A stretch of DNA of 64,000 bases from Chitinophagaceae bacterium (GTDB taxonomy: Bacteria > Bacteroidota > Bacteroidia > Chitinophagales > UBA10324): NCBI GenBank assembly GCA_947474435.1, contig CANJII010000010.1:1-64000 (forward strand), written 5' to 3'. The position numbers and the translations under genes were made by a program. Positions 1 to 64,000 of the stretch are shown here, piece by piece; within the stretch, counting starts at the first letter, position 1, and each line of letters starts with the position of its first letter. Under the pieces are notes generated by a model. It was not told the origin of the DNA and ran no database searches. It saw only the letters and a program-made list of their open reading frames with translations.

Positions 1-756
1 AAATGCACAAATCTGCTCAGGTGGAAATTATATTTTGCCAAATGGTACTTCAGTGAGTGCTGCAGGAACTTATACTTCAACATTAACATCAGTAAGCGGA
101 TGTGATTCAGTTATCACAACCAATTTGATTATGAACCCTGTTTATGCTTCAACAGTAAATGCGCAAATCTGTTCAGGTGGAAATTATGTTTTACCGAATG
201 GTACTTCAGTGAGTGCTGCAGGAACTTATACTTCAACATTAACATCAGTAAGCGGATGTGATTCAGTTATCACAACCAATTTGATTGTGAACCCTATTTA
301 TGCTTCAACAGTAAATGCGCAAATCTGTTCAGGTGGAAATTATATATTACCTAATGGTACTTCAGTGAGTGCTGCAGGAACTTATAATTCAACTTTAACA
401 AGTGTGAGTGGTTGTGATTCAGTTATCACAACCAATTTGATTGTGAACCCTGTTTATGCTTCAACAGTAAATTCGCAAATCTGTTCGGGTGGAAATTATG
501 TTTTACCGAATGGTACTTCAGTAAGTGCTGCAGGAACTTATACTTCAACATTAACAAGTGTAAGTGGTTGTGATTCGGTTATCACAACTAATTTATCAGT
601 AAATTCAGTTCTGACATCAACTGTAAATGCACAAATCTGTTCAGGTGGAAATTATGTTTTACCGAATGGTACTTCAGTGAGTGCTGCAGGAACTTATAAT
701 TCAACTTTAACAAGTGTGAGTGGATGTGATTCAGTAATCACAACAATATTAAATGT
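1..756 (+). repeat. Tandem 156-bp coding repeat, five copies visible
   Basis: Units start at 2, 158, 314, 470 and 626, each exactly 156 bp (52 codons). They are near-identical at DNA level, with mostly isolated substitutions. Each unit encodes a module containing QICSGGNY, LPNGTSVSAAGTY and SGCDSVITT. The array runs off the left edge, so the true copy number is unknown. Confidence 0.95.
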
Positions 757-3700
757 TGGAAGTCCTGCTGCATCAGAGTCTCATAATGATGCAGCTTGTG
801 GAATGGCGAATGCAAGTATCAATTTAACTGTGAGTGGTGGAATTTCTCCTTACAATTATGCATGGAGTTCTGGCTCAACATCTCAGGATATAAATAATTT
901 ATCACAGGGAATTTATTTTGTTACAGTTACGGATAATAATTCATGTCAATCAATTCTGAATGTAACCATCAACGACATTAATGGTCCGGAGCTAACTGAA
1001 AATCATGTGAATTCATCATGCGGAAATTCAAATGGTGCGGTGGATTTAATTGTAACAGGCGGTGTTCCTCCTATGTCGTTCGCATGGAACAATGCGGCAA
1101 TATCTGAAGACATAAATAATATTCCACAGGGAATTTACAGCGTAACAGTCACCGATGCGAATAATTGTATGGCTACTTTATCCTTATCAATCGGTGGAAA
1201 TAATATTCCCGCCGTTTCAGAAACGCATGTTGATGCAAACTGTGGAAATAATGATGGCGCAGTTAATATTACTGTTGCAGGTGGTGCATCATTCTATACT
1301 TATAATTGGAATAACGGCGCATCCACAGAGGATCTTAATAATATTTCAGCAGGAAATTATTATGTGACTGTTACTGATGCGAATAATTGCATGTCAATTT
1401 TAAATGTGAACATAAGCAATATGAGTTCGTCAATTTTAATCAGCGAAACACATTTTGAACCGACCTGCGGTCAAAGTAATGGTTCCATAGATATAACAGT
1501 TTCAGGAGGAGTTTCTCCTTATCAGTATGAATGGGATAACAATTTCACAACCGAAGATTTAACCGGAATAACCGGAGGTAATTATGAAATTGAAGTTGAA
1601 GATGCTCTCGGGTGCGATGCTACACTTCATGTATTTATTCAATGTATATCAGCGCCACCATGTTTGTTAACGGTAAATGCCACTACCATTAATACATCAT
1701 GCTCAAATCCTAATGATGGTGGCGCAACCTTAATAATCACTAATTCAACTTCTGTTTTAACTTATAATTGGTCGAATGGAAGCACTACTCAGAATTTAAC
1801 CGGACTGAATGCAGGAAATTATTCAGTAACTGTTAATGATGGAATTGGATGTTCAGTAATCGCAAGTGTGGTTGTCTTAAATACCAATGGTCCTTCGGTA
1901 ACAGATAATCATTCTAATACCTCTTGTGGTTTAAGTAACGGTTTCATAAATTTAATTTCAGCAGGTGGAACTCCGCCATATAATTATGCCTGGAATAATG
2001 GTTCAACAAACCAGAATTTAACATCGCTTTCAGCAGGTGATTATTTTGTTACTGTTATTGATGCTAATAATTGTCAGGCTACTCTTAATGTGTTTATTGA
2101 AAATTCTACAGCTACAACATTGAGTGAAACACACACGAACGCATCTTGTGGAAATAACAATGGCGCAATTGATTTAACAATGACAAGCGGTGTTGCGCCT
2201 TATGGTTTTAGTTGGAATACGGGTGGTACCGCTGAAGATCCGACCAACATGCCTGCCGGAAATTATATAGTAACAGTTACTGACGCATTTGCCTGTTCAA
2301 TATCGGCGTCTATCACAATTTCAAATTCCAACGGACAGTCAATCAATGAAACACATGTTGATGCATCATGCAGCAATAATAACGGTTCTGTTAACTTAAC
2401 GATTGCCGGAGGAACAAGCCCGTATTCATATAATTGGAATAATTCTGAAACCACTCAAGATATTTCAAACCTGATGAGTGGAAATTATCTGGTTACAGTA
2501 ACTGATGCGAATAATTGTATCGCAATTATGAATGTGATGATTGATAATTTAAGCGGACCGACATTAAATGTTGTTACAACAAATCAAAGTTGCGGACAAA
2601 GTAATGGCTCTATTGATTTACAAGTAAGTGGTGGATTGCCGCCTTATATTTTTAACTGGATTAACGGAGCAACAGCTTCATTGCTCAATAACCTTTCAGC
2701 AGGAAATTATGCTGTAACTGTTTCTGATCAGAGTGGATGTTCTTTGTTTACTACAACTTCAATAATATCCACTTCAGCACCTGTAATTAATCTGAATTCT
2801 TTTTCAAGTACTATCTGCGCAGGCAATGCAACCACCATTAATTCTATTGGCGCAACAACTTATGCATGGTCACCAGCAACAGGATTAAATGTTACTACAG
2901 GAAATAATGTGGTGGCAAATCCAACCACTACAACAACTTATACTGTAACCGGAAATACAGCCGGCGGATGCAGCGCTTCTTCAACCATTGTAATTACTGT
3001 TTCTGCAGGTCCGAATATATCAGTAGTTCCTGCAACATCTTTCATTTGTGTTGGTGGTTCAACAACCATAACTGCAAATGGAGCTGCAACTTATTCATGG
3101 TCGCCTTCAGCAAGTTTATCATCAGCAACTTCGGCAACTGTAACAGCATCCCCAAACATAACAACCACTTACACTGTAACAGGAATCAGTAATGGATGCA
3201 TTACACAAACTACTGCTGTGGTGAATTTAATTTCTGCAACAACTATTAATCTCAATTCAACTGATACAACTATTTGTCTTGGAAATTCTGTTGTGATAAC
3301 TGCTTCGGGAAGCGGAACAAATTATTCATGGAGTCCTTCAACAGGTTTATCTGCAACAACCGGAAATTCTGTTTCAGCAAATCCAACTGCAACTACTGTT
3401 TACAATGTTGTATCAACTAATGCAGGCGGATGCAGTTCATCAGCATCGGTTTTGGTGAATGTAAATTCATTACCAACTATAAATGTTTCTGCAAACAACA
3501 ATAACATTTGTGCAGGTGGAACAGTGGTAATGAATGCAAGTGGTGCAGGAACTTATTCATGGTCGCCATCAACAGCATTGAATGTTGTTTCAGGACCACA
3601 GGTTATTGCATCGCCAACCAGCAGTATCACCTATACTGTGACCGGAATTGATGGAACAACAGGATGTGAAGCTCAATCAACAAATGCAATTACTGTTGTC

Positions 3701-4711
3701 AATGCTCCTTCAGTTACTGTTTCAGCATCATCAACAAGTATTTGTCCAGGACAAAACAGTGTTCTCACTGCCAACGGGGCATCTGCATATGCATGGTATC
3801 CTGCAACAGGATTAAATGTTTCAAATGGTGGTGTCGTTATCGCCAATCCTGATTCAACATTCACTTACATGGTTGTTGGTTCGGTTCCAACTGGATGTAC
3901 TGATACTGCTATCATCACCATTTCAGTAGTTACTTTACCAGATGTAATTGTTGATGTGTTACCCGATGAAGGTTGCGAACCATTAACTGTTACTTTTGAA
4001 AATCATACAACAGGCGCAGCTTCATTCAACTGGTCGTTTGGCGATAACAATACCTCAACAACAACCAGTCCTGTACATACTTATAATTCACAGGGAAATT
4101 ATCCTGTAACATTAGTAGTAACAAGTTTGGGCGGATGTTCAGACACATTGAATAACCTCGCTACAATTAAAGTTCATCATTCACCGGTTGCTGATTTTAC
4201 AGTTGAACCCGGGTTGGGAATTGTAACCACAATAAACGATGCAACATTTTCATTTTTGAATCACTCAACAGATGCTGATCACTATCGCTGGTTCTTTGGT
4301 GATGGTGCAACCGATACTTTTAAAAATCTTAATCATACCTATGTAAATGCTGGCGAATTCAATGTTACTTTAATTGCTACTGCAGATTATGGTTGTGCTG
4401 ATACGATTACTCAGTATCCGATTTTGATAGTGGAAGATGGTACTGTTTTTATTCCGAACGCCTTTACTCCGAATGGTGATGGAATGAATGATGTGTTCAA
4501 TATTTTCGGAACAGGAATCCGGAATTATACACTGAGTATTTTTGACCGAATAGGGGAGTTGGTTTATGAAGGCGACGAATCATCAGCAGGATGGGATGCA
4601 ACTTTTCATGGCCAGCCGGTAAACACAGGAGTATTTTTTTATGTTGCCTTCATTACTTACGACGATGGAACCAAAGCAAATAAAAAGGGAGATGTGACGG
4701 TGGTTAGGTAG
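1..4711 (+). CDS. Giant repeat-rich T9SS type B adhesin (SprB-like), 5' end missing
   Basis: The frame is open from base 2, so the gene begins upstream of the window; about 1,569 C-terminal residues are visible. Order of modules: five near-identical 52-residue repeats (about 2-756), nine SprB-type repeats (about 766-2780; pattern CG.SNG.I.L.V.GG..PY.Y.W, then AGNY.VTVTDANNC), five Ig-like repeats beginning IC.G with Y.WSP.TGL (about 2781-3940), two PKD domains (about 3940-4430; W.FGD cores and HTY motifs), and a C-terminal gliding-motility/type B sorting domain (4444-4711; IPNAFTPNGDG.ND.F). Proteins of this architecture are exported by the type IX secretion system and attached to or released from the cell surface; SprB itself is a gliding adhesin. 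An adhesin or matrix role here is inferred. A hairpin terminator follows the stop codon. Confidence 0.93.
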   Translation, partial: NAQICSGGNYILPNGTSVSAAGTYTSTLTSVSGCDSVITTNLIMNPVYASTVNAQICSGGNYVLPNGTSVSAAGTYTSTLTSVSGCDSVITTNLIVNPIYASTVNAQICSGGNYILPNGTSVSAAGTYNSTLTSVSGCDSVITTNLIVNPVYASTVNSQICSGGNYVLPNGTSVSAAGTYTSTLTSVSGCDSVITTNLSVNSVLTSTVNAQICSGGNYVLPNGTSVSAAGTYNSTLTSVSGCDSVITTILNVGSPAASESHNDAACGMANASINLTVSGGISPYNYAWSSGSTSQDINNLSQGIYFVTVTDNNSCQSILNVTINDINGPELTENHVNSSCGNSNGAVDLIVTGGVPPMSFAWNNAAISEDINNIPQGIYSVTVTDANNCMATLSLSIGGNNIPAVSETHVDANCGNNDGAVNITVAGGASFYTYNWNNGASTEDLNNISAGNYYVTVTDANNCMSILNVNISNMSSSILISETHFEPTCGQSNGSIDITVSGGVSPYQYEWDNNFTTEDLTGITGGNYEIEVEDALGCDATLHVFIQCISAPPCLLTVNATTINTSCSNPNDGGATLIITNSTSVLTYNWSNGSTTQNLTGLNAGNYSVTVNDGIGCSVIASVVVLNTNGPSVTDNHSNTSCGLSNGFINLISAGGTPPYNYAWNNGSTNQNLTSLSAGDYFVTVIDANNCQATLNVFIENSTATTLSETHTNASCGNNNGAIDLTMTSGVAPYGFSWNTGGTAEDPTNMPAGNYIVTVTDAFACSISASITISNSNGQSINETHVDASCSNNNGSVNLTIAGGTSPYSYNWNNSETTQDISNLMSGNYLVTVTDANNCIAIMNVMIDNLSGPTLNVVTTNQSCGQSNGSIDLQVSGGLPPYIFNWINGATASLLNNLSAGNYAVTVSDQSGCSLFTTTSIISTSAPVINLNSFSSTICAGNATTINSIGATTYAWSPATGLNVTTGNNVVANPTTTTTYTVTGNTAGGCSASSTIVITVSAGPNISVVPATSFICVGGSTTITANGAATYSWSPSASLSSATSATVTASPNITTTYTVTGISNGCITQTTAVVNLISATTINLNSTDTTICLGNSVVITASGSGTNYSWSPSTGLSATTGNSVSANPTATTVYNVVSTNAGGCSSSASVLVNVNSLPTINVSANNNNICAGGTVVMNASGAGTYSWSPSTALNVVSGPQVIASPTSSITYTVTGIDGTTGCEAQSTNAITVVNAPSVTVSASSTSICPGQNSVLTANGASAYAWYPATGLNVSNGGVVIANPDSTFTYMVVGSVPTGCTDTAIITISVVTLPDVIVDVLPDEGCEPLTVTFENHTTGAASFNWSFGDNNTSTTTSPVHTYNSQGNYPVTLVVTSLGGCSDTLNNLATIKVHHSPVADFTVEPGLGIVTTINDATFSFLNHSTDADHYRWFFGDGATDTFKNLNHTYVNAGEFNVTLIATADYGCADTITQYPILIVEDGTVFIPNAFTPNGDGMNDVFNIFGTGIRNYTLSIFDRIGELVYEGDESSAGWDATFHGQPVNTGVFFYVAFITYDDGTKANKKGDVTVVR

Positions 4712-4713
4712 AT

Positions 4714-4748
4714 TCGGGTTTATGGTTTCGGGTTTAAAGTTTCGATTT
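4714..4748 (+). repeat. Degenerate period-7 repeat island
   Basis: Five consecutive heptamers just after the adhesin stop codon: TCGGGTT, TATGGTT, TCGGGTT, TAAAGTT, TCGATTT. The same style of heptamer array recurs at 36251, 38254 and elsewhere in the window. Confidence 0.6.
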
Positions 4749-4787
4749 ATAATTCTAAAAATTTAAAGATTTGTGTTGAATAAATTG

Positions 4788-4832
4788 AAGAGTCTGTATC
4801 CGACTGCTACCCCGGATATCAGACTCTTTTTA
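4788..4832 (+). terminator. Rho-independent-type terminator after the adhesin gene
   Basis: AAGAGTCTG (4788-4796) pairs with CAGACTCTT (4820-4828). An inner arm TATCCG pairs with CGGATA. A T-rich run follows on the plus strand. Confidence 0.8.
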
Positions 4833-4900
4833 TTTTTCCGGAAAGTGTATGAAAATTATTCGATTAAAAAGGATAAAAGAAATCATGACCAAGCATGAAA

Positions 4901-4908
4901 TATATTTG
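4901..4908 (+). promoter_or_regulatory. TATATTTG -7 promoter element
   Basis: Matches the Bacteroidota primary-sigma -7 consensus TAnnTTTG, 23 bases before the radical SAM start codon. No clear TTTG -33 box is visible. Confidence 0.5.
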
Positions 4909-4931
4909 CGGCAATCACCACTGAAATTTTG

Positions 4932-6236
4932 ATGTCGCAATTACATGAAGTTCCGAATTTAGTTTATGCCGATGCTCAGGGAAATATTTTTGATGCGCCC
5001 GGTTTATGGATGAGCGGAAGAAGCGGAAATGATTTTGTAGCCATGACTCCTGAAGATTTTATTGAACTGCCCGACGGCAGTGATTTATATACCCTGGAAG
5101 GAAGGCATCCGATCGGGTTTGATAAAGAAACCAATGAACCAACAGTTTATAAAGATGGATTTGCGGTAGGAGCGCAAATGGCGCCGGCGCACACCATGTA
5201 TTATATGTCTGCGTTTGAAAAAAATGAAGATGCACCAACACTTCCACTCTTTGCCTACACAGCTGTTGGCTGGCACAAAGGAAAATTTTATGTGCCTGCT
5301 GTTCGCATTGATCAGGATAAAAGACAAGAACCGCGTGATTTTGATCGGCAGTTAATTGAACGGAATGTGGGGTCTATGATAAAAGAATTTCCAAACAACA
5401 GGTTGTTAAAACACATTGGAGAAACCTGCGCACTTACTTATTGCTGCCCTGCTGCGCGAAATCATTTCATGCATCGGTATGAAGCACCTATTCCAACTTC
5501 ACCTGCCTGTAACAGCAATTGCATCGGATGTATTTCCTTTCAACCAACAACTGAAAATATAAGCAGCACACAAGAGCGATTGACTTTTAAACCTACAGTT
5601 GAGGAAATTACGGAATACACAATTCCTCATTTGCAAAAAGTAAAATCAGCAATTGTAAGTTTTGGTCAGGGTTGCGAAGGCGAACCATTATTAATGTGGG
5701 AGACAATAAGAGATGCTATAACTGAAATAAGAAAACAAACCAAAAAAGGAAGCATAAACATGAACAGCAACGGAAGCATGCCGAAAGCTGTTGATGTATT
5801 ATGTAAGGCAGGCTTAAATAGTATTCGTGTAAGTTTAAACAGCGTACGCGAAAATATTTACAATTCATACTACCTGCCGAACAATTATAAATTCGAAGCA
5901 TTGAAAGAAAGTATAAAAGTCATTCGCAGTTATGGCGGATGGGCTTCACTAAACTACTTTGTTTTTCCCGGAGTAACTGATGAGGTTGAGGAATACGAAG
6001 CATTACGGAAATTTATCGGTGAAACTGATGTAAGTATGATTCAGTGGCGAAACTTTAATATAGATCCTGATTGGTACCTTGAAAAAATAAAATATTCGCC
6101 CTCTGAAAAAACAATCAGCATCAGCAGAATGATGAAATTATTGAAAGAAGAATTTCCGCATTTATACTATGGATATTTTAATCCGCCGATGGAAATTATT
6201 ACAAAACAACTTGCTGATAGAGTACCAATGGTATAA
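4932..6236 (+). CDS. Radical SAM protein
   Basis: The 434-residue protein carries CNSNCIGC at residues 193-200. This is the CX3CX2C motif that binds the [4Fe-4S] cluster which cleaves S-adenosylmethionine in radical SAM enzymes. The cysteine motif is unusually far from the N-terminus: about 190 residues precede it, including a cysteine-rich stretch (ETCALTYCC) that could hold another cluster. I took ATG at 4932 over the TTG directly before it. A TATATTTG element lies 23 bases upstream, so the gene is probably its own transcription unit between the adhesin terminator and the next gene. The substrate cannot be read from the sequence. The radical SAM assignment is firm; the pathway is unknown. 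Confidence 0.9.
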   Translation: MSQLHEVPNLVYADAQGNIFDAPGLWMSGRSGNDFVAMTPEDFIELPDGSDLYTLEGRHPIGFDKETNEPTVYKDGFAVGAQMAPAHTMYYMSAFEKNEDAPTLPLFAYTAVGWHKGKFYVPAVRIDQDKRQEPRDFDRQLIERNVGSMIKEFPNNRLLKHIGETCALTYCCPAARNHFMHRYEAPIPTSPACNSNCIGCISFQPTTENISSTQERLTFKPTVEEITEYTIPHLQKVKSAIVSFGQGCEGEPLLMWETIRDAITEIRKQTKKGSINMNSNGSMPKAVDVLCKAGLNSIRVSLNSVRENIYNSYYLPNNYKFEALKESIKVIRSYGGWASLNYFVFPGVTDEVEEYEALRKFIGETDVSMIQWRNFNIDPDWYLEKIKYSPSEKTISISRMMKLLKEEFPHLYYGYFNPPMEIITKQLADRVPMV

Positions 6237-6472
6237 CCCTAAATAGTTAATTGCCTTTTGTAAAAAGGCTACTCTGAATAACTTTTCCACACTATAGTTT
6301 TTATTAATGGAAATGTATAATGCATTTCTGCTTATCTATTAGCTGTTTCAATATATAGATGTTGATTTCTAATATAAAATAATCAGACTGATTTGTTCAG
6401 ACAGACGCTGTAACATTTTTTCACAAAAAAGAAATTCAATTAATCAGCTAATTAAAAAACACACCCCGTCCA

Positions 6473-8254
6473 ATGAAAAAATTAATCATCGCTCTGTTTT
6501 GTGCTTTATCAATAAATGCAAAATCACAAACCACAACTCAACGATTAATTTTGGTTGAAGAATTTACCAATGCATCGTGCGCACCATGTGCCTTGTCGAA
6601 TCCGGCATTTGAAACATTGATGAATGCAAACAACACAAAGGTTATTCCTATAAAATACCACACTTCGTTTCCGGGATACGATCCTATGTATTCAGCCAAC
6701 GCCACACAAAATCAGGCGCGAACTATTTACTATCCGATAACCGGTGTTCCAAATGCACGGATGGATGGAGCCGGGACTTTTTTACAGGATGTAAATCAAA
6801 CATCAATAAATACAGAATATGCTGTTCCATCAACATTCAGTATCACCCTTTCCTGGAAATATTCTTCCGATGCTGATTCAATTTATGTAACTGCCACATT
6901 CAAATCTTTACAGGCAATAACAGCCGCTTTAGTCGGGCATATTGCAATCATTGAAAAATCAGTTAATTACTCAACTGCACCAGGTAGTAATGGAGAAAAG
7001 GATTTTACAAATGTGATGCGCAAAATGCTTCCGTCACAAACCGGCACTGCATTACCGGCATCAATGACAGCAAATCAAATAGTAACCGTTAGTACAGGAA
7101 TGCTAATTACTTCGGGTATTAATGATATTAGCAAGATTGGAGTTATAGCTTTTGTTCAGGATAATACTTCCAAAAATGTTAAACAGGCAGCTTATTCAGC
7201 CACGCCAACCGTTGTTCCGGTTAATCCACTAATACTTCTCGGGTCTAAATCAAATCCTGTTTGCAGTAATAATGGTTCAATAGATATTTCTGTAATCGGC
7301 GTAAGTGGAGTTTATACTTATCATTGGTCAAATGGTTTAAGTACTCAGGATATTTCAAACCTTTCTGTTGGAACTTATTCCGTGACAGTAACATCAGGTG
7401 TAAAAATTTCTTCAGCATCATATACTTTAACACAAGGCACTTTGAGTACACCAACCAGTATAATAACAAGCAGCATAACTTCCTGTTCAACAATCTTAAG
7501 TTGGGCTGCAGCATCAGGTGCTTCTTATTACAGTGTAAAATATAAACCAGCTTCATCTACAACATGGTCAGCACCAATTAATGTAGCCGGCACAAATTAT
7601 ACTTTCACTGGGCTGACAGCCTCCACACAATATAATTATTCGGTGGCAGGGGTTTGTTCAAATGGAAGCATGGGTTCAAGTGCTGCTTATACTGCAACCA
7701 CATCTGCCTGCACTACTCCAACAAATCCGACTTCAACTTTAATAACAGCAACCAGTGCAACACTTAACTGGTCGGCCGGATGCAATCCAACCTCTTATGA
7801 AATTCAATACATGATTCAGGGAAGTGCCACATGGACATTAGCAACATCGATAATTACAACAAAAACACTAACCGGATTAACACCTTCAAAAATTTATCAG
7901 TATAAAATCAGAACGCTATGCGGAACTACCTATACCGCATTTTCTACTTTAAAGAGTTTTGTAACGCCTGCTTCAAGAATGGAAGATATCAATCCGGAAA
8001 TTGAAATTAATCTGTATCCGAATCCATTTGAAACATTCATTCACTTATCGTTTCCTGCCACCATTAATTTTGACAAGGAAATTTCGGTAACAGGTTATGA
8101 TATTTTAGGCAGAAAATGTTTCTTCTTTGAAAACATTTCGATAAATGATGGATCAGGAAAAATTGAAATTCCATCTGAAATAAATGCAGGGGTTTATATA
8201 ATTGAAATTAAAGGAGAAAATTTTTTAGTGCAGAAACCGATGGTAAAGTTGTAG
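6473..8254 (+). CDS. Omp28-related T9SS-secreted protein with FN3 domains (copy 1)
   Basis: 593 residues. A signal peptide (about 1-18) leads into an Omp28-like, thioredoxin-fold-like domain (about 20-255) with a CAPC motif at residues 36-39. A single SprB-type repeat (about 262-320), two fibronectin type III domains (about 330-500) and a type A sorting domain (about 515-593; starts INLYPNPF) follow. The sorting domain predicts T9SS export to the cell surface or medium. The CxxC pair suggests a redox or disulfide role, but this is inference. The next gene is a full-length paralogue with the same order of domains, so the two arose by tandem duplication. The ATG at 6473 directly precedes the signal peptide. 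Confidence 0.88.
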   Translation: MKKLIIALFCALSINAKSQTTTQRLILVEEFTNASCAPCALSNPAFETLMNANNTKVIPIKYHTSFPGYDPMYSANATQNQARTIYYPITGVPNARMDGAGTFLQDVNQTSINTEYAVPSTFSITLSWKYSSDADSIYVTATFKSLQAITAALVGHIAIIEKSVNYSTAPGSNGEKDFTNVMRKMLPSQTGTALPASMTANQIVTVSTGMLITSGINDISKIGVIAFVQDNTSKNVKQAAYSATPTVVPVNPLILLGSKSNPVCSNNGSIDISVIGVSGVYTYHWSNGLSTQDISNLSVGTYSVTVTSGVKISSASYTLTQGTLSTPTSIITSSITSCSTILSWAAASGASYYSVKYKPASSTTWSAPINVAGTNYTFTGLTASTQYNYSVAGVCSNGSMGSSAAYTATTSACTTPTNPTSTLITATSATLNWSAGCNPTSYEIQYMIQGSATWTLATSIITTKTLTGLTPSKIYQYKIRTLCGTTYTAFSTLKSFVTPASRMEDINPEIEINLYPNPFETFIHLSFPATINFDKEISVTGYDILGRKCFFFENISINDGSGKIEIPSEINAGVYIIEIKGENFLVQKPMVKL

Positions 8255-8331
8255 GTTTTGGCAATGTAACTTGCGCAGATACAAAGCGTAGATAAGTAAT
8301 CATTTTTATTAATAATTAAAAATTTTACGCA

Positions 8332-10134
8332 ATGAGCAAACTGCTTTTCAGCCTTTCATTTTGTCTTTTAGCTTTTGGAAGTTCAGCGCAAACTCAACGA
8401 TTAATTGTGGTTGAAGAGTTTACCAATGCATCGTGTGGACCATGTGCATTATCGAATCCGGCTTTTAATACTTTGATGACCACCAATGCAACCAAAGTTG
8501 TTTGCATCAGAAATCATTCAAGCTTTCCTGGTTACGATCCTTTTTATACTCAAAACAGTGTTCAGAATCAGGCGCGAACCATTTACTACCAGGTTACTGC
8601 TGTTCCAACCGCACGAATGGATGGAGGCGGAGTATTTTTAGGCGATATTACACAAGCTTCAATTGACGCGGAATCTTTAATTGCGCCATCATTCACCATT
8701 AAACTGGTTTATTCAATATCTTCCGATAACGATTCGCTTTATGCAAAAGCAACTGTAAAAGCATTGTCAACTATCAGCGGTTCACTTAAAGCACACATAG
8801 TTGTTGTTGAGAAAATGATTTCGTTTACAACCCCTCCAGGATCAAACGGTGAGAAAGATTTTCCGATGGTGATGAAAAAAATGCTTCCAACCGAAACCGG
8901 AACTTTATTGCCGGCAACAATGAATGCAGGTGATTCTGTTGTAATAAATGTTGGATGGCTTATGGCAAATGTTTACAACATCAATCAGCTTGCTGTGGTG
9001 AGTTTTGTTCAGGACAATAACACAAAAAATATTAAACAGGCTGCATATGCGCCAACACCGCAAACAGTTGTTCCTACAACACCACCAACCATAACAATTA
9101 ATACAATTACCAATGCAATTTGTACCAATAACGGTTCAATCAATATCAATGTCAGCGGCGGAACAGCGCCTTATATTTATCATTGGTCAAACAACGCAAC
9201 TACACAGGATGTTTCAGCATTGGCCGCCGGAAATTATTCTGTAACTGTAACCGGCGGAACCGCAAGTGTCACTGCAAATTTTACTGTTCAGCAATCAGTT
9301 CTTGCTCATGCGATAATAAATTCTGTTACAGATAAAACTGCATGTTCTGTTAAATTGAATTGGAATATGGTAAATGGTGCAGCAAGTTACAGGGTTAAAT
9401 ACAAGCAAGCTGATTCATCACTTTGGAGTTCACCTGTTACTGTTGGAAATGTTAGCAGCTATACTTTAAATGGATTAAAGCCGGGATGCAGGTACAATTT
9501 TGCTCTCGCCGCTTTTTGTGCAAGTGGTTCTTCATCCGGTTATATTTCAGTTGAAGATTCAACCGGCAAATGCGAAGCTGTGCTTACATCCACTGTTGTA
9601 AATAATTCGAGTACGAGTGTTACATTTTCATGGACTTCAACATGTTATTCAATTGGCTACCGATTCGTTTACCGGGCTGTAGGTTCAACCACATGGATTG
9701 CAAAAACATGCACTACAACTAATTATACGGTCAATACATTATTGCCAAATACAACTTACGAATACCGTATCAAAAACAGATGTGATGTTGCACCGAATGT
9801 AGCGAGCTGGACCAATTCAAATTTTTTTACCACCTCAGCGCAACGAGTGGAAAATGAAAAAGTAAATCAAGCAGCAGCGGATTTATTGATTTACCCAAAC
9901 CCGAATTCGGGATCTTTTTATCTGTCGGGTTCATTTAATGAAAAGGCCGCAAGTGCCACAATTGAAATTTACAATGGAATTGGTCAAAGTATTTATTCCG
10001 GAAATATTTTGTTGGAAAACGGGACTTTTGAAATTCCTGTTACTCTTCCGGCAGCCGTTAGTAATGGAATCTATTTTGTTAATATTTATTCAGGTAATGA
10101 AAAGCAGGTTTCTCATCTTTTGATTCAGCAATAG
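8332..10134 (+). CDS. Omp28-related T9SS-secreted protein with FN3 domains (copy 2)
   Basis: 600 residues, paralogue of the preceding gene. Signal peptide 1-20 ending SSAQ; Omp28-like domain with CGPC at residues 35-38, the classical thioredoxin active-site sequence; SprB-type repeat (about 262-320); two fibronectin type III-like segments (about 330-505); type A sorting domain from about 520 ([14 protein letters not shown]). The N-terminal region is almost colinear with copy 1 ([23 protein letters not shown]), while the linker and FN3 parts have diverged. Only 77 bp separate the two genes, so co-transcription is likely. A strong hairpin terminator follows. A secreted thiol-disulfide or binding protein is plausible but unproven. 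Confidence 0.88.
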
Positions 10135-10158
10135 TCTTCTTCCACCTTTAGTCAAATA

Positions 10159-10193
10159 AAAAAACGGAGCAAAAAAGTTTGCTCCGTTTTTGA
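10159..10193 (+). terminator. Terminator after the Omp28-like pair
   Basis: AAAACGGAGC (10161-10170) pairs with GCTCCGTTTT (10181-10190), and flanking A and T runs extend the stem. The T-tract gives intrinsic termination on the plus strand. Confidence 0.85.
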
Positions 10194-10250
10194 TTTAATT
10201 ACCTGCTGATTAAACTCTTTTTCATAATTATATTATCTGCTCATTACTTA

Positions 10251-10258
10251 TATATTTG
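10251..10258 (+). promoter_or_regulatory. TATATTTG -7 element upstream of secDF
   Basis: Consensus TAnnTTTG match, 40 bases before the secDF ATG and just after the preceding terminator. Confidence 0.5.
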
Positions 10259-10298
10259 CACCTCTTTTTTAAAACAAAAACCTCAATAAAAATTTAAT

Positions 10299-13200
10299 AT
10301 GCGCGGAAAAGGATTAGTACAGTTTTTTGCAATCGCACTTATACTTGTTTGCATTTATCAACTGTCGTTTAACATAGTAACCAGTCGCGTGGAAAGCCGC
10401 GCCGATAATTATGCCGAAGCAAAAGTGATGATAGGCAAATCATTGGATGCGGTGCCTGCTGATCAGAAAGATTCAGTGAATGCCGTGATTCGTGAATATC
10501 GCCAGATTTATCTGGATTCAATAGGCAACGAAAAAGTATTTAACCTCGGTGTTGTTTCATTCACTTATTTAAAGTGCAAGGAACAACAATTGAATCTTGG
10601 TTTGGATTTGCAAGGCGGAATGAGTGTGGTTTTGCAGGTGTCAATGAAAGATCTGATCAAATCACTTTCAGGGCACAATACCGATCCTGCTTTTTTAAAG
10701 GCATTGCAATTGGCTGATGAAAAAGTAAAAACCGAATCATCAAAGGATTATGTCACCCTATTTGGAGAAGCATTTAAGGAGGTATCACCAACCGGGAAAT
10801 TATCTTCAATTTTCGGTACCAAGGAAAATGCCGACCGCATAAAATATAATTCTACTAACGAAGAAGTTTTAGCAGTAATAAAGCAAGAAGCTGACAATGC
10901 ATTCAATCGTACTTATAATATTTTAAGTGCGCGTATTAATAAATTCGGTGTGGCACAACCAAGTATTACACCTCAGCCATCCACAGGAAGAATAGTGGTT
11001 GAATTACCGGGAGTTGATAACCCGAATCGTGTTCGTAAACTTTTGCAGGCCGCAGCAAAACTGGAGTTCTGGGAAACATATAAAGCGGTTGAAATTTATC
11101 AGTTTCTGGAACAGGTAAATAATACACTTGCCGCCCGTCAGGTGGTTAAGGATAGTACTTCTATCAATGGAGATTCCGCATTATTAAACAATAATTCCGA
11201 TGCAGGATTGTTAACTTCTACCGATTCAACCAAAAAGGATTCAACGGCAAACAGTCTTAGTTCTAATTTAGATTCGGCTGGTGCAACAACAGATTCATCA
11301 GCAATTGCCAAGAATCAAGCGGCGCAAAATCCACTCTTTACCATATTATACATTCCGAATTATAAAGACGAAGCTACCGGAAAACAAATGGTTTCTCCCG
11401 GTCCGGTTTGCGGTTTGGCTTTAGGAAAAGACACTTCAAAGGTGAATAAATATTTGAAGCTTGATTACATACAAGCCATTATGCCAAGAGATGTGAAATT
11501 TCTGTGGGGTGCAAAATCAGAAGAAGGAACTCAATCAACTTATTCTTTATATGCAATCAGAAAACAAGTAGGGGATGAGAACCCACCATTGGATGGCTCA
11601 GCAGTTATTAGTGCCCGTCAGGATTACGATCAGAACAACCGACCAGAGGTAGCAATGAATATGAATGATGAGGGCGCACGAATCTGGAAACTTTTAACCG
11701 GAAAAAATATTGACCGTTCAATTGCAATTGTTTTAGATGATTATGTACAATCGGCTCCGAATGTGATAAGTGAAATCGGTGGCGGAAGATCATCCATCTC
11801 CGGCGGATTCACCATTGAAGAAGCAAAGGATTTAGCAAACATTTTACAAGCTGGTAAATTACCTGCTCCAGCGGTTATCATTGGAGAAGATGTTGTTGGG
11901 CCTTCACTCGGAAAGGAATCAATTAACAAAGGATTAAATTCCATGATCATTGCCTTTGTTGCAGTGCTCGCTTTCATGGTGGTTTATTACAGCACTTCCG
12001 GTATTGTTGCAAACATTGCTCTTTTCTTAAACCTGTTTTTCATTGTGGGTGTACTTGCATCACTGGGTGCAACTTTGACTCTTTCAGGTATCGCAGGTAT
12101 GGTGCTTACAATGGGTATGGCGGTGGACGCGAATGTGTTGATACATGAGCGTATAAAAGAAGAATTAGCAAAAGGAAAAACATTAATTAAAGCAATACAG
12201 GATGGTCATACAAAATCATATTCAGCTGTATTCGATACGCACTTAACTACATTAATTACAGGTATCATTCTCGCTTACTTTGGATTAGGTCCTGTACTTG
12301 GTTATGCAACCACTCTTAACATCGGAGTAATCTTCACTCTTTTTACTGCTGTATTCTGTGCACACCTCATTTTCGATTTCTGGATCAAGCGCACAAAAAC
12401 AATGGCTTTTCATACCCGAATCAGTAAAGGGAATTTCTCTAATATGAATATTCAATTTGTAAGCAAGCGTAAGTATGCATACATTTTCTCCGGAGCACTT
12501 GCATTTTTAGGATTGATTTCAATTTTTACCCGCGGGTTTGATTATGGTGTTGACTTTACAGGCGGTCGCACTTATGTAGTTCGTTTCGAACACAATGTTA
12601 ATACAACAGATGTGCGCAAGGAAATGGAACGCACAACTCACTTCAACCCAATTGTAAAAACTTATGGAAGTGATAATCAGGTTAAGATTACCACCCAGTA
12701 CATGATGGAATCAAAAGACAGCGTGGCTGATGTTGCTTTATACAGTAGTTTGAAAAAATTTATTGATGAAGGCGTTACGCAGGAGCAGTTCATGAAAAAA
12801 TATGTACAGAGTTCTTCCATCATTGGGGCCACCATTTCTGATGATATTAAAAACAGTTCTTACAAAGCTGTGTTTCTTGCATTGATAGCAATTGGATTGT
12901 ACATATTGGTGCGTTTCCGTAAGTGGCAATATTCTTTAGGGGTTATTGTTGCACTTGCGCACGATGTGTTAATGGTAATGGGAATATTCTCACTCTTTAA
13001 AGGAATCATGCCTTTCTCTTTGGAAATAGATGAAACATTTATTGCTGCAGCACTTACCGTAATTGGTTATTCGGTTAATGATACCGTAATTGTATTTGAT
13101 CGTATTCGTGAAAATCTTCGTGAGCATGCAGCTGAAGACATGAAAAAAACCATTAACGATGCAATTAATCAAACCCTGAATAGAACCATGATTACTTCGT

Positions 13201-13421
13201 TAACAGTGTTTCTGGTAATATTAACATTGTTCATTTTTGGTGGTGATGCAATCAGGGGATTTTCATTTGCCATGTTAATAGGTGTGGCGTTCGGAACTTA
13301 CTCTTCTATTTTCGTTGCTACTCCATTGGTTATTGATTTTACAAAAGATGCTAACAAATTAAAATTTGTAGAGGTGGATGCGAAGAAAAAAGCGCATGAA
13401 GCAATGGCGAGAGCCAAATAG
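10299..13421 (+). CDS. secDF: Protein translocase subunit SecDF (fused)
   Basis: 1,040 residues. SecD and SecF are joined in one chain, as is usual in Bacteroidota. They form the RND-type inner-membrane subunit that uses the proton-motive force to help Sec-exported proteins leave the translocon. The SecD half (about 1-690) shows LGLDLQGGMSVVL near the N-terminal membrane segment and GMAVDANVLIHERIKEEL in the C-terminal membrane block. The SecF half (about 700-1040) shows DFTGGRTYVVRF and VIGYSVNDTVIVFDRIREN. Residues about 281-347 are a Ser/Asp/Thr/Asn-rich insert in the periplasmic region, probably disordered. The gene stands alone between two terminators with its own promoter-like element. 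Confidence 0.97.
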   Translation: MRGKGLVQFFAIALILVCIYQLSFNIVTSRVESRADNYAEAKVMIGKSLDAVPADQKDSVNAVIREYRQIYLDSIGNEKVFNLGVVSFTYLKCKEQQLNLGLDLQGGMSVVLQVSMKDLIKSLSGHNTDPAFLKALQLADEKVKTESSKDYVTLFGEAFKEVSPTGKLSSIFGTKENADRIKYNSTNEEVLAVIKQEADNAFNRTYNILSARINKFGVAQPSITPQPSTGRIVVELPGVDNPNRVRKLLQAAAKLEFWETYKAVEIYQFLEQVNNTLAARQVVKDSTSINGDSALLNNNSDAGLLTSTDSTKKDSTANSLSSNLDSAGATTDSSAIAKNQAAQNPLFTILYIPNYKDEATGKQMVSPGPVCGLALGKDTSKVNKYLKLDYIQAIMPRDVKFLWGAKSEEGTQSTYSLYAIRKQVGDENPPLDGSAVISARQDYDQNNRPEVAMNMNDEGARIWKLLTGKNIDRSIAIVLDDYVQSAPNVISEIGGGRSSISGGFTIEEAKDLANILQAGKLPAPAVIIGEDVVGPSLGKESINKGLNSMIIAFVAVLAFMVVYYSTSGIVANIALFLNLFFIVGVLASLGATLTLSGIAGMVLTMGMAVDANVLIHERIKEELAKGKTLIKAIQDGHTKSYSAVFDTHLTTLITGIILAYFGLGPVLGYATTLNIGVIFTLFTAVFCAHLIFDFWIKRTKTMAFHTRISKGNFSNMNIQFVSKRKYAYIFSGALAFLGLISIFTRGFDYGVDFTGGRTYVVRFEHNVNTTDVRKEMERTTHFNPIVKTYGSDNQVKITTQYMMESKDSVADVALYSSLKKFIDEGVTQEQFMKKYVQSSSIIGATISDDIKNSSYKAVFLALIAIGLYILVRFRKWQYSLGVIVALAHDVLMVMGIFSLFKGIMPFSLEIDETFIAAALTVIGYSVNDTVIVFDRIRENLREHAAEDMKKTINDAINQTLNRTMITSLTVFLVILTLFIFGGDAIRGFSFAMLIGVAFGTYSSIFVATPLVIDFTKDANKLKFVEVDAKKKAHEAMARAK

Positions 13422-13442
13422 AATACATATTAAAAAATATCA

Positions 13443-13479
13443 AAGCCGACTTAGATTTTCTGAGTCGGCTTTTTTTTTA
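13443..13479 (+). terminator. Terminator after secDF
   Basis: AAGCCGACT (13443-13451) pairs with AGTCGGCTT (13463-13471), followed by an eight-base T run. Confidence 0.88.
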
Positions 13480-13662
13480 CAGTCTCATCATAAAAAAATT
13501 AATCTATAATATAGTGTGTTTTTTATAAGCACGATAATTCCAGTAATGCATTACAAAACAGATCAATATCCTTCACAAAATAAATTTGAATTGACCTTAA
13601 CAACCAGATGAAGTGATTATGCCAGATAAATTATAGACTGGCTACTATAAATTGGGTGGGTA

Positions 13663-14379
13663 TCAATTACTATCAACAATACTACCCGACCCTGAAACAT
13701 CAATATTGAGTGCAGGTTTTCCCTGATAATAAACATTTCCGCTTCCGCTAATTGTTACAACTAAAGATTCTTCTGCATTAACCTCAGCGTTTCCTGATCC
13801 ACTTATTATAATTGAACAGGTCTTGGAGAATAAATGAAATGCATGAACATCTCCCGAACCTGAAATATCAATATCAAGATTAGTGCTGCTGCCGTTTAAG
13901 GTAATGGAACCGCTTCCGCTGATTTTTGCAGTTGTGTTGGCTACAATTGCATTTGCATTAATGGCTCCCGAACCACTTACTTGAAACTCCAGTAATTCAG
14001 CACTGATAGTATCAAGCATACTGATAATTCCACTTCCCGAAGTTGAAATAGAATTTATTTCGGGTGATGAAATGCGAATAATGACATCTGACTTTTCACC
14101 TAAACATCTTTTCGAAAAAATATTTAAAGCATCCCCATTTGTTTCAAAAACAATTTTATCAATAATATTTTCTGAGGCCGTAATGGTGATTGAATAAACT
14201 GAATCATGTTTTAAATAAATGGTTCCTTCGGTTTCAAAATTTATTTTTTTGAAACCTGATTTATCAATTGAATTGGTAATGATATTTCCTTTTGCATGAA
14301 GACATGGCCACTTATTTTTTTTGCAGGCAAAAAAAGAAAGGATAAAAAGAGCTGCAACGAATAAAATTTTAAATTTCAT
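13663..14379 (-). CDS. Lipoprotein with head GIN (DUF2807) domain
   Basis: 238 residues from the ATG at 14379; a TTG two codons upstream is less likely. The N-terminus is a lipoprotein signal ending LSFFAC, with lipidation at Cys19. The body is a DUF2807 / putative auto-transporter adhesin head GIN domain. Seven regularly spaced SGSG motifs mark the turns of a right-handed parallel beta structure, from about residue 113 to the C-terminus. The family is common in Bacteroidota, often as envelope-anchored proteins; its molecular function is not established. The gene is followed by an AT-rich gap shared with the convergent secDF terminator and lies downstream of rnpB on the same strand. Confidence 0.87.
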   Translation of the reverse strand: MKFKILFVAALFILSFFACKKNKWPCLHAKGNIITNSIDKSGFKKINFETEGTIYLKHDSVYSITITASENIIDKIVFETNGDALNIFSKRCLGEKSDVIIRISSPEINSISTSGSGIISMLDTISAELLEFQVSGSGAINANAIVANTTAKISGSGSITLNGSSTNLDIDISGSGDVHAFHLFSKTCSIIISGSGNAEVNAEESLVVTISGSGNVYYQGKPALNIDVSGSGSIVDSN

Positions 14380-14460
14380 CTGCAAATTTTTTTTTGAATG
14401 TAATTTCTTTTTTTGATTTTAAGGGATAAAAATTTAAAACTACTTTTTATTATCAAAAAA

Positions 14461-14872
14461 AATAACTGCTACAGGTGCATAAGCCGGATTCTGTATTCTC
14501 CGGTTTTCGCCGGAGATCATTGTCATTTATCTGGTTCAGGTTTCGCAACCTGAATCGAGCAGCCAACCCGTTCTGCATTTCTGCTTGCGCAGAAAATAAA
14601 AGCGAGCAACTATTAAACAGAATTTATTTGGCCTTTCAGCCCGCAAGGTTTACCCGTGAAAGATTTTGCAACCAATCACCGTGAGCTTTTACCTCCCTTT
14701 TTCATCTTTTCCACCCGAAGAAAAACTTCAGCTGGTAGTTATTTTCTGTGGTACTTGCTATCCCTCATCAATTCCTTAATGAAGTTCCACCCGTTAGGTG
14801 GTGCGGTGCGCTATGCTGTCCGGACTTTCCTATCCGACAAGTCGGATCGACAATCTTACCTGCAGCAGTTAT
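14461..14872 (-). ncRNA. rnpB: RNase P RNA (class A)
   Basis: Read on the minus strand, the RNA contains the conserved 5' core GGAAAGTCCGGAC, a GGTAAAAGCTCACGG block, ACGGGTAAACC, GTACCACAGAAA, and the 3' signature ACAGAATCCGGCTTAT. These are in the order expected for bacterial type A RNase P RNA, the catalytic RNA that trims tRNA 5' leaders. P1 is formed by CTGCTGCAGGT (14868-14858) and ACCTGTAGCAG (14476-14466) with one G-U pair, and extends outward through AATAA/TTATT. A T-rich run follows the 3' strand of P1. Mature ends are about 14868 and 14466. The 5' end lies within about 5 bases of the upstream Smr gene's stop codon. Small open frames overlapping this region are not genes. Confidence 0.95.
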
Positions 14873-14873
14873 T

Positions 14874-15866
14874 TCAAAGATCTATAAATGTGGCACCATG
14901 ACCGTAGCGATGATGGTATTCGTTTCTGTATGGAAGAAATGAATAATCTGCATCTAAAATATTGCAGACTTCATTTTTCAATTTTCCTTTTCCGTAACCA
15001 TGAATTACAACCAATCGTTCGCGTTTATTTTGAATGGCGCGTTCCAATACTTTTTTGAAAGCGGTCAATTGCTTTTCTAAAATTTCGCCCGATGCTAAAG
15101 CTTTTTCATTTATGCCTAATGAGGTAGCGTGCAAATCAATTTCTTCAATACCTCCGGTTTTCAAATCAGCATTATCGTAATTCTGAATTTTATTTGTTTG
15201 CATCAACACTTCCAGTTCTTCTTTTGAAATGTGATGGCGCTCAATTTCCGATCTTCTACCCGGCCATTCATTAAATATTTCATACACAAAAACTTCTTCA
15301 CTAAATCCTTCAAACTTCTTTTTCTTTTTGAAATGTGCAGTTGGTCTGATGCGCAATTCAATTTCGTTTTCGTCACCTTTCTGCTGCCATGCACTTAAAT
15401 AAATGTTTGGCTTATCGTTCAATTTATCTTCCTGGAAAGGAAATAATTGTTTCTTGGTTTTAGGTGCGAGCAACCCGTTGTGTGAAAAATTTACACCATC
15501 AGAAAAATCCAGAATGATATTGTAGTGAACTGCAAACTGAAATCCGTTTTGGATGTAAACCTGAAGCGCAGGTTTTTGTTCTTGATCAATAAAAGGTTCC
15601 ATGATTAAAAGCAAACCTCTTTCGTTCAATACCAACAAACTCACAGGAACTTTTTCTTTTGGCCGTTCATCTGTCCGTGGTTTAAAATCTGGACGCTCGG
15701 CAGGTCGGCTTCCGCCTACTGCAATAGCAATATCTTCGGGGTAAACCGGAATTTCATCTCCATCCAGATTCACATAAATCATTCCGTTAGCTATGCGCGT
15801 AACAGTAGCAGTCTCATTCATGTGAATGAGATTTACTTTATCTCCTTGTCTGAAATTTTGTTTCAT
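14874..15866 (-). CDS. DUF2027 and Smr domain protein
   Basis: 330 residues from the ATG at 15866. I rejected the TTG at 15878 because it lies inside the TAGGTTTG promoter element. The N-terminus (about 1-70) is a small beta domain of the DUF2027 type. A middle region (about 75-230) is beta-rich. The C-terminal Smr domain (about 245-330) has the family signatures IDLHA and HGYGKGKLK. Smr domains are nucleic-acid-binding or nicking modules related to the C-terminus of MutS2; the role of the DUF2027-Smr fusion in Bacteroidota is unknown. The stop codon sits almost on the 5' end of rnpB, so rnpB's promoter must lie within this coding sequence or the two are co-transcribed. Confidence 0.9.
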   Translation of the reverse strand: MKQNFRQGDKVNLIHMNETATVTRIANGMIYVNLDGDEIPVYPEDIAIAVGGSRPAERPDFKPRTDERPKEKVPVSLLVLNERGLLLIMEPFIDQEQKPALQVYIQNGFQFAVHYNIILDFSDGVNFSHNGLLAPKTKKQLFPFQEDKLNDKPNIYLSAWQQKGDENEIELRIRPTAHFKKKKKFEGFSEEVFVYEIFNEWPGRRSEIERHHISKEELEVLMQTNKIQNYDNADLKTGGIEEIDLHATSLGINEKALASGEILEKQLTAFKKVLERAIQNKRERLVVIHGYGKGKLKNEVCNILDADYSFLPYRNEYHHRYGHGATFIDL

Positions 15867-15875
15867 ATACTTTCG

Positions 15876-15883
15876 CAAACCTA
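15876..15883 (-). promoter_or_regulatory. TAGGTTTG -7 element for the DUF2027/Smr gene
   Basis: TAnnTTTG match on the minus strand with nine bases between it and the ATG at 15866. It overlaps the alternative TTG start and therefore supports the ATG. Confidence 0.5.
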
Positions 15884-15967
15884 ATTCAATCAGTTAAAAA
15901 CTCACAACCTTTAAATTTTTTCTTTTAGAAATTGAAATATTTATTTTTTGTGAATACATAATCAAAT

Positions 15968-16612
15968 ATGAAAGAAACACTTCGTTGGAAATTGGCTCAG
16001 TATTTTGAAAGGCGCTGGTGGAAAAAATATCTCCGTAATAAAACGGTAGAAGATTATCGTGTTTGGAAAAAAGACTATTGGAATAAGTTGTTAACGGCGG
16101 GTGAAATTTCAATGGCGAATGATTGCAAAATTTTAGATGCAGGTTGCGGACCTGCAGGAGTTTTTATGATTTTGGAAAAGCAAAAAGTGACCGCAGTTGA
16201 TCCATTGCTGAATGAGTATGAAAAACAATTAATCCATTTTAAAAAATCAGATTACAAAAATGCGGAGTTCATTCAATCACCCATCGAAAATTTTAAACGA
16301 GTGAATTATTTTGATTTTATTTTTTGCATGAATGCAATCAATCATGTGCAGGATTATGAAACGGCAATGAACAATTTAACTGAATCGTTAAAGCCCGATG
16401 GAATTTTTGTGATGACTATTGATGCACACAATCATTCGTTCTTTAAACACTTGTTTAAAGCAATTCCAGGAGATATTCTTCATCCACATCAATTTGATTT
16501 GAATGAATACAAATTGCATCTGATGCAAAGAGGAGTTGTTATTGAAAAGGAAGTTTTATTGAAGAAGGAATTTTTCTTTAATCATTATTTGATTGTTGGG
16601 AATAAAAATTAA
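15968..16612 (+). CDS. Class I SAM-dependent methyltransferase
   Basis: 214 residues. LDAGCGPAG (about residues 56-64) is methyltransferase motif I, which binds S-adenosylmethionine. AVDPLL about 15 residues later supplies the acidic residue that contacts the ribose, and FDFIFCMNAINHV matches motif IV. The substrate cannot be predicted; methyltransferases of this general fold act on small molecules, lipids or proteins. The N-terminus is strongly basic (RRWWKKYLRNK), which could mediate membrane or nucleic-acid contact. The gene is divergent from the Smr gene, with about 100 bp between them. It is separated from bamD by about 160 bp with a promoter-like element, so it is probably not part of that operon. 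Confidence 0.85.
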   Translation: MKETLRWKLAQYFERRWWKKYLRNKTVEDYRVWKKDYWNKLLTAGEISMANDCKILDAGCGPAGVFMILEKQKVTAVDPLLNEYEKQLIHFKKSDYKNAEFIQSPIENFKRVNYFDFIFCMNAINHVQDYETAMNNLTESLKPDGIFVMTIDAHNHSFFKHLFKAIPGDILHPHQFDLNEYKLHLMQRGVVIEKEVLLKKEFFFNHYLIVGNKN

Positions 16613-16756
16613 AATAATTTCCAGATAGTTTTTACTTGAATAATAACATGTGTATATTATGCAAAAGAATTCCTGAAAGTTTGTTGTAACAAATATTGAT
16701 CTTAAACGCTTATGAATAAACAAAAACCAAGAAATGGAATCATCAATTTCAAAAAC

Positions 16757-16764
16757 TATATTTG
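16757..16764 (+). promoter_or_regulatory. TATATTTG -7 element upstream of bamD
   Basis: TAnnTTTG match with only seven bases to the ATG at 16772. It lies downstream of the alternative ATG at 16712, which argues that the shorter protein is the real one. Confidence 0.55.
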
Positions 16765-16771
16765 CGCGCCC

Positions 16772-17575
16772 ATGATAAAAAATCTGCTCTTATTTTCCTT
16801 GTTAATAATTGTAATTTCTTCATGTAGTGAATATCAAGAGGTTTTGAAAGGAAATGATTTAGGTAAGAAATATGAGGTAGCCAAAACATATTACAGCAAA
16901 CAACAGTATTATAAGGCATTACCATTATTTGAAGAATTGGTGCCGGTTTACAAGGGTTCAAAGGAAGGTGAAGAAATGTATTACTACCTTCCGTTTTGTT
17001 ATTATGGAACTGGTGAATACTTAGTTGCAGCCTATCATTTCAAAAATTATTTTGCAACCTATCCAACCAGTGTTCATGCTGAAGAATGTTTATTCATGAA
17101 TGCGAAATGTTATATGCAAATGTCACCGAAATATGAATTGTCGCAGGAATACACAGAGAAAGCCATCAATGAATTTCAATTGTTCACCAATACTTTTCCA
17201 ACAAGTGCATTAGTAAGTCAGGCAAATGATGACATTGACCAGATGCGTGCAAAGCTGGAAGTGAAAGCATTTGCAGGTGCGAAATTGTATTATCAAATGA
17301 CCAACTACAAGGCATCTGCAGTTGCATTAGCCAATTTAATTCGAAGTTATCCTGATTTACCTAATATTGCCGAAGCTTGTTTTTTAATAGTTAAGTCCGA
17401 TTACCTTTACGCCCTTAATAGTATAGAAACAAAACAAAAAGACCGATTTGAAAAAACAATTGCGATTTATAATCAATACAAGGATAAATTTGCAGGCACC
17501 AGGTACGAAAAAGAAGCTAAATCACTTTTTGAAAATTCAACATCCACTTTAAATAAACTCACCATTCATGAGTAA
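16772..17575 (+). CDS. bamD: Outer membrane protein assembly factor BamD
   Basis: 267 residues from the ATG at 16772. I rejected the ATG at 16712 because it would put 20 extra residues ahead of a clean lipoprotein signal and lies upstream of the promoter element. The signal ends ISSC, with lipidation at Cys18. The rest is a chain of TPR-like helical pairs typical of BamD/YfiO (AKTYYSKQQYYKALPLFEELVPVY, then AAYHFKNYFATYPTS). BamD is the essential lipoprotein of the BAM complex, which folds beta-barrels into the outer membrane. Its 3' end overlaps rpoZ by 8 bp. It is the first gene of the operon bamD-rpoZ-coaBC-porD. Confidence 0.93.
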   Translation: MIKNLLLFSLLIIVISSCSEYQEVLKGNDLGKKYEVAKTYYSKQQYYKALPLFEELVPVYKGSKEGEEMYYYLPFCYYGTGEYLVAAYHFKNYFATYPTSVHAEECLFMNAKCYMQMSPKYELSQEYTEKAINEFQLFTNTFPTSALVSQANDDIDQMRAKLEVKAFAGAKLYYQMTNYKASAVALANLIRSYPDLPNIAEACFLIVKSDYLYALNSIETKQKDRFEKTIAIYNQYKDKFAGTRYEKEAKSLFENSTSTLNKLTIHE

Positions 17576-17921
17576 CTCAATTAAAAAATTACAAAGTCAG
17601 GTAATGACCAATGTTGCTGAACCGCGCAATGTTGAAGCAATGAAAAATCAGGTTGGCAGCACTTACGAAGCCATTGCAATTATTGCAAAACGCTCCACGC
17701 AAATAGCCAGTCAGATTCGTGAAGAACTGCATGCGAAACTAGAAGAGTTCGCTTCTTCTTCTGATAATCTCGAAGAAATACATGAGAACCGCGAGCAGAT
17801 TGAAATTTCAAAACACTACGAAAAATTAGCGCATCCGACTTTGATGGCAACCGAAGAATTTCTGGAAGAAAAGGTTTACTACCGTAACCCAAGTAAGGAA
17901 GCGCCTAAGCCATTGTTCTGA
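17568..17921 (+). CDS. rpoZ: RNA polymerase omega subunit, Bacteroidota type
   Basis: 117 residues. The segment GSTYEAIAIIAKRSTQIASQIREELHAKLEEF corresponds to the conserved omega core (the family's ARR.RQI-like helix), and the position between bamD and coaBC is the usual one in Bacteroidota. Omega helps assemble and stabilise RNA polymerase around the beta-prime subunit. The ATG at 17568 overlaps bamD by 8 bp, and the TGA stop shares one base with the coaBC ATG, so translation is probably coupled along the operon. It is longer than the E. coli protein (91 residues) and has an extended C-terminal tail. Confidence 0.9.
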   Translation: MSNSIKKLQSQVMTNVAEPRNVEAMKNQVGSTYEAIAIIAKRSTQIASQIREELHAKLEEFASSSDNLEEIHENREQIEISKHYEKLAHPTLMATEEFLEEKVYYRNPSKEAPKPLF

Positions 17922-19129
17922 TGTCTTCCTTAAAAGGAAAAAAAATTCTCCTTGGAGTTTGTGGAAGTATCGCCGCCTATAAAAGCGCATTTTTAATTCG
18001 CTTATTGGTAAAAGAAGGAGCAACAATAAAAGTTATTATGACAAGGGAAGCGGGGAAATTTATTTCCCCGCTTTCACTTTCAACACTTTCAAAGAACCCG
18101 GTTTTATCTGAACTGACAACTACTGATGATTCACTTTGGAACAATCATGTTGAATTGGGTTTGTGGGCCGATTTATGTTTAATTGCTCCTGCATCGGCAA
18201 ACACTATTGCAAAACTCGCTAATGGATATTGCGATAATTTATTGACTGCTGTTTATCTCTCAACAAGATGCCCGGTTTGGATTGCTCCTGCAATGGATGA
18301 AGACATGTGGGCTCACCCTTCCACAAAAAGAAATAGTCAATTATTGAAAGAGAATGGAAATACAGTTTTGAAAGTATCGCATGGTGAATTAGCCAGTGGA
18401 TTATTTGGTGAAGGAAGAATGATGGAACCTGAAGAAATTATTTCGCGGCTTACAAATCATTTCAATACTTCGCAGGCATTTAAAGGAAAAAAAGTTTTGA
18501 TTACTGCAGGGCCTACATACGAAGCCATTGACCCTGTGCGTTTCATCGGAAATCATTCGAGTGGAAAAATGGGATATGCATTAGCCGAGGTTTGTATAAA
18601 ACATGGTGCTGATGTTACACTTATTTCAGGACCGGTAAATATTTCTGCTCCATCACACCTGAAAAAATTTGTTTCCATAAAAACTGCTCACGAACTTTTT
18701 TCTGCAACGACAAAAGCATTTGTCAATGCCGATATAACTATTATGGCTGCAGCGGTTGCAGATTATAAACCACAAAAGACTTCAGTCAATAAAATAAAAA
18801 AGAAAGACGGCGAACTCTGTATTGAATTAGTAAAAACAATAGATATTCTTTCAGAACTTGGTAAGAAGAAAAAGAAAAATCAATTGCTGATTGGATTTGC
18901 TTTGGAAACAGAAAATGAATTGGTGAATGCAAAAGAAAAACTGAAAACAAAAAATTTAGACTTCATTATATTAAATTCATTGAGAGATGAAGGTGCGGGT
19001 TTTGGAACCGATACAAACAAAGTCACAATTATTGATAACGGTGGAAAGAAAAAAGAACTGCCTTTGAAAATGAAAACCGAAATTGCGCACGACATCGTTA
19101 ACATTATTATTTCAAAATTTCATGCGTAA
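17921..19129 (+). CDS. coaBC: Bifunctional phosphopantothenoylcysteine decarboxylase / phosphopantothenate-cysteine ligase
   Basis: 402 residues of usual family length. The N-terminal CoaC flavoprotein half (about 1-180) has GVCGSIAAYKS and the catalytic-region PAMDEDMW. The C-terminal CoaB half (about 188-402) has TAGPTYEAIDPVRFIGNHSSGKMG and AAAVADYKP. Together they condense 4'-phosphopantothenate with cysteine and decarboxylate the product to 4'-phosphopantetheine in coenzyme A synthesis. It starts on the last base of rpoZ and overlaps the following porD gene by 8 bp. Assignment is firm. Confidence 0.96.
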   Translation: MSSLKGKKILLGVCGSIAAYKSAFLIRLLVKEGATIKVIMTREAGKFISPLSLSTLSKNPVLSELTTTDDSLWNNHVELGLWADLCLIAPASANTIAKLANGYCDNLLTAVYLSTRCPVWIAPAMDEDMWAHPSTKRNSQLLKENGNTVLKVSHGELASGLFGEGRMMEPEEIISRLTNHFNTSQAFKGKKVLITAGPTYEAIDPVRFIGNHSSGKMGYALAEVCIKHGADVTLISGPVNISAPSHLKKFVSIKTAHELFSATTKAFVNADITIMAAAVADYKPQKTSVNKIKKKDGELCIELVKTIDILSELGKKKKKNQLLIGFALETENELVNAKEKLKTKNLDFIILNSLRDEGAGFGTDTNKVTIIDNGGKKKELPLKMKTEIAHDIVNIIISKFHA

Positions 19130-20012
19130 ACTTTTTTTAATTCTCTATTCGTTCGTCTCAACTTTTGCAAGTGCACAGGAGCTTAATTGTTCTGTTCAGG
19201 TAATTACCCCACAATTGCAAAACGCTGAACGGACAATTTTTGATAACATGCAAAAAACCATAACTGAGTTCATGAATAACCGGAAATGGACCAGCGATAC
19301 TTATTCACAAAGCGAACGGATTGAATGCAGCTTTTTAATTACAATAACTAAAGAACTTGGAGCTGATAAATACCAGGCGCAAGCAACCATACAATCGAAT
19401 CGGCCTGTGTTTAATTCCGGATACAATTCCACACTTTTTAATTGGGTTGATAAAGACTGGACGATTGAATACGCACAATATCAAACACTGGACTTTAATG
19501 AAAATGCTGTTACAAGCGAATTGAGTTCGCTTCTTGCTTATTACGCCTATATCGTTATTGGTTTGGATTACGATTCATTTTCGCCAAAAGGCGGAACACC
19601 ATATTTTGCAAAAGCTCAGAATATTGTGAACTTAAATTCAAATGCAGTTACTAAGGGATGGAAGGGAACAGAACTACGAAATAAATATTGGTTAGTTGAA
19701 AATTTAATGAATACAAAGTACGACAACGGCCGCACCGCCATATATAAATATCATCGGGATGGAATGGATAAAATGTATGAAGACATTGAAAATGGCCGAA
19801 AATCAATCCTCACAGCTTTCAGTTTATTGGATAAAATGAATCAGGATAATCCGAACAGTATGTTCATTCAGCTTTTCTTTACAGCAAAAGTTGATGAGAT
19901 AGTAAATATTTTTTCTCAGGCGCCACCAATTGAAAAAACTCAGGCAATCAATCTTGTATCAAAAATGGATGTTGCCAACTCAAGTAAGTATCAGAAAATC
20001 TTGAAGCAATAG
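19122..20012 (+). CDS. porD: Type IX secretion protein PorD (DUF4835)
   Basis: 296 residues from the ATG at 19122. An in-frame ATC-to-ATG extension to 19083 is rejected because it would precede the signal peptide and overlap coaBC further. The signal peptide ends about residue 19 (FASAQ). The body matches the DUF4835 family: a mature N-terminus with L.C.V.V..P..Q, then NRPVF.SGYNSTLFNW and GLDYDSFSP.GG. PorD is required for T9SS function in Porphyromonas gingivalis; its mechanism is not well defined. It ends the bamD-rpoZ-coaBC-porD operon, overlapping coaBC by 8 bp. In many Bacteroidota recN follows this gene; here it does not. Confidence 0.92.
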   Translation: MRKLFLILYSFVSTFASAQELNCSVQVITPQLQNAERTIFDNMQKTITEFMNNRKWTSDTYSQSERIECSFLITITKELGADKYQAQATIQSNRPVFNSGYNSTLFNWVDKDWTIEYAQYQTLDFNENAVTSELSSLLAYYAYIVIGLDYDSFSPKGGTPYFAKAQNIVNLNSNAVTKGWKGTELRNKYWLVENLMNTKYDNGRTAIYKYHRDGMDKMYEDIENGRKSILTAFSLLDKMNQDNPNSMFIQLFFTAKVDEIVNIFSQAPPIEKTQAINLVSKMDVANSSKYQKILKQ

Positions 20013-20476
20013 TTTGTTTATTTCAAAAAAAAATATTTCCGGTGAAAACATATTTTCATAAGAAAATAATTTCCTCCTTTCGATTCGTATTTCGAATTTC
20101 ATGATGTTGTTTTTAAATATAATTCCGGCTCGACTCCTCGGCTGATTGATTCAAGATTACAAAGACAAAATCATTTATGATTTATGTATTCAAAGTCATT
20201 CGAAAATTCTCGTTAATGATGATTCTGAATTCAATGTGCTTAAAAAATTCAAACGCCCCGAAATAATTATGATGAGCACAACCGAATTTTTGGAAAGTGT
20301 TTAAGCAGGAAAATTAAATCCTCAGTAAATTTAAAGCGAGAAATCGGCTTGCATTAAACAACTTTCAGCGTCCCTCTTCCAACCATCAGTCCTCAATATC
20401 AGCAAGCCGGAATATCCACACCGGAACTTGAATACACTTTTCGTGATGTGTTGTTCGTTCAGATATTTTTACCGCG
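20013..20476. other. 464-bp gap with decayed coding remnants
   Basis: No intact gene. The left third is AT-rich. A PIN-toxin-like C-terminal fragment lies at 20146-20304. A second short open stretch (about 20358-20480) runs into the start of the double Ddl gene with an ATGA overlap and contains GISTPELEY. The region looks like the residue of genes lost after the porD operon. Confidence 0.5.
20146..20304 (+). pseudogene. C-terminal remnant of a PIN-domain toxin
   Basis: About 52 codons, open after a TGA at 20143 and ending at TAA 20302-20304. The peptide reads like the end of a COG1569-type PIN toxin: KILVNDDSEFNVLKKF corresponds to the family's D.LVTGD.DLL.LK.F strand and acidic residues, and STTEFLES to the terminal SP.EFLE. 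The N-terminal two-thirds of the domain, the other catalytic acids and a start codon are absent, and no antitoxin partner is visible. If correct, this is a dead toxin-antitoxin fragment. The match is by eye only. Confidence 0.4.
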
Positions 20477-23167
20477 ATGAATAAAATCAGAATCGGAATT
20501 TTTTTTGGTGGCAGCTCACGCGAGCGCGAAATATCATTTGCCGGAGGCAGAACAGTTTACGACAATCTTAATAAATCCATTTTCGAACCTGTTCCAATTT
20601 TCATTGACAGCTTTCACAATTTGATTCTGCTCGACTGGCAATACATTTATAAAGGAAGCATCCGCGATTTTTATCCTTCTGTAAATTTTATTCCAACTAC
20701 CAAACATCCCTTCCAGGTATATATTGAATCGTTAGGGAAATTGCCTCGCGAAAAACAAGATGAAATTATTTCAACAGTAGGAAAAAAAATTCTTCCGAAC
20801 GAACTTAACTCCATTATTGATTTTGCTTTTCTCGCACTGCATGGTTCGTATGGCGAGGACGGAAGTATACAAGGCATTCTTGATTTTTATCAGATACCAT
20901 ATTCAGGTTCCGGCATTCTTCCTTCGGCAATCGGCATTAACAAAGCATTTCAGAAGCACATGATGAACGAAGGTGGTTTTACTCCCACCCGTTTCAAAAC
21001 TGTTACACGCGAGGAGTGGCTGCATAGTGTTAAAAATTCCCTCATCGAAAAAAGTGTTACAGCAGTCGGATTGCCGTTGGTTATTCGCCCGGCTAATCAG
21101 GGTTCATCCATTGGTGTTTCCATCATTCACGAAAAAGATTTTGCTTTAATCACAAAAGCCATTGATAAAGCATTTTTCTTTTTTGAATGGAATGCTACTG
21201 ATTGGAAAAAGAAAAACGAGGAAGAAAAAATAACTTTCTTAAATAACCTGTGTGATATACGGGAGAATGTGGGATTGCCATTGCGTGTAAACGGGAAAAC
21301 ATATTTTCATCCTGAAGAATTATTTCAGTTGTTTGAAAAATCTGTTGCAGAAAATATTTCACAATTAATTCTTGAAGCTGATGATGCAGAGATTGAAATT
21401 CTGATTGAAGAATTTATTGAAGGAAAAGAATTTTCGTGCATCGTTGTGGTTGACGAAAAAAATAATCCTGTTGCCCTTCCGCCTACTGAAATTGTAAAAG
21501 GAAAAGAAGTTTTTGATTACCGTTCAAAATACCTCGCCGGACTTTCGCGAAAAATAACCCCCATACAAATTCCCGACGAACAAATTGAAGCCATTCGAAA
21601 AGAGTGCGAAAAACTTTTCAGTTTTTTCGGTTTTCATGTTTATGCTCGAATTGATGGGTTCATTCGCCCCGATGGAAAAATTATTCTCAACGACCCGAAC
21701 ACAACAAGTGGCATGTTACCCTCTTCGTTTTTCTTTCATCAGGCGGCAGAGATTGGTTTAAATCCTTCGCAGTTTCTTTCGTTCATTATTCACACCAGTG
21801 TGCGAGAGCGCATGCGCTCGAATGTGCGACCTGCGATTTACGAACCACTGTTACAGCGACTCAATAATGGAATTGATAAACTATTACAACACGCAGAAAA
21901 CAAAATCCGAATTGCAGTTATTCTCGGCGGCTATTCCACCGAGCGCCACATCAGTGTGGAGAGCGGACGAAATATATTCGAAAAGCTCGCCAGCTCCGAT
22001 AAGTACCAACCTATTCCTGTTTTCCTTACTGGTAATAATGAGCAACACCAACTTTACCAGATTCCGATTAATCTTTTATTGAAAGATAATGCCGATGACA
22101 TTCGTGAAAAGATTCAGCACTTTTCATTTCATCCTGTGATTGAAAAAATAAAAGCACAGTGCAAAAACATCACACAAAAATTTTCTTCCAGCAATTATTT
22201 ATTTGTTCCGAAACAACTTCCATATGCTGAATTGCCCAATGAAGTGGAAGGAGTTTTCATTGCATTGCATGGTCGCCCGGGCGAAGATGGCAGTGTGCAA
22301 CAGCAGCTGGAAAAAGTCGGATTGCCATACAACGGCAGTGGAGTTTCTTCTTCGCAAATCACCATCAATAAATTTAACACCAACCAATTACTGTTACAGC
22401 ATGGTTTTCACGAAGCGCTGCAATCTCTTGTTTATAAAAATGATTGGAAGGCAAGCGAAGAAAAATTTATTGATGCCATTCTTGCCAAACATAAATTGCC
22501 CATCATCACCAAGCCCGTGGATGATGGTTGCAGCAGTGCCGTAAAAAAAATAAAAACGCGCGACGAGTTAATCGCTTTCAGTCGACTGATGTTTCGTGAT
22601 CAGGAATTGCTGAATACAAATGAAGCTGTTACACTTCACCTGAAGCCGAAAGAAGAGTTTCCGCGCAAAGAACAATTTTTAGTGGAAGATTTAATTGCTG
22701 CTAATGGTGCTAAACATTTTTTAGAAATCACTTGCGGAATGCTCACTCATCACAACGATGACGGAACAATTTCCTATGAAGTATTTGAACCAAGCGAAAC
22801 ACTTGCAATTGCTGATGTGCTTTCGCTCGAAGAAAAATTCTTAGCGGGCGAAGGACAAAATATAACTCCCGCTCGATTCGGAAAATCAAAAGAAGAATAC
22901 ACAAAAATTGCAGCTCAGGTAAAAACAGATCTGGAAAAAGCAGCGCGGCTTTTAAATGTACAGGGCTACTGCCGCATTGATGCATTCGTTCGCATTGATG
23001 CAAACCTCAATGCCGAAACAGTGGTGATAGAAGTTAATTCTCTTCCGGGAATGACACCTGCCACCTGTATTTTTCACCAGGCAGCTATCAATCATTACAA
23101 GCCGTATGAATTCATTGATAAAATTTTAGAATTCGGGCGGACTAAGAAGGTTGCTGTGGTTGTGTAA
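20477..23167 (+). CDS. Double-length D-alanine-D-alanine ligase (two fused Ddl units)
   Basis: 896 residues in one unbroken frame, about twice the usual Ddl length. Two complete Ddl-like ATP-grasp units are joined at about residue 474. Ddl makes D-Ala-D-Ala for peptidoglycan precursors in the cytoplasm. Unit 1 has GGSSREREIS (catalytic Glu16), LHGSYGEDGSIQG, the GSS loop (Ser210), FDYRSKY (Tyr348) and metal ligands in NDPN (Asp406, Asn408, where Glu is usual). Unit 2 has GGYSTERHIS, LHGRPGEDGSVQ and intact EVNSLPGM (Glu852, Asn854). However, Cys685 replaces the loop serine, and Leu784 replaces the catalytic tyrosine. Unit 2 may be regulatory, degenerate or specific for something else. The convergent neighbour is an M15-like peptidase. 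Confidence 0.9.
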   Translation: MNKIRIGIFFGGSSREREISFAGGRTVYDNLNKSIFEPVPIFIDSFHNLILLDWQYIYKGSIRDFYPSVNFIPTTKHPFQVYIESLGKLPREKQDEIISTVGKKILPNELNSIIDFAFLALHGSYGEDGSIQGILDFYQIPYSGSGILPSAIGINKAFQKHMMNEGGFTPTRFKTVTREEWLHSVKNSLIEKSVTAVGLPLVIRPANQGSSIGVSIIHEKDFALITKAIDKAFFFFEWNATDWKKKNEEEKITFLNNLCDIRENVGLPLRVNGKTYFHPEELFQLFEKSVAENISQLILEADDAEIEILIEEFIEGKEFSCIVVVDEKNNPVALPPTEIVKGKEVFDYRSKYLAGLSRKITPIQIPDEQIEAIRKECEKLFSFFGFHVYARIDGFIRPDGKIILNDPNTTSGMLPSSFFFHQAAEIGLNPSQFLSFIIHTSVRERMRSNVRPAIYEPLLQRLNNGIDKLLQHAENKIRIAVILGGYSTERHISVESGRNIFEKLASSDKYQPIPVFLTGNNEQHQLYQIPINLLLKDNADDIREKIQHFSFHPVIEKIKAQCKNITQKFSSSNYLFVPKQLPYAELPNEVEGVFIALHGRPGEDGSVQQQLEKVGLPYNGSGVSSSQITINKFNTNQLLLQHGFHEALQSLVYKNDWKASEEKFIDAILAKHKLPIITKPVDDGCSSAVKKIKTRDELIAFSRLMFRDQELLNTNEAVTLHLKPKEEFPRKEQFLVEDLIAANGAKHFLEITCGMLTHHNDDGTISYEVFEPSETLAIADVLSLEEKFLAGEGQNITPARFGKSKEEYTKIAAQVKTDLEKAARLLNVQGYCRIDAFVRIDANLNAETVVIEVNSLPGMTPATCIFHQAAINHYKPYEFIDKILEFGRTKKVAVVV

Positions 23168-23274
23168 AAAATAAAAATAAGTAATCCGTCTGTTACTCTT
23201 TGATTGTGCACCATTTCTATAAATGCTGCTATGTGTTGTCTGTGAATACTATTAAAATAAATCACCAACAAATG

Positions 23275-23940
23275 TTATAACAAATCTTTCCAGTTTTTAA
23301 ATTCAACATGCACATGCGAAGCTTCATTAAAAACCAATGATGCTCCAAGTTCCTTGCTTATTCGCGTAGTTTCTAAATTATTTCCTCCAATATCAAGCGC
23401 ATAACCAGTGCCGTGCTTGCTGGTACCCGGAGCTGCCAATGGAGCTACAGCAAGCCACCACATTTTTTCATCCTTTGGCGGATTCGATTTTTTTGAAGCC
23501 GTTACCACCTTTGATTTTGTAAGAACTGATTCAAAATCAATTTTTGATTGCTTAATAATTTTATGTCGTGCAATAATCTGTGCTTCGGAACTATTATCTT
23601 TTGTTTGTCCAACCTGTTTATCTAATCTGTAACCTGTAAGCGGCGTGGGAGTGTTTTGATACAACGCATTTTCTATCGCTGTAGCAGCCCTGTAAAATTT
23701 ATCATCCAATCCTTCAATTTCAAAGAACTCATCAAGTTTAGAAGCCAGTAAATCAAAGTGGTAATTTACTTTCCAAAACTGATCGCTGTTATCGAGATAA
23801 CCGGCAAGACAATAACATTCTTTAGGATAATAATTAAATACTGCATCAATTATTTTCGTGGTGATATCAATTTCTTTAACCGCCGGTTTAACAAAAGTCT
23901 GACGAGTGTGCTGTTTAAGTTCTGGAAGTTTAATTGCCAT
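23275..23940 (-). CDS. M15-like D,D-peptidase family protein
   Basis: 221 residues, no signal peptide. The C-terminal third carries SKHGTGYALDI, which fits the zinc-binding SxHxxGxAxD motif of M15 (VanY/VanX-type) peptidases, and SHVHVEF, which fits their final HxH. These enzymes cut D-Ala-D-Ala or related peptidoglycan bonds. The N-terminal 150 residues are not recognisable. The lack of a signal peptide suggests action inside the cell (as VanX does) or an unusual export route. It is convergent with the double Ddl gene and divergent from the PASTA gene. The family call rests on two short motifs, so I am only moderately sure. Confidence 0.65.
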   Translation of the reverse strand: MAIKLPELKQHTRQTFVKPAVKEIDITTKIIDAVFNYYPKECYCLAGYLDNSDQFWKVNYHFDLLASKLDEFFEIEGLDDKFYRAATAIENALYQNTPTPLTGYRLDKQVGQTKDNSSEAQIIARHKIIKQSKIDFESVLTKSKVVTASKKSNPPKDEKMWWLAVAPLAAPGTSKHGTGYALDIGGNNLETTRISKELGASLVFNEASHVHVEFKNWKDLL

Positions 23941-24240
23941 TTTGGTTTAGAATTTTTTTTGTCCCGATTCGATTGGAACCGAAACATTGCGCTCACAAAA
24001 TAATTAAAAACAAAATTGCCAATCGAAATATTAATATTTTTTTTTATTTCCGGGACAAAATCAACTTGTTTTTCTTCGATTACCTATTGTTTAAAGCAAC
24101 TTCATGCAATGTATAAACGCTAAGGGTTTTCTCAGTTAAAAAAATAGGCGCAATTTATTTTATACAACATCATACACATGAGGGTATAACACTAATTATT
24201 TTATTAAATAAAATTTCAGACTTTAGCCGCCGCAATCATT
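23941..24240. other. 300-bp divergent gap with nested inverted repeats
   Basis: Between the divergent M15-like and PASTA genes. No coding sequence seen. TTTTGTCCCG (23957-23966) is inverted at 24051-24060 (CGGGACAAAA), and CGATTGG (23970-23976) at 24019-24025 (CCAATCG). The outer and inner arms are nested. The rest is AT-rich, and no TAnnTTTG element is clear. Confidence 0.5.
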
Positions 24241-25041
24241 ATGTGGCAATTTCTTAAAAGCAGAATTTTTCTTTACAACATACTTGGCGCTATCGCTGTT
24301 TTCATCATAGTGTTCTGGCTTGGCACATCAGCGCTTAACAGTTACACTCGACACGGCGAAACCATTACTGTTCCTGATTTGTCGGGAATGACTTTTGAAA
24401 AAGCAAAACAAATTTTATCAGACAGGAATTTGGAAATTGCCATAGCCGATTCAGCTTTCAACGATAAGAAACCAAAGCTGGCAGTGCTGGAGCAAAATCC
24501 GGGTGCCAATTCAAAAGTTAAAGAAGGAAGAACCATTTACTTAACTGTAAATGCAAAAATTCCACCCCAAGTAAAAATGCCTGACCTCACTGATAACTCA
24601 TTGAAGCAGGCACAAATGATTTTGGAAAATATTGGTTTACGGGTTGGTCAGTTAATTTATAAACCGGACTTAGCACAGAATGTTGTGTTAGACTGGATGT
24701 GCCGAGGGCGACACATTACCATTGGCGATAACATAAAAAAAGGATCAACCATCGATTTGATTTTAGGTGATGGATTGGGGAACACTGAAGTGGAAGTGCC
24801 TGAATTGATTGGTCACACTTTGCGTGAAGTGAAATTTATTTTGGATGCATCTTCCTTAAACCTTGGTGCAGTGATAGCTGATAACACTGTTCGCGGCGAT
24901 TCGTTGAATGCAATTGTTTACAAGCAAACACCCTCGCCGATTGATACTGATAATAAATTAAATCTGGGTGAAGCAGTGGATGTTTATATCACTTTAGATC
25001 AATTCAAATTAGATACCCCGGAAGAAGAAGAAATAAAATAA
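24241..25041 (+). CDS. PASTA domain-containing membrane protein
   Basis: 266 residues. A short cytoplasmic N-terminus, one membrane helix (about 12-32) and three PASTA domains follow: about 42-110 (VPDLSGMTFEKAKQIL), 112-180 (MPDLTDNSLKQAQMIL) and 184-256 (VPELIGHTLREVKFIL). PASTA domains bind peptidoglycan stem peptides or beta-lactams and are usually found on penicillin-binding proteins and Ser/Thr kinases. Here there is no kinase or transpeptidase domain, a type common in Bacteroidota. The protein would be anchored in the inner membrane facing the periplasm. Its location beside the Ddl and M15-like genes fits a cell-wall role; that is inference. Confidence 0.9.
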   Translation: MWQFLKSRIFLYNILGAIAVFIIVFWLGTSALNSYTRHGETITVPDLSGMTFEKAKQILSDRNLEIAIADSAFNDKKPKLAVLEQNPGANSKVKEGRTIYLTVNAKIPPQVKMPDLTDNSLKQAQMILENIGLRVGQLIYKPDLAQNVVLDWMCRGRHITIGDNIKKGSTIDLILGDGLGNTEVEVPELIGHTLREVKFILDASSLNLGAVIADNTVRGDSLNAIVYKQTPSPIDTDNKLNLGEAVDVYITLDQFKLDTPEEEEIK

Positions 25042-25147
25042 TTCAATGCTATTTCAATCGTTGATATTTCTTTTGCTGAACAAACAATTTTTTAAACACA
25101 TTTGAGTTTCATTGTTTCAATTACTGATGTAACAAATAATTTTCCTG

Positions 25148-26980
25148 ATGCAAAAACTCACCATTCACATTTCACTTTTCACTTTTCTTTTATTTCTGAA
25201 CATTCATTCTTCGGCACAGGAGGTAATAAGTGAATTAAAATATAACAGCGCATTAGTTTTTGAAAAGCAGCAGTCAAAATTTCGCTCAACAGATACTTTG
25301 CAACTCCCTTTTGTTGATGATTTTTCGTACTCGCTTTTAGATCCGAATCATAAATATCCCGATCAGAATTTGTGGTTGGATATAGATTGTTTTGTAAATA
25401 CAACTTACCCAATTCTTCCACCATCCATTGGTGTTGCAACATTTGAAGGGTTGAATGAATATGGAATTCCATACGATACTTCCGGTGTGGTTCAGCAAGC
25501 CGGAGCCGATACCTTAACATCTCATGCCATTCACATGGAAACACACTCATCGGGTGATTCGGTTTACCTGAGTTTTTTTTATGAGAAAAAAGGACTTGGA
25601 GATTTTCCGAATGTTGGCGATAAACTTTTTTTAGAATTTAAAAGGAATGATGGCACCTGGAACGAAGTATGGTTTATGGATGGAGATGCAAGTGCACCAA
25701 CAGTTATAAAATTTAATCAGGTTATGATTCCCATTATTGATGCTGCATATTTCTTTAATGGTTTTCAATTCCGTTTCAGAAACATTGCAACCACTGCTGG
25801 CAACAACGATCACTGGCATGTTGATTATGTGAGGTTGAATTCAGGAAGAAATTATGCTGATACCTTATTGCAGGATGTTGCTGCCGTTTACACGCCAGGT
25901 ACGATTTTAAAAAATTATGAGTTCATGCCTTGGACTCAATTTAGGAATAATCAGGCAACTGAATTAGCTATTAATCTCCCATTTATAATCCGAAACAATA
26001 ATGATGTTACGATGAATACTGCCATTCAATATTTTTCAGATGAAGTATTTAGTAGCTCCAATGTTTTTACAAGTTCACTAACAGCAATTAATTTTGCAGC
26101 ATCATCAGTTTTAACACAATCAAATCCAACTTTCCCGATTGGTGTTACTCCTCCGGTCGACAGTGCTTTGATAATTCTTAATTGTAAAGCAACCACGACT
26201 CCGGATGACCTGAGACGAAACGATTCAGCCTATCGCATTCAACCATTTTATAATTATTATGCGCACGATGATGGCAGTGCAGAGAAAGCTTACGGATTAA
26301 ACATTGCTGGAGGAAGAACTGCTGTGAAGTATAATTTAAATGTTCCGGATACTTTGCGCGCAGTTCAATTTCATTTTGCTCACATTGATGCTGACATCAG
26401 TGATAAATTCTTTTCCATTATGGTTTGGAAATCGTTGGTGCCAAATGAGCAATTGATTTACGAACAGGATTTTTTACACCCAACTTACATTGATAGTATA
26501 AATGGTTTCGCCACTTATATTCTTGATACGCCTAAAGCAATTACCGATACATTTTACATTGGTATGCTGCAATCGTATGCAAATTATTATTATGTGGGAT
26601 TAGATAAAAATACCGACTCACATTTGAATTCTTACTTCAATGTAGGCAATGGCTGGCAGCAATCTTCTTATGCAGGTTCTTTAATGATTCGCCCTGTAGT
26701 AGGAGCAAAGCTTCCATACACTACAGTACAAAATATTTCAGCCAATACAATTTCAGTTAACTGTTATCCGAATCCAACAGCTGATTTTTTACATGTAAAT
26801 GTTAGTGGTGTGAAACATGCTGAACTATTTATTACTGACCTTCTGGGAAGATCCATTCAAACTTCTGAAGGATCAGATGAAAATATTTTTGTTGGAAATC
26901 TTTCGCAAGGAATGTATTTGCTAACTGTGAAAGACAAACAAAGCAGACAATCATTCACCACCCGTTTTATAAAATTGTAA
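25148..26980 (+). CDS. T9SS type A sorting domain protein, function unknown
   Basis: 610 residues. Signal peptide about 1-24 (ending SSAQ), a long beta-rich body without a domain I can name (it contains the DDGSAE.AYG.N segment often seen in secreted Bacteroidota proteins), and a C-terminal type A sorting domain from about 533 (NCYPNPTADFLHVNV, then GMYLLTVKD). It is predicted to be exported by T9SS to the surface or medium. The codons for residues 5-14 of the signal peptide are a period-7 repeat. It ends three bases before the rhodanese ATG, so the two are likely co-transcribed. Confidence 0.85.
   Translation: MQKLTIHISLFTFLLFLNIHSSAQEVISELKYNSALVFEKQQSKFRSTDTLQLPFVDDFSYSLLDPNHKYPDQNLWLDIDCFVNTTYPILPPSIGVATFEGLNEYGIPYDTSGVVQQAGADTLTSHAIHMETHSSGDSVYLSFFYEKKGLGDFPNVGDKLFLEFKRNDGTWNEVWFMDGDASAPTVIKFNQVMIPIIDAAYFFNGFQFRFRNIATTAGNNDHWHVDYVRLNSGRNYADTLLQDVAAVYTPGTILKNYEFMPWTQFRNNQATELAINLPFIIRNNNDVTMNTAIQYFSDEVFSSSNVFTSSLTAINFAASSVLTQSNPTFPIGVTPPVDSALIILNCKATTTPDDLRRNDSAYRIQPFYNYYAHDDGSAEKAYGLNIAGGRTAVKYNLNVPDTLRAVQFHFAHIDADISDKFFSIMVWKSLVPNEQLIYEQDFLHPTYIDSINGFATYILDTPKAITDTFYIGMLQSYANYYYVGLDKNTDSHLNSYFNVGNGWQQSSYAGSLMIRPVVGAKLPYTTVQNISANTISVNCYPNPTADFLHVNVSGVKHAELFITDLLGRSIQTSEGSDENIFVGNLSQGMYLLTVKDKQSRQSFTTRFIKL
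25160..25187 (+). repeat. Period-7 repeat inside a signal-peptide coding region
   Basis: Four heptamers ACCATTC, ACATTTC, ACTTTTC, ACTTTTC encode part of the signal peptide (IHISLFTF) of the T9SS protein starting at 25148. Same family as the islands at 36251 and 44333. Confidence 0.6.
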
Positions 26981-26983
26981 TTG

Positions 26984-27289
26984 ATGGCTGATATAACAAT
27001 TGAAGAATTAAAAGAACGAAAAGATAAAAACGAAAATCTCATTGTGCTCGATGTTCGTGAAGAATGGGAGTTCGATGAATTTAATATCGGAGGAAAATTA
27101 ATCCCGCTTGCAACTTTGCCCGGAGCATTGGAAGAATTATCAGATCATAAGAATGATGAAATAATTGTTCATTGCAAATCAGGGAAACGAAGCGCGAATG
27201 CACAGGCATACATGAAGCAACAAGGTTTCACCAATGTGCGCAACCTTATTGGCGGCGCCGATGCATGGAAAGCGAAGTTTGGTTATTGA
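26984..27289 (+). CDS. Rhodanese-like domain protein
   Basis: 101 residues, a single rhodanese domain. IVLDVREEWEFDEFNI is the conserved N-terminal part, and HCKSGKRSANA is the active-site loop with catalytic Cys64 that would carry a persulfide. HIGGAD-like text appears as NLIGGADAWK at the end. Such single-domain proteins transfer sulfur or have redox roles in the cytoplasm. I took the ATG at 26984 over the TTG directly before it. The gene starts three bases after the T9SS gene's stop codon and is followed 15 bp later by a DCC-family gene, so the three may form one transcript. Confidence 0.9.
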   Translation: MADITIEELKERKDKNENLIVLDVREEWEFDEFNIGGKLIPLATLPGALEELSDHKNDEIIVHCKSGKRSANAQAYMKQQGFTNVRNLIGGADAWKAKFGY

Positions 27290-27304
27290 TTTATAAATTT
27301 CAAA

Positions 27305-27727
27305 TTGAATATTCCAGACAATCAGAATTTTTCTTCACCAATAATTATTTATGATGGTGTTTGTCATTTATGTAACAGCGGTGTGAATTTTATTCTGAAA
27401 CACGATCGCAAAAAAATATTCCGATTCGCCCCATTTCAAAGTTCGTTTGCAAAAAATTTATTGAAAGAAAACAATGAATCGGAAAATATTGGTGACACAT
27501 TTATTTTAATTCACAATGGAAAATTATTCAACCGTGCTGATGCTGCATTAAAAATTACAATGCTGCTCGGCGCTAAATGGAAATTTTTTTATCCATTGTA
27601 TTTGTTTCCGAAATTTATTCGCAATGGATTTTATAATATCATTGCACGCAATCGTTACAAATGGTTTGGCAAAGCTGATACCTGCGTGATGCCATCACCT
27701 GAAATTCAGGAGCGATTTATTTTGTAA
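27305..27727 (+). CDS. DCC family thiol-disulfide oxidoreductase (DUF393)
   Basis: 140 residues. YDGVCHLCN (Cys20 and Cys23) is the signature of the DCC/DUF393 family, followed by the family's F.F.PFQS and R.DA...I segments. These small proteins are predicted thiol-disulfide oxidoreductases, but biochemical data are sparse. No in-frame ATG exists before the motif, so TTG at 27305 is the only reasonable start; a stop codon lies just upstream. It lies between the rhodanese and thioesterase genes with short gaps on both sides. Confidence 0.85.
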   Translation: MNIPDNQNFSSPIIIYDGVCHLCNSGVNFILKHDRKKIFRFAPFQSSFAKNLLKENNESENIGDTFILIHNGKLFNRADAALKITMLLGAKWKFFYPLYLFPKFIRNGFYNIIARNRYKWFGKADTCVMPSPEIQERFIL

Positions 27728-27744
27728 AAAGAAAAAATTTAAAA

Positions 27745-28170
27745 ATGATCTGGTTTAAACCCGTTGATTTAAAAATGCTGAACGACTTTCATAAAAACAC
27801 AATGCCCGATTATCTGGGAATTGAGTTTACTGAAATCGGTGATGATTATATAAAAGCACGGATGCCCGTGAATGAAAAAACGATGCAAGCGCAAGGTCGT
27901 TTACACGGAGGTGCAAATGTGGTTTTAGCTGAATCACTTGGTAGCATTGCAACTGTTTTGAGTATCAATCCCGAAACACAATCATGTGTTGGTCTGGAAA
28001 TAAATGCCAATCACATTCGAGGTGCTTTTAAAGGATATGTAAATGGAATTACACGCCCCATACATGTAGGAAGAACCACACAAATATGGGAAATAAAAAT
28101 TTATGATGATGATGGAAAACTTTCGTGCATCAGTCGCATCACCAATATTATTCTTGACAAAAAGAAATAA
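27745..28170 (+). CDS. Hotdog-fold thioesterase (PaaI / MenI-like)
   Basis: 141 residues, the standard length for this family. GRLHGGANVVLAESLGS (His54, catalytic acid Glu63) is the hallmark of PaaI-type hotdog thioesterases, and HIRGAFKGYVNG matches the second conserved strand. The family includes 1,4-dihydroxy-2-naphthoyl-CoA thioesterase (menaquinone synthesis) and phenylacetyl-CoA pathway enzymes; sequence alone does not separate these. The gene ends just before a bidirectional terminator shared with ettA. Confidence 0.88.
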   Translation: MIWFKPVDLKMLNDFHKNTMPDYLGIEFTEIGDDYIKARMPVNEKTMQAQGRLHGGANVVLAESLGSIATVLSINPETQSCVGLEINANHIRGAFKGYVNGITRPIHVGRTTQIWEIKIYDDDGKLSCISRITNIILDKKK

Positions 28171-28208
28171 AAAAAGCTGACTGAATAAATTCAATCAGCT
28201 TTCAAAAA
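28171..28208. terminator. Bidirectional terminator between thioesterase and ettA
   Basis: AAAGCTGA (28173-28180) pairs with TCAGCTTT (28195-28202), and the inner TGAAT/ATTCA arms extend it around a single mismatch. A-runs on the left and right give T-tracts on both strands, fitting the convergent genes on either side. Confidence 0.85.
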
Positions 28209-28225
28209 AATATTTTTCTGTTAAA

Positions 28226-29902
28226 TTATCCGGCCACTAATTTTTTATATCGGAATCTTTTCGGTGGGGCATCTCCCAGCTTCTTGTGCTTGTGTTCTTC
28301 ATAATCAGAAAAACTTCCTTCGAAGAATACCACTTTCGCTTCTCCTTCAAAAGATAAAATGTGTGTAGCCACCCGATCTAAAAACCAACGGTCGTGCGAA
28401 ATAATTACCGCGCATCCTGCAAAATCATCCAATGCTTCTTCCAGTGCGCGCATGGTATTTATATCTAAATCATTATTCGGTTCATCCAGCAACAACACAT
28501 TCGCTTCCTGCCGAAGTGATAACGCTAGGTGCAAACGATTTCGCTCTCCACCACTCAACACTTCAATTTTCTTTTCCTGATCCTGACCGTTGAAGTTGAA
28601 TTTGCCTACATATGCGCGCGAGTTCAATTTCGTTTTTCCAAACTCTATATATTCATTTCCGCCCGACACCTGCTGCCACACGGTTTTGCTCGGATCAATA
28701 TCAGCATGTTGCTGATCAACATAAGAAAGTTTTACAGTTTCACCGATAGTGATTGTTCCGCTATCAGGTTTTTCACTTCCTAAAATCATGCGGAACAAAG
28801 TTGTTTTACCTGCTCCGTTCGGTCCAATGATTCCAACAATTCCATTTTGCGGTAACTTGAATGATAAATTTTCATACAACAATTTATCCCCGAAACTTTT
28901 ACTCACATTATCAAACTCAATCACATTCGCACCCAGTCTCGGTCCGGGTGGAATATAAAATTCAAGCTTTGCTTCTTTCTCGCGAACTTCTTCGCCCGCC
29001 ATTTTATCGTAGTTCTGTAAACGCGATTTCGATTTTGCCTGTCGCCCTTTTGCACCCATGCGCACCCACTCTAACTCACGCAATAAATTTTTACGGCGCT
29101 TGCTTTCCACTTTTTCTTCCATTGCCAATCGCGCAGCTTTCTGCTCGAGCCATAAAGTATAATTTCCTTTCCATGGAATTCCTTCACCACGATCCAATTC
29201 TAAAATCCATCCAGCAACATTATCCAAGAAATAACGATCGTGTGTAATGCAAATAACAGTTCCTTTGTATTGAGCTAAATGTTGTTCCAACCATAAAACC
29301 GATTCAGCATCTAAGTGATTCGTTGGTTCATCCAGCAATAAAATATCAGGAGTCTGCAACAGCAAACGACACAAAGCCACACGCCTTCTTTCGCCTCCGC
29401 TCAGTGTTTCAACTGATGAATCTCCATCCGGACATTGCAATGCGTCCATCGCACGCTCCAGTTTTGAATCTATTTCCCATCCATCGCAGGCTTCAATTTT
29501 CTCCTGTAAATTTCCCTGACGCGTGAGTAGTTTATCCATTTCGGCATCGCTCATCGGCTCGCTGAATTTGTTGCTCACTTCTTCAAACTCGCGCAACAAA
29601 TCCATCACGGGTTTCACACCTTCCTGAACAATTTCTTTTACCGTTTTTGATTTGTCGAGTTCGGGTTCCTGAGCTAAGTAGCCAACAGAATATTCTTTGC
29701 TGAACTCAACCTTGCCAACATAATTATTATCGAGGCCCGCTATGATTTTTAAGAGTGTTGATTTACCCGAACCGTTTAAACCTACGATTCCAATTTTTGC
29801 TCCGTAATAAAACGAGAGGTAAATATCTTTAAGCACCTGCTTGTTTCCAGGATAAATTTTTCCGACCCCAAGCATGGAGAAAATTATTTTCTGATCAGCC
29901 AT
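28226..29902 (-). CDS. ettA: Energy-dependent translational throttle protein EttA (ABC-F)
   Basis: 558 residues, matching the usual EttA length of about 555. Two ATP-binding domains are present: Walker A GLNGSGKST and GPNGAGKTT, signatures LSGGERRRVALCRLL and LSGGERNRLHLALSL, and Walker B LLLDEPTNHLD and LLLDEPNNDLD. There are no membrane segments. The arm and linker regions between the domains contain the basic RMGAKGRQAKSKSR stretch. EttA binds the ribosomal E site and gates the first elongation steps according to the ATP/ADP ratio. A TACATTTG element lies 20 bases upstream. Confidence 0.96.
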   Translation of the reverse strand: MADQKIIFSMLGVGKIYPGNKQVLKDIYLSFYYGAKIGIVGLNGSGKSTLLKIIAGLDNNYVGKVEFSKEYSVGYLAQEPELDKSKTVKEIVQEGVKPVMDLLREFEEVSNKFSEPMSDAEMDKLLTRQGNLQEKIEACDGWEIDSKLERAMDALQCPDGDSSVETLSGGERRRVALCRLLLQTPDILLLDEPTNHLDAESVLWLEQHLAQYKGTVICITHDRYFLDNVAGWILELDRGEGIPWKGNYTLWLEQKAARLAMEEKVESKRRKNLLRELEWVRMGAKGRQAKSKSRLQNYDKMAGEEVREKEAKLEFYIPPGPRLGANVIEFDNVSKSFGDKLLYENLSFKLPQNGIVGIIGPNGAGKTTLFRMILGSEKPDSGTITIGETVKLSYVDQQHADIDPSKTVWQQVSGGNEYIEFGKTKLNSRAYVGKFNFNGQDQEKKIEVLSGGERNRLHLALSLRQEANVLLLDEPNNDLDINTMRALEEALDDFAGCAVIISHDRWFLDRVATHILSFEGEAKVVFFEGSFSDYEEHKHKKLGDAPPKRFRYKKLVAG

Positions 29903-30271
29903 TTAATTTTTTTTAAGAGGCGCAAATGTAATCTTCAATTCATAATTCATTATAGTATAAATTGATAAGTGATTTTAAAATAGGACTATTTAATTGATTT
30001 TTTATCTGGAAATCTGGATCAGTAGTAATGCACTATCAAGATTGATTGAATTGTAGAATTTTGCAAGTTGAGCGAATATTTTAAGTCGAAAATTCAATTT
30101 TTTTTGTGTTGCTTGGAGGCAAGTTCAAAAAACAAGTAAAAAGGTTAGTAACAATGTTTTTCTTCTTTTCATTTGTAATACAGAGTATCAGAATTAATTC
30201 TAACTCCACTGCCGCACTATGAATGGAATTTGAAAATTTTGTTACGAGTAACTGTTTCGGTTATTCAGTAT
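29903..30271. other. AT-rich gap, no gene seen
   Basis: About 370 bp between ettA and the 3' end of the acyltransferase gene. Apart from the ettA promoter element near its left edge I see no coding frame, hairpin terminator or RNA signature. Confidence 0.5.
29923..29930 (-). promoter_or_regulatory. TACATTTG -7 element for ettA
   Basis: TAnnTTTG on the minus strand (CAAATGTA on the plus strand), 20 bases from the ettA ATG. Confidence 0.55.
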
Positions 30272-31114
30272 TTACAATTGCTTTTTCCATCGCCTATGAC
30301 TCCACAACCAATTAGAGGGTTGATTCTTAATATCTCTTTCCAGTTTCTCTGCAAAGGTTTGCATAATAAAATTATCCGGTGTGGATGACGAATCTTCTGA
30401 AATAATTTCAAAGCGATATAAATAGTATCCGCGTTTTAGCTTGCGTGTGCTTGCATACAAAACAGGCAGATTGAGTTTACGCGCCAGCTTTTCAGCACCA
30501 TTAAAAAAATAAGTTTCCTGATTTAAAAATGTTGTTCGATAGGCTTGTTGGTTTGATGGAGTCTGGTCGGCAATAAAGGCGGTTGCTGTTTGTTCCAGTT
30601 TGTTGGCTATTAAATTTCGCGCAATATTTTTTTCGCTTATTGGCCTGCATCCAAAACGGGAACGCAATTCAAAAATCATTTTATCAATGTTCTGATTATT
30701 CAACGGACGATACACCACCTGGGTATCGTAATTTGCGGTCAAGCCCATCATCAATCCATTCCATTCCCAATTACTGGTGTGTCCGAGTAAAACAATTACA
30801 CTTTTCCGTTCATCAGCATAACGATTAAAGTCTGGAAGATTTACAATACGGATTCTCTTTTTCAAGTCCTGTTTCGAAATCCGCAAAGCTTTTATACTCT
30901 CCACCATCAAATCGCTCATGTGCCGGTAATACTCACAACGGATAATTTCCAGTTCTTCTTTTGATTTTTCAGGAAAGGAATTTTTAAGATTCTGAATAAT
31001 CACTTGTCTTCTGTAACGGAAAAAATAATGAAGCATAAAAGCAATAACACTGGACTTCAGGTATAAAATCCCTAATGGAAATCGTGATGCCAAAGAAAAA
31101 TAAATGCGCAGCAA
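30272..31114 (-). CDS. LpxL/HtrB-type lysophospholipid (LPS) acyltransferase
   Basis: 280 residues. LLGHTSNWEWN holds the catalytic HX4E pair (His112, Glu117) used by the Bacteroidota branch of lipid A secondary acyltransferases. FIADQTPSN and the NLKNSFPEKS segment are also typical. The enzyme would add a fatty acyl chain to a lipid A precursor at the inner membrane. No ATG is available in the right place: TTG at 31114 is the first plausible start, directly before LRIYFSLASRFP. A TACATTTA box 15-25 bases upstream resembles the -7 element. It is divergent from the CNNM gene with about 150 bp between them. Confidence 0.87.
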   Translation of the reverse strand: MLRIYFSLASRFPLGILYLKSSVIAFMLHYFFRYRRQVIIQNLKNSFPEKSKEELEIIRCEYYRHMSDLMVESIKALRISKQDLKKRIRIVNLPDFNRYADERKSVIVLLGHTSNWEWNGLMMGLTANYDTQVVYRPLNNQNIDKMIFELRSRFGCRPISEKNIARNLIANKLEQTATAFIADQTPSNQQAYRTTFLNQETYFFNGAEKLARKLNLPVLYASTRKLKRGYYLYRFEIISEDSSSTPDNFIMQTFAEKLERDIKNQPSNWLWSHRRWKKQL

Positions 31115-31221
31115 TTGTCAGTTGAATTCTTGTTGAGCGTAAATGTAATTACACAATGCAAATTTATTTGCTCCGAATAAACACGACTTTGATTAGTTTA
31201 AAAATAAGCAACGAGTTAAAT

Positions 31222-31229
31222 TACATTTG
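31222..31229 (+). promoter_or_regulatory. TACATTTG -7 element for the CNNM gene
   Basis: TAnnTTTG match, 36 bases before the TTG start of the transporter gene. Confidence 0.5.
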
Positions 31230-31265
31230 CAACGCCATTAAATTTTTTCATAAAATATTTTTAAA

Positions 31266-32558
31266 TTGATTACAGAATTATTATTAGTACTGCTTCTAAT
31301 TTCAATAAGCGGGGCATTTGTGCTTGCCGAAATTGCCTTAATTTCTTCCAGAAAAGCCCGATTAGAAAAAGAAGCAAAACAAGGAAGAATGGGTGCTAAG
31401 GTTGCTTTGAAACTGATGGAAAAACCACAGCAGTTTTTATCTGTTGTTCAGATATATATTACCCTTGTGAGTTTTATTGCAGCTACTTATGGTGGAACTT
31501 CCATTGCTCATCATCTGTCAGAATTTTTTAAGCAATATGATTCGTTAAAAGAATATTCTGACTTTTTGGGCATAGCCACAATTGTTTCATTTACTACCTA
31601 TTTGAGTTTATTGTTAGGAGAATTGGTTCCGAAAACTTTAGGGATAAATTACCCGGAAAAAGTGGCAATGTTTTTTGCCCCTATCATTCAGGTTATGGGG
31701 TGGATTGCAAAACCAATTGCATGGTTTTTACAATTTTCTACCAAATTGGTTTTAAAAATTTTAATGATCAAAACAAATATTGAGCAAACAGTAACCGAAG
31801 AAGAACTTCATCACATGATTGATCAGGGTTCGCAGCATGGGATATTGGAAAAACAGGAGTCGGATATGATGCGCGGCATTATCAGAATTGGCGATAGAAA
31901 AGTAAACTCTCTAATGACTCACCGAAGTGAAATTATTTGGGTGGATATTGATATTGCGGAAGATGATTTATTAAAACATTTGAGCGCAAGTGTGCATTCA
32001 AGTTTTCCGGTTTGCGATAAGGAATTGGATAAAGTTTTAGGCATGGTTTTCATAAAGGATATTTTTTCTCAATTGGCTGAAAAGAAAAAACTCGATTTAA
32101 AATCATTGTTGAAACCTCCCGTATTTTTTCCGGAAACTATGCCTGCATTGGAATTATTAGAAACTTTTAAAAAGACTCATTCGCACACAGGATTAATCGT
32201 AAATGAATATGGCTCGCTGGAGGGAATTGTATCGTTGCATGACATTATGGAATCAATTGTTGGTGACTTGCCTATTAATTCAACCGATGATGAGCAGATG
32301 GCTGTGAGAAGAAAAGATGGTAGCTGGTTGATAGACGGACTGATGCAAATTGACCGTTGCATTGAGTTAATTGGAATAGAAGATATTGCAGATGCCGAAA
32401 CCGGCGCTTACACAACAGTTGGTGGATTTATGATGCACCACTTAGGTAAAATTCCGAAAGCGGCAGACAGTTTTGAATTTAAAAAGTATCATTTTGAAGT
32501 GATGGATATGGATGGGCACAGAGTGGATAAAATACTTGTGAAAATTATGGATCAATAA
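31266..32558 (+). CDS. CNNM/CorC-type transporter (hemolysin C family)
   Basis: 430 residues with TTG start; no ATG lies near the conserved N-terminus. Order: a DUF21 membrane domain of several helices (about 1-190), two CBS domains (about 205-335; LMTHRSEIIWVDID, then IVNEYGSLEGIVSLHDIMESIVGDL), and a C-terminal CorC_HlyC domain (about 345-430; RRKDGSWLIDGLMQID). Proteins of this build export magnesium or cobalt (CorB/CorC, CNNM); the hemolysin label is historical. Its last 14 bases overlap the end of a convergent gene. The family is certain; the ion is not. Confidence 0.92.
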   Translation: MITELLLVLLLISISGAFVLAEIALISSRKARLEKEAKQGRMGAKVALKLMEKPQQFLSVVQIYITLVSFIAATYGGTSIAHHLSEFFKQYDSLKEYSDFLGIATIVSFTTYLSLLLGELVPKTLGINYPEKVAMFFAPIIQVMGWIAKPIAWFLQFSTKLVLKILMIKTNIEQTVTEEELHHMIDQGSQHGILEKQESDMMRGIIRIGDRKVNSLMTHRSEIIWVDIDIAEDDLLKHLSASVHSSFPVCDKELDKVLGMVFIKDIFSQLAEKKKLDLKSLLKPPVFFPETMPALELLETFKKTHSHTGLIVNEYGSLEGIVSLHDIMESIVGDLPINSTDDEQMAVRRKDGSWLIDGLMQIDRCIELIGIEDIADAETGAYTTVGGFMMHHLGKIPKAADSFEFKKYHFEVMDMDGHRVDKILVKIMDQ

Positions 32559-33705
32559 TTTTTCGGGGCTTGAATTTTCCTGCGGGCAAATGATTAACTT
32601 CATTAAAAGTGAAAATCAAATGAAGGTGAATTCCATATTCTAATAATTTATTCTTCATATCATAGTATGGTTCACCTGAAAATAACAATCGTACATGTGA
32701 TGCAATTTCATTTTCATATTTAACAGTTAAGAAAATAAGGTTTCGTTGTTTTTCGGTATAGTTATTTTCCGGATATACAGAAGATGTGCTTTGCATTAAT
32801 GTATTTCCTTTTGGTGAAATAAAATTAGTTCCTTGCCAGTAGGCCATTTCAATTGCAATTCCGGTTTTTGATTTCAGTTTTATCAATGCCCAGATTCCGT
32901 TTCCTTCTGAAAATTGCAAATGCGGATTAGGAGAAAATTCTTTATAAAAAACATAATAGGCTTCTGCACTGAATTCAGAAATGAAATTATTGGTATTTCT
33001 GTTTTTCAACTTCGATTTAATTCCGGCATCTGCATTCAATATTGTTGTTACAAAAAAAGAAGTATCGGGTTTATTGATTTGTCCGCCGGTGTGTTGAATG
33101 CATGCTTGAATTGGAAAAGTTAATTTATGATTTGAATTTCTCAACGGAAAAATAGTTGCGGTAAGTCCGCCAAAAACTTTTTCCTGAAAGTCGGAGCCTT
33201 TTATTATTGCACGATTCCAGTCAATCCAGTTATCTAATTCAAGACGATTGAATTTTTGTTTAAAGTTGAATCCATTCTCTGTATTTTCAGTTATCAGATT
33301 ATCGGTGAACCACAATGGTTCTATTAATTGATGGCCATCTTCATTTCTGTAATTTCCAAAACTGAAATCATTGGAAGAATTCATAACGGTCAATAAAAAT
33401 GTCGGTCGCACCCGCAATGAATCATCACCAAAATTTTGCTGAATAAAAACTCCACCTCTGAATTCAATGTGAGTTGAAGGTTTGTAAACAATGGTTGGCT
33501 GAACTATGCTGCCACATAAAGTATATCCTTCCATAATGGGAGAAAAATATTCATAATCACGCAGGTAATTTAAATTGTATAACCCAACAGAAATATTTTT
33601 TCGCCACCATGAACTATCTGCATTAACCTGCGAAAAAGATTTTTCTTCAAGAATAAAAACAATGCCTGCTGTAAGTAGCAGGCATTGAAAAAAAATTTTT
33701 ATCAT
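32545..33705 (-). CDS. Outer-membrane-like secreted protein, unknown
   Basis: 386 residues from the ATG at 33705; a TTG six codons upstream is less likely. An N-terminal signal peptide ends near KSFSQ. The rest alternates short beta strands with aromatic residues and turns and ends in strands (IHLHLIFTF), consistent with an outer-membrane beta-barrel or similar, though I cannot name a family. It starts 21 bases after the Calx-beta T9SS gene on the same strand and is probably its operon partner. Its signal-peptide codons form a 10-bp hairpin followed by T residues. The 3' end overlaps the convergent CNNM gene by 14 bp. Confidence 0.6.
   Translation of the reverse strand: MIKIFFQCLLLTAGIVFILEEKSFSQVNADSSWWRKNISVGLYNLNYLRDYEYFSPIMEGYTLCGSIVQPTIVYKPSTHIEFRGGVFIQQNFGDDSLRVRPTFLLTVMNSSNDFSFGNYRNEDGHQLIEPLWFTDNLITENTENGFNFKQKFNRLELDNWIDWNRAIIKGSDFQEKVFGGLTATIFPLRNSNHKLTFPIQACIQHTGGQINKPDTSFFVTTILNADAGIKSKLKNRNTNNFISEFSAEAYYVFYKEFSPNPHLQFSEGNGIWALIKLKSKTGIAIEMAYWQGTNFISPKGNTLMQSTSSVYPENNYTEKQRNLIFLTVKYENEIASHVRLLFSGEPYYDMKNKLLEYGIHLHLIFTFNEVNHLPAGKFKPRKIIDP
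33661..33686 (-). promoter_or_regulatory. Intragenic hairpin followed by T-run
   Basis: AATGCCTGCT (33661-33670) and AGCAGGCATT (33677-33686) are perfect inverted copies with a six-base loop. On the minus (coding) strand the stem is followed by GTTTTTATT. It lies about 20-45 bases into the coding sequence and resembles an intrinsic terminator or attenuator. Confidence 0.4.
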
Positions 33706-33726
33706 GTGATTTTTTTTCACCAAATA

Positions 33727-35613
33727 TTATTGCTTCATCAGTTTCACTACCTCTGATTGTGTGGCTGAATGCAGGCAAATAAAATAAACACCTGCAGCAA
33801 AATCTGTTAATTGAATGGAATTTGCTTTTTGATTGTGAATGTTAGTAGCCTGCAATATTCTTCCGGAAGCATCACGGATTTCAAAATATTCAAATTGCCC
33901 GTTGGTAAGTAAAATTGCATTGTCATTGGCTGGATTCGGAATAAGCATAACACTTTTATTTTCCAATATTTCCTGCACTGCATCCGGATCATTGTCAATA
34001 ATATTTATTTGAATGCTCCCCACATTTCCAAGGGCTGAATTATTTGTGAAATTGGAAAGTGTTAAAACGAAGTGCTCCATCGGTTCAAAAAGAGCATCAT
34101 CAATCAAATGGAAGATGGCATACTGTGAGTTCGGCGGTCCGGCTAGCCAGGTAACTATTGTATCATTAAATATAAAATCAACCCCTGCTGTAGCGGTTGA
34201 TTGAGCTGATACGAGCGTAACTGTTACACTGGTAGGTGCAGTTGGCATGGTACCTGAAAACATTTCAAGTGTTGCGGAATAGGTAGGCATGCTTTCCGAA
34301 ACGGAATCAACCGCTTTCCAAAAACTGATGTATGAATTAATTTCAATATTAATAATTGTTACAATCTCTTGAGACCCTGTTAGGGTGGCATTGTTGGTTG
34401 GATTGCTGAGTGTCACATTGAATGTTTCATCCAGTTCTAAAATTGCATCATTGATAATACTGACATTAACAGTTTGGTTTGCTGTAGAACCACCGGGGAA
34501 GGTTACAGTTATTGGATTGCCAATTAAATCATAATCAATTCCTATTTCAGCATCATTATTACTTAAAGTAAAAGTTACAGTTGTTGGATTTGCATTTGGA
34601 TTGGTTATGCCAACCTGAATAGCAATTGAACCGGCATTTTCATTAACAGATTGAACTGTGTTTACTAAAAACACCTCAGGTCCGGGTGAGTCATTATCAA
34701 TAATAGTTACAATTTCATTTGAAGTTGATATAGTTGCGTTGTTGGTTGGATTGCTTAATGCAACATTGAAAGTTTCAGCTGATTCAATATTTAAATCATC
34801 TATAATTGAAGTTGTTACTGTTTGAACAGCTGAAGATCCACTAGGGAAAGTTACAGTCACAGGATTTCCTACCAAATCATAATCAGAACCGATAGATGCA
34901 GAAATATCGCTTAATGTTAAAGTTACCGTAGTTGCATTTGCATCCGGATTAGTAATACCGACTTGAATGGTAACAGTGCCGGCTCCTTCATTTACATTTT
35001 GTGTTGTGCTCACCAAAAAAACATCGGGAGGGGTAGCTGCACATGGAGTCATTGTGTGAGTTCCGAGTTGTGAAAAATCATTGGAAGCGAAAACATTCCA
35101 TTCAGTAGCACCTATGAGCCAATCAAGTTGCCCGTTGTTTGCACTGGCTATTCTTGTTATAGTATGAAGTTGGGTCGAACCTGAACCAACTACCCAGAAG
35201 GCGCCCGGGTCAATTCCTATTTCACCAATAATATCAATGGTGTCGTTTGTGGCGGTATCAATTAAAACAACAGCATCATCGCCATTAAAATTCATTGCTC
35301 CGCTAACCTGATCAGCCAATGCGAGCACAGCTGGAAATGCTGAACTGTGTGCCAAAACAAAAACAGAATCCGGACTTAATGTTCCTTGTAGGTAGATTGA
35401 TGAATTAGGTGTTCCACCATTAAATGAAATCCAAACTTTATAATTGGTTAAATCAATTGTGCTTGTTGTTGGATTGTATATTTCTAAAACTTTATTGTTG
35501 TTGGTTCCTTCAATGTATTCCGAAAAAAATAAATCGGAACAAGGGGCAGGATTTTGAGCGAATGAAGTTGTTGCTGTAAGCAGCAGAACTATTGAAGTAA
35601 AAATTCTTTTCAT
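33727..35613 (-). CDS. T9SS type A protein with lamin-tail and Calx-beta domains
   Basis: 628 residues from the ATG at 35613. An in-frame upstream extension to 35661 is rejected because a TATTTTTG promoter element lies inside it. Signal peptide about 1-20 (SFAQ). Next come a lamin-tail-like domain (about 22-180; LFFSEYIEGTNNNKVLEIYN), three Calx-beta domains (about 195-300, 305-415, 418-535; each with VNE.AGT and a terminal IIDND), and a type A sorting domain (about 555-628; LIPNPANDNA). Calx-beta and lamin-tail domains are extracellular binding or structural modules. Export by T9SS is predicted; the target is unknown. Confidence 0.9.
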   Translation of the reverse strand: MKRIFTSIVLLLTATTSFAQNPAPCSDLFFSEYIEGTNNNKVLEIYNPTTSTIDLTNYKVWISFNGGTPNSSIYLQGTLSPDSVFVLAHSSAFPAVLALADQVSGAMNFNGDDAVVLIDTATNDTIDIIGEIGIDPGAFWVVGSGSTQLHTITRIASANNGQLDWLIGATEWNVFASNDFSQLGTHTMTPCAATPPDVFLVSTTQNVNEGAGTVTIQVGITNPDANATTVTLTLSDISASIGSDYDLVGNPVTVTFPSGSSAVQTVTTSIIDDLNIESAETFNVALSNPTNNATISTSNEIVTIIDNDSPGPEVFLVNTVQSVNENAGSIAIQVGITNPNANPTTVTFTLSNNDAEIGIDYDLIGNPITVTFPGGSTANQTVNVSIINDAILELDETFNVTLSNPTNNATLTGSQEIVTIINIEINSYISFWKAVDSVSESMPTYSATLEMFSGTMPTAPTSVTVTLVSAQSTATAGVDFIFNDTIVTWLAGPPNSQYAIFHLIDDALFEPMEHFVLTLSNFTNNSALGNVGSIQINIIDNDPDAVQEILENKSVMLIPNPANDNAILLTNGQFEYFEIRDASGRILQATNIHNQKANSIQLTDFAAGVYFICLHSATQSEVVKLMKQ

Positions 35614-35632
35614 CGATTGATTTTGTTTGCAA

Positions 35633-35640
35633 CAAAAATA
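35633..35640 (-). promoter_or_regulatory. TATTTTTG -7 element for the Calx-beta gene
   Basis: TAnnTTTG on the minus strand, 19 bases before the ATG at 35613. It overlaps the rejected longer reading frame. Confidence 0.5.
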
Positions 35641-35760
35641 ACCAAAAACTTTTCCTGTCATTGTTAAATACTCATTATGAATTTCAGGCAGTAAACAAAT
35701 TGTTTAAACTGATAGGGTTGAAAATTATTTCAGCCATTACATTCGCAAAAAATTAATTGA

Positions 35761-36252
35761 ATGGCAATAAAAATTCTGGTTACAGGTGGCACATTTGATA
35801 AAGAGTATGATGAAATAAACGGGAAATTATTTTTTAAAGACACCCATCTTTCCGAATTGCTTGAATTAGGCAGAAGCAAATTAGATGTAAGTGTTCGCAC
35901 GCTGATGATGGTTGACAGTCTGGAAATGAATCACGATGACCGAGAATTAATTTTTAATAATTGCAGACATTGTGATGAAGAAAAAATTGTTATTACTCAT
36001 GGAACAGATACCATGGAGGTAACAGCAAAATTTTTAGGTGAAAAGAAATTGCCGAAGACAATTGTATTAACCGGTGCCATGATTCCATATAAGTTCGGGA
36101 GTTCTGACGGACTTTTTAACTTAGGATGTGCGCTTGCCTTGGTACAAACTTTACCACCCGGAGTTTATGTGGCCATGAACGGAAAATATTTTCATTGGAA
36201 CAATGTTCACAAAAACAAAAGTACCGGGACTTTTGAAGAAGCGAATTTGTGA
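35761..36252 (+). CDS. Short asparaginase-family protein (N-terminal domain only)
   Basis: 163 residues, half the length of ordinary L-asparaginases (about 330). Present are TGGTFD with nucleophile-position Thr11, THGTDTM with the Thr82-Asp83 pair, and LTGAMIPYKFGSSDG. These are the active-site segments of the N-terminal asparaginase domain; the C-terminal domain is missing. The reading frame ends cleanly at FEEANL, and no C-terminal homology follows, so it is probably a genuine short family member rather than a truncation. Asparaginases hydrolyse asparagine to aspartate and ammonia in the cytoplasm; whether this version does is untested. Confidence 0.82.
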   Translation: MAIKILVTGGTFDKEYDEINGKLFFKDTHLSELLELGRSKLDVSVRTLMMVDSLEMNHDDRELIFNNCRHCDEEKIVITHGTDTMEVTAKFLGEKKLPKTIVLTGAMIPYKFGSSDGLFNLGCALALVQTLPPGVYVAMNGKYFHWNNVHKNKSTGTFEEANL

Positions 36253-36292
36253 ATGGTGAACAGTAAATAGTGAATAGTGAATAGTCAATTTA
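36251..36292 (+). repeat. Period-7 repeat island
   Basis: Six heptamers fill the gap after the short asparaginase: GAATGGT, GAACAGT, AAATAGT, GAATAGT, GAATAGT, CAATTTA. The units are reverse complements of those inside the TonB receptor's signal-peptide region at 44333 (ACCATTC, ACTATTC). Confidence 0.7.
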
Positions 36293-36300
36293 TTCACAGC

Positions 36301-36861
36301 TCACATTTTGCCTTCTATCATCATAAGTTTAGCTTTCATAACTGCGAGCATTGTTAATCCATCAGTTATTTCGCCGTTCATCACCATTTTATAAAGTTCA
36401 TTGAAGGGTAATTTTTTAACTCGTAAATCTTCCGTTTCTTCAGGTGATGAATTTTGAAAAGATAAATTTCTGGCGATATAAATAATTCCAAATTCATCAG
36501 TTGCGCTGTTGCTTAAATGTGTTTCAATTATCGGAATCCATTCATTCGCTTCTATTCCTGTTTCTTCCAGCAATTCTCTTTTTGCTGATTCAAGTAATGG
36601 GATATTTTTTTTCCCTCCGCCTTCCGGAATTTCCCAACTGTACTGTTTCAATGGAAAACGATACTGACCCACCAGCCAGGTATTATTGTTTTCATCCAAT
36701 GGAAGAATGCCAATTGCTGCGTGATGAAAATGCACGACCCCGTAAATTCCTTTTCCGCCCGAAGGATTCAAAACATCAAACTCTGTTAACTCAATCCACG
36801 GATTGGTATAAATCTTTTTCTCATTGAGAATTGTCCACGGATTTTTTTCTTCATCAATCAT
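36301..36861 (-). CDS. Nudix hydrolase (ADP-sugar pyrophosphatase-like)
   Basis: 186 residues. The Nudix box is recognisable as EIPEGGG followed by ESAKRELLEETGI, with the essential REUXEEXGU metal-binding core intact. The earlier glutamate of the GX5E part reads Ile in my alignment. The segment GQYRFPLKQYSWEIPEGG resembles ADP-ribose and ADP-sugar pyrophosphatases, which hydrolyse nucleoside diphosphates linked to another group. The ATG lies three bases after the stop codon of the sirtuin gene on the same strand. ADP-ribose-type hydrolase next to an NAD-consuming deacylase makes functional sense, since sirtuins release O-acyl-ADP-ribose. Confidence 0.88.
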   Translation of the reverse strand: MIDEEKNPWTILNEKKIYTNPWIELTEFDVLNPSGGKGIYGVVHFHHAAIGILPLDENNNTWLVGQYRFPLKQYSWEIPEGGGKKNIPLLESAKRELLEETGIEANEWIPIIETHLSNSATDEFGIIYIARNLSFQNSSPEETEDLRVKKLPFNELYKMVMNGEITDGLTMLAVMKAKLMMIEGKM

Positions 36862-36864
36862 TTT

Positions 36865-37557
36865 TCATACTTGTTTTAAAAGAACTTCAACTATTTGCGG
36901 CAAACCTTCGCTTCCTTTTTTAGCAATGCAGGTAATATTGCGTACATGACTAACATCAGGCACATTCGGATCAACTAAAAATTTCGGAACAGTTGGATGA
37001 ATATAATTTATTAAACCTGCAGCAGGATAAACCTGCAATGAAGTTCCAACAATAATAAAAATATCGGCCAACGAAACTTCTTTTGCTGCAATCTCAATCA
37101 TCGGAACTGCTTCGTTAAACCAGACTATAAATGGTCTCAACTGCGAATTTTTTTCACATTTGTCACCAATGAGAATATCGCCTTCACATTCATAAATCAA
37201 TTTTGCATCAACCGTGCTTTGTGATTTAAGAATTTCTCCATGCAGGTGAATTACATTGGTAGAACCTGCACGCTCATGCAGGTTATCTATATTCTGAGTG
37301 ACAACCACCACATCAAATTTTTCTTCAAGAAGTGCAATTGCTTTGTGTCCTTTGTTTGGTTTTGCGTTTAACACATCTCGTCGTCGTTGATTATAAAAAT
37401 CAAGAACCAGTTCCGGATTCCTTTTCCAGCCTTCGGGTGAAGCAACATCTTCAATGCGGTGTTCTTCCCACAAACCATCGCTGTCGCGAAAAGTTCGAAG
37501 CCCGCTTTCAGCACTTACACCGGCACCTGTGAGTACAACTATTTTTTTTCTGCTCAT
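36865..37557 (-). CDS. NAD-dependent protein deacylase (sirtuin, CobB-like)
   Basis: 230 residues from the ATG at 37557; a TTG immediately upstream is ignored. GAGVSAESGLRTFRDSDGLW is the NAD-binding N-terminus. TQNIDNLHERAGS and HLHGEI contain the conserved Gln-Asn-Asp and the catalytic His. The zinc-binding cysteines are not in a canonical CX2C layout. Sirtuins use NAD to remove acetyl or acyl groups from lysines. The gene precedes a Nudix hydrolase by three bases (operon) and is divergent from the broken sanA-like gene. Acetyl-CoA synthetase, a classic CobB target, is also encoded in this window, about 21 kb away. Confidence 0.92.
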   Translation of the reverse strand: MSRKKIVVLTGAGVSAESGLRTFRDSDGLWEEHRIEDVASPEGWKRNPELVLDFYNQRRRDVLNAKPNKGHKAIALLEEKFDVVVVTQNIDNLHERAGSTNVIHLHGEILKSQSTVDAKLIYECEGDILIGDKCEKNSQLRPFIVWFNEAVPMIEIAAKEVSLADIFIIVGTSLQVYPAAGLINYIHPTVPKFLVDPNVPDVSHVRNITCIAKKGSEGLPQIVEVLLKQV

Positions 37558-37588
37558 CAAAAAATTTCTGTTGTAAATATGCAGTGAT

Positions 37589-38251
37589 ATGATTAATCAC
37601 TTTAAAAAGTTCTGGAAAAAATATTTATGGTGGATGAGCGGAATTATTTTTTTGATTTTGGTAATTGCTTTCACCATTAATATATATGTAATAAAATCTG
37701 CTTCGGGATTATTGTATGATAATATGAATGAAATTCCTTTCCGCAAAACTGCTTTAGTTTTAGGAACCAGTAAATATTTTTCAAAAGGAAATTTGAATTT
37801 ATTTTATAACAACAGAATGAATGCCGCTGCACAGTAATACCATGCAGGAAAGGTGCAGCAATTTATTTTAAGTGGCGACAATGCAACCATGAGTTACAAC
37901 GAACCGCGAATGATGAAAAAAGATTTGGTAGGGCTCGGAATTCCCGACAGTGTTTTGTTTTTGGATTATGCTGGATTCAGAACTTTAGATGCAGTGGTAA
38001 GAGCAAAAAAAATTTTCGGGCAGGATAGTGTCATCATCATCAGTCAGAAATTTCATAATACACGCGCCATTTTTTTAGCTCAATATTTTAATCTGAATGC
38101 AATTGGTTACAATGCCAAAAATGTGTCGTTCAGCAACAGTCCGAAAACTTTTATCAGAGAATATTTTGCCAGAGTTGCAGCATTTCTTGATGTGGAAATA
38201 TTTCACACCCAACCTAAATTTTTAGGGGAGAAAGAGTCGATGCCGAAATAG
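37589..38251 (+). pseudogene. SanA/YdcF-family (DUF218) gene interrupted by one in-frame stop codon
   Basis: The frame reads from ATG 37589 to TAA 37835-37837 (codon 83) and then continues in the same frame, without any shift, to 38251. Before the stop: a membrane segment (about residues 12-32), then ALVLGTSKY and NNRMNAAAQ. After it: YHAGKVQQFILSGDN, LDYAGFRTLDAVVRAKKIFG and ISQKFHNTRAIFLAQYF. All are conserved DUF218/SanA signatures in the correct order. SanA is an inner-membrane protein linked to envelope barrier function and vancomycin exclusion at high temperature in E. coli. A single base change (for example TTA to TAA) explains the break. A sequencing error is possible. Confidence 0.88.
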
Positions 38252-38253
38252 AT

Positions 38254-38274
38254 TTTCGGTTTCAAGTTTCAATT
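38254..38274 (+). repeat. Short period-7 repeat island
   Basis: Heptamers TTTCGGT, TTCAAGT, TTCAATT follow the broken sanA-like gene and overlap the 3' end of the convergent lipoprotein gene. They resemble the island at 4714. Confidence 0.4.
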
Positions 38275-39735
38275 TTTTATTGCAACTTCATACGGGTCAA
38301 CACTAACTTCAGCTTTATAACCATCAACAAATTCAAGAGTGTTCAAATCAACCAATTGAACATAACCGTTTCGTCCACCACAAACTGAAGTGTGATGTGG
38401 TGTTGGTCCGTTTGGATTTATGTTTCTGCTTGGAATAATGATGAGATTATTTTTTTCATCCACTTCCACAGCGTGTGGTTCCGATAAATCGTTTTGCAGA
38501 ATTTTTATCACCTGTAACGAATTGTAATCAATCACATAAACCGAACCTTTGTACAATGGATTTGGATTCGCATCATTTTCACAGGCAACAAATAAGTAAT
38601 GGTGTTTTTCTGAAACATCAAATTCCAATGGAAACTCACCGACAGGAATAATTTTTAAAAGGGAATCATTGCTGCGTTTAAATACACGAACTTCGTTTGA
38701 TGACTGACAACTGACAAAATATTTTGTTTCATCAGGGCTCAATTCAATCTGGTGCGGGTCATATACATTGTGATTGTTATTGGCTGTTTCACCGGGAGCT
38801 ATAACCACTTGTTGTATATCAGGAAGCATAGGATTAGAAATGTCTATTTTGAAAATATAATTTCCGTATTGCGAAGTCACATACAAAGTTTTAAAATCCT
38901 GAGTGGCAGTAATTCCATGCGGGCTGATTAAAATGCTTGCAGCAGAATACATCTTAATCAATGTGAGATTCTCCAGGTTCACATAAGCAATTCGTCCGTT
39001 TGAATTAAAGTCAACAATGAAAGCAAACTTTCCATCGGGTGAAATGGTTAGTGTGTTCCAGCTTCCCTGCGATAAATCTATCTGACCCACAAGTGAATCA
39101 TTTGCAGTACTGAATTTTTGTATCACACTTCCGGCAGCAAAAATCACATACAAAAATTTTCCATCGGGCGAACATTTAATATCGTGGGGCACTTCAATAT
39201 TTCCTGGAATAATTCCAACATCAAAGTAGCGCATCGCGAGTTTTGTTTTTGTATCGAAAACAGTTATCACATCGCAACCTTGATTGGTTACATAAAATTT
39301 GTTTTGTTTTTCGTCGCCTGCAAAAGCAATTTTTCCGTTTACAGATGGCGCACCGGAGTTTATCCAGGATTGTATCAATTTCACTTCATCGCGACTAAGC
39401 ACTGCTCCGTTCACAGGCATTGTTGGTGAAAGTGAAATTCCTAAATCAGAAAAAGTATTAATAAAATAACACAGTGAACTGTTTTCAGCGCGAAATGGAA
39501 TTACCACTGAACCACTTTTTGCGCCTTCAAATAATTTGTCCCAGGTTTCCAATGAAAGTCCACCTACAGCAGATTTACTTGCTTCATTATGGCAACCAGA
39601 TGTAGCGCATTTCTTTACCATAATTTCTCCAACCCCATCAGGATAACCTTGCAATTCAGTAGTTGAAATATCTTTTTTACAGGAAGAAATTAAAATGATA
39701 ATTATTGAAAGAAACAGGAACGGATAACGATTCAC
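38269..39735 (-). CDS. Lipoprotein with cytochrome-c-like motif and beta-propeller
   Basis: 488 residues, GTG start; no ATG is available ahead of the lipoprotein signal, which ends LISSC (Cys19). Residues 43-49 read CATSGCH, a CX4CH haem-binding-like motif of the kind seen in planctomycete-type cytochrome c domains. The region ends near the MPVNGAVLSRDEVKLIQSWINSGAP stretch (about 105-130) typical of that domain. From about 140 to the end are YVTN-type beta-propeller repeats (SPDGKFLYV, SPDGKFAFIV, SPDETKYFVS). It is an envelope-anchored protein, perhaps binding haem or acting as a scaffold. CX4CH rather than CX2CH leaves haem attachment uncertain. Confidence 0.78.
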   Translation of the reverse strand: MNRYPFLFLSIIIILISSCKKDISTTELQGYPDGVGEIMVKKCATSGCHNEASKSAVGGLSLETWDKLFEGAKSGSVVIPFRAENSSLCYFINTFSDLGISLSPTMPVNGAVLSRDEVKLIQSWINSGAPSVNGKIAFAGDEKQNKFYVTNQGCDVITVFDTKTKLAMRYFDVGIIPGNIEVPHDIKCSPDGKFLYVIFAAGSVIQKFSTANDSLVGQIDLSQGSWNTLTISPDGKFAFIVDFNSNGRIAYVNLENLTLIKMYSAASILISPHGITATQDFKTLYVTSQYGNYIFKIDISNPMLPDIQQVVIAPGETANNNHNVYDPHQIELSPDETKYFVSCQSSNEVRVFKRSNDSLLKIIPVGEFPLEFDVSEKHHYLFVACENDANPNPLYKGSVYVIDYNSLQVIKILQNDLSEPHAVEVDEKNNLIIIPSRNINPNGPTPHHTSVCGGRNGYVQLVDLNTLEFVDGYKAEVSVDPYEVAIKN

Positions 39736-39793
39736 AAAAAGGGATTTAGAAATTGAAATTTATATCATTTGAATTATACAGCGAGCGTAAATA

Positions 39794-40222
39794 TTATTCA
39801 CTCATAGCTAAAATTTTCTTTTTAAAATTCAGTGTTGCCTGATGTTCCAATAATAAATCACAACCAATAACACCATCAATAGGAGGGAGGTCAACCTGCT
39901 TGTAAGTTTCATTCACATGCGAAAGATCGAGTATGTGTGCGTGATAATTTTTTATTTTCAGACGACCGATTTTTAACAAAGGAATAACTGCTTCTTCGCT
40001 TTCAATGGTGTTGCTTCCAAGTCCGGTTGTTAGTTGCTCTGATTTTTTTGTATAAAGTTCCTGCAGATGTTTCTGAATAAATGATTTATCAAAAACTGTT
40101 TTTGATGCACCGGTATCAATTAATAACCGTGCAGCAATGCCATTCACTTTAACAGGTATGAAACAATGAATTCCATAATCCTGAATCGACATAATTTCAA
40201 TATCAATTTTGTGTCGCGCCAT
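39794..40222 (-). CDS. Retropepsin-like aspartic protease
   Basis: 142 residues. LLIDTGASKTVFD holds the DTG active-site motif (Asp36), flanked by hydrophobic residues as in clan AA aspartic proteases. The second hydrophobic-hydrophobic-glycine element appears as IDGVIGCDLLLEHQA near residues 115-128. There is no signal peptide, so it is cytoplasmic. Such single-domain bacterial proteases work as dimers in the manner of retroviral proteases; their targets here are unknown. It stands between the beta-propeller lipoprotein and mdh, all on the minus strand, with gaps of 60-210 bp. Confidence 0.87.
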   Translation of the reverse strand: MARHKIDIEIMSIQDYGIHCFIPVKVNGIAARLLIDTGASKTVFDKSFIQKHLQELYTKKSEQLTTGLGSNTIESEEAVIPLLKIGRLKIKNYHAHILDLSHVNETYKQVDLPPIDGVIGCDLLLEHQATLNFKKKILAMSE

Positions 40223-40384
40223 AATGAGGTGAAGTTATTGGTTGATTAGTTAGTTTGTTTTTTTATTGTAAGATATCGGTTAATAGTAACAACTTTTTTC
40301 ATCTTAATTTTTTCTGCAATCAATTACAAAAAAAAATCCGTTGATTGATTTTGTGCTATTCAAATTTAATAACAGCAAAGAAAC

Positions 40385-40403
40385 CCTGTCTGCGTCAGGC
40401 AGG
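40385..40403. repeat. Imperfect palindrome
   Basis: CCTGTCTG and CAGGCAGG flank a CGT centre with one mismatch. It lies just downstream of mdh on the minus strand, where a terminator is expected, but no T-run follows. Its GC-rich makeup differs from the surroundings. Confidence 0.4.
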
Positions 40404-40435
40404 CAATCAACGGATAACAAACGAATCTTAAAAAA

Positions 40436-41377
40436 CTAATTTGCGGGAACTGTCATTTTATCCAGCACCGACATTACTTCTTTAACAGCTGTGGCCGAAT
40501 CAATCAGCAATTTTTCTTCTTCAGTATTTAATTTCAGTTCAATGACTTGTTCAATACCATTTCTTCCCAACTTAACAGGAACACCAAGGTACACATCTTT
40601 CAAACCATATTCTCCCTGCAACCAAACACAGCACGGATAAATTCTGTTTTCGTTTTTTGCTATTGCTTCCACCATTTGCGCAGCTGCAGCTCCGGGTGCA
40701 TACCATGCACTTGTTCCCATCAGGTTCACTAATTCGCCACCGCCCTTTTTGGTGCGTTCAATAATGGCATTCAGTTTTTCTTTATTTATTAATTCGGTAA
40801 CAGGTATTCCGCTCACAGTTGTATAGCGAGGCAGCGGAACCATCGTATCACCATGACCACCCATCAACACCGCCTGAATATCTTTTGGAGAACAATTTAA
40901 TGCCTCAGCTAAAAATGCTTTGTAACGGGCAGTATCTAAAATACCAGCCATACCAAAAACTTTTTTAGAATCAATTTTTGCGGTAAGAAAAGCGCAGTAT
41001 GTCATAACATCCAACGGATTGCTTACAACTATTACAATTGTATTGGGCGAATGCTTCATGATGTTTTCTGTTACACCGCGAACAATTCCGGCGTTGGTCG
41101 AAATCAAATCATCGCGACTCATTCCCGGTTTGCGTGGCAAACCTGAAGTAATAACCACCACATCAGAATTTGCGGTTCGTGCATAATCATTAGTAACTCC
41201 AACTACTCGTGTGTTGTACATATTAATTGCAGCGGTTTGCCAGATGTCGAGTGCCTTGCCTTCCGCTATTCCTTCTTTTATGTCAAGTAAAATCACTTCA
41301 CTTGCATAGTCGCCATGAGCGATAACATTTGCGCATGTTGCACCAACATTTCCTGCGCCTATTACTGTAACTTTCAT
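40436..41377 (-). CDS. mdh: Malate dehydrogenase (LDH-like type)
   Basis: 313 residues. VIGAGNVGATCANVI is the NAD-binding glycine motif. LPRKPGMSRDDL is the substrate-loop segment whose arginines specify malate/oxaloacetate, and GGHGDTMVPLPRY contains the catalytic histidine. The enzyme interconverts malate and oxaloacetate with NAD in the TCA cycle. Length and loop sequence match the lactate-dehydrogenase-like malate dehydrogenases of Bacteroidota. A TATTTTTG promoter element lies 22 bases upstream, and the next minus-strand gene is about 210 bp away, so mdh is likely monocistronic. Confidence 0.96.
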   Translation of the reverse strand: MKVTVIGAGNVGATCANVIAHGDYASEVILLDIKEGIAEGKALDIWQTAAINMYNTRVVGVTNDYARTANSDVVVITSGLPRKPGMSRDDLISTNAGIVRGVTENIMKHSPNTIVIVVSNPLDVMTYCAFLTAKIDSKKVFGMAGILDTARYKAFLAEALNCSPKDIQAVLMGGHGDTMVPLPRYTTVSGIPVTELINKEKLNAIIERTKKGGGELVNLMGTSAWYAPGAAAAQMVEAIAKNENRIYPCCVWLQGEYGLKDVYLGVPVKLGRNGIEQVIELKLNTEEEKLLIDSATAVKEVMSVLDKMTVPAN

Positions 41378-41399
41378 TTTATTTATTTTTTAATACACG

Positions 41400-41407
41400 C
41401 AAAAATA
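41400..41407 (-). promoter_or_regulatory. TATTTTTG -7 element for mdh
   Basis: TAnnTTTG on the minus strand (CAAAAATA on the plus strand), 22 bases before the mdh ATG. Confidence 0.5.
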
Positions 41408-41571
41408 TAATTCCAATTCAATGATGAAATGATTTTACTCACAACATTTCCACTATTCAGAAAATGATATTGAAAAATTGGATTTTGGATACACACTTTA
41501 TGTATTTTTAGAAATTATTTCATTTGAATTATTTAAGATATATTTACACGCAAACAAAAAAATTAATCCAT

Positions 41572-41970
41572 TTGAAATCAATTGCTAAAATTTTGACCTG
41601 CCTCGTTGTTATTATTTCATTTAGTGCATGCACCAAGCCCGGCACCGGTGGAACCACAACAGTTGTATGTTATTTGAAACATCACATTATGTTAATTGCC
41701 AATGATTCCATTCAACCCAATGTGGTGTATGTAAAATTTGGGACAAAAGATTTACCTGCTGACCCTACCAATGATTATGATATAAAATTTATTGGTGAGC
41801 CGGGTGAAGATCATGTTCATGCCGAAGATTTAAAACCCGGGCAATATTATTTCTATGCAGTTGGTTTCGATGCTGGTATTAGCCAAGTAGTGAAAGGCGG
41901 CCTTTCATTAAAAATAAAGCGTGGAGATAAAGTTAACGAAATAGATTTTGATATTCCGGTTACTGAATAA
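41572..41970 (+). CDS. Small lipoprotein, unknown
   Basis: 132 residues starting at TTG 41572, which immediately precedes a lipoprotein signal ending SFSAC (Cys20). A longer TTG start at 41524 would add 16 residues and lies upstream of a TATATTTA promoter-like box (41539-41546), so I rejected it. The body is a small beta domain (VYVKFGTKDLPADP, then EDHVHAEDLKPGQYYFYAVGFD). I recognise no family, though the pattern suggests a carbohydrate- or calcium-binding-like beta sandwich. The gene is divergent from mdh. Confidence 0.7.
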   Translation: MKSIAKILTCLVVIISFSACTKPGTGGTTTVVCYLKHHIMLIANDSIQPNVVYVKFGTKDLPADPTNDYDIKFIGEPGEDHVHAEDLKPGQYYFYAVGFDAGISQVVKGGLSLKIKRGDKVNEIDFDIPVTE

Positions 41971-42209
41971 TTAGGTATGTGCCCATCAGGAATTTACTAT
42001 AATGATGTTTCTAACAGAAGTGCATAGAGTTTTGCGAATACACGGTGACTTGTACGCTCATATAAATGTATACTCGCATGGCACATTGCCTTGCTGTGAA
42101 GAGACAAAGCTGATGAGAAAGTGTTTTCAAGTCAAATCAGTTTGAGGTACTGATTCTGAAAAAATGTTTTCCGGTGGTTTTTTGATAAGGCAAAAGCGAA
42201 GATTTATTT

Positions 42210-44120
42210 TTATTCTACCACCACTTTTTTAATTCCAACTTCCATTTCATTTCCCACTTTCACAAAATAAATCCCTGCTGAAATATTTTTCAATGAGATA
42301 AAATTTTCAGTTCCTGTAATATTTTGTGTAAGAATTATTCTTCCCTTCAAATCGCAAAGTGAAATGGTTCCGGAAATATTTTTCTGAAATGAAACACTTA
42401 ATTCATCTGAAGCCGGATTCGGATAAATCTGAAATCCGTAATCTGAAATTTGTAATTCATCCATTCCATTAAACCCTGCTTGCGGTAGAGTGATGTACGA
42501 AAAGTTTGTGCTGTTCAGATAAACTGTATTGTTCGCAATTAGCGGATTCACCAATGAATCGAGACTATTTCCCGGATACATAATTCCATTCGTATTCATG
42601 TTGCGATTGAAGCGAGGGTAGTTGCTTGATGTAACATCAACACGAATTTTATGTCCGGTCAAAAAAGTGATGCATGTGTTCGGAAGAATAACAGTGCAAT
42701 CATAAACAGTCCCCGGAATTAATTCGGCAGTATCAGATGAAGAATATCCATTGCGGAAACGCATGCGCAATACACCATCATTCACCAGCATGGATCGGCC
42801 GTCGGGATATACATCTGTTAAGCGAATTGCAAAATCTGTATCTTTTATATTGGATGAAATTTTTAAGTGAACTGTCGCACTTCCTTTTACCACCACATCA
42901 TTCGAAAGAACTTCAGTTGAAAAAACAAGAATATCATTTCGGCTCTCTACTAATGATACTTGATTGTAAGGACCTTGATCCAAATCATTTCTCAATGTTG
43001 GGCCACCAATTGTCGGTGAAGGATCATTCGGATTATAATTAAATGAAAGTGCATCAGTAGCATTTGTTGGAGCTACATTGTTGATGATTCCATTCTGATG
43101 AAAATAGAAATTAGTATTCGTCATTCCGGTTGGTGGCCAAACGGCGCTGCTGTTCCAGGAGTCTTCGCCCAATTGATAATATTGAATGAACGGAGTTTGA
43201 TCCCAGCCATTATTTATATTCCGTAAATAGAAATCGAAAAATAAAATTGCGAGCGAATCATTCCAGTGTGCTGAGTTCGGATACGAAAGTTCGCCTTGCG
43301 GAACACTTCCAACCATTGCCTGACCACTTCCGCCATGAGTCCACGGTCCCATTAGCAAACGATGTTTGTCGCGCACATTCAGAGGCGATTGAGTTCTTAA
43401 TCCATTGAAGAACGGAAGCATTTGCTCAATGGTGTGGTCGTACCAACCGCCAATCATAAAGCATGGAACACGAATGCTGTCGGGATAAAAATTTGCACTC
43501 TCGCTGAAAGTCCAGACAAAATCATGTAAAGGATGTTGCATCAGCACGGGAGAAATACCATAACCAAGCGCATCTAACTGCTCAACATATTCAGTGCGCA
43601 AAACGCCTCCCGGAAAATATTCCTTGTATTCGTATTGCGGTCCGGCAACGAGCGGGCAAATACAAAGCAAGTGTGGTGGATTTTCTTTTTCAGTTTGAAA
43701 TTGTACTCTTCCTAAAGCAGATGGCCCCCAAGTTCCGACTTTTCCGTTGCTCCATGTTTGTTGCGCTATCCATTCCACCACATCATAACCATCTTCACCA
43801 ATATTCGGACTGCCTGCATAAGCTGCACCTGAAGAACCATAAAATCCGCGCCAGTCAACAATCACAAAAATGTAATTGCTTGCATTAATATTTAATCCAA
43901 CAAGAAGTGGTAAGCTCAAATGATAGAACACACGGTTGTATGGCGTTTGAATAAGTAGCACCGGCCCCTGTGTCATTCCGCTTGGGATATAAATATCCGC
44001 AGCTAATTTTTGTCCATCACTCATTGGTATGGAATCAATAATCGGAGTAAGTGCAGCAAATGATTTTTGAGAAGAGAAAAACAAAACCAGAAATAAAACA
44101 GAGAGTATTATTTTTTTCAT
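42210..44120 (-). CDS. CocE/NonD-family hydrolase with T9SS type A sorting domain
   Basis: 636 residues. Signal peptide about 1-22 (KSFA). The N-terminal alpha/beta hydrolase (about 30-320) shows DWRGFYGSSG and KVGTWGPSALG, where Ser in the GxSxxG-like elbow is the nucleophile of the CocE / X-Pro dipeptidyl-peptidase (S15) family. A jelly-roll domain follows (about 380-540; LKISSNIKDTDFAIRLTDVYPDG), then a type A sorting domain (about 555-636; QIYPNPASDELSVSF). Family members are acyl esterases or aminopeptidases. The sorting domain predicts T9SS secretion; the substrate is unknown. Confidence 0.9.
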   Translation of the reverse strand: MKKIILSVLFLVLFFSSQKSFAALTPIIDSIPMSDGQKLAADIYIPSGMTQGPVLLIQTPYNRVFYHLSLPLLVGLNINASNYIFVIVDWRGFYGSSGAAYAGSPNIGEDGYDVVEWIAQQTWSNGKVGTWGPSALGRVQFQTEKENPPHLLCICPLVAGPQYEYKEYFPGGVLRTEYVEQLDALGYGISPVLMQHPLHDFVWTFSESANFYPDSIRVPCFMIGGWYDHTIEQMLPFFNGLRTQSPLNVRDKHRLLMGPWTHGGSGQAMVGSVPQGELSYPNSAHWNDSLAILFFDFYLRNINNGWDQTPFIQYYQLGEDSWNSSAVWPPTGMTNTNFYFHQNGIINNVAPTNATDALSFNYNPNDPSPTIGGPTLRNDLDQGPYNQVSLVESRNDILVFSTEVLSNDVVVKGSATVHLKISSNIKDTDFAIRLTDVYPDGRSMLVNDGVLRMRFRNGYSSSDTAELIPGTVYDCTVILPNTCITFLTGHKIRVDVTSSNYPRFNRNMNTNGIMYPGNSLDSLVNPLIANNTVYLNSTNFSYITLPQAGFNGMDELQISDYGFQIYPNPASDELSVSFQKNISGTISLCDLKGRIILTQNITGTENFISLKNISAGIYFVKVGNEMEVGIKKVVVE

Positions 44121-44283
44121 AAAGGGAATTTTAAAATTTTTTTTACGCGTTTTCGACTCAATAAACCTAAAGCGGTTTAATGAGTCGCAATCATTTTTTT
44201 GCTTTTTATTTTAAACAACAATTAATTTTTGTAACCATTTCAATATTTCTCATTCTCTTTTTTTGCCCGTAACATTCAACGCA

Positions 44284-44291
44284 TACATTTG
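44284..44291 (+). promoter_or_regulatory. TACATTTG -7 element with TTTG -33 box for the TonB receptor gene
   Basis: TAnnTTTG match eight bases before the ATG at 44300. TTTG at 44262-44265 is 18 bases upstream, the expected -33/-7 spacing. This is the best complete promoter in the window. Confidence 0.65.
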
Positions 44292-44299
44292 CGCCGCTT

Positions 44300-46657
44300 A
44301 TGAAAAAATTATTACTGCTACTCTCTCTCTTTACCATTCACCATTCACTATTCACCACTGTTAAGGCGCAAAACAAATTCACGCTGAGTGGTTATGTTAA
44401 AGATTCTGTTTCGGGTGAAAGTTTAATTGCCGCTTCTGTTTTTGTGAAATCAAATTCACAAGGGGCATACACAAACGAGTATGGTTATTATTCCATGTCA
44501 TTACCTGCAGGAAATTATGAACTCATTTATTCGTATGTCGGTTTTAAAACTGTTACAAAAATAATTAATCTGAATGCTGATATACGGTTCAATGTTAATC
44601 TCGCTTCTTCGTCAAATACTTTAAAGGAAATTATAGTAGAGACAGAAAAGAAAGATGCGAATGTTCAGAGTTCTGATGTAGGAAAATATGAATTGCAGAT
44701 GGATAAAATAAAATCGCTGCCTGCAATTTTTGGTGAAGTGGATATTATGAAAACGATTCAGTTACTTCCGGGTGTGCAGGGAGGAACAGAAGGCACAAGC
44801 GGATTTTATGTGCGGGGTGGTGGCCCCGATCAGAATTTAGTTTTGTTGGATGAAGCAGTAGTTTATAACACAGGTCACTTGTTCGGTTTTTTCTCAGTGT
44901 TCAATGCTGATGCAATTTTAAATACTACTTTATACAAGGGTGGAATGCCTGCTGAATATGGCGGACGGATTTCTTCGGTGCTCGATGTAAACATGAAGGA
45001 AGGAAACAGTAAATCGTATCATGCTTCGGGTGGAATTGGTGTAATAGCTTCGAGATTAACTTTGGAAGGGCCGATTAAAAAAGATAAATCTTCATTCATG
45101 ATTTCAGGTCGAAGAACCTACATTGATGTTTTGTTAGAACCATTTATTTCGAAATCAAAATTTGCAGGCAGCGGATATTATTTCTACGATTTGAATGCAA
45201 AAGCCAATTATACTTTCTCTGATAAAGACAGAGTTTTTGTGAGCGGATATTTTGGTCGCGATGTTTTCAGTTTTAAAAATGCTGATATAAAAATGTCAAT
45301 CCCTTGGGGAAATGCAACCGGAACTGTTCGCTGGAATCATTTATTCAACAGTAAATTATTTATGAATGTGGATGCCATTTACAACGATTATCATTTTGAA
45401 CTCGATGCATCACAAAGTGATTTCGATATTCGTTTGTACAGTGGCATAAAAGACCGTAATGCGAAAATTGATTTTACATACTACCCTCACATTCGTCACG
45501 AAATAAAATTCGGTGTCAATTACACTTACCACATTTTTTTACCGAGCAGTGTAACAGCCAAGAGCGGCGATGTGGAATTTAATCCGGCTCGAATCGAACG
45601 AAAATATGGACATGAGAGCGGAATTTTCTTACAGGATAAATACACGATTAGTGATAAAGTAGAAATTAATGCAGGTGTTCGTGTTTCCATGTTTGAACAG
45701 GTTGGTCCGTATAAAAAAATAGTTTATGGATTCACTGGCGAAAAATCTGACAGCATTATTTATGCAGCAGGGCAGCACATCAAAACTTATTATGGCGTGG
45801 AGCCGAGATTGATTTTAAAAATCAGTGTCGACAAACATTCATCAATAAAAGCGAGTTACAATTTCAGCAAGCAATACATCCACTTAGTCAGCAACAACGG
45901 CACAACATTGCCAACCGATATCTGGGTGCCGAGTTCTTTATTGGTGAAACCACAGATAGGCAATCAATATTCAGTTGGATATTTCAGAAATTTCTTTGAC
46001 AACAAATTGGAAACTTCTGTTGAAGTTTATTACAAGACTTTAAAAAATCAAATTGAATTCAAGGAAGGATACACGCCAACTCCCAATGAAGATCTGGAAG
46101 AGAGTTTTGTTTTCGGAACAGGTGATTCAAAAGGAATTGAATTTTATATAAACAAAGCCCGCGGAAGATTTACCGGTTGGATTTCATATACGCTTGCTTA
46201 CACCAATCGCCACTTCCCTGATTTGAATGATGGAGTTTCATTTCCTTATCGTTACGACAGAAGAAATGTTTTGTCAGTCGTAGCTTCATATAAATTAAAC
46301 GACCGATGGACTTTGGCCGGAACTTTTGTTTACCAAACCGGAATTGCTTTCACACCACCGCAAGGGAAATATTTTATTGAAGGAAATGTGGTTACTGAAT
46401 ACGGAACAATAAATGGTTTCAGAATGAAGGCATACAACCGCGCCGATATTTCACTGACTTTCGAAGGGCGGAAAAGAAAATTCATTCAGGATGGATGGAA
46501 CTTCAGCATCTACAATTTATACAACCGTAAAAATCCATATTTTATTTACGACAAGTACGATGGTCAGTTTTTAGTTGACCCAACCATTACTATTCAGGCA
46601 AAGCAAGTTAGCTTGTTTCCAATTATCCCATCAGTCACTTGGAATTTTAAATTTTAG
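44300..46657 (+). CDS. TonB-dependent outer membrane receptor
   Basis: 785 residues. A signal peptide of about 24 residues (ending VKAQ) is followed by a carboxypeptidase-like regulatory domain (about 28-112; SGYVKDSVSGESLIAASVFV), a plug domain (about 120-220; LPGVQGGTEGTSGFYVRGGGPDQNLVLLDEAVVYN) and a beta-barrel ending in an aromatic residue (TWNFKF). Such receptors import siderophores, vitamins or glycans using TonB. The following gene is a DUF4249 lipoprotein, the common partner of this receptor subtype. The signal-peptide codons contain a period-7 repeat. Confidence 0.93.
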   Translation: MKKLLLLLSLFTIHHSLFTTVKAQNKFTLSGYVKDSVSGESLIAASVFVKSNSQGAYTNEYGYYSMSLPAGNYELIYSYVGFKTVTKIINLNADIRFNVNLASSSNTLKEIIVETEKKDANVQSSDVGKYELQMDKIKSLPAIFGEVDIMKTIQLLPGVQGGTEGTSGFYVRGGGPDQNLVLLDEAVVYNTGHLFGFFSVFNADAILNTTLYKGGMPAEYGGRISSVLDVNMKEGNSKSYHASGGIGVIASRLTLEGPIKKDKSSFMISGRRTYIDVLLEPFISKSKFAGSGYYFYDLNAKANYTFSDKDRVFVSGYFGRDVFSFKNADIKMSIPWGNATGTVRWNHLFNSKLFMNVDAIYNDYHFELDASQSDFDIRLYSGIKDRNAKIDFTYYPHIRHEIKFGVNYTYHIFLPSSVTAKSGDVEFNPARIERKYGHESGIFLQDKYTISDKVEINAGVRVSMFEQVGPYKKIVYGFTGEKSDSIIYAAGQHIKTYYGVEPRLILKISVDKHSSIKASYNFSKQYIHLVSNNGTTLPTDIWVPSSLLVKPQIGNQYSVGYFRNFFDNKLETSVEVYYKTLKNQIEFKEGYTPTPNEDLEESFVFGTGDSKGIEFYINKARGRFTGWISYTLAYTNRHFPDLNDGVSFPYRYDRRNVLSVVASYKLNDRWTLAGTFVYQTGIAFTPPQGKYFIEGNVVTEYGTINGFRMKAYNRADISLTFEGRKRKFIQDGWNFSIYNLYNRKNPYFIYDKYDGQFLVDPTITIQAKQVSLFPIIPSVTWNFKF
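44333..44360 (+). repeat. Period-7 repeat inside the TonB receptor signal-peptide region
   Basis: Heptamers ACCATTC, ACCATTC, ACTATTC, ACCACTG encode TIHHSLFTT of the signal peptide. They are reverse complements of the intergenic island at 36251. Confidence 0.7.
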
Positions 46658-46734
46658 TTAAGCTGGATTCTGGAAGAAAAAAAATGGAAATGAAAAAGTA
46701 TCAAGACACAAGTAATATGACACAAGAATTAAAA

Positions 46735-47622
46735 ATGAAAAACAAAAGGACAAAAAAATTGTCACTGCAAATCTGCATATTGCTCACAGCCTACTGCTTT
46801 CTGTTCTCGGCCTGTGAAAAAAATATCTCATTTGATGTTCCTGCTCCTCCTGATAAATTGGTGGTTGAAGGTTTTATTGAAACCGGAAGTTTCCCGTATG
46901 TCATTCTCACCAAAAATTCTGCCTATTATTCTACTTTCAATCTCACTGATATCAATAAATATTTCGTACACAATGCTATGGTTAAAATTTCTGACGGTAC
47001 TGATACAATTACACTTCAGGAAATTTCATTGGATACTGCCGGTGTTCAGGTTTCAGTTTACATCGGGTTAGGAATGATTGGGCAGGTTGGAAAAACTTAT
47101 TCGTTGCACATTGAAGCAGAAGGAAAAACAGTTGACGCGGTTACTTCAATTCTTCCTTCCATTCCGCTCGATAGCATTTGGGTTGTATATAATGAAAATC
47201 CGGACTACCCTGATAAAGTAAGAATGTATTGTCAGTTAACCGACCCGGCACAACTCGGGCAATATGTTCGGTATTTTACAAAAGTTGATACCGAAATTTT
47301 TAAACCCGGATTGAGTTCAGTGTTTGATGATGCATTGATAAACGGAACCACTTTTAAATTTCCACTCGACAGAGGTTACAATCGAAACGACTCCATTGAT
47401 TTTGACTCGTATGGTTTATACAACAAAGGAGATACGATTACATTGAAGTGGTGCAACATTGAAAAATCGCATTTCGATTTCTGGCGTACACTTGAATTCA
47501 GTTTGGGTAGTCAGGGAAATCCATTCTCATCACCACTTGAAATAAAATCAAACATTGTTGGTGGCCTTGGAATATGGGGCGGTTACTCGCCGAGTTATAA
47601 AACTATTGTTGTTCCGCAGTAA
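46735..47622 (+). CDS. DUF4249 lipoprotein, partner of the TonB receptor
   Basis: 295 residues from the ATG at 46735. Upstream ATGs at 46684, 46690 and 46717 would add a polar tail before the lipoprotein signal (ends FLFSAC, Cys27). The body begins with the family's VVEGFIETG.FPYVILTKN and contains a long beta-rich domain with WCNIEKSHFDFW near the end. DUF4249 proteins are outer-membrane-associated lipoproteins that commonly follow TonB-dependent receptors, presumably helping capture the substrate. The stop codon directly abuts the stop codon of the convergent fabI gene. Confidence 0.88.
   Translation: MKNKRTKKLSLQICILLTAYCFLFSACEKNISFDVPAPPDKLVVEGFIETGSFPYVILTKNSAYYSTFNLTDINKYFVHNAMVKISDGTDTITLQEISLDTAGVQVSVYIGLGMIGQVGKTYSLHIEAEGKTVDAVTSILPSIPLDSIWVVYNENPDYPDKVRMYCQLTDPAQLGQYVRYFTKVDTEIFKPGLSSVFDDALINGTTFKFPLDRGYNRNDSIDFDSYGLYNKGDTITLKWCNIEKSHFDFWRTLEFSLGSQGNPFSSPLEIKSNIVGGLGIWGGYSPSYKTIVVPQ
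46765..46806 (+). repeat. Possible period-7 repeat in a lipoprotein signal region
   Basis: A loose run of heptamers around CTGCATA, TTGCTCA, CAGCCTA, CTGCTTT encodes the hydrophobic part of the DUF4249 signal peptide. It is weaker than the other islands. Confidence 0.35.
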
Positions 47623-48438
47623 TTACAATTTCGACACTGCTTCCATTAGTTTTTCACTTACACCGGTATATGAAAATCCACCGTCGTGAAAAAGATTTTG
47701 CATAGTAATCATCTTTGTATAATCACTGAACATGGTGATGCAATATTGTGCACAGGCTTCAGCACTTGCGTTTCCCAACGGAGAAATATCATCAGCGTAT
47801 TTAAAAAAAATATCAAAACCTTCAACGCCGCTCCCGGCTGTTGTCCATGTTGGCGATTGAGAAATAGTATTAACGCGAACTTTCTTTTTTATTCCATAGT
47901 GATATCCAAAACTGCGGGCAATACTTTCAAGCGTTGCTTTTGCATCAGCCATATCATTGTAATTTGGAAATGTGCGTTGAGCAGCTATGTAAGTTAAACC
48001 AACAACCGACCCCCATTCACTTAGTGCATCTAATTGATAAGCGCTTTGTAACACTTTATGTAAGGAAAGTGCCGAAACATCCAATGTTTTTAAATAAAAT
48101 TCATAGTTTAAATCAGTATACGGTTTTTTCTTCCGAACATTCGGGCTCATACCAATTGAATGCAGTATAAAATCAATTGGACCGTTATGAATTTCGATAC
48201 AGCGCTTTAACAAATTTGTTAAATCTTCAGAAGAAGTAGCATCTGCAGGAATCACTTCAGCATTGCATTTTGCCGCCAGTTCATTAATTTTTCCCATGCG
48301 CATGGCAATCGGTGCATTTGTTAATGTAATAGAGGCTCCTTCTGCAAACGCAGCTTCTGCAACTTTCCAAGCAATTGAGCTTTCGTCAAGTGCTCCGAAA
48401 ATCAAACCTTTCTTCCCTTTTAAAATCTGATTAGCCAT
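47623..48438 (-). CDS. fabI: Enoyl-[acyl-carrier-protein] reductase FabI
   Basis: 271 residues. KGLIFGALDESSIAWKVAEA is the NAD-binding N-terminus, and FPNYNDMADAKATLE holds the catalytic Tyr-X6-Lys pair, preceded by the YIAAQRT segment. This enzyme performs the last reduction in each round of fatty acid elongation and is the target of triclosan. Length and motifs fit the FabI class. A TATGTTTG element lies 16 bases upstream. The gene is convergent with the DUF4249 gene with no gap between the stop codons. Confidence 0.96.
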   Translation of the reverse strand: MANQILKGKKGLIFGALDESSIAWKVAEAAFAEGASITLTNAPIAMRMGKINELAAKCNAEVIPADATSSEDLTNLLKRCIEIHNGPIDFILHSIGMSPNVRKKKPYTDLNYEFYLKTLDVSALSLHKVLQSAYQLDALSEWGSVVGLTYIAAQRTFPNYNDMADAKATLESIARSFGYHYGIKKKVRVNTISQSPTWTTAGSGVEGFDIFFKYADDISPLGNASAEACAQYCITMFSDYTKMITMQNLFHDGGFSYTGVSEKLMEAVSKL

Positions 48439-48454
48439 TCCATTGTATTTATCA

Positions 48455-48462
48455 CAAACATA
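48455..48462 (-). promoter_or_regulatory. TATGTTTG -7 element for fabI
   Basis: TAnnTTTG on the minus strand (CAAACATA on the plus strand), 16 bases before the fabI ATG. Confidence 0.5.
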
Positions 48463-48575
48463 AAAATCAATTTGATGATTTTATTCAGGGAGTTTTATTT
48501 CTTGTGAAAACTTCAATTTTCGAATGGTAATAGTTATGAGATAAATGAATTTATTTCAGAATAGAAACTGATTGT

Positions 48576-49532
48576 TTATTTTATTTCTGACAGAAGGTTT
48601 ATTTTTTTTAAATCAGTAGTTGTTAGTGAAAATATTGAGGTGATTAAAGTAAAGGCAATAATTTTTTCAGATTCGATGTCATAAACTGCAACAGGTCTCA
48701 AATCGAGAGCCGGAAGGTTGGAGTCACTAAAGTGAAACAGATTTATTAATACTGCTGATTTTGTAAACTCTTTGTTTTCTGATAATGATTTATAATTGAC
48801 ATCGTTGGCCTTTATAAAGCCGATTTTCTTATCATAATTGTCATCCAGATAGGTGGTATTATATGTTTTACCGGCATCATTAATTTTTAATGTGTCAGTT
48901 TTTGGAAACAATGGAATAAGTAATTTTTTATTATTCAGTTGCGAACTGGCTGCATTTATTTTTTTTAGCATCAACGAATTACTGAAAATTCCATCCTGTG
49001 TTTTCAGGTCATCCTTATTGTTCCAAATAGCTGATAAATAGTCGCGCATAATAATAATGTTCAATGGATCAATAAGATATTTAGTATGAAAACAGGGAGA
49101 CATAATAAGCGTATTGACAGCACCTATGCCTGCCATCCCCGAAGCAATAATATTAAACCCATTGAGAGAGTCCTTATTTACCTGTGAGTAATTGATCTCG
49201 CGAAATCGTAAAATTCCGTAAGTCATATACGATGCTCCTGCGTTAAACATATTTCCTATAAAATAAAAATGTCCTTCTTCTGATTTTTGTTTTTGGTATT
49301 GATTAAAACTTATAAAAACGATTTTACTGTAATCCCAATATTCATTAAATGTTGATTGAATCTGATTTGAAATTTCTTCATTTAAATCATCACTTAAAAC
49401 TATTTCAAGTAAGGATGTTTTCAATTCAATGGCATATTTAATATTAGCCAGGCCATATCCGCCGGCCAAAGCTTTATTCATGAAAGTTGATAGAATGAAA
49501 ACCAGGATTGTGAATTTTATAAATTTTTCCAT
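48576..49532 (-). CDS. Secreted or envelope protein of unknown function
   Basis: 318 residues from the ATG at 49532; the frame is open for 23 further codons upstream, but the signal peptide (about 1-22, ending KALAGG) begins at this ATG. I recognise no family. The mature part is a mixture of helices and strands with a hydrophobic stretch around residues 125-150 (GFNIIASGMAGIGAVNTLIMS). No catalytic motif is obvious. It stands alone between fabI and the M3 peptidase gene on the same strand with gaps of 137 and 75 bp. Confidence 0.65.
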   Translation of the reverse strand: MEKFIKFTILVFILSTFMNKALAGGYGLANIKYAIELKTSLLEIVLSDDLNEEISNQIQSTFNEYWDYSKIVFISFNQYQKQKSEEGHFYFIGNMFNAGASYMTYGILRFREINYSQVNKDSLNGFNIIASGMAGIGAVNTLIMSPCFHTKYLIDPLNIIIMRDYLSAIWNNKDDLKTQDGIFSNSLMLKKINAASSQLNNKKLLIPLFPKTDTLKINDAGKTYNTTYLDDNYDKKIGFIKANDVNYKSLSENKEFTKSAVLINLFHFSDSNLPALDLRPVAVYDIESEKIIAFTLITSIFSLTTTDLKKINLLSEIK

Positions 49533-49607
49533 GGAGAAAAAATTGCTTGTTTTTTTCAAAGTTCTTATGAAATTTAAAAAATCAAATAATGATGTTTTCA
49601 ATTTAAA

Positions 49608-51302
49608 TTATAAAGCTGAATCATCAATATTTTTCAACCAGTTGCTTGCTTCACCAATAACTTCCTGCATAGTTGTTTCTTCAAACGGAGACTTTAATCC
49701 TGCAAGGTCAACTAATTTTAAAAACGACATGCTTCCACCTGCATCGCAAAGTGTGATGTAATCTTTCATTGCAACAGCAAGATTCTCTCTTGATTTTTTC
49801 CAGAACTGGAATGCGCAGATTTGTGCAAGTGTGTAATCAATGTAATAAAACGGCGAACGGTAAATGTGCATTTGTCTTTGCCAGAAACCTCCGCCTTCTA
49901 AATATTCATTGCCATCATAATCGCGAAGCGGTAAATATTTTTTCTCAATGTTTCTCCACGCAGTATTCCGTTCTGCTGGAGTCGCATCAGGATTTGCATA
50001 AATGAAATGTTGAAACTCATCAACCGCAACACCATACGGAATAAACATGAGCGCATGCGTTAGATGCGCATACTTGTATTTATCGGTTTGTGCTCCAAAA
50101 TATTTTTGCATCCATGGCCAGGTGATAAATTCCATGCTCATGCTATGAATTTCGCAAGCTTCCAGAGTGGGAGAGAGGTATTCATCTACTGCGAGATTGC
50201 GACTACGGAATGCCTGAAATGCATGACCGGCTTCGTGAGTGAGCACATCAATGTCGTGAGAGGTGCCATTGAAATTGCTGAAGATGTATGGCGCTTTGTA
50301 TGATGAAAGATAAGTGCAATAACCACCTCCGGCTTTGTTTGGTTTATTAACTAAGTCCATCAATTCGTGATCGAGCATGAAATGAAAAAACGCTCCGGTT
50401 TCATTTGACAGTTCATCATACATACTTGTCGCATGATTCACAATCCAATCAGGATCACCTTCAGGTTTTGCATTGCCATTCAAAAAATCTATTCCTTCGT
50501 CATAATATTTTAATGCAGGTAACGAAAGTCTTTTGCTCTGTTGCGTTTTTAATTGTGTGGCGAGCGGCACTAAATGTTTTCGCACATTCTCGCGAAATGC
50601 TTCAACCATTGTTTGATTGTAATCAACACGCTGCATGCGGCCATAACCAAGGCCTATAAAATTTTTGTAACCAAGTTTCAGCGCCATGTTGTGACGAAGT
50701 TTTACCAATTCATCAAAAATTTCATCAAGGCGATTATGATTTTCAGAAAACCAGTTATCACTTTTTTCGTGCGCTTCTTTTCGTGTTTCTCTATCAGGTG
50801 AAAGTTTGAAAGGAGTAAGACCACTGAGGTTATATGTGTTTCCACGGAATTCAATTTTAGCTGAAGCCAAAAGTTTGGTGTATTCGGTAGTGAGTTGATT
50901 TTCTTTTTGCAGGTCTTCAATAATTTCAGGAGAAAAAGTTTTAACACTTAATTCGGCAAGCATAAAAAGTTGTGCGCCGTAAATATTTTCCAATTCAGTT
51001 CGTTTCGGCGACTCTATTAATGATTTATAAAACTGCATAACTAGGTCACGATACATGGGTTCTATATCATCCATGAATTCTTGTTCTTTTTCATAAAACT
51101 CATCAGTTGTGTTCACACTGTTGCGGATGGAAACCAATGTCATTGCAGTATCAAAATTTCGACGCTGATTGTATATCTCAGTAAATATTTTTTGCAGCGC
51201 TTCCAAATCACTTGTTGTTTGAAATGATTGAATGAGCTGCTGAAATTCTTGTTTGAATTTTGCGAAGTCGGGTCTTGAGTAAGGAAACTCTGAAAATTTC
51301 AT
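49608..51302 (-). CDS. M3 family oligoendopeptidase
   Basis: 564 residues, typical of PepF-like oligoendopeptidases. THEAGHAFQ is the zinc-binding HExxH motif, and the downstream acidic ligand is in LEACEIHSMSMEF. There is no signal peptide, so the enzyme is cytoplasmic and cuts short peptides. Preceding helical segments (ELENIYGAQLFMLAELSVKTFSPEI) and the C-terminal YIDYTLAQICAFQFW are usual for the family. No partner genes are evident; a 230-bp gap separates it from the divergent ABC transporter gene. Confidence 0.94.
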   Translation of the reverse strand: MKFSEFPYSRPDFAKFKQEFQQLIQSFQTTSDLEALQKIFTEIYNQRRNFDTAMTLVSIRNSVNTTDEFYEKEQEFMDDIEPMYRDLVMQFYKSLIESPKRTELENIYGAQLFMLAELSVKTFSPEIIEDLQKENQLTTEYTKLLASAKIEFRGNTYNLSGLTPFKLSPDRETRKEAHEKSDNWFSENHNRLDEIFDELVKLRHNMALKLGYKNFIGLGYGRMQRVDYNQTMVEAFRENVRKHLVPLATQLKTQQSKRLSLPALKYYDEGIDFLNGNAKPEGDPDWIVNHATSMYDELSNETGAFFHFMLDHELMDLVNKPNKAGGGYCTYLSSYKAPYIFSNFNGTSHDIDVLTHEAGHAFQAFRSRNLAVDEYLSPTLEACEIHSMSMEFITWPWMQKYFGAQTDKYKYAHLTHALMFIPYGVAVDEFQHFIYANPDATPAERNTAWRNIEKKYLPLRDYDGNEYLEGGGFWQRQMHIYRSPFYYIDYTLAQICAFQFWKKSRENLAVAMKDYITLCDAGGSMSFLKLVDLAGLKSPFEETTMQEVIGEASNWLKNIDDSAL

Positions 51303-51500
51303 AGATGAATTATTTTTAGAAAGGATGAAAATAATTTAGTGAATTGCAAGAGCATGAAAACAAATTCACAACAAATAGTTAAGATGCGTTTTGTTTTTTT
51401 CTAAGATTTTGATTCAGCAATTATTCAAATGGTTAATCTTAAAATATTCGCTTCGCTGTTCCGTCCTCATAATTCAAAATCTCTTCAATCTTTCACGAGA

Positions 51501-51508
51501 TATATTCG
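51501..51508 (+). promoter_or_regulatory. TATATTCG -7-like element for the ABC exporter
   Basis: One mismatch from TAnnTTTG (TTCG ending), 27 bases before the TTG start. The same TTCG form occurs ahead of the cystathionine beta-synthase gene. Confidence 0.4.
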
Positions 51509-51535
51509 CATTTTTAATAAAAAATATTTTCACTA

Positions 51536-53392
51536 TTGGCACGATCTGATTATAACTTAAACCGCAAACCGGCAGAAGATTCACCGAAAGCAAAAATCAA
51601 CCGGAGCAATCTGAAGGAAGCAATGGACCTGCTTCGATTTGCAAAACCGTATCGCGGCTACTTCATTGGCGGATTGATATTTCTATTCCTCAGCAATTTG
51701 GCAACCATGTCTTTCCCTTTTGCAACAGGAAAGTTGATTGATACAGCCTTGCTGGAAGGAAAAGGAACCGGACCATTTGCCAATATAAATGACCTCTCTC
51801 TCTTTCTCATGGCTGTGTTAGGGTTTCAATTGGTGTTTTATTTCTGCCGGATTTATTTGTTTGCCCTTACGGGTGAAAAGACATTGGCGGACATGCGGCG
51901 CGAAACTTTTGGTCGCATCATCTCATTGCCCATGAGTTTCTTTTCAAACCGCAGAGTGGGTGAACTAGCAAGCCGGTTATCTTCTGATCTGTCACAAATC
52001 CAGGATACTATTACAAATACATTGGCAGAGTTTCTCAGGCAGATAATCGTGTTGTTGATCGGAATGACGCTCATCTTCAATATTTCAACCAAGCTGGCTT
52101 TAGTGATGCTTTCTGTTTTCCCTGTGGTGATTGTTGCGGCAGTTTTGTTTGGTAAAGTGATAAGGAAATTGTCGAAAAAAGCTCAGGACCAGTTAGCAGA
52201 GTCAGCCACGATAGTCGAAGAGACCCTGCAGGGAATTACAAATGTGAAAGCATTTACAAACGAGGGATACGAAACAAACCGTTACAGAACCACTCTTGAT
52301 AAAGTGGTTTCAATCGCCTTGAAGAGTGCAAAATACAGAGGCGCGTTTGCTTCTTTTTTAATCGTCTCGATATTCGGTGCAATTGTGTTGGTGATGTGGT
52401 ATGGATCAGTACTGATTCAAAGCCATGAACTCACTATCGGGCAGCTCATTTCCTTCATTATATATACTACATTCGTTGGGGGTTCAATGGCGGGCTTTGC
52501 GGAAGTATATAGCCAGTTACAAAAAACAATTGGTGCTACTCAAAGAGTAAGAGAATTAATCCGCGAGGTGCCTGAACCGATTGATACAAAGAATGTAACT
52601 GTTACACCGGAAAATAAAATCATCGGTGAAGTAGAGTTCAGTCACCTTGCATTCAGTTATCCATCGCGGAAAGAAATGGAAGTATTAAAAGACATATCCT
52701 TCACCATTAAACAAGGACAGAAAATTGCTATTGTAGGACCAAGCGGCGCAGGCAAATCAACCATTGCCGGATTACTGTTACAGTTCTACCAACCATCATC
52801 CGGTCAAATTTCATTCGATCGGAAACCTGCTGCTACATTTCAGCTAACACAGTTGCGCAAGCAGATGGCGTATGTTCCACAGGATGTTATTTTATTCGGT
52901 GGAACCATTCATGAAAACATTGCTTACGGAAAACCGGATGCAACAAAAGAAGAGATAATTGCTGCTGCACAAAAAGCAAATGCACATTCGTTTATCGAAT
53001 CCTTCCCTGAGAAATACGAAACCATTGTTGGAGAAAGAGGAATAAAACTTTCAGGTGGTCAGCGACAACGGATAGCTATTGCGAGAGCAGTTTTAAAAAA
53101 TCCTGCAATACTTATTTTAGACGAAGCCACAAGTTCATTGGATTCCGAATCAGAAAAATTAGTGCAGGAAGCATTGGAAGAACTGATGAAGAATAGAACA
53201 TCATTCATTATCGCACACCGATTATCAACCATTCGCAATGCTGATAAAATTTTAGTGCTCGATAAAGGAATGATTACCGAACAAGGAACGCACGAAGAAT
53301 TAATGCGAATTGAAAGCGGCTTGTATAGAAAACTAAGTGAACTGCAATTCGAAACCAGAAGCATTGAAGATGTTGTGAATATTGAAGAATAG
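51536..53392 (+). CDS. ABC transporter, fused permease and ATP-binding domains (MsbA-like)
   Basis: 618 residues, TTG start; no ATG precedes the conserved region. The membrane domain (about 30-340) has six predicted helices. The ATPase domain (about 360-600) has Walker A GPSGAGKST, signature LSGGQRQRIAIARA, Walker B ILILDEATSSLD and the H-loop IIAHRLSTI. Half-size exporters of this type act as homodimers; many export lipids (MsbA), peptides or drugs, and the cargo cannot be read here. The gene is monocistronic or heads a unit ending before the cystathionine beta-synthase gene. Confidence 0.93.
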   Translation: MARSDYNLNRKPAEDSPKAKINRSNLKEAMDLLRFAKPYRGYFIGGLIFLFLSNLATMSFPFATGKLIDTALLEGKGTGPFANINDLSLFLMAVLGFQLVFYFCRIYLFALTGEKTLADMRRETFGRIISLPMSFFSNRRVGELASRLSSDLSQIQDTITNTLAEFLRQIIVLLIGMTLIFNISTKLALVMLSVFPVVIVAAVLFGKVIRKLSKKAQDQLAESATIVEETLQGITNVKAFTNEGYETNRYRTTLDKVVSIALKSAKYRGAFASFLIVSIFGAIVLVMWYGSVLIQSHELTIGQLISFIIYTTFVGGSMAGFAEVYSQLQKTIGATQRVRELIREVPEPIDTKNVTVTPENKIIGEVEFSHLAFSYPSRKEMEVLKDISFTIKQGQKIAIVGPSGAGKSTIAGLLLQFYQPSSGQISFDRKPAATFQLTQLRKQMAYVPQDVILFGGTIHENIAYGKPDATKEEIIAAAQKANAHSFIESFPEKYETIVGERGIKLSGGQRQRIAIARAVLKNPAILILDEATSSLDSESEKLVQEALEELMKNRTSFIIAHRLSTIRNADKILVLDKGMITEQGTHEELMRIESGLYRKLSELQFETRSIEDVVNIEE

Positions 53393-53509
53393 AAGATTGT
53401 ATTTCTGAATGTTGATTTTCTATTATCAAATGCGGAGCATTCATGAGTTCTATTAAAACAAAAAATAATTTACGGGCTAAATCTTCACATTATAAAATCA
53501 TCAAATCAG

Positions 53510-53517
53510 TACATTCG
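53510..53517 (+). promoter_or_regulatory. TACATTCG -7-like element for cystathionine beta-synthase
   Basis: One mismatch from TAnnTTTG, with only four bases to the ATG at 53522. Confidence 0.4.
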
Positions 53518-53521
53518 CCGC

Positions 53522-54868
53522 ATGTATTACAACAACATTCTTGAAACAATTGGCAACACGCCGCTTGTAAAGTTGAACAGTGTTATAAAAGGTTTGCCTT
53601 GCACTGTGTTAGCGAAAGTAGAATCATTCAATCCCGGAAATTCCATTAAGGACAGAATAGGAGTGAAGATGTTGCAGGATGCAGAAAAAGCAGGATTGAT
53701 AAAACCCGGAAGCACCATTATCGAGGGCACAAGTGGCAATACCGGAATGGGACTCGCACTTTATGCAATTGCAAAAGGATACAAATGCATTTTCACCACT
53801 ACTGATAAACAGAGCAAGGAGAAAGCAGATATACTTCGCGCAGTGGGAGCGGAGGTAATTGTGTGTCCAACAAATGTTGAGGCAGATGATCCGCGCAGTT
53901 ATTATTCTGTTTCGAAACGGTTGAGTGAAGAAACTCCGAACTCATGGAAACCCGATCAGTACAATAACTTAAGTAACTCGCTCGCACACTACGAAGGCAC
54001 CGGTCCCGAAATATGGAAACAGACTGATGGGAAAATTACTCATCTCGTTGTGGGAACAGGAACGGGCGGAACAATTTCCGGCACAGCAAAGTATCTGAAA
54101 GAACAAAACCCGAATATTAAAGCATGGGCAATTGATACTTATGGTTCGGTGTTAAAAAAATATCATGAGACCGGAATACTTGATGAGAAGGAAATTTATC
54201 CATACATCACTGAAGGAATTGGCGAAGATATTTTACCTGCCAATGTGAACTTCAAACTCATTGACCACTTTGAAAAAGTTACGGATAAAGATGGAGCCAT
54301 CATGGCGCGCCGCATTACTAAGGAAGAAGGAATTTTTGTTGGCTACTCAGCAGGTTCTGCCGTGCAGGGGTTGATGCAGATGAAGGACCAAATGAAAAAA
54401 GATGATTTGGTGGTGGTGATTTTTCACGATCACGGAAGCCGCTATGTTGGGAAATTATACAACGATGATTGGATGCGTGAGCGTGGTTTCTTAGAAGTAA
54501 AAACTATAAATGATTTAGTAAAAGGCCGAAGCGGAAAAATTATATCCATTGCTCCCGCACAAACTGTGGGCGATGCAATATTTGAAATGAAGCAAAATGA
54601 AATTGATCAATTGCCGGTTATTGAAAACGAAAAAGTAGTTGGCTCACTGACTGAAAGCAAAATATTTAATCTGTTGTTAGAAGATCATGATGTGCGAAAA
54701 AAATTAGTTGGTGATGTGATGGAAAAACCATTCCCTGAAGTGAGCATTGATGTGGCAGTAGAAAAACTTTCAAAGTACATCACAAAAGAAAACCCTGCCG
54801 TGCTCACCCGTGATGCAACCGGCAATCTGCACATCATTACCAAGTATGATATTATTTCGGCGATGTAG
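53522..54868 (+). CDS. Cystathionine beta-synthase
   Basis: 448 residues. The PLP-dependent domain (about 1-325) shows FNPGNSIKDR with the PLP lysine Lys43, EGTSGNTG (phosphate loop) and GTGTGGTISG. Two CBS domains follow (about 335-448; ISIAPAQTVGDAIFEM, then PFPEVSIDVAVEKL). This layout matches cystathionine beta-synthase, which condenses serine and homocysteine to cystathionine, with the CBS pair as a regulatory unit. A cysteine synthase function on O-acetylserine is a possible alternative, since the catalytic domains are homologous. The start codon is four bases from a -7-like element. Confidence 0.9.
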   Translation: MYYNNILETIGNTPLVKLNSVIKGLPCTVLAKVESFNPGNSIKDRIGVKMLQDAEKAGLIKPGSTIIEGTSGNTGMGLALYAIAKGYKCIFTTTDKQSKEKADILRAVGAEVIVCPTNVEADDPRSYYSVSKRLSEETPNSWKPDQYNNLSNSLAHYEGTGPEIWKQTDGKITHLVVGTGTGGTISGTAKYLKEQNPNIKAWAIDTYGSVLKKYHETGILDEKEIYPYITEGIGEDILPANVNFKLIDHFEKVTDKDGAIMARRITKEEGIFVGYSAGSAVQGLMQMKDQMKKDDLVVVIFHDHGSRYVGKLYNDDWMRERGFLEVKTINDLVKGRSGKIISIAPAQTVGDAIFEMKQNEIDQLPVIENEKVVGSLTESKIFNLLLEDHDVRKKLVGDVMEKPFPEVSIDVAVEKLSKYITKENPAVLTRDATGNLHIITKYDIISAM

Positions 54869-54872
54869 TTTC

Positions 54873-54904
54873 TGATTTGATAATTTGGTGATTTGATAAT
54901 TTGA
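54873..54904 (+). repeat. Period-8 repeat island after cystathionine beta-synthase
   Basis: Four octamers: TGATTTGA, TAATTTGG, TGATTTGA, TAATTTGA. Similar in style to the heptamer islands elsewhere. Confidence 0.55.
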
Positions 54905-54962
54905 AAATAAATTTTGCAGTGAATGATTTAATTTCACAGGCATAATGATTCAATCATTTAAC

Positions 54963-55685
54963 ATGATGAAAAAATATTTTCTGTTTCTAGCATTATTATT
55001 TACATTTTTTTCTTCTTGCAGAAAAGACCCCCAATTTGAACAAGGTTCTATTTATGAATATTTCAGCGGAGTTGTTTACAAAGACTGTAATGGGGAGGTT
55101 TATAAAAATGAAAAAGTTGTTCTCTTAAGATTGTTTTGGGGTTGTTTTAATTCTGGTGTCGTTGACAGCATTATTACATATACGGATGATGATGGAAAAT
55201 ATTATTTCAAACGATTAACTCAGGGAAATGAACTTATTGAATCAACAACTGGATTTGATTATAAAATTATTCTTCCAAGGTTACAATCGGCTTTCTCAAC
55301 AATAAAGGCAGGTGATTATGACTTGTATCCAAACGATACAATTATGAATTCATATGTTCATCTTCATTTCAATGCTCCATTTTCTGTATATGATACTTTC
55401 TATTATCAACTTTTGGCAATTACAGAGCAGGGGTATGGAAACCCTGTTGATTCTGTAAAATATTTTACTGGACCATTTAACGATACAACTATTCAACTTC
55501 CTTCTTCGAGAGTTTTTGATGTTTTTGAAAATGATAGTATTCATTCAAACAATGCAGTTTTTAAATTTAGAATTGCTAAGGGCTTTTCTGGCAATTATTG
55601 TCAAGATTGTTTGGGATATATCACAATGACTCATTCACCTTGCAGAAATTCTGATACTCTTTATTATAATGTGAATATCAATTAA
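54963..55685 (+). CDS. Lipoprotein, unknown
   Basis: 240 residues from the first of two adjacent ATGs at 54963; a start at 54945 would add six residues to a lipoprotein signal that ends FFSSC. After a short linker the protein looks like a beta-sandwich (VVYKDCNGEVYKNEKVVLLRLFWG; a cysteine-rich C-terminus with CQDC). A carboxypeptidase-regulatory-like or SpaA-like fold is possible from the YTDDDGKYYFKRL segment. I cannot name a family. The stop codon shares one base with the next gene's ATG, so the two are translated as a unit. Confidence 0.7.
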   Translation: MMKKYFLFLALLFTFFSSCRKDPQFEQGSIYEYFSGVVYKDCNGEVYKNEKVVLLRLFWGCFNSGVVDSIITYTDDDGKYYFKRLTQGNELIESTTGFDYKIILPRLQSAFSTIKAGDYDLYPNDTIMNSYVHLHFNAPFSVYDTFYYQLLAITEQGYGNPVDSVKYFTGPFNDTTIQLPSSRVFDVFENDSIHSNNAVFKFRIAKGFSGNYCQDCLGYITMTHSPCRNSDTLYYNVNIN

Positions 55686-56473
55686 TGATTTTTAAAGATC
55701 AACTAAGCAGAGAAATACATTTAGAAAAAATTCCTTCAAGAATTATTTCAGTCGTTCCATCCATTACTGAATTATTATTTGATTTAGGTTTAAGAGAAGA
55801 AGTAGTTGGTATAACAAAATTTTGTGTTCATCCTGAGGAATGGTTTCGAACCAAACAAAGAGTAGGCGGAACCAAGCAATTGAAAATTGATTTAATAAAA
55901 TCATTGCAACCTGATTTAATTATTGCAAACAAAGAAGAGAACACACAAAGTGATATTGACGCACTAACAGCATTCACGCAGGTTTATATCAGCGATATAA
56001 AAACAATTGATGATGCTTATAAAATGATGGCTGATGTAGGTGACCTCACCAACAAAAAATCAGCAGCAGAAAAGTTAACAGCAGAAATAAAAACTGCATT
56101 CCGCGACTTCTCTCTCCCCTTAGGGGAGAGTCGGCGAGGGGCTTTGTACTTCATCTGGCGCGACCCATATATGATTGCAGGCGGAGATACTTTCATTTCT
56201 GAAATGATGAACCAAGCCGGATTTGAAAATGCTGCAGCACATTTCAAACGCTATCCAACACTAAGTGAATCTGAAATCTGCAATCTGCAATTTGAAATAA
56301 TTTTCCTTTCGAGCGAGCCCTTTCCTTTCAAACAAAAACACATTGATGAAATGCAGAAAATATTTCCGGATAAAAAAATTATTCTTGCAAATGGAGAAAT
56401 GTTTAGTTGGTACGGAAGCAGAATGAAACTCGCTCCTGATTACTTTGATTTTATTGATAATTTATTCAGTTAA
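55685..56473 (+). CDS. BtuF-like helical-backbone metal receptor
   Basis: 262 residues. SRIISVVPSITELLFDLGL, KPDLII-like QPDLIIANKEE and the SWYGSRM..LAPDY end match the periplasmic-binding-protein class III family (BtuF, FepB), which binds cobalamin or metal chelates for ABC import. There is no signal peptide, and no permease or ATPase is adjacent, so it may be cytoplasmic or its partners lie elsewhere. Codons for SLPLGESRRGA (56112 onward) are a palindromic element that looks inserted, and the codons at 56273-56300 are a period-7 repeat. It overlaps the preceding lipoprotein gene by one base. Confidence 0.85.
   Translation: MIFKDQLSREIHLEKIPSRIISVVPSITELLFDLGLREEVVGITKFCVHPEEWFRTKQRVGGTKQLKIDLIKSLQPDLIIANKEENTQSDIDALTAFTQVYISDIKTIDDAYKMMADVGDLTNKKSAAEKLTAEIKTAFRDFSLPLGESRRGALYFIWRDPYMIAGGDTFISEMMNQAGFENAAAHFKRYPTLSESEICNLQFEIIFLSSEPFPFKQKHIDEMQKIFPDKKIILANGEMFSWYGSRMKLAPDYFDFIDNLFS
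56112..56130. repeat. Perfect palindrome inside the BtuF-like gene
   Basis: CTCTCCCCT (56112-56120), T, AGGGGAGAG (56122-56130), followed by GTCGGCGAGGGG. GC-rich and unlike the flanking coding sequence. It keeps the reading frame and encodes SLPLGESRRGA. Confidence 0.75.
56273..56300 (+). repeat. Period-7 repeat inside the BtuF-like gene
   Basis: Heptamers GAAATCT, GCAATCT, GCAATTT, GAAATAA encode part of ESEICNLQFEIIF in frame. Confidence 0.55.
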
Positions 56474-56499
56474 GAAGGAAGTACTGATAGCTTTTATAC

Positions 56500-56886
56500 C
56501 TATAGCTTTTTATAACTTTCGAATGGAATTGTAACATATATCCATAATACCCTGCTGTAACGATAGATATAAGGAAAGAAAAAAATCAACGATGTGCAAA
56601 GGGTAACTACCATTGGAACTATCTGAAATCCGAAGAATAAAAGCATTAAAAAAAAGATAGGAACTTCAACAGCAATAGATACCATGTAAGAGATATACAT
56701 GGCGCCATAATAAAAACCAACTTCCGGAAAATAAGATTGGTTGCAAACCGGACAGCGCGGTGGCATTGAATCTAACTTGCTCAGTATCCACGGATTTTTT
56801 GTTTCGAACAAATTTCCTTTTCGGCAATTTGGGCATTTCATTTTCCACATTCCGGTAGCGAGCGAAACCTTTTTATCTGATGTCAT
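56500..56886 (-). CDS. DUF983 membrane protein with zinc-ribbon cysteines
   Basis: 128 residues from ATG 56886; a GTG at 56910 would add eight residues. Two CxxC pairs (CPNC near residue 18 and CPVC near residue 49) form a zinc-ribbon-like head, followed by two membrane helices (about 62-110). This matches the DUF983 family common in Bacteroidota and alphaproteobacteria. No function is established, although some members sit near cytochrome oxidase genes. Here it stands convergent with the BtuF-like gene and divergent from the next gene. Confidence 0.87.
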   Translation of the reverse strand: MTSDKKVSLATGMWKMKCPNCRKGNLFETKNPWILSKLDSMPPRCPVCNQSYFPEVGFYYGAMYISYMVSIAVEVPIFFLMLLFFGFQIVPMVVTLCTSLIFFFPYIYRYSRVLWIYVTIPFESYKKL

Positions 56887-57003
56887 TAACAGCAAAGAAA
56901 ACTCTTTCACTTCACTTATTTAAAACTGAATTAAATTCAATAAGAAAATTCAGATTATAATTTTTCTGAAAATCAGTTATTTTGTGAGCCTGAAAAAATT
57001 ATC

Positions 57004-57852
57004 ATGAATACAAAATCAATTTTTACTTTTTTTGCTTTTATCATTCTCGCAAACCCTCTACGCGCACAAATTGATACAATTTTTCAATCAGATGGAACCG
57101 TCTTACCTGTAATAGTTAAAGAAATAAATGAATCTTCGATAAAATATATTTTTCCAAATGAAGATATTATTAATACAATTAGTAAAAATGCAGTTAAAAA
57201 AATTCACTATAAATCCGGACGGATAGAAGAGTTTTCTTCTTCATTAAATCTTCTTAATGTTCAGAGTGGATTAGATTTTGAAAATGTACAAATTTCAAAA
57301 GTAGAATCTGAAATATCAGGCCTTTATAAAATTGACAATATTGACGCTAAAGCTTCTGGTGCAACTACAATGTCAAGTATCGCTAAAATTCAAGAAAGGG
57401 CATATAGTAAATTAAAAATGGAAGCTGCAATGATTGGAAGTAATGTAGTTCTGATAAATCAACAAAACACAGAAGCTGGTCAGGCTGGTGGTCAATTTGG
57501 TGGGGGGAAAATGCCAACGGTTACAGTTTCAGGTATTTGCTATACTTCCAAAAAGGTAAAAAATAATGAAATAGCATTTGGAAACTATGAAGTTTCGCAT
57601 GTCTATTATTTGGGGGCAAACGACTTTGAAATTCATGAAGATGAAATTATGAAAGAATCTATGGTAATTAATGAGAATGATATTATTTATGAAAATAATT
57701 TCCCTAAAATAAAATTGCAAACTAAAAGTTTATCGGAGGTTCAATCTTTTGTAATAATATTTGCAGCACCAGATAAATTAATCTTGTCTGGAATCTATGT
57801 TTCTCAGAATGGGAAAAAGAAATATTACAATCTTGTTTTAAGAAAAATTTAA
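57004..57852 (+). CDS. Secreted protein, unknown
   Basis: 282 residues with signal peptide about 1-22 (LRAQ). The N-terminal part (about 25-70) has the DGTVLPVIVKEINESSIKYIF pattern of a small beta domain seen in many uncharacterised Bacteroidota proteins. The middle (about 110-160) contains KIQERAYSKLKMEAAMIGSNVVLINQQN, a helix-strand motif reminiscent of YdgH/BhsA-like or heavy-metal-binding-domain folds. Around residue 160 is a short Gly-rich stretch. I assign no function. It lies alone between DUF983 and the YdeI-like gene. Confidence 0.65.
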   Translation: MNTKSIFTFFAFIILANPLRAQIDTIFQSDGTVLPVIVKEINESSIKYIFPNEDIINTISKNAVKKIHYKSGRIEEFSSSLNLLNVQSGLDFENVQISKVESEISGLYKIDNIDAKASGATTMSSIAKIQERAYSKLKMEAAMIGSNVVLINQQNTEAGQAGGQFGGGKMPTVTVSGICYTSKKVKNNEIAFGNYEVSHVYYLGANDFEIHEDEIMKESMVINENDIIYENNFPKIKLQTKSLSEVQSFVIIFAAPDKLILSGIYVSQNGKKKYYNLVLRKI

Positions 57853-57897
57853 TAGAACGGTATAAAGAATACGGATGTTTTCATCACCCCTATCTTT

Positions 57898-58368
57898 TTA
57901 TTTCGCCGTAGGATTTTTCTTTTTCTCTTTCAACATCAGCAGCATTTTTTCCAATCGCGCCAGTTTTGTTTCTTCCCGCTTTGCATCAGTAATCCATTTC
58001 ACATATTCTTTTTGATGCGAGAATGCGAGAGAATTAAAATATTCTTTTTCAGATTTGTTTTTATTCAGTAACGATTTTATTTCAGCAGGCAATTCCACTT
58101 TGCGGGGAGCTGTATCGTGTTCAACAGTAATTGAAACTGTATCGCCTTCCTGCTTGTCAATTTTCTCTCGTATTGATTTCAAAATTAGCAGACATGGTCC
58201 ATTGCCCATGTTGGCAATGCTGCCGCGATACGGTTCACCATCGAAAGTCACATTTACCGGAATCATATTTTTCTTTCCGTATTCTTTTTCAACATCGTAC
58301 GGAACTTTTACAAACATGCCACCACCACCGGCATTTATCATTTTTGCTTTGAATTTTTTTATTGACAT
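57898..58368 (-). CDS. DUF1905 / YdeI-OmpD-associated family protein
   Basis: 156 residues. The N-terminal domain (about 1-85; VKVPYDVEKEYGKKNMIPVNVTFDG.PYRGSI) matches DUF1905. The C-terminal part (about 95-145; LLNKNKSEKEYFNSLAFSHQKEYVKWITDAKREETKLARLEKMLLML) matches the YdeI/OmpD-associated domain. Family members have been linked to resistance to cationic peptides in Salmonella; no function is shown for this arrangement. There is no signal peptide, so it is cytoplasmic. Confidence 0.88.
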   Translation of the reverse strand: MSIKKFKAKMINAGGGGMFVKVPYDVEKEYGKKNMIPVNVTFDGEPYRGSIANMGNGPCLLILKSIREKIDKQEGDTVSITVEHDTAPRKVELPAEIKSLLNKNKSEKEYFNSLAFSHQKEYVKWITDAKREETKLARLEKMLLMLKEKKKNPTAK

Positions 58369-58514
58369 GTCGTTGAATTTTTAAAACGAAATATAAAGTG
58401 ATTGTTTTTTAAAAGAAGTAATGAACACTGTGAAATTTTCTACTGTAATTATATTTAATCGTTTTTACTTTTGTTTTGGAACTATAATTTCTTCATTTAT
58501 TAAATTGTACTACA

Positions 58515-58880
58515 ATGATAAAAATATTGGCAGAAATATTAATCGGTATTGTAGCAGTCGAACATTTATATATTCTTTGGCTCGAAATGTTTGTGTGGAC
58601 TACACGAGGCCGGAAAACTTTTAAATCTTTTCCATCAGAATTATTTGAACCCACTAAATCATTAGCGGCTAATCAGGGTTTGTACAATGGTTTTCTGGCG
58701 TCGGGATTAATCTGGTCGCTGTTGATTCAGGATGCTCAATGGAGTGCGAATGTTGCATGTTTTTTTCTATGCTGTGTGGTGGTGGCAGGTGTGTTCGGAG
58801 CTGTTACTGTTCAGAAATCTATATTCTTTGTACAAACAGTTCCTGCAATTATTGCTTTGATTTTTTTATTGCGGTCATAA
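58515..58880 (+). CDS. DUF1304 membrane protein
   Basis: 121 residues with four predicted membrane helices (about 4-24, 52-72, 77-97, 101-119). VAVEHLYILWLEMFVW near the N-terminus and NQGLYNGFLASGL are hallmarks of DUF1304. Function unknown. The overlapping frame starting at 58421 is not a gene. The next gene, acs, is convergent. Confidence 0.88.
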   Translation: MIKILAEILIGIVAVEHLYILWLEMFVWTTRGRKTFKSFPSELFEPTKSLAANQGLYNGFLASGLIWSLLIQDAQWSANVACFFLCCVVVAGVFGAVTVQKSIFFVQTVPAIIALIFLLRS

Positions 58881-58944
58881 AATTGCTGTACCTGAGAATT
58901 AATTTCAGATAAGATTTTTTATGAAACAGTTATAAATTCCATTA

Positions 58945-60843
58945 CTAACCAATTACTTTTTTCTTAATCTCTTCCACCACTTCCGGATTCAACAGTGTAG
59001 TTACATCACCCACTTTATCAAATTCTCCTTCGGCAATTTTGCGTAGAATGCGACGCATGATTTTTCCGCTGCGTGTTTTTGGTAAGCTACTTACAACTTC
59101 TATTCTATCAGGTTTTGCAAATGGTCCGATAATTTTTGCAACCAGATTTAAAACTTCCTGCTTGAAAAGAATAATGTCTTTTGGCTGTGGCTGACAGGAA
59201 ACAAATGCAAAAATCCCTTGTCCCTTTATTGCATGCGGAAACCCGACCACTGCACTTTCATAAACATCCAAGTGCTCGTTAATGGCATTCTCCACCTCAG
59301 CAGTACCAATGCGATGACCGGAAACATTTATTACATCATCCACTCTTCCTGTTATTCTGTAATTGCCATCGTAATCTCTTTTGCACCCATCACCTGTAAA
59401 ATATTTTCCCTGATAGGTAGTAAAGTAGGTTTGAATAAATCGGTCATGATCTTTATAAACAGTTCGTGCTTGACCCGGCCACGATTGCCGGATACATAAA
59501 TTTCCTTCAGCAATAATTTCTTTTATTTCATTTCCCTGCGCATCCACAATCACAGGATCAACTCCGGGAAATGGGAGAGTGGCAAAAGATGGTTTCATTG
59601 GAGTGACTCCTGCAAGCGAAGAAATTAATATTCCACCGGTTTCGGTTTGCCACCAGGTATCAACGATGGGGCATTTTTCTTTACCAATATTTTTATGATA
59701 CCAATCCCATGCTTCCTCATTGATTGGTTCGCCAACAGTTCCAAGCACACGAAGTGATGAAAGAGATTTTCCTTCCAGAAATTTTAATCCTTGCGCTTCC
59801 AGTGAACGAATGGCAGTAGGAGCGGTGTAAAAAATATTCACTTTGTATTTATCAATCACCTCCCACCACCGTCCCCAATCAGGAAACTGCGGAACACCTT
59901 CGTACATTAAAGTTGTGGCTCCATTTAACAACGGACCATAAACAATATAACTGTGACCTGTAACCCAACCAATATCAGCAGTACACCAATAAATCTGTTC
60001 GGGTTGATATTGAAAAACATTTAAAAAAGTATAAGCAGCATAAACCATGTAGCCGGCTGTAGTATGCAAAACTCCTTTGGGTTTTCCGGTAGAACCTGAA
60101 GTGTAAAGGATGAACAAAGGGTCTTCTGAATCCATAATAGCTGCCTCGTGTTGTGTTGAGCAACCTTTTATTACATCACTCCACCATACATCTCTTTCTG
60201 CCTTCATTGTACATTCAAAATTGCTTCTGTTAAATACAATTGAGTTTTGAATAGTTGGACAATTTTCTAAAGCTTCATCAACTATTTTTTTCAGGAACAA
60301 AGGTTTGTCGCCACGATAACATCCATCAGCAGTTATCATCCACTTGCATTCTGCATCCTGAATTCTGTCTGCAATGGATTGCGCTGAAAATCCTCCGAAC
60401 ACAATGGAATGTACTGCACCAATCCTTGCACATGAAAGCATTGCAATGGCAAGTTCAGGTATCATTGGCATGTATATGCATACAGTATCGCCTTTTTTGA
60501 CACCGAGTTTTTCAAGTGCGTTACTGAACAAACAAACTTGTACATGCAATTCGTTGTAAGAAATTTTTCGGTTTTGTTCTGTTGGATTATTGGGCTCCCA
60601 AAGTATTGCCGTTTTATTTCCTGATGATTCAAGATGACGGTCAAGACAATTTTCTGTAATATTTATTTTACCACCCTCGTACCATTTGTAATCTGCTTTT
60701 TCAAATCCTCCACAGAAAACTTTATCCCATTTCTTTTTCCATAAAAAATTTTCAGCCACATCAGCCCAGAAATTTTCAGGATGTTCAATTGAATTTTTGT
60801 AGGTGCGTTGATATTCTTCTAAAGATGAAATTTGCTGGAGCAT
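58945..60843 (-). CDS. acs: Acetyl-CoA synthetase
   Basis: 632 residues. The ANL-family motifs are in order: ILYTSGSTGKPKG (ATP-binding loop), WWQTETGG, YFTGDGCKRDYDGNYRITGRVDDVINVSGHRI, and PKTRSGKIMRR, whose lysine is the acetylation-regulated catalytic lysine. The enzyme activates acetate to acetyl-CoA via acetyl-AMP. The length fits acetate-CoA ligase rather than longer-chain ligases. A sirtuin deacylase, the usual activator of this enzyme by lysine deacetylation, is encoded at about 37 kb. Confidence 0.96.
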   Translation of the reverse strand: MLQQISSLEEYQRTYKNSIEHPENFWADVAENFLWKKKWDKVFCGGFEKADYKWYEGGKINITENCLDRHLESSGNKTAILWEPNNPTEQNRKISYNELHVQVCLFSNALEKLGVKKGDTVCIYMPMIPELAIAMLSCARIGAVHSIVFGGFSAQSIADRIQDAECKWMITADGCYRGDKPLFLKKIVDEALENCPTIQNSIVFNRSNFECTMKAERDVWWSDVIKGCSTQHEAAIMDSEDPLFILYTSGSTGKPKGVLHTTAGYMVYAAYTFLNVFQYQPEQIYWCTADIGWVTGHSYIVYGPLLNGATTLMYEGVPQFPDWGRWWEVIDKYKVNIFYTAPTAIRSLEAQGLKFLEGKSLSSLRVLGTVGEPINEEAWDWYHKNIGKEKCPIVDTWWQTETGGILISSLAGVTPMKPSFATLPFPGVDPVIVDAQGNEIKEIIAEGNLCIRQSWPGQARTVYKDHDRFIQTYFTTYQGKYFTGDGCKRDYDGNYRITGRVDDVINVSGHRIGTAEVENAINEHLDVYESAVVGFPHAIKGQGIFAFVSCQPQPKDIILFKQEVLNLVAKIIGPFAKPDRIEVVSSLPKTRSGKIMRRILRKIAEGEFDKVGDVTTLLNPEVVEEIKKKVIG

Positions 60844-60941
60844 GAATTAAATTTTGTCGGGTGAAAATATAAAGTGAAATTGAAATAGTGTTTGTTAAGA
60901 ATGGTGCAGCTATTTCTTTTTTTTAATAGTCAAATAGTGAA

Positions 60942-61343
60942 ATGAAAATTATTCAAAACATTCTCTGCAAAATTCTCTTGATTGTTATTGCGTTTTTTGT
61001 GATAAGTTGTAAAAAGAATAAGTGTGTCAATATAAGTTGGTTTGGAATAACCAATAAAATTGAAAGTGATTCAATAATAAATAAAAATGAAAAAACAGAT
61101 GTACTGGTGCGATATAATTATGATACTTCATGTGGAATTTTTGATCATTTCAGCGATGAAAAAATATCCAATCATATAAAAATTAAATTGTTTGTGGATA
61201 CAGAGCCATGTGCCGGTTGTTTGATGATGCCACAAGAAAAAACGGTGGTTTATCATTTCAATCAAAAAAAATCTGGAACATATTATTTAGAGTTCCAGAA
61301 CCCAAATGGCACTTCAGTTTTTGATACAATTGTTGTTAGATAA
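60942..61343 (+). CDS. Small lipoprotein, unknown
   Basis: 133 residues with a lipoprotein signal ending FVISC (Cys23), followed directly by a basic KKNKC. The body is a single beta-rich domain with a CxxC-like CAGC near residue 88. No family recognised. It faces away from acs and is followed by a 359-bp gap before rpoD. Confidence 0.65.
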   Translation: MKIIQNILCKILLIVIAFFVISCKKNKCVNISWFGITNKIESDSIINKNEKTDVLVRYNYDTSCGIFDHFSDEKISNHIKIKLFVDTEPCAGCLMMPQEKTVVYHFNQKKSGTYYLEFQNPNGTSVFDTIVVR

Positions 61344-61702
61344 AGCTGAGTTCAAAACTTTCGGAATGGAGTTTTATTCATATAGTTGAATTCATTTTCC
61401 AAAACAGTCAGGCATTTTTCCAAAAACAAGAATACTATCTTTCAATTTGCATCGATGAGGATTAATATTCAATCAATATCTTCCAAATTCTTCATCTTGT
61501 TACTTCAAAATATTGAGGTATAGTAATTGCCATACTTGAATTGCCTTTTATAGTCATTCTTTGTCACGAAACTGTAAAAATTAAAATCATGGAACTATTC
61601 ATACAACATTTCAGGTTACATCTTCGTCATACAAACAGACCGTTGTTAAAATAGCTTGAAACAAAGATTCTACTTAAGCGTTAAAAAACACAGATAACAG
61701 AT
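61344..61702. other. Gap upstream of rpoD, no gene seen
   Basis: 359 bp, AT-rich. It must contain the rpoD promoter, but I find no exact TAnnTTTG match close to the start codon. I see no coding frame, tRNA or riboswitch-like fold. Confidence 0.5.
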
Positions 61703-62572
61703 ATGAGACAACTAAAAATTACCCAGCAAATTACCCAGCGTGAGAACGATTCATTGGAGCGTTACTTATCAGACATTGCAAAATTACCAATGATAAATGC
61801 CGACCGTGAAGTTGAGTTGGCCAAGAAAATCAGAATGGGAGATGCAGATGCACTGGAAGAAATGACCAGAGCCAATCTTCGATTTGTTGTTTCTGTTGCT
61901 AAGCAATACCAGAATCAGGGATTATCGCTTGCCGATTTAATTAATGAAGGAAACATTGGTTTAATAAAAGCCGCGCAACGATTTGATGAATCACGCGGGT
62001 TTAAATTTATTTCCTACGCAGTTTGGTGGATTCGTCAGTCAATTTTGCAGGCATTGGTTGAAAATGCACGATTGGTGCGTTTGCCTTTGAACAAAATTGG
62101 TTCTTACAGCAAAATCAATAAAATGATGATGAAGTTCGAACAGCGTTATGAGCGTGAACCATCAAAAGATGAGTTGGCTGAATTGCTGAATGTAACCGAC
62201 AAGGATATTGACGAAATGATGAAGGGCATGAGCAAAACCATTAGTATGGATGCTCCGGTTGGTGAAGGTGAAGATGCTACTATGATCGACTTCTTTGCTG
62301 GTGAAGATTTGAAAGGAAGCGCCGAAGATGTGCTGATGAACGAATCGTTAAAAAAAGACATTGCAGGGTTACTTCAAACCATGAATCAGCGCGATGCAGC
62401 CATTGTTAGTTGCTACTTCGGAATCAATGGTGAGGAAGCATTGAACCTTGATGAAATCGGTTCACGATTCAGTTTAACCCGTGAGCGTGTTCGTCAGATA
62501 AAAGAAAAAGCAATTCGCCGTTTGCGTAAAACTTCGCACACTAAAACTTTACGCGGATACTTAGGAAAATAA
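61703..62572 (+). CDS. rpoD: Primary RNA polymerase sigma factor RpoD/SigA
   Basis: 289 residues. Region 1.2 (SLERYLSDIAKLPMINADRE) and region 2 (RANLRFVVSVAKQYQNQGLSLADLINEGNIGLIKAAQRFD and YAVWWIRQSI) are followed by regions 3 (about 135-200) and 4 (TRERVRQIKEKAIRRLR). It lacks region 1.1, as is normal for primary sigma factors of Bacteroidota, which recognise -33 TTTG and -7 TAnnTTTG. Many genes in this window carry such elements. An intrinsic terminator follows the stop codon, so it is monocistronic. Confidence 0.97.
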   Translation: MRQLKITQQITQRENDSLERYLSDIAKLPMINADREVELAKKIRMGDADALEEMTRANLRFVVSVAKQYQNQGLSLADLINEGNIGLIKAAQRFDESRGFKFISYAVWWIRQSILQALVENARLVRLPLNKIGSYSKINKMMMKFEQRYEREPSKDELAELLNVTDKDIDEMMKGMSKTISMDAPVGEGEDATMIDFFAGEDLKGSAEDVLMNESLKKDIAGLLQTMNQRDAAIVSCYFGINGEEALNLDEIGSRFSLTRERVRQIKEKAIRRLRKTSHTKTLRGYLGK

Positions 62573-62594
62573 TATTGGGGTTTAAATAATTGGT

Positions 62595-62629
62595 AAAGTC
62601 CCGATGGTTAAATGCTGTCGGGATTTTTT
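62595..62629 (+). terminator. Terminator after rpoD
   Basis: AAGTCCCGA (62596-62604) pairs with TCGGGATTT (62618-62626) with one G-T pair, followed by a T run. Confidence 0.85.
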
Positions 62630-62670
62630 ATTTTGGGGAAAACAAATTCAAATTGCTTGATGGCTAATTT

Positions 62671-62678
62671 TATTTTTG
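62671..62678 (+). promoter_or_regulatory. TATTTTTG -7 element for rpe
   Basis: TAnnTTTG match with only four bases between its last G and the rpe ATG at 62683. A transcript starting at the usual distance would have essentially no leader. Confidence 0.5.
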
Positions 62679-62682
62679 CTTC

Positions 62683-63357
62683 ATGAAAAATACTTTGATT
62701 GCTCCTTCCATTCTTTCATCAGATTTCGGGAAAGTGTATGAAAGCATCGAACTCTTAAATAAAAGTGATGCGGACTGGATTCATTGCGATGTAATGGATG
62801 GTCGGTTTGTTCCGAATATTACTTTCGGTTTTCCTGTGCTTGCTGCTGTGAAAAGAGTGGCAAAGAAACCATTGGATGTTCACCTGATGATTGTGGAACC
62901 TGAGAATTATCTGGCTGATTTTAAAAAAGCCGGAGCTGATATTTTATCGGTACACATTGAAGCTTCAACTCACTTGCATAGAACTGTGAATGCCATTCGC
63001 GATTTAGGAATGAGCCCCGGAGTTGCCATTAATCCTCATACATCCATTGATTTACTAGATGAAATTATTGCCGACATTGATGTGGTTTGTTTGATGAGTG
63101 TAAATCCCGGTTTCGGCGGTCAAAAATTTATAGAGAATACTTATTCAAAAATTGACCGGTTGAAAAATTTAATCATCAGTAGAAATTCAAAAGCAAAAAT
63201 TGAAATTGATGGCGGGGTTGATTTTTATAATGCTGCGAAATTGGTGACTGCTGGCGCAGATGTGTTGGTTGCCGGAAATACTGTTTTCGGCGCTCAGAAT
63301 CCGGAAGAAGCCATTACGAAATTGAAATTTTCAACAGCATATACTACAACTATTTAA
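62683..63357 (+). CDS. rpe: Ribulose-phosphate 3-epimerase
   Basis: 224 residues. IHCDVMDGRFVPN, DVHLMI, MSVNPGFGGQKF and EIDGGV are the catalytic and phosphate-binding segments of the TIM-barrel epimerase, with aspartates in DVMDG and DGGV as general acid and base. It interconverts ribulose 5-phosphate and xylulose 5-phosphate in the pentose phosphate pathway. The following TonB receptor gene starts 19 bp downstream and may be co-transcribed. Confidence 0.97.
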   Translation: MKNTLIAPSILSSDFGKVYESIELLNKSDADWIHCDVMDGRFVPNITFGFPVLAAVKRVAKKPLDVHLMIVEPENYLADFKKAGADILSVHIEASTHLHRTVNAIRDLGMSPGVAINPHTSIDLLDEIIADIDVVCLMSVNPGFGGQKFIENTYSKIDRLKNLIISRNSKAKIEIDGGVDFYNAAKLVTAGADVLVAGNTVFGAQNPEEAITKLKFSTAYTTTI

Positions 63358-63376
63358 CAATCGTTTAAGCGCGCGA

Positions 63377-64000
63377 ATGCAAAAAATCTTTTCCCGTTAT
63401 TTAATAATTCTCAGTCTTTTTATTTTCAACTCAACTTTTCTGTTTGCTCAGGACGCTACAATTTCCGGAAAAGTTATTTCAGAAAACGGTGAGCCTTTAA
63501 TTGGAGCAAACATTTCATTTCCAACATTAAAAACCGGAACTGCCACTGATGCCAATGGGCATTATATTTTTAATCTTCCACCCAACCAATCTATTGATAT
63601 TAAAATTTCTTATGTAGGATTTATTGAATCAAAAAAAATTGTGAACCTTAAACCAGGTCAGCACATTGAGTTTAACTTTATGTTGTTATACAATACACTT
63701 GATTCAATTGTAGTAAAACAAAATGCCATTCGCGACCAACCGATTATTGAAATTAATCCGAAAGATTTTGAGGCATTACCGGGACCAACAGGTGGCGTGG
63801 AAGCCATTTTGAAATTATTTACAAATTCCAATAACGAATTATCAAGTCAGTATTCGGTTCGTGGTGGAAACTTTGATGAGAATCTGGTTTATGTAAATGA
63901 CTTTGAAATTTATCGTCCGTTCCTTGTAAATAATGGACAACAGGAAGGATTGAGTTTTATAAATTCTGATCTGGTAGGAAATATTCTTTTTTCGCAGGGC
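63377..64000 (+). CDS. TonB-dependent receptor, 3' end outside the window
   Basis: 208 residues are visible and the frame is open at the right edge. Signal peptide of about 25 residues (FLFAQ), then a carboxypeptidase-like regulatory domain (about 28-110; ISGKVISENGEPLIGANISF), then the start of the plug (about 115 onward; PGPTGGVEAILKLF, YSVRGGNFDENLVYVNDFEIY). It is an outer-membrane importer of unknown substrate. The sequence differs clearly from the receptor at 44300. It starts 19 bp after rpe. Confidence 0.92.
   Translation, partial: MQKIFSRYLIILSLFIFNSTFLFAQDATISGKVISENGEPLIGANISFPTLKTGTATDANGHYIFNLPPNQSIDIKISYVGFIESKKIVNLKPGQHIEFNFMLLYNTLDSIVVKQNAIRDQPIIEINPKDFEALPGPTGGVEAILKLFTNSNNELSSQYSVRGGNFDENLVYVNDFEIYRPFLVNNGQQEGLSFINSDLVGNILFSQG

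Follow-up and report, generated by a model that had tools for sequence, protein, structure and literature searches.

The window analysed in this study, a stretch of DNA of 64,000 nucleotides, carries a gene whose product consists of two D-Ala-D-Ala ligase (Ddl) units joined in tandem (Table 1). An earlier note, made from the sequence, had described a single unbroken 896-residue frame with two Ddl-like units. This description holds: the frame is intact, and Pfam and AlphaFold2 agree on two units. Dala_Dala_lig_N was matched twice and Dala_Dala_lig_C across both halves of the protein, and the two units share 26% identity in BLASTP. Structure prediction, which the earlier note had proposed, gave two complete Ddl folds in an AlphaFold2 model built with 86 natural relatives (mean pLDDT 88.9, pTM 0.89). 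Residues 2-453 and 476-888 of the model each match Ddl structures in the PDB, with Z scores of 31-37. An annotation or assembly artefact was ruled out as the source of the fusion, since the full-length open frame is found in many genomes.

Table 1. Position of the tandem ddl gene, its parts and its downstream neighbours in the window
Feature	Position	Strand	Remark
Tandem Ddl CDS (P0001)	20477..23167	+	896 aa; sole PF01820 protein in the genome
Unit 1, Tyr-type Ddl, ~residues 1-450	20477..21826	+	PF01820 at residues 5-145, PF07478 at 291-438; PDB Ddl fold 2-453
Glu16 (DdlB Glu15), unit 1	20522..20524	+	110/110 tandems
Ser210 (DdlB Ser150), unit 1	21104..21106	+	109/110 tandems
Tyr352 (DdlB Tyr216; not Tyr348), unit 1	21530..21532	+	110/110 tandems
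Asp406 (DdlB Glu270, metal ligand, Glu to Asp), unit 1	21692..21694	+	109/110 tandems, 12/12 split, 21/21 truncated
Inter-unit helix/linker, ~residues 451-476	21827..21904	+	helix 452-475 in the AlphaFold2 model
Unit 2, Phe-type Cys-loop Ddl, ~residues 477-890	21905..23146	+	PF01820 at 21908-22339; fold 476-888
Glu489 (DdlB Glu15), unit 2	21941..21943	+	110/110 tandems
Cys685 (DdlB Ser150), unit 2	22529..22531	+	109/110 tandems
Phe788 (DdlB Tyr216; not Leu784), unit 2	22838..22840	+	110/110 tandems
Glu852-Val853-Asn854, metal ligands, unit 2	23030..23038	+	Glu852 and Asn854 in 110/110 tandems
Thr863-Cys864 (DdlB Ser281-Leu282), unit 2	23063..23068	+	Thr 109/110, Cys 97/110 tandems
Gene with weak VanY match (D-Ala-D-Ala carboxypeptidase, M15/VanY-like), below Pfam cut-off	23275-23940	-	between tandem ddl and PASTA gene
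PASTA-domain membrane protein, usual downstream neighbour of tandem ddl	24241..25041	+	PASTA homologue at 47/80 named tandem loci, 3 fused in frame

The tandem protein is the only Ddl of its host. In a Pfam scan of the host genome, which is 99.9% complete, Dala_Dala_lig_N (PF01820) was confined to the tandem Ddl. A cryptic second Ddl was sought among the other PF07478 matches and rejected, as these are biotin carboxylase (accC), a biotin-carboxylase-type protein, of which just 149 residues were scanned, and pieces of carbamoyl-phosphate synthase (carB). MurF is also present. Because the tandem is the sole Ddl of a genome with MurF, it must be the source of D-Ala-D-Ala, provided that the precursors of the organism are ordinary, and on the same grounds unit 1 is most likely the site of this synthesis. 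The earlier note had reasoned that the novelty would fall away if the genome had no other Ddl and both units were ordinary, or if the fusion were a described family. There is indeed no other Ddl. One cannot, however, call both units ordinary, and a search of the open literature yielded no description of a Ddl-Ddl fusion.

The active-site residues of both units were assigned by alignment with DdlA and DdlB of the MG1655 genome. The alignment bears out Glu16, Ser210, Asp406, Cys685, Glu852 and Asn854 as originally placed, and the Glu-to-Asp change in the metal site of unit 1 (DdlB Glu270 to Asp406) is real. The equivalents of DdlB Tyr216 had been misplaced by four residues: Tyr348 and Leu784 align with Tyr212, and the true equivalents are Tyr352 in unit 1 (KYLAG) and Phe788 in unit 2 (KFLAG). 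The multiple alignment with DdlA and DdlB supports both, BLASTP between the units pairs KYLAG with KFLAG, and phmmer against 1iov and 1iow places Phe788 on residue 216, the Y216F mutant of DdlB (1iow) slightly outscoring the wild type against unit 2. The change in unit 2 is thus Tyr-to-Phe and not Tyr-to-Leu. Two further sets of differences had been overlooked. Ser281 and Leu282 of DdlB form part of the second-substrate carboxylate site, and unit 2 has Thr863 and Cys864 in their place; unit 1 differs at DdlB Pro275 and Leu282 (Ser411 and Phe418). In DdlB numbering, the substitutions of unit 2 are S150C, Y212L, Y216F, S281T and L282C. The Glu15-Ser150-Tyr216 triad is therefore present in unit 1 (Glu16, Ser210, Tyr352) and fails in unit 2, where Cys685 and Phe788 replace Ser150 and Tyr216; this sets unit 2 apart from ordinary Tyr-type D-Ala-D-Ala ligases. 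The statement that the second unit lacks two catalytic residues is overstated, as its ATP/metal site is fully conserved. In the alignment, the ATP/metal ligands are complete in unit 2, and unit 1 has Glu270 changed to Asp and Lys144 present as Lys or Arg.

The arrangement is widespread. Tandem Ddl was found in 15 of 16 genomes of the window's family, the lone exception being an incomplete genome. Of the genomes sampled from the window's order, 115 of 396 have tandem or tandem-derived Ddl (E below 1e-60), as do 190 of 241 genomes of a second Bacteroidota order (E below 1e-40), the latter count taking in truncated and split forms. Named carriers include Pontibacter, Rufibacter, Rhodocytophaga, Adhaeribacter, Marivirga, Aureispira, Lewinella and many Saprospiraceae and Chitinophagales MAGs. 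In a sample spread over the phylum, most genomes carry one single Ddl of the ordinary kind. Two forms were irregular: L119 in G782, a tandem of 849 aa in which only fragments of unit 2 were matched, and L198 in G842, a truncated protein that carries an additional insertion between residues 282 and 294.

The two-unit Ddl is kept nearly unchanged in more than 100 species. The ATP/metal residues Lys679, Glu737, Glu750, Lys787, Arg833, Asp835, Glu852 and Asn854 of unit 2 are invariant in 110 of 110 tandems, and the equivalents of Arg255 and Lys215 are fully conserved in this unit. Chance does not account for the arrangement or the odd residues, as both persist across 110 tandems that have otherwise diverged. 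It could be argued that unit 2 is a decaying duplicate, as two of its triad positions are off canon and it is truncated in one clade. However, its mean pairwise identity over the 110 tandems (57%) is not below that of unit 1 (56%), and dN/dS was 0.04-0.10 in both units against close relatives, the most distant comparison lying near synonymous saturation. Both units are under purifying selection, and we reject decay as very improbable and contradicted by these data. In the gene tree, which has a midpoint root, sequences of unit 1 and of unit 2 fall into clearly separate clades; the tandem may have arisen by duplication or by the joining of two Ddls.

We propose that the protein is a two-headed Ddl. 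Unit 1, with its Tyr-type site, would make D-Ala-D-Ala for MurF. Unit 2 would be active, as an ATP-using Ddl-type site in which the serine loop, the omega loop and the second-substrate pocket were remodelled and then frozen, and it would join D-Ala to a different or additional acceptor, like the Phe-type D-Ala-D-Lac ligases. The N domain of unit 2 would dock on unit 1, taking the place that a second subunit holds in the usual Ddl dimer. We infer the activities, the acceptor and the pseudo-dimer, and give the whole a little less than an even chance of being correct. A second acceptor is favoured because the changes of unit 2 sit at the specificity positions Ser150 and Tyr216 while its ATP/metal residues are conserved. 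Phe or Tyr at the Tyr216 position of DdlB sets depsipeptide versus dipeptide activity (PMC8807649), and Leuconostoc Ddls have Phe there (PMC4895993). Substitutions at Ser150 and Tyr216 give DdlB weak D-Ala-D-Lac activity (Park and Walsh, as reported in PMC7691350). In the structural comparison of unit 2, two D-Lac ligases rank first, in a tie with D-Ala-D-Ala ligases. Phe at the Tyr216 position can also support D-Ala-D-Ala synthesis, as established for LmDdl2, which weighs against the proposal. In LmDdl2, moreover, Ala and not Cys takes the place of Ser150 (PMC7691350), which weakens the D-Lac parallel. Among the options that the earlier note had raised, two substrate specificities is on sequence grounds the best-supported reading.

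Unit 2 has been cut back in one lineage. Families f11, f76 and f78 have a truncated protein of ~560-660 aa, and the profile of the unit 2 N domain matches nearly all of the relics (E 7e-29 to 9e-6). The relic N domain was predicted by AlphaFold2 to fold confidently (pLDDT ~85-95, pTM 0.89). Each truncated-form genome scanned has one Ddl N domain only and no other Ddl. In the gene tree, the truncated proteins group together in a single supported clade, placed among the unit 1 sequences. This clade has Pro at position 275 in 21 of 21 and Leu at position 282 in 17 of 21, canonical residues that are absent from unit 1 of the tandems; Pro411 and Leu418 may be either reversions or retained ancestral residues, and the forks of the tree are drawn open. 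Because the clade keeps unit 1 and a folded relic without any other Ddl, comparison of these sequences suggests that unit 1, together with the relic, suffices. The suggestion of an active plus a modified unit fits these lineages well, as it does the intact triad of unit 1. The loss of unit 2 in a whole clade nevertheless speaks against a special product, which would be dispensable there.

The persistence of a folded N domain in the predicted models fits a docking role. It also favours another explanation, that unit 2 is a regulatory and structural partner, which would bind ATP and D-Ala or D-Ala-D-Ala, hold unit 1 in a dimeric state and tune it without a product of its own. A dimer is the usual and recurrent feature of the Ddl family (PMC6899670), and both units decay together beside a stand-alone Ddl, as described below. 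On the other hand, every ATP/metal ligand and the Arg255 and Lys215 equivalents are conserved in unit 2; a scaffold would not need these residues. One genome also seems to get by with only unit 2. We consider a regulatory and structural partner without a product of its own unlikely.

This genome belongs to family f93, with genomes of 0.7-2.7 Mb, in which some members have the fused protein and others encode the two units in separate genes, hundreds of kb apart in closed genomes. The separate unit 2 genes keep Cys685 in 10 of 11 and Phe788 in 11 of 11, and the retention of unit 2 as a gene of its own in these small-genome relatives speaks for a second acceptor. In G854 (96% complete, 0.7 Mb), unit 2 is the only Ddl found (L185:5752-7032) and MurF is present; the missing unit 1 could be an assembly gap. 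The serine loop of unit 2 is changed from GCS to GSS in G854 and its sister G923 (Cys685 to Ser), and G854 also has Ala688 changed to Gly. Regain of Ser and Gly where unit 1 is missing again favours a second acceptor for the usual unit 2. The reciprocal loss, with unit 1 alone in the truncated clade and unit 2 alone in G854, could instead mean that both units make D-Ala-D-Ala as a covalent heterodimer with different windows of affinity, pH or drug sensitivity and no new product. The degeneration of the pair beside a stand-alone Ddl agrees with this explanation. However, neutral redundancy leaves the near-invariant Cys/Phe/Thr/Cys set of unit 2 unexplained, and the return of Cys to Ser in G854 and G923 also argues against it. 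We regard two D-Ala-D-Ala sites as slightly less likely again than a regulatory partner, and the second acceptor stands first in our ranking.

The fate of the tandem beside an extra Ddl bears on all of these readings. For 47 genomes, a tandem sequence could be set against a count of Ddl domains: the tandem was intact in 42 of 42 without an extra Ddl and damaged in 5 of 5 with one (Fisher p 6.5e-7, a value that overstates independence, as the five genomes represent three lineages). This suggests that D-Ala-D-Ala supply is the constraint on the tandem. It further suggests that unit 2 is not retained for itself once this constraint is lifted, which again counts against a special product of unit 2. 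The sole loss of Cys685 among the 110 tandems is in G761, in which Ser210, Asp406 and Asn408 are also changed; this genome has a further Ddl gene, though the contig in question spans only 4 kb. In G557, G539 and G663 (L136, L138 and L142), all of which carry a stand-alone Ddl, the tandem-derived protein is full-length (1226-1255 aa), but most of its catalytic residues are gone, in unit 1 as in unit 2. The depleted proteins are still encoded by open frames and may have a new role.

The neighbourhood supports a role in the cell wall through the PASTA gene, not a specific product. One locus (L014:1450-5049 in G178) encodes an in-frame Ddl-Ddl-PASTA triple fusion of ~1200 aa, and many other tandems of family f3 have frames of 1200-1300 aa. 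The gene between the tandem and the PASTA gene raised the question of a VanX/VanY-type resistance locus. This was rejected, as the M15/VanY-like match is below the cut-off in Pfam and no homologue of the gene was found at the 80 named tandem loci.

Ddl is essential, the target of D-cycloserine and the pivot of vancomycin resistance. The tandem Ddl is an overlooked version of this core enzyme and drug target in two large Bacteroidota groups: in two orders a double-headed form replaces the ordinary enzyme, with one site altered at the positions of product specificity. That these orders use the fused unit 2 to make a second D-Ala-X building block besides D-Ala-D-Ala is possible, although we hold it with more doubt than the two-headed enzyme itself. 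If true, covalently coupled ligases would give the cell-wall precursors a second ending, or yield a side product, that has gone unrecognised. The double-headed form makes the evolution of Ddl specificity and dimerisation directly testable, with a natural set at hand of fused and split units, unit 1 alone, one case of unit 2 alone, and tandems relaxed by a second Ddl.

Compared with the stand-alone DdlA and DdlB of E. coli (PF01820 plus PF07478), both units share the fold, the ATP/metal site and the equivalents of Glu15 and His63, and unit 1 shares the Glu-Ser-Tyr triad. The tandem differs in the fusion itself, in Cys/Phe for Ser150/Tyr216 in unit 2, and in Asp for Glu270 and Ser/Phe for Pro275/Leu282 in unit 1. 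The whole protein exceeds the cut-offs of NF002378 and TIGR01205, with a score that sums two units. With the Phe-type D-Ala-D-Lac ligases (LmDdl2, 1ehi; DdlB Y216F, 1iow), unit 2 shares Phe at Tyr216 and an altered Ser150 position, and 1ehi is its best structural match, tied. The likeness is one of sequence and fold only: unit 2 has Cys and not Ala at Ser150, a changed second-substrate site and a Tyr-type unit fused to it, and the tandem scores 190 bits against the NCBIfam D_ala_D_lac cut-off of 550 bits. The NCBIfam cut-offs for D-Ser ligases were likewise not reached. The VanA/VanG-type D-Ala-D-Lac and D-Ala-D-Ser ligases share the fold and an altered acceptor region, but the scores of the tandem are far below the cut-offs (136 of 775 bits for VanA, 235 of 495 bits for VanG) and its locus gives no evidence of a resistance operon. 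The known Ddl fusion, MurC-Ddl of Chlamydiaceae (NF011171), also places a Ddl unit in a fusion for cell-wall synthesis, with MurC and not a second Ddl as the partner (PMC3935232). The tandem scores 171 bits against the cut-off of 1015 bits for that family. The large subunit of carbamoyl-phosphate synthase differs in family and chemistry and serves as a precedent only, for it combines in one chain two homologous ATP-grasp halves, each with a specialised job.
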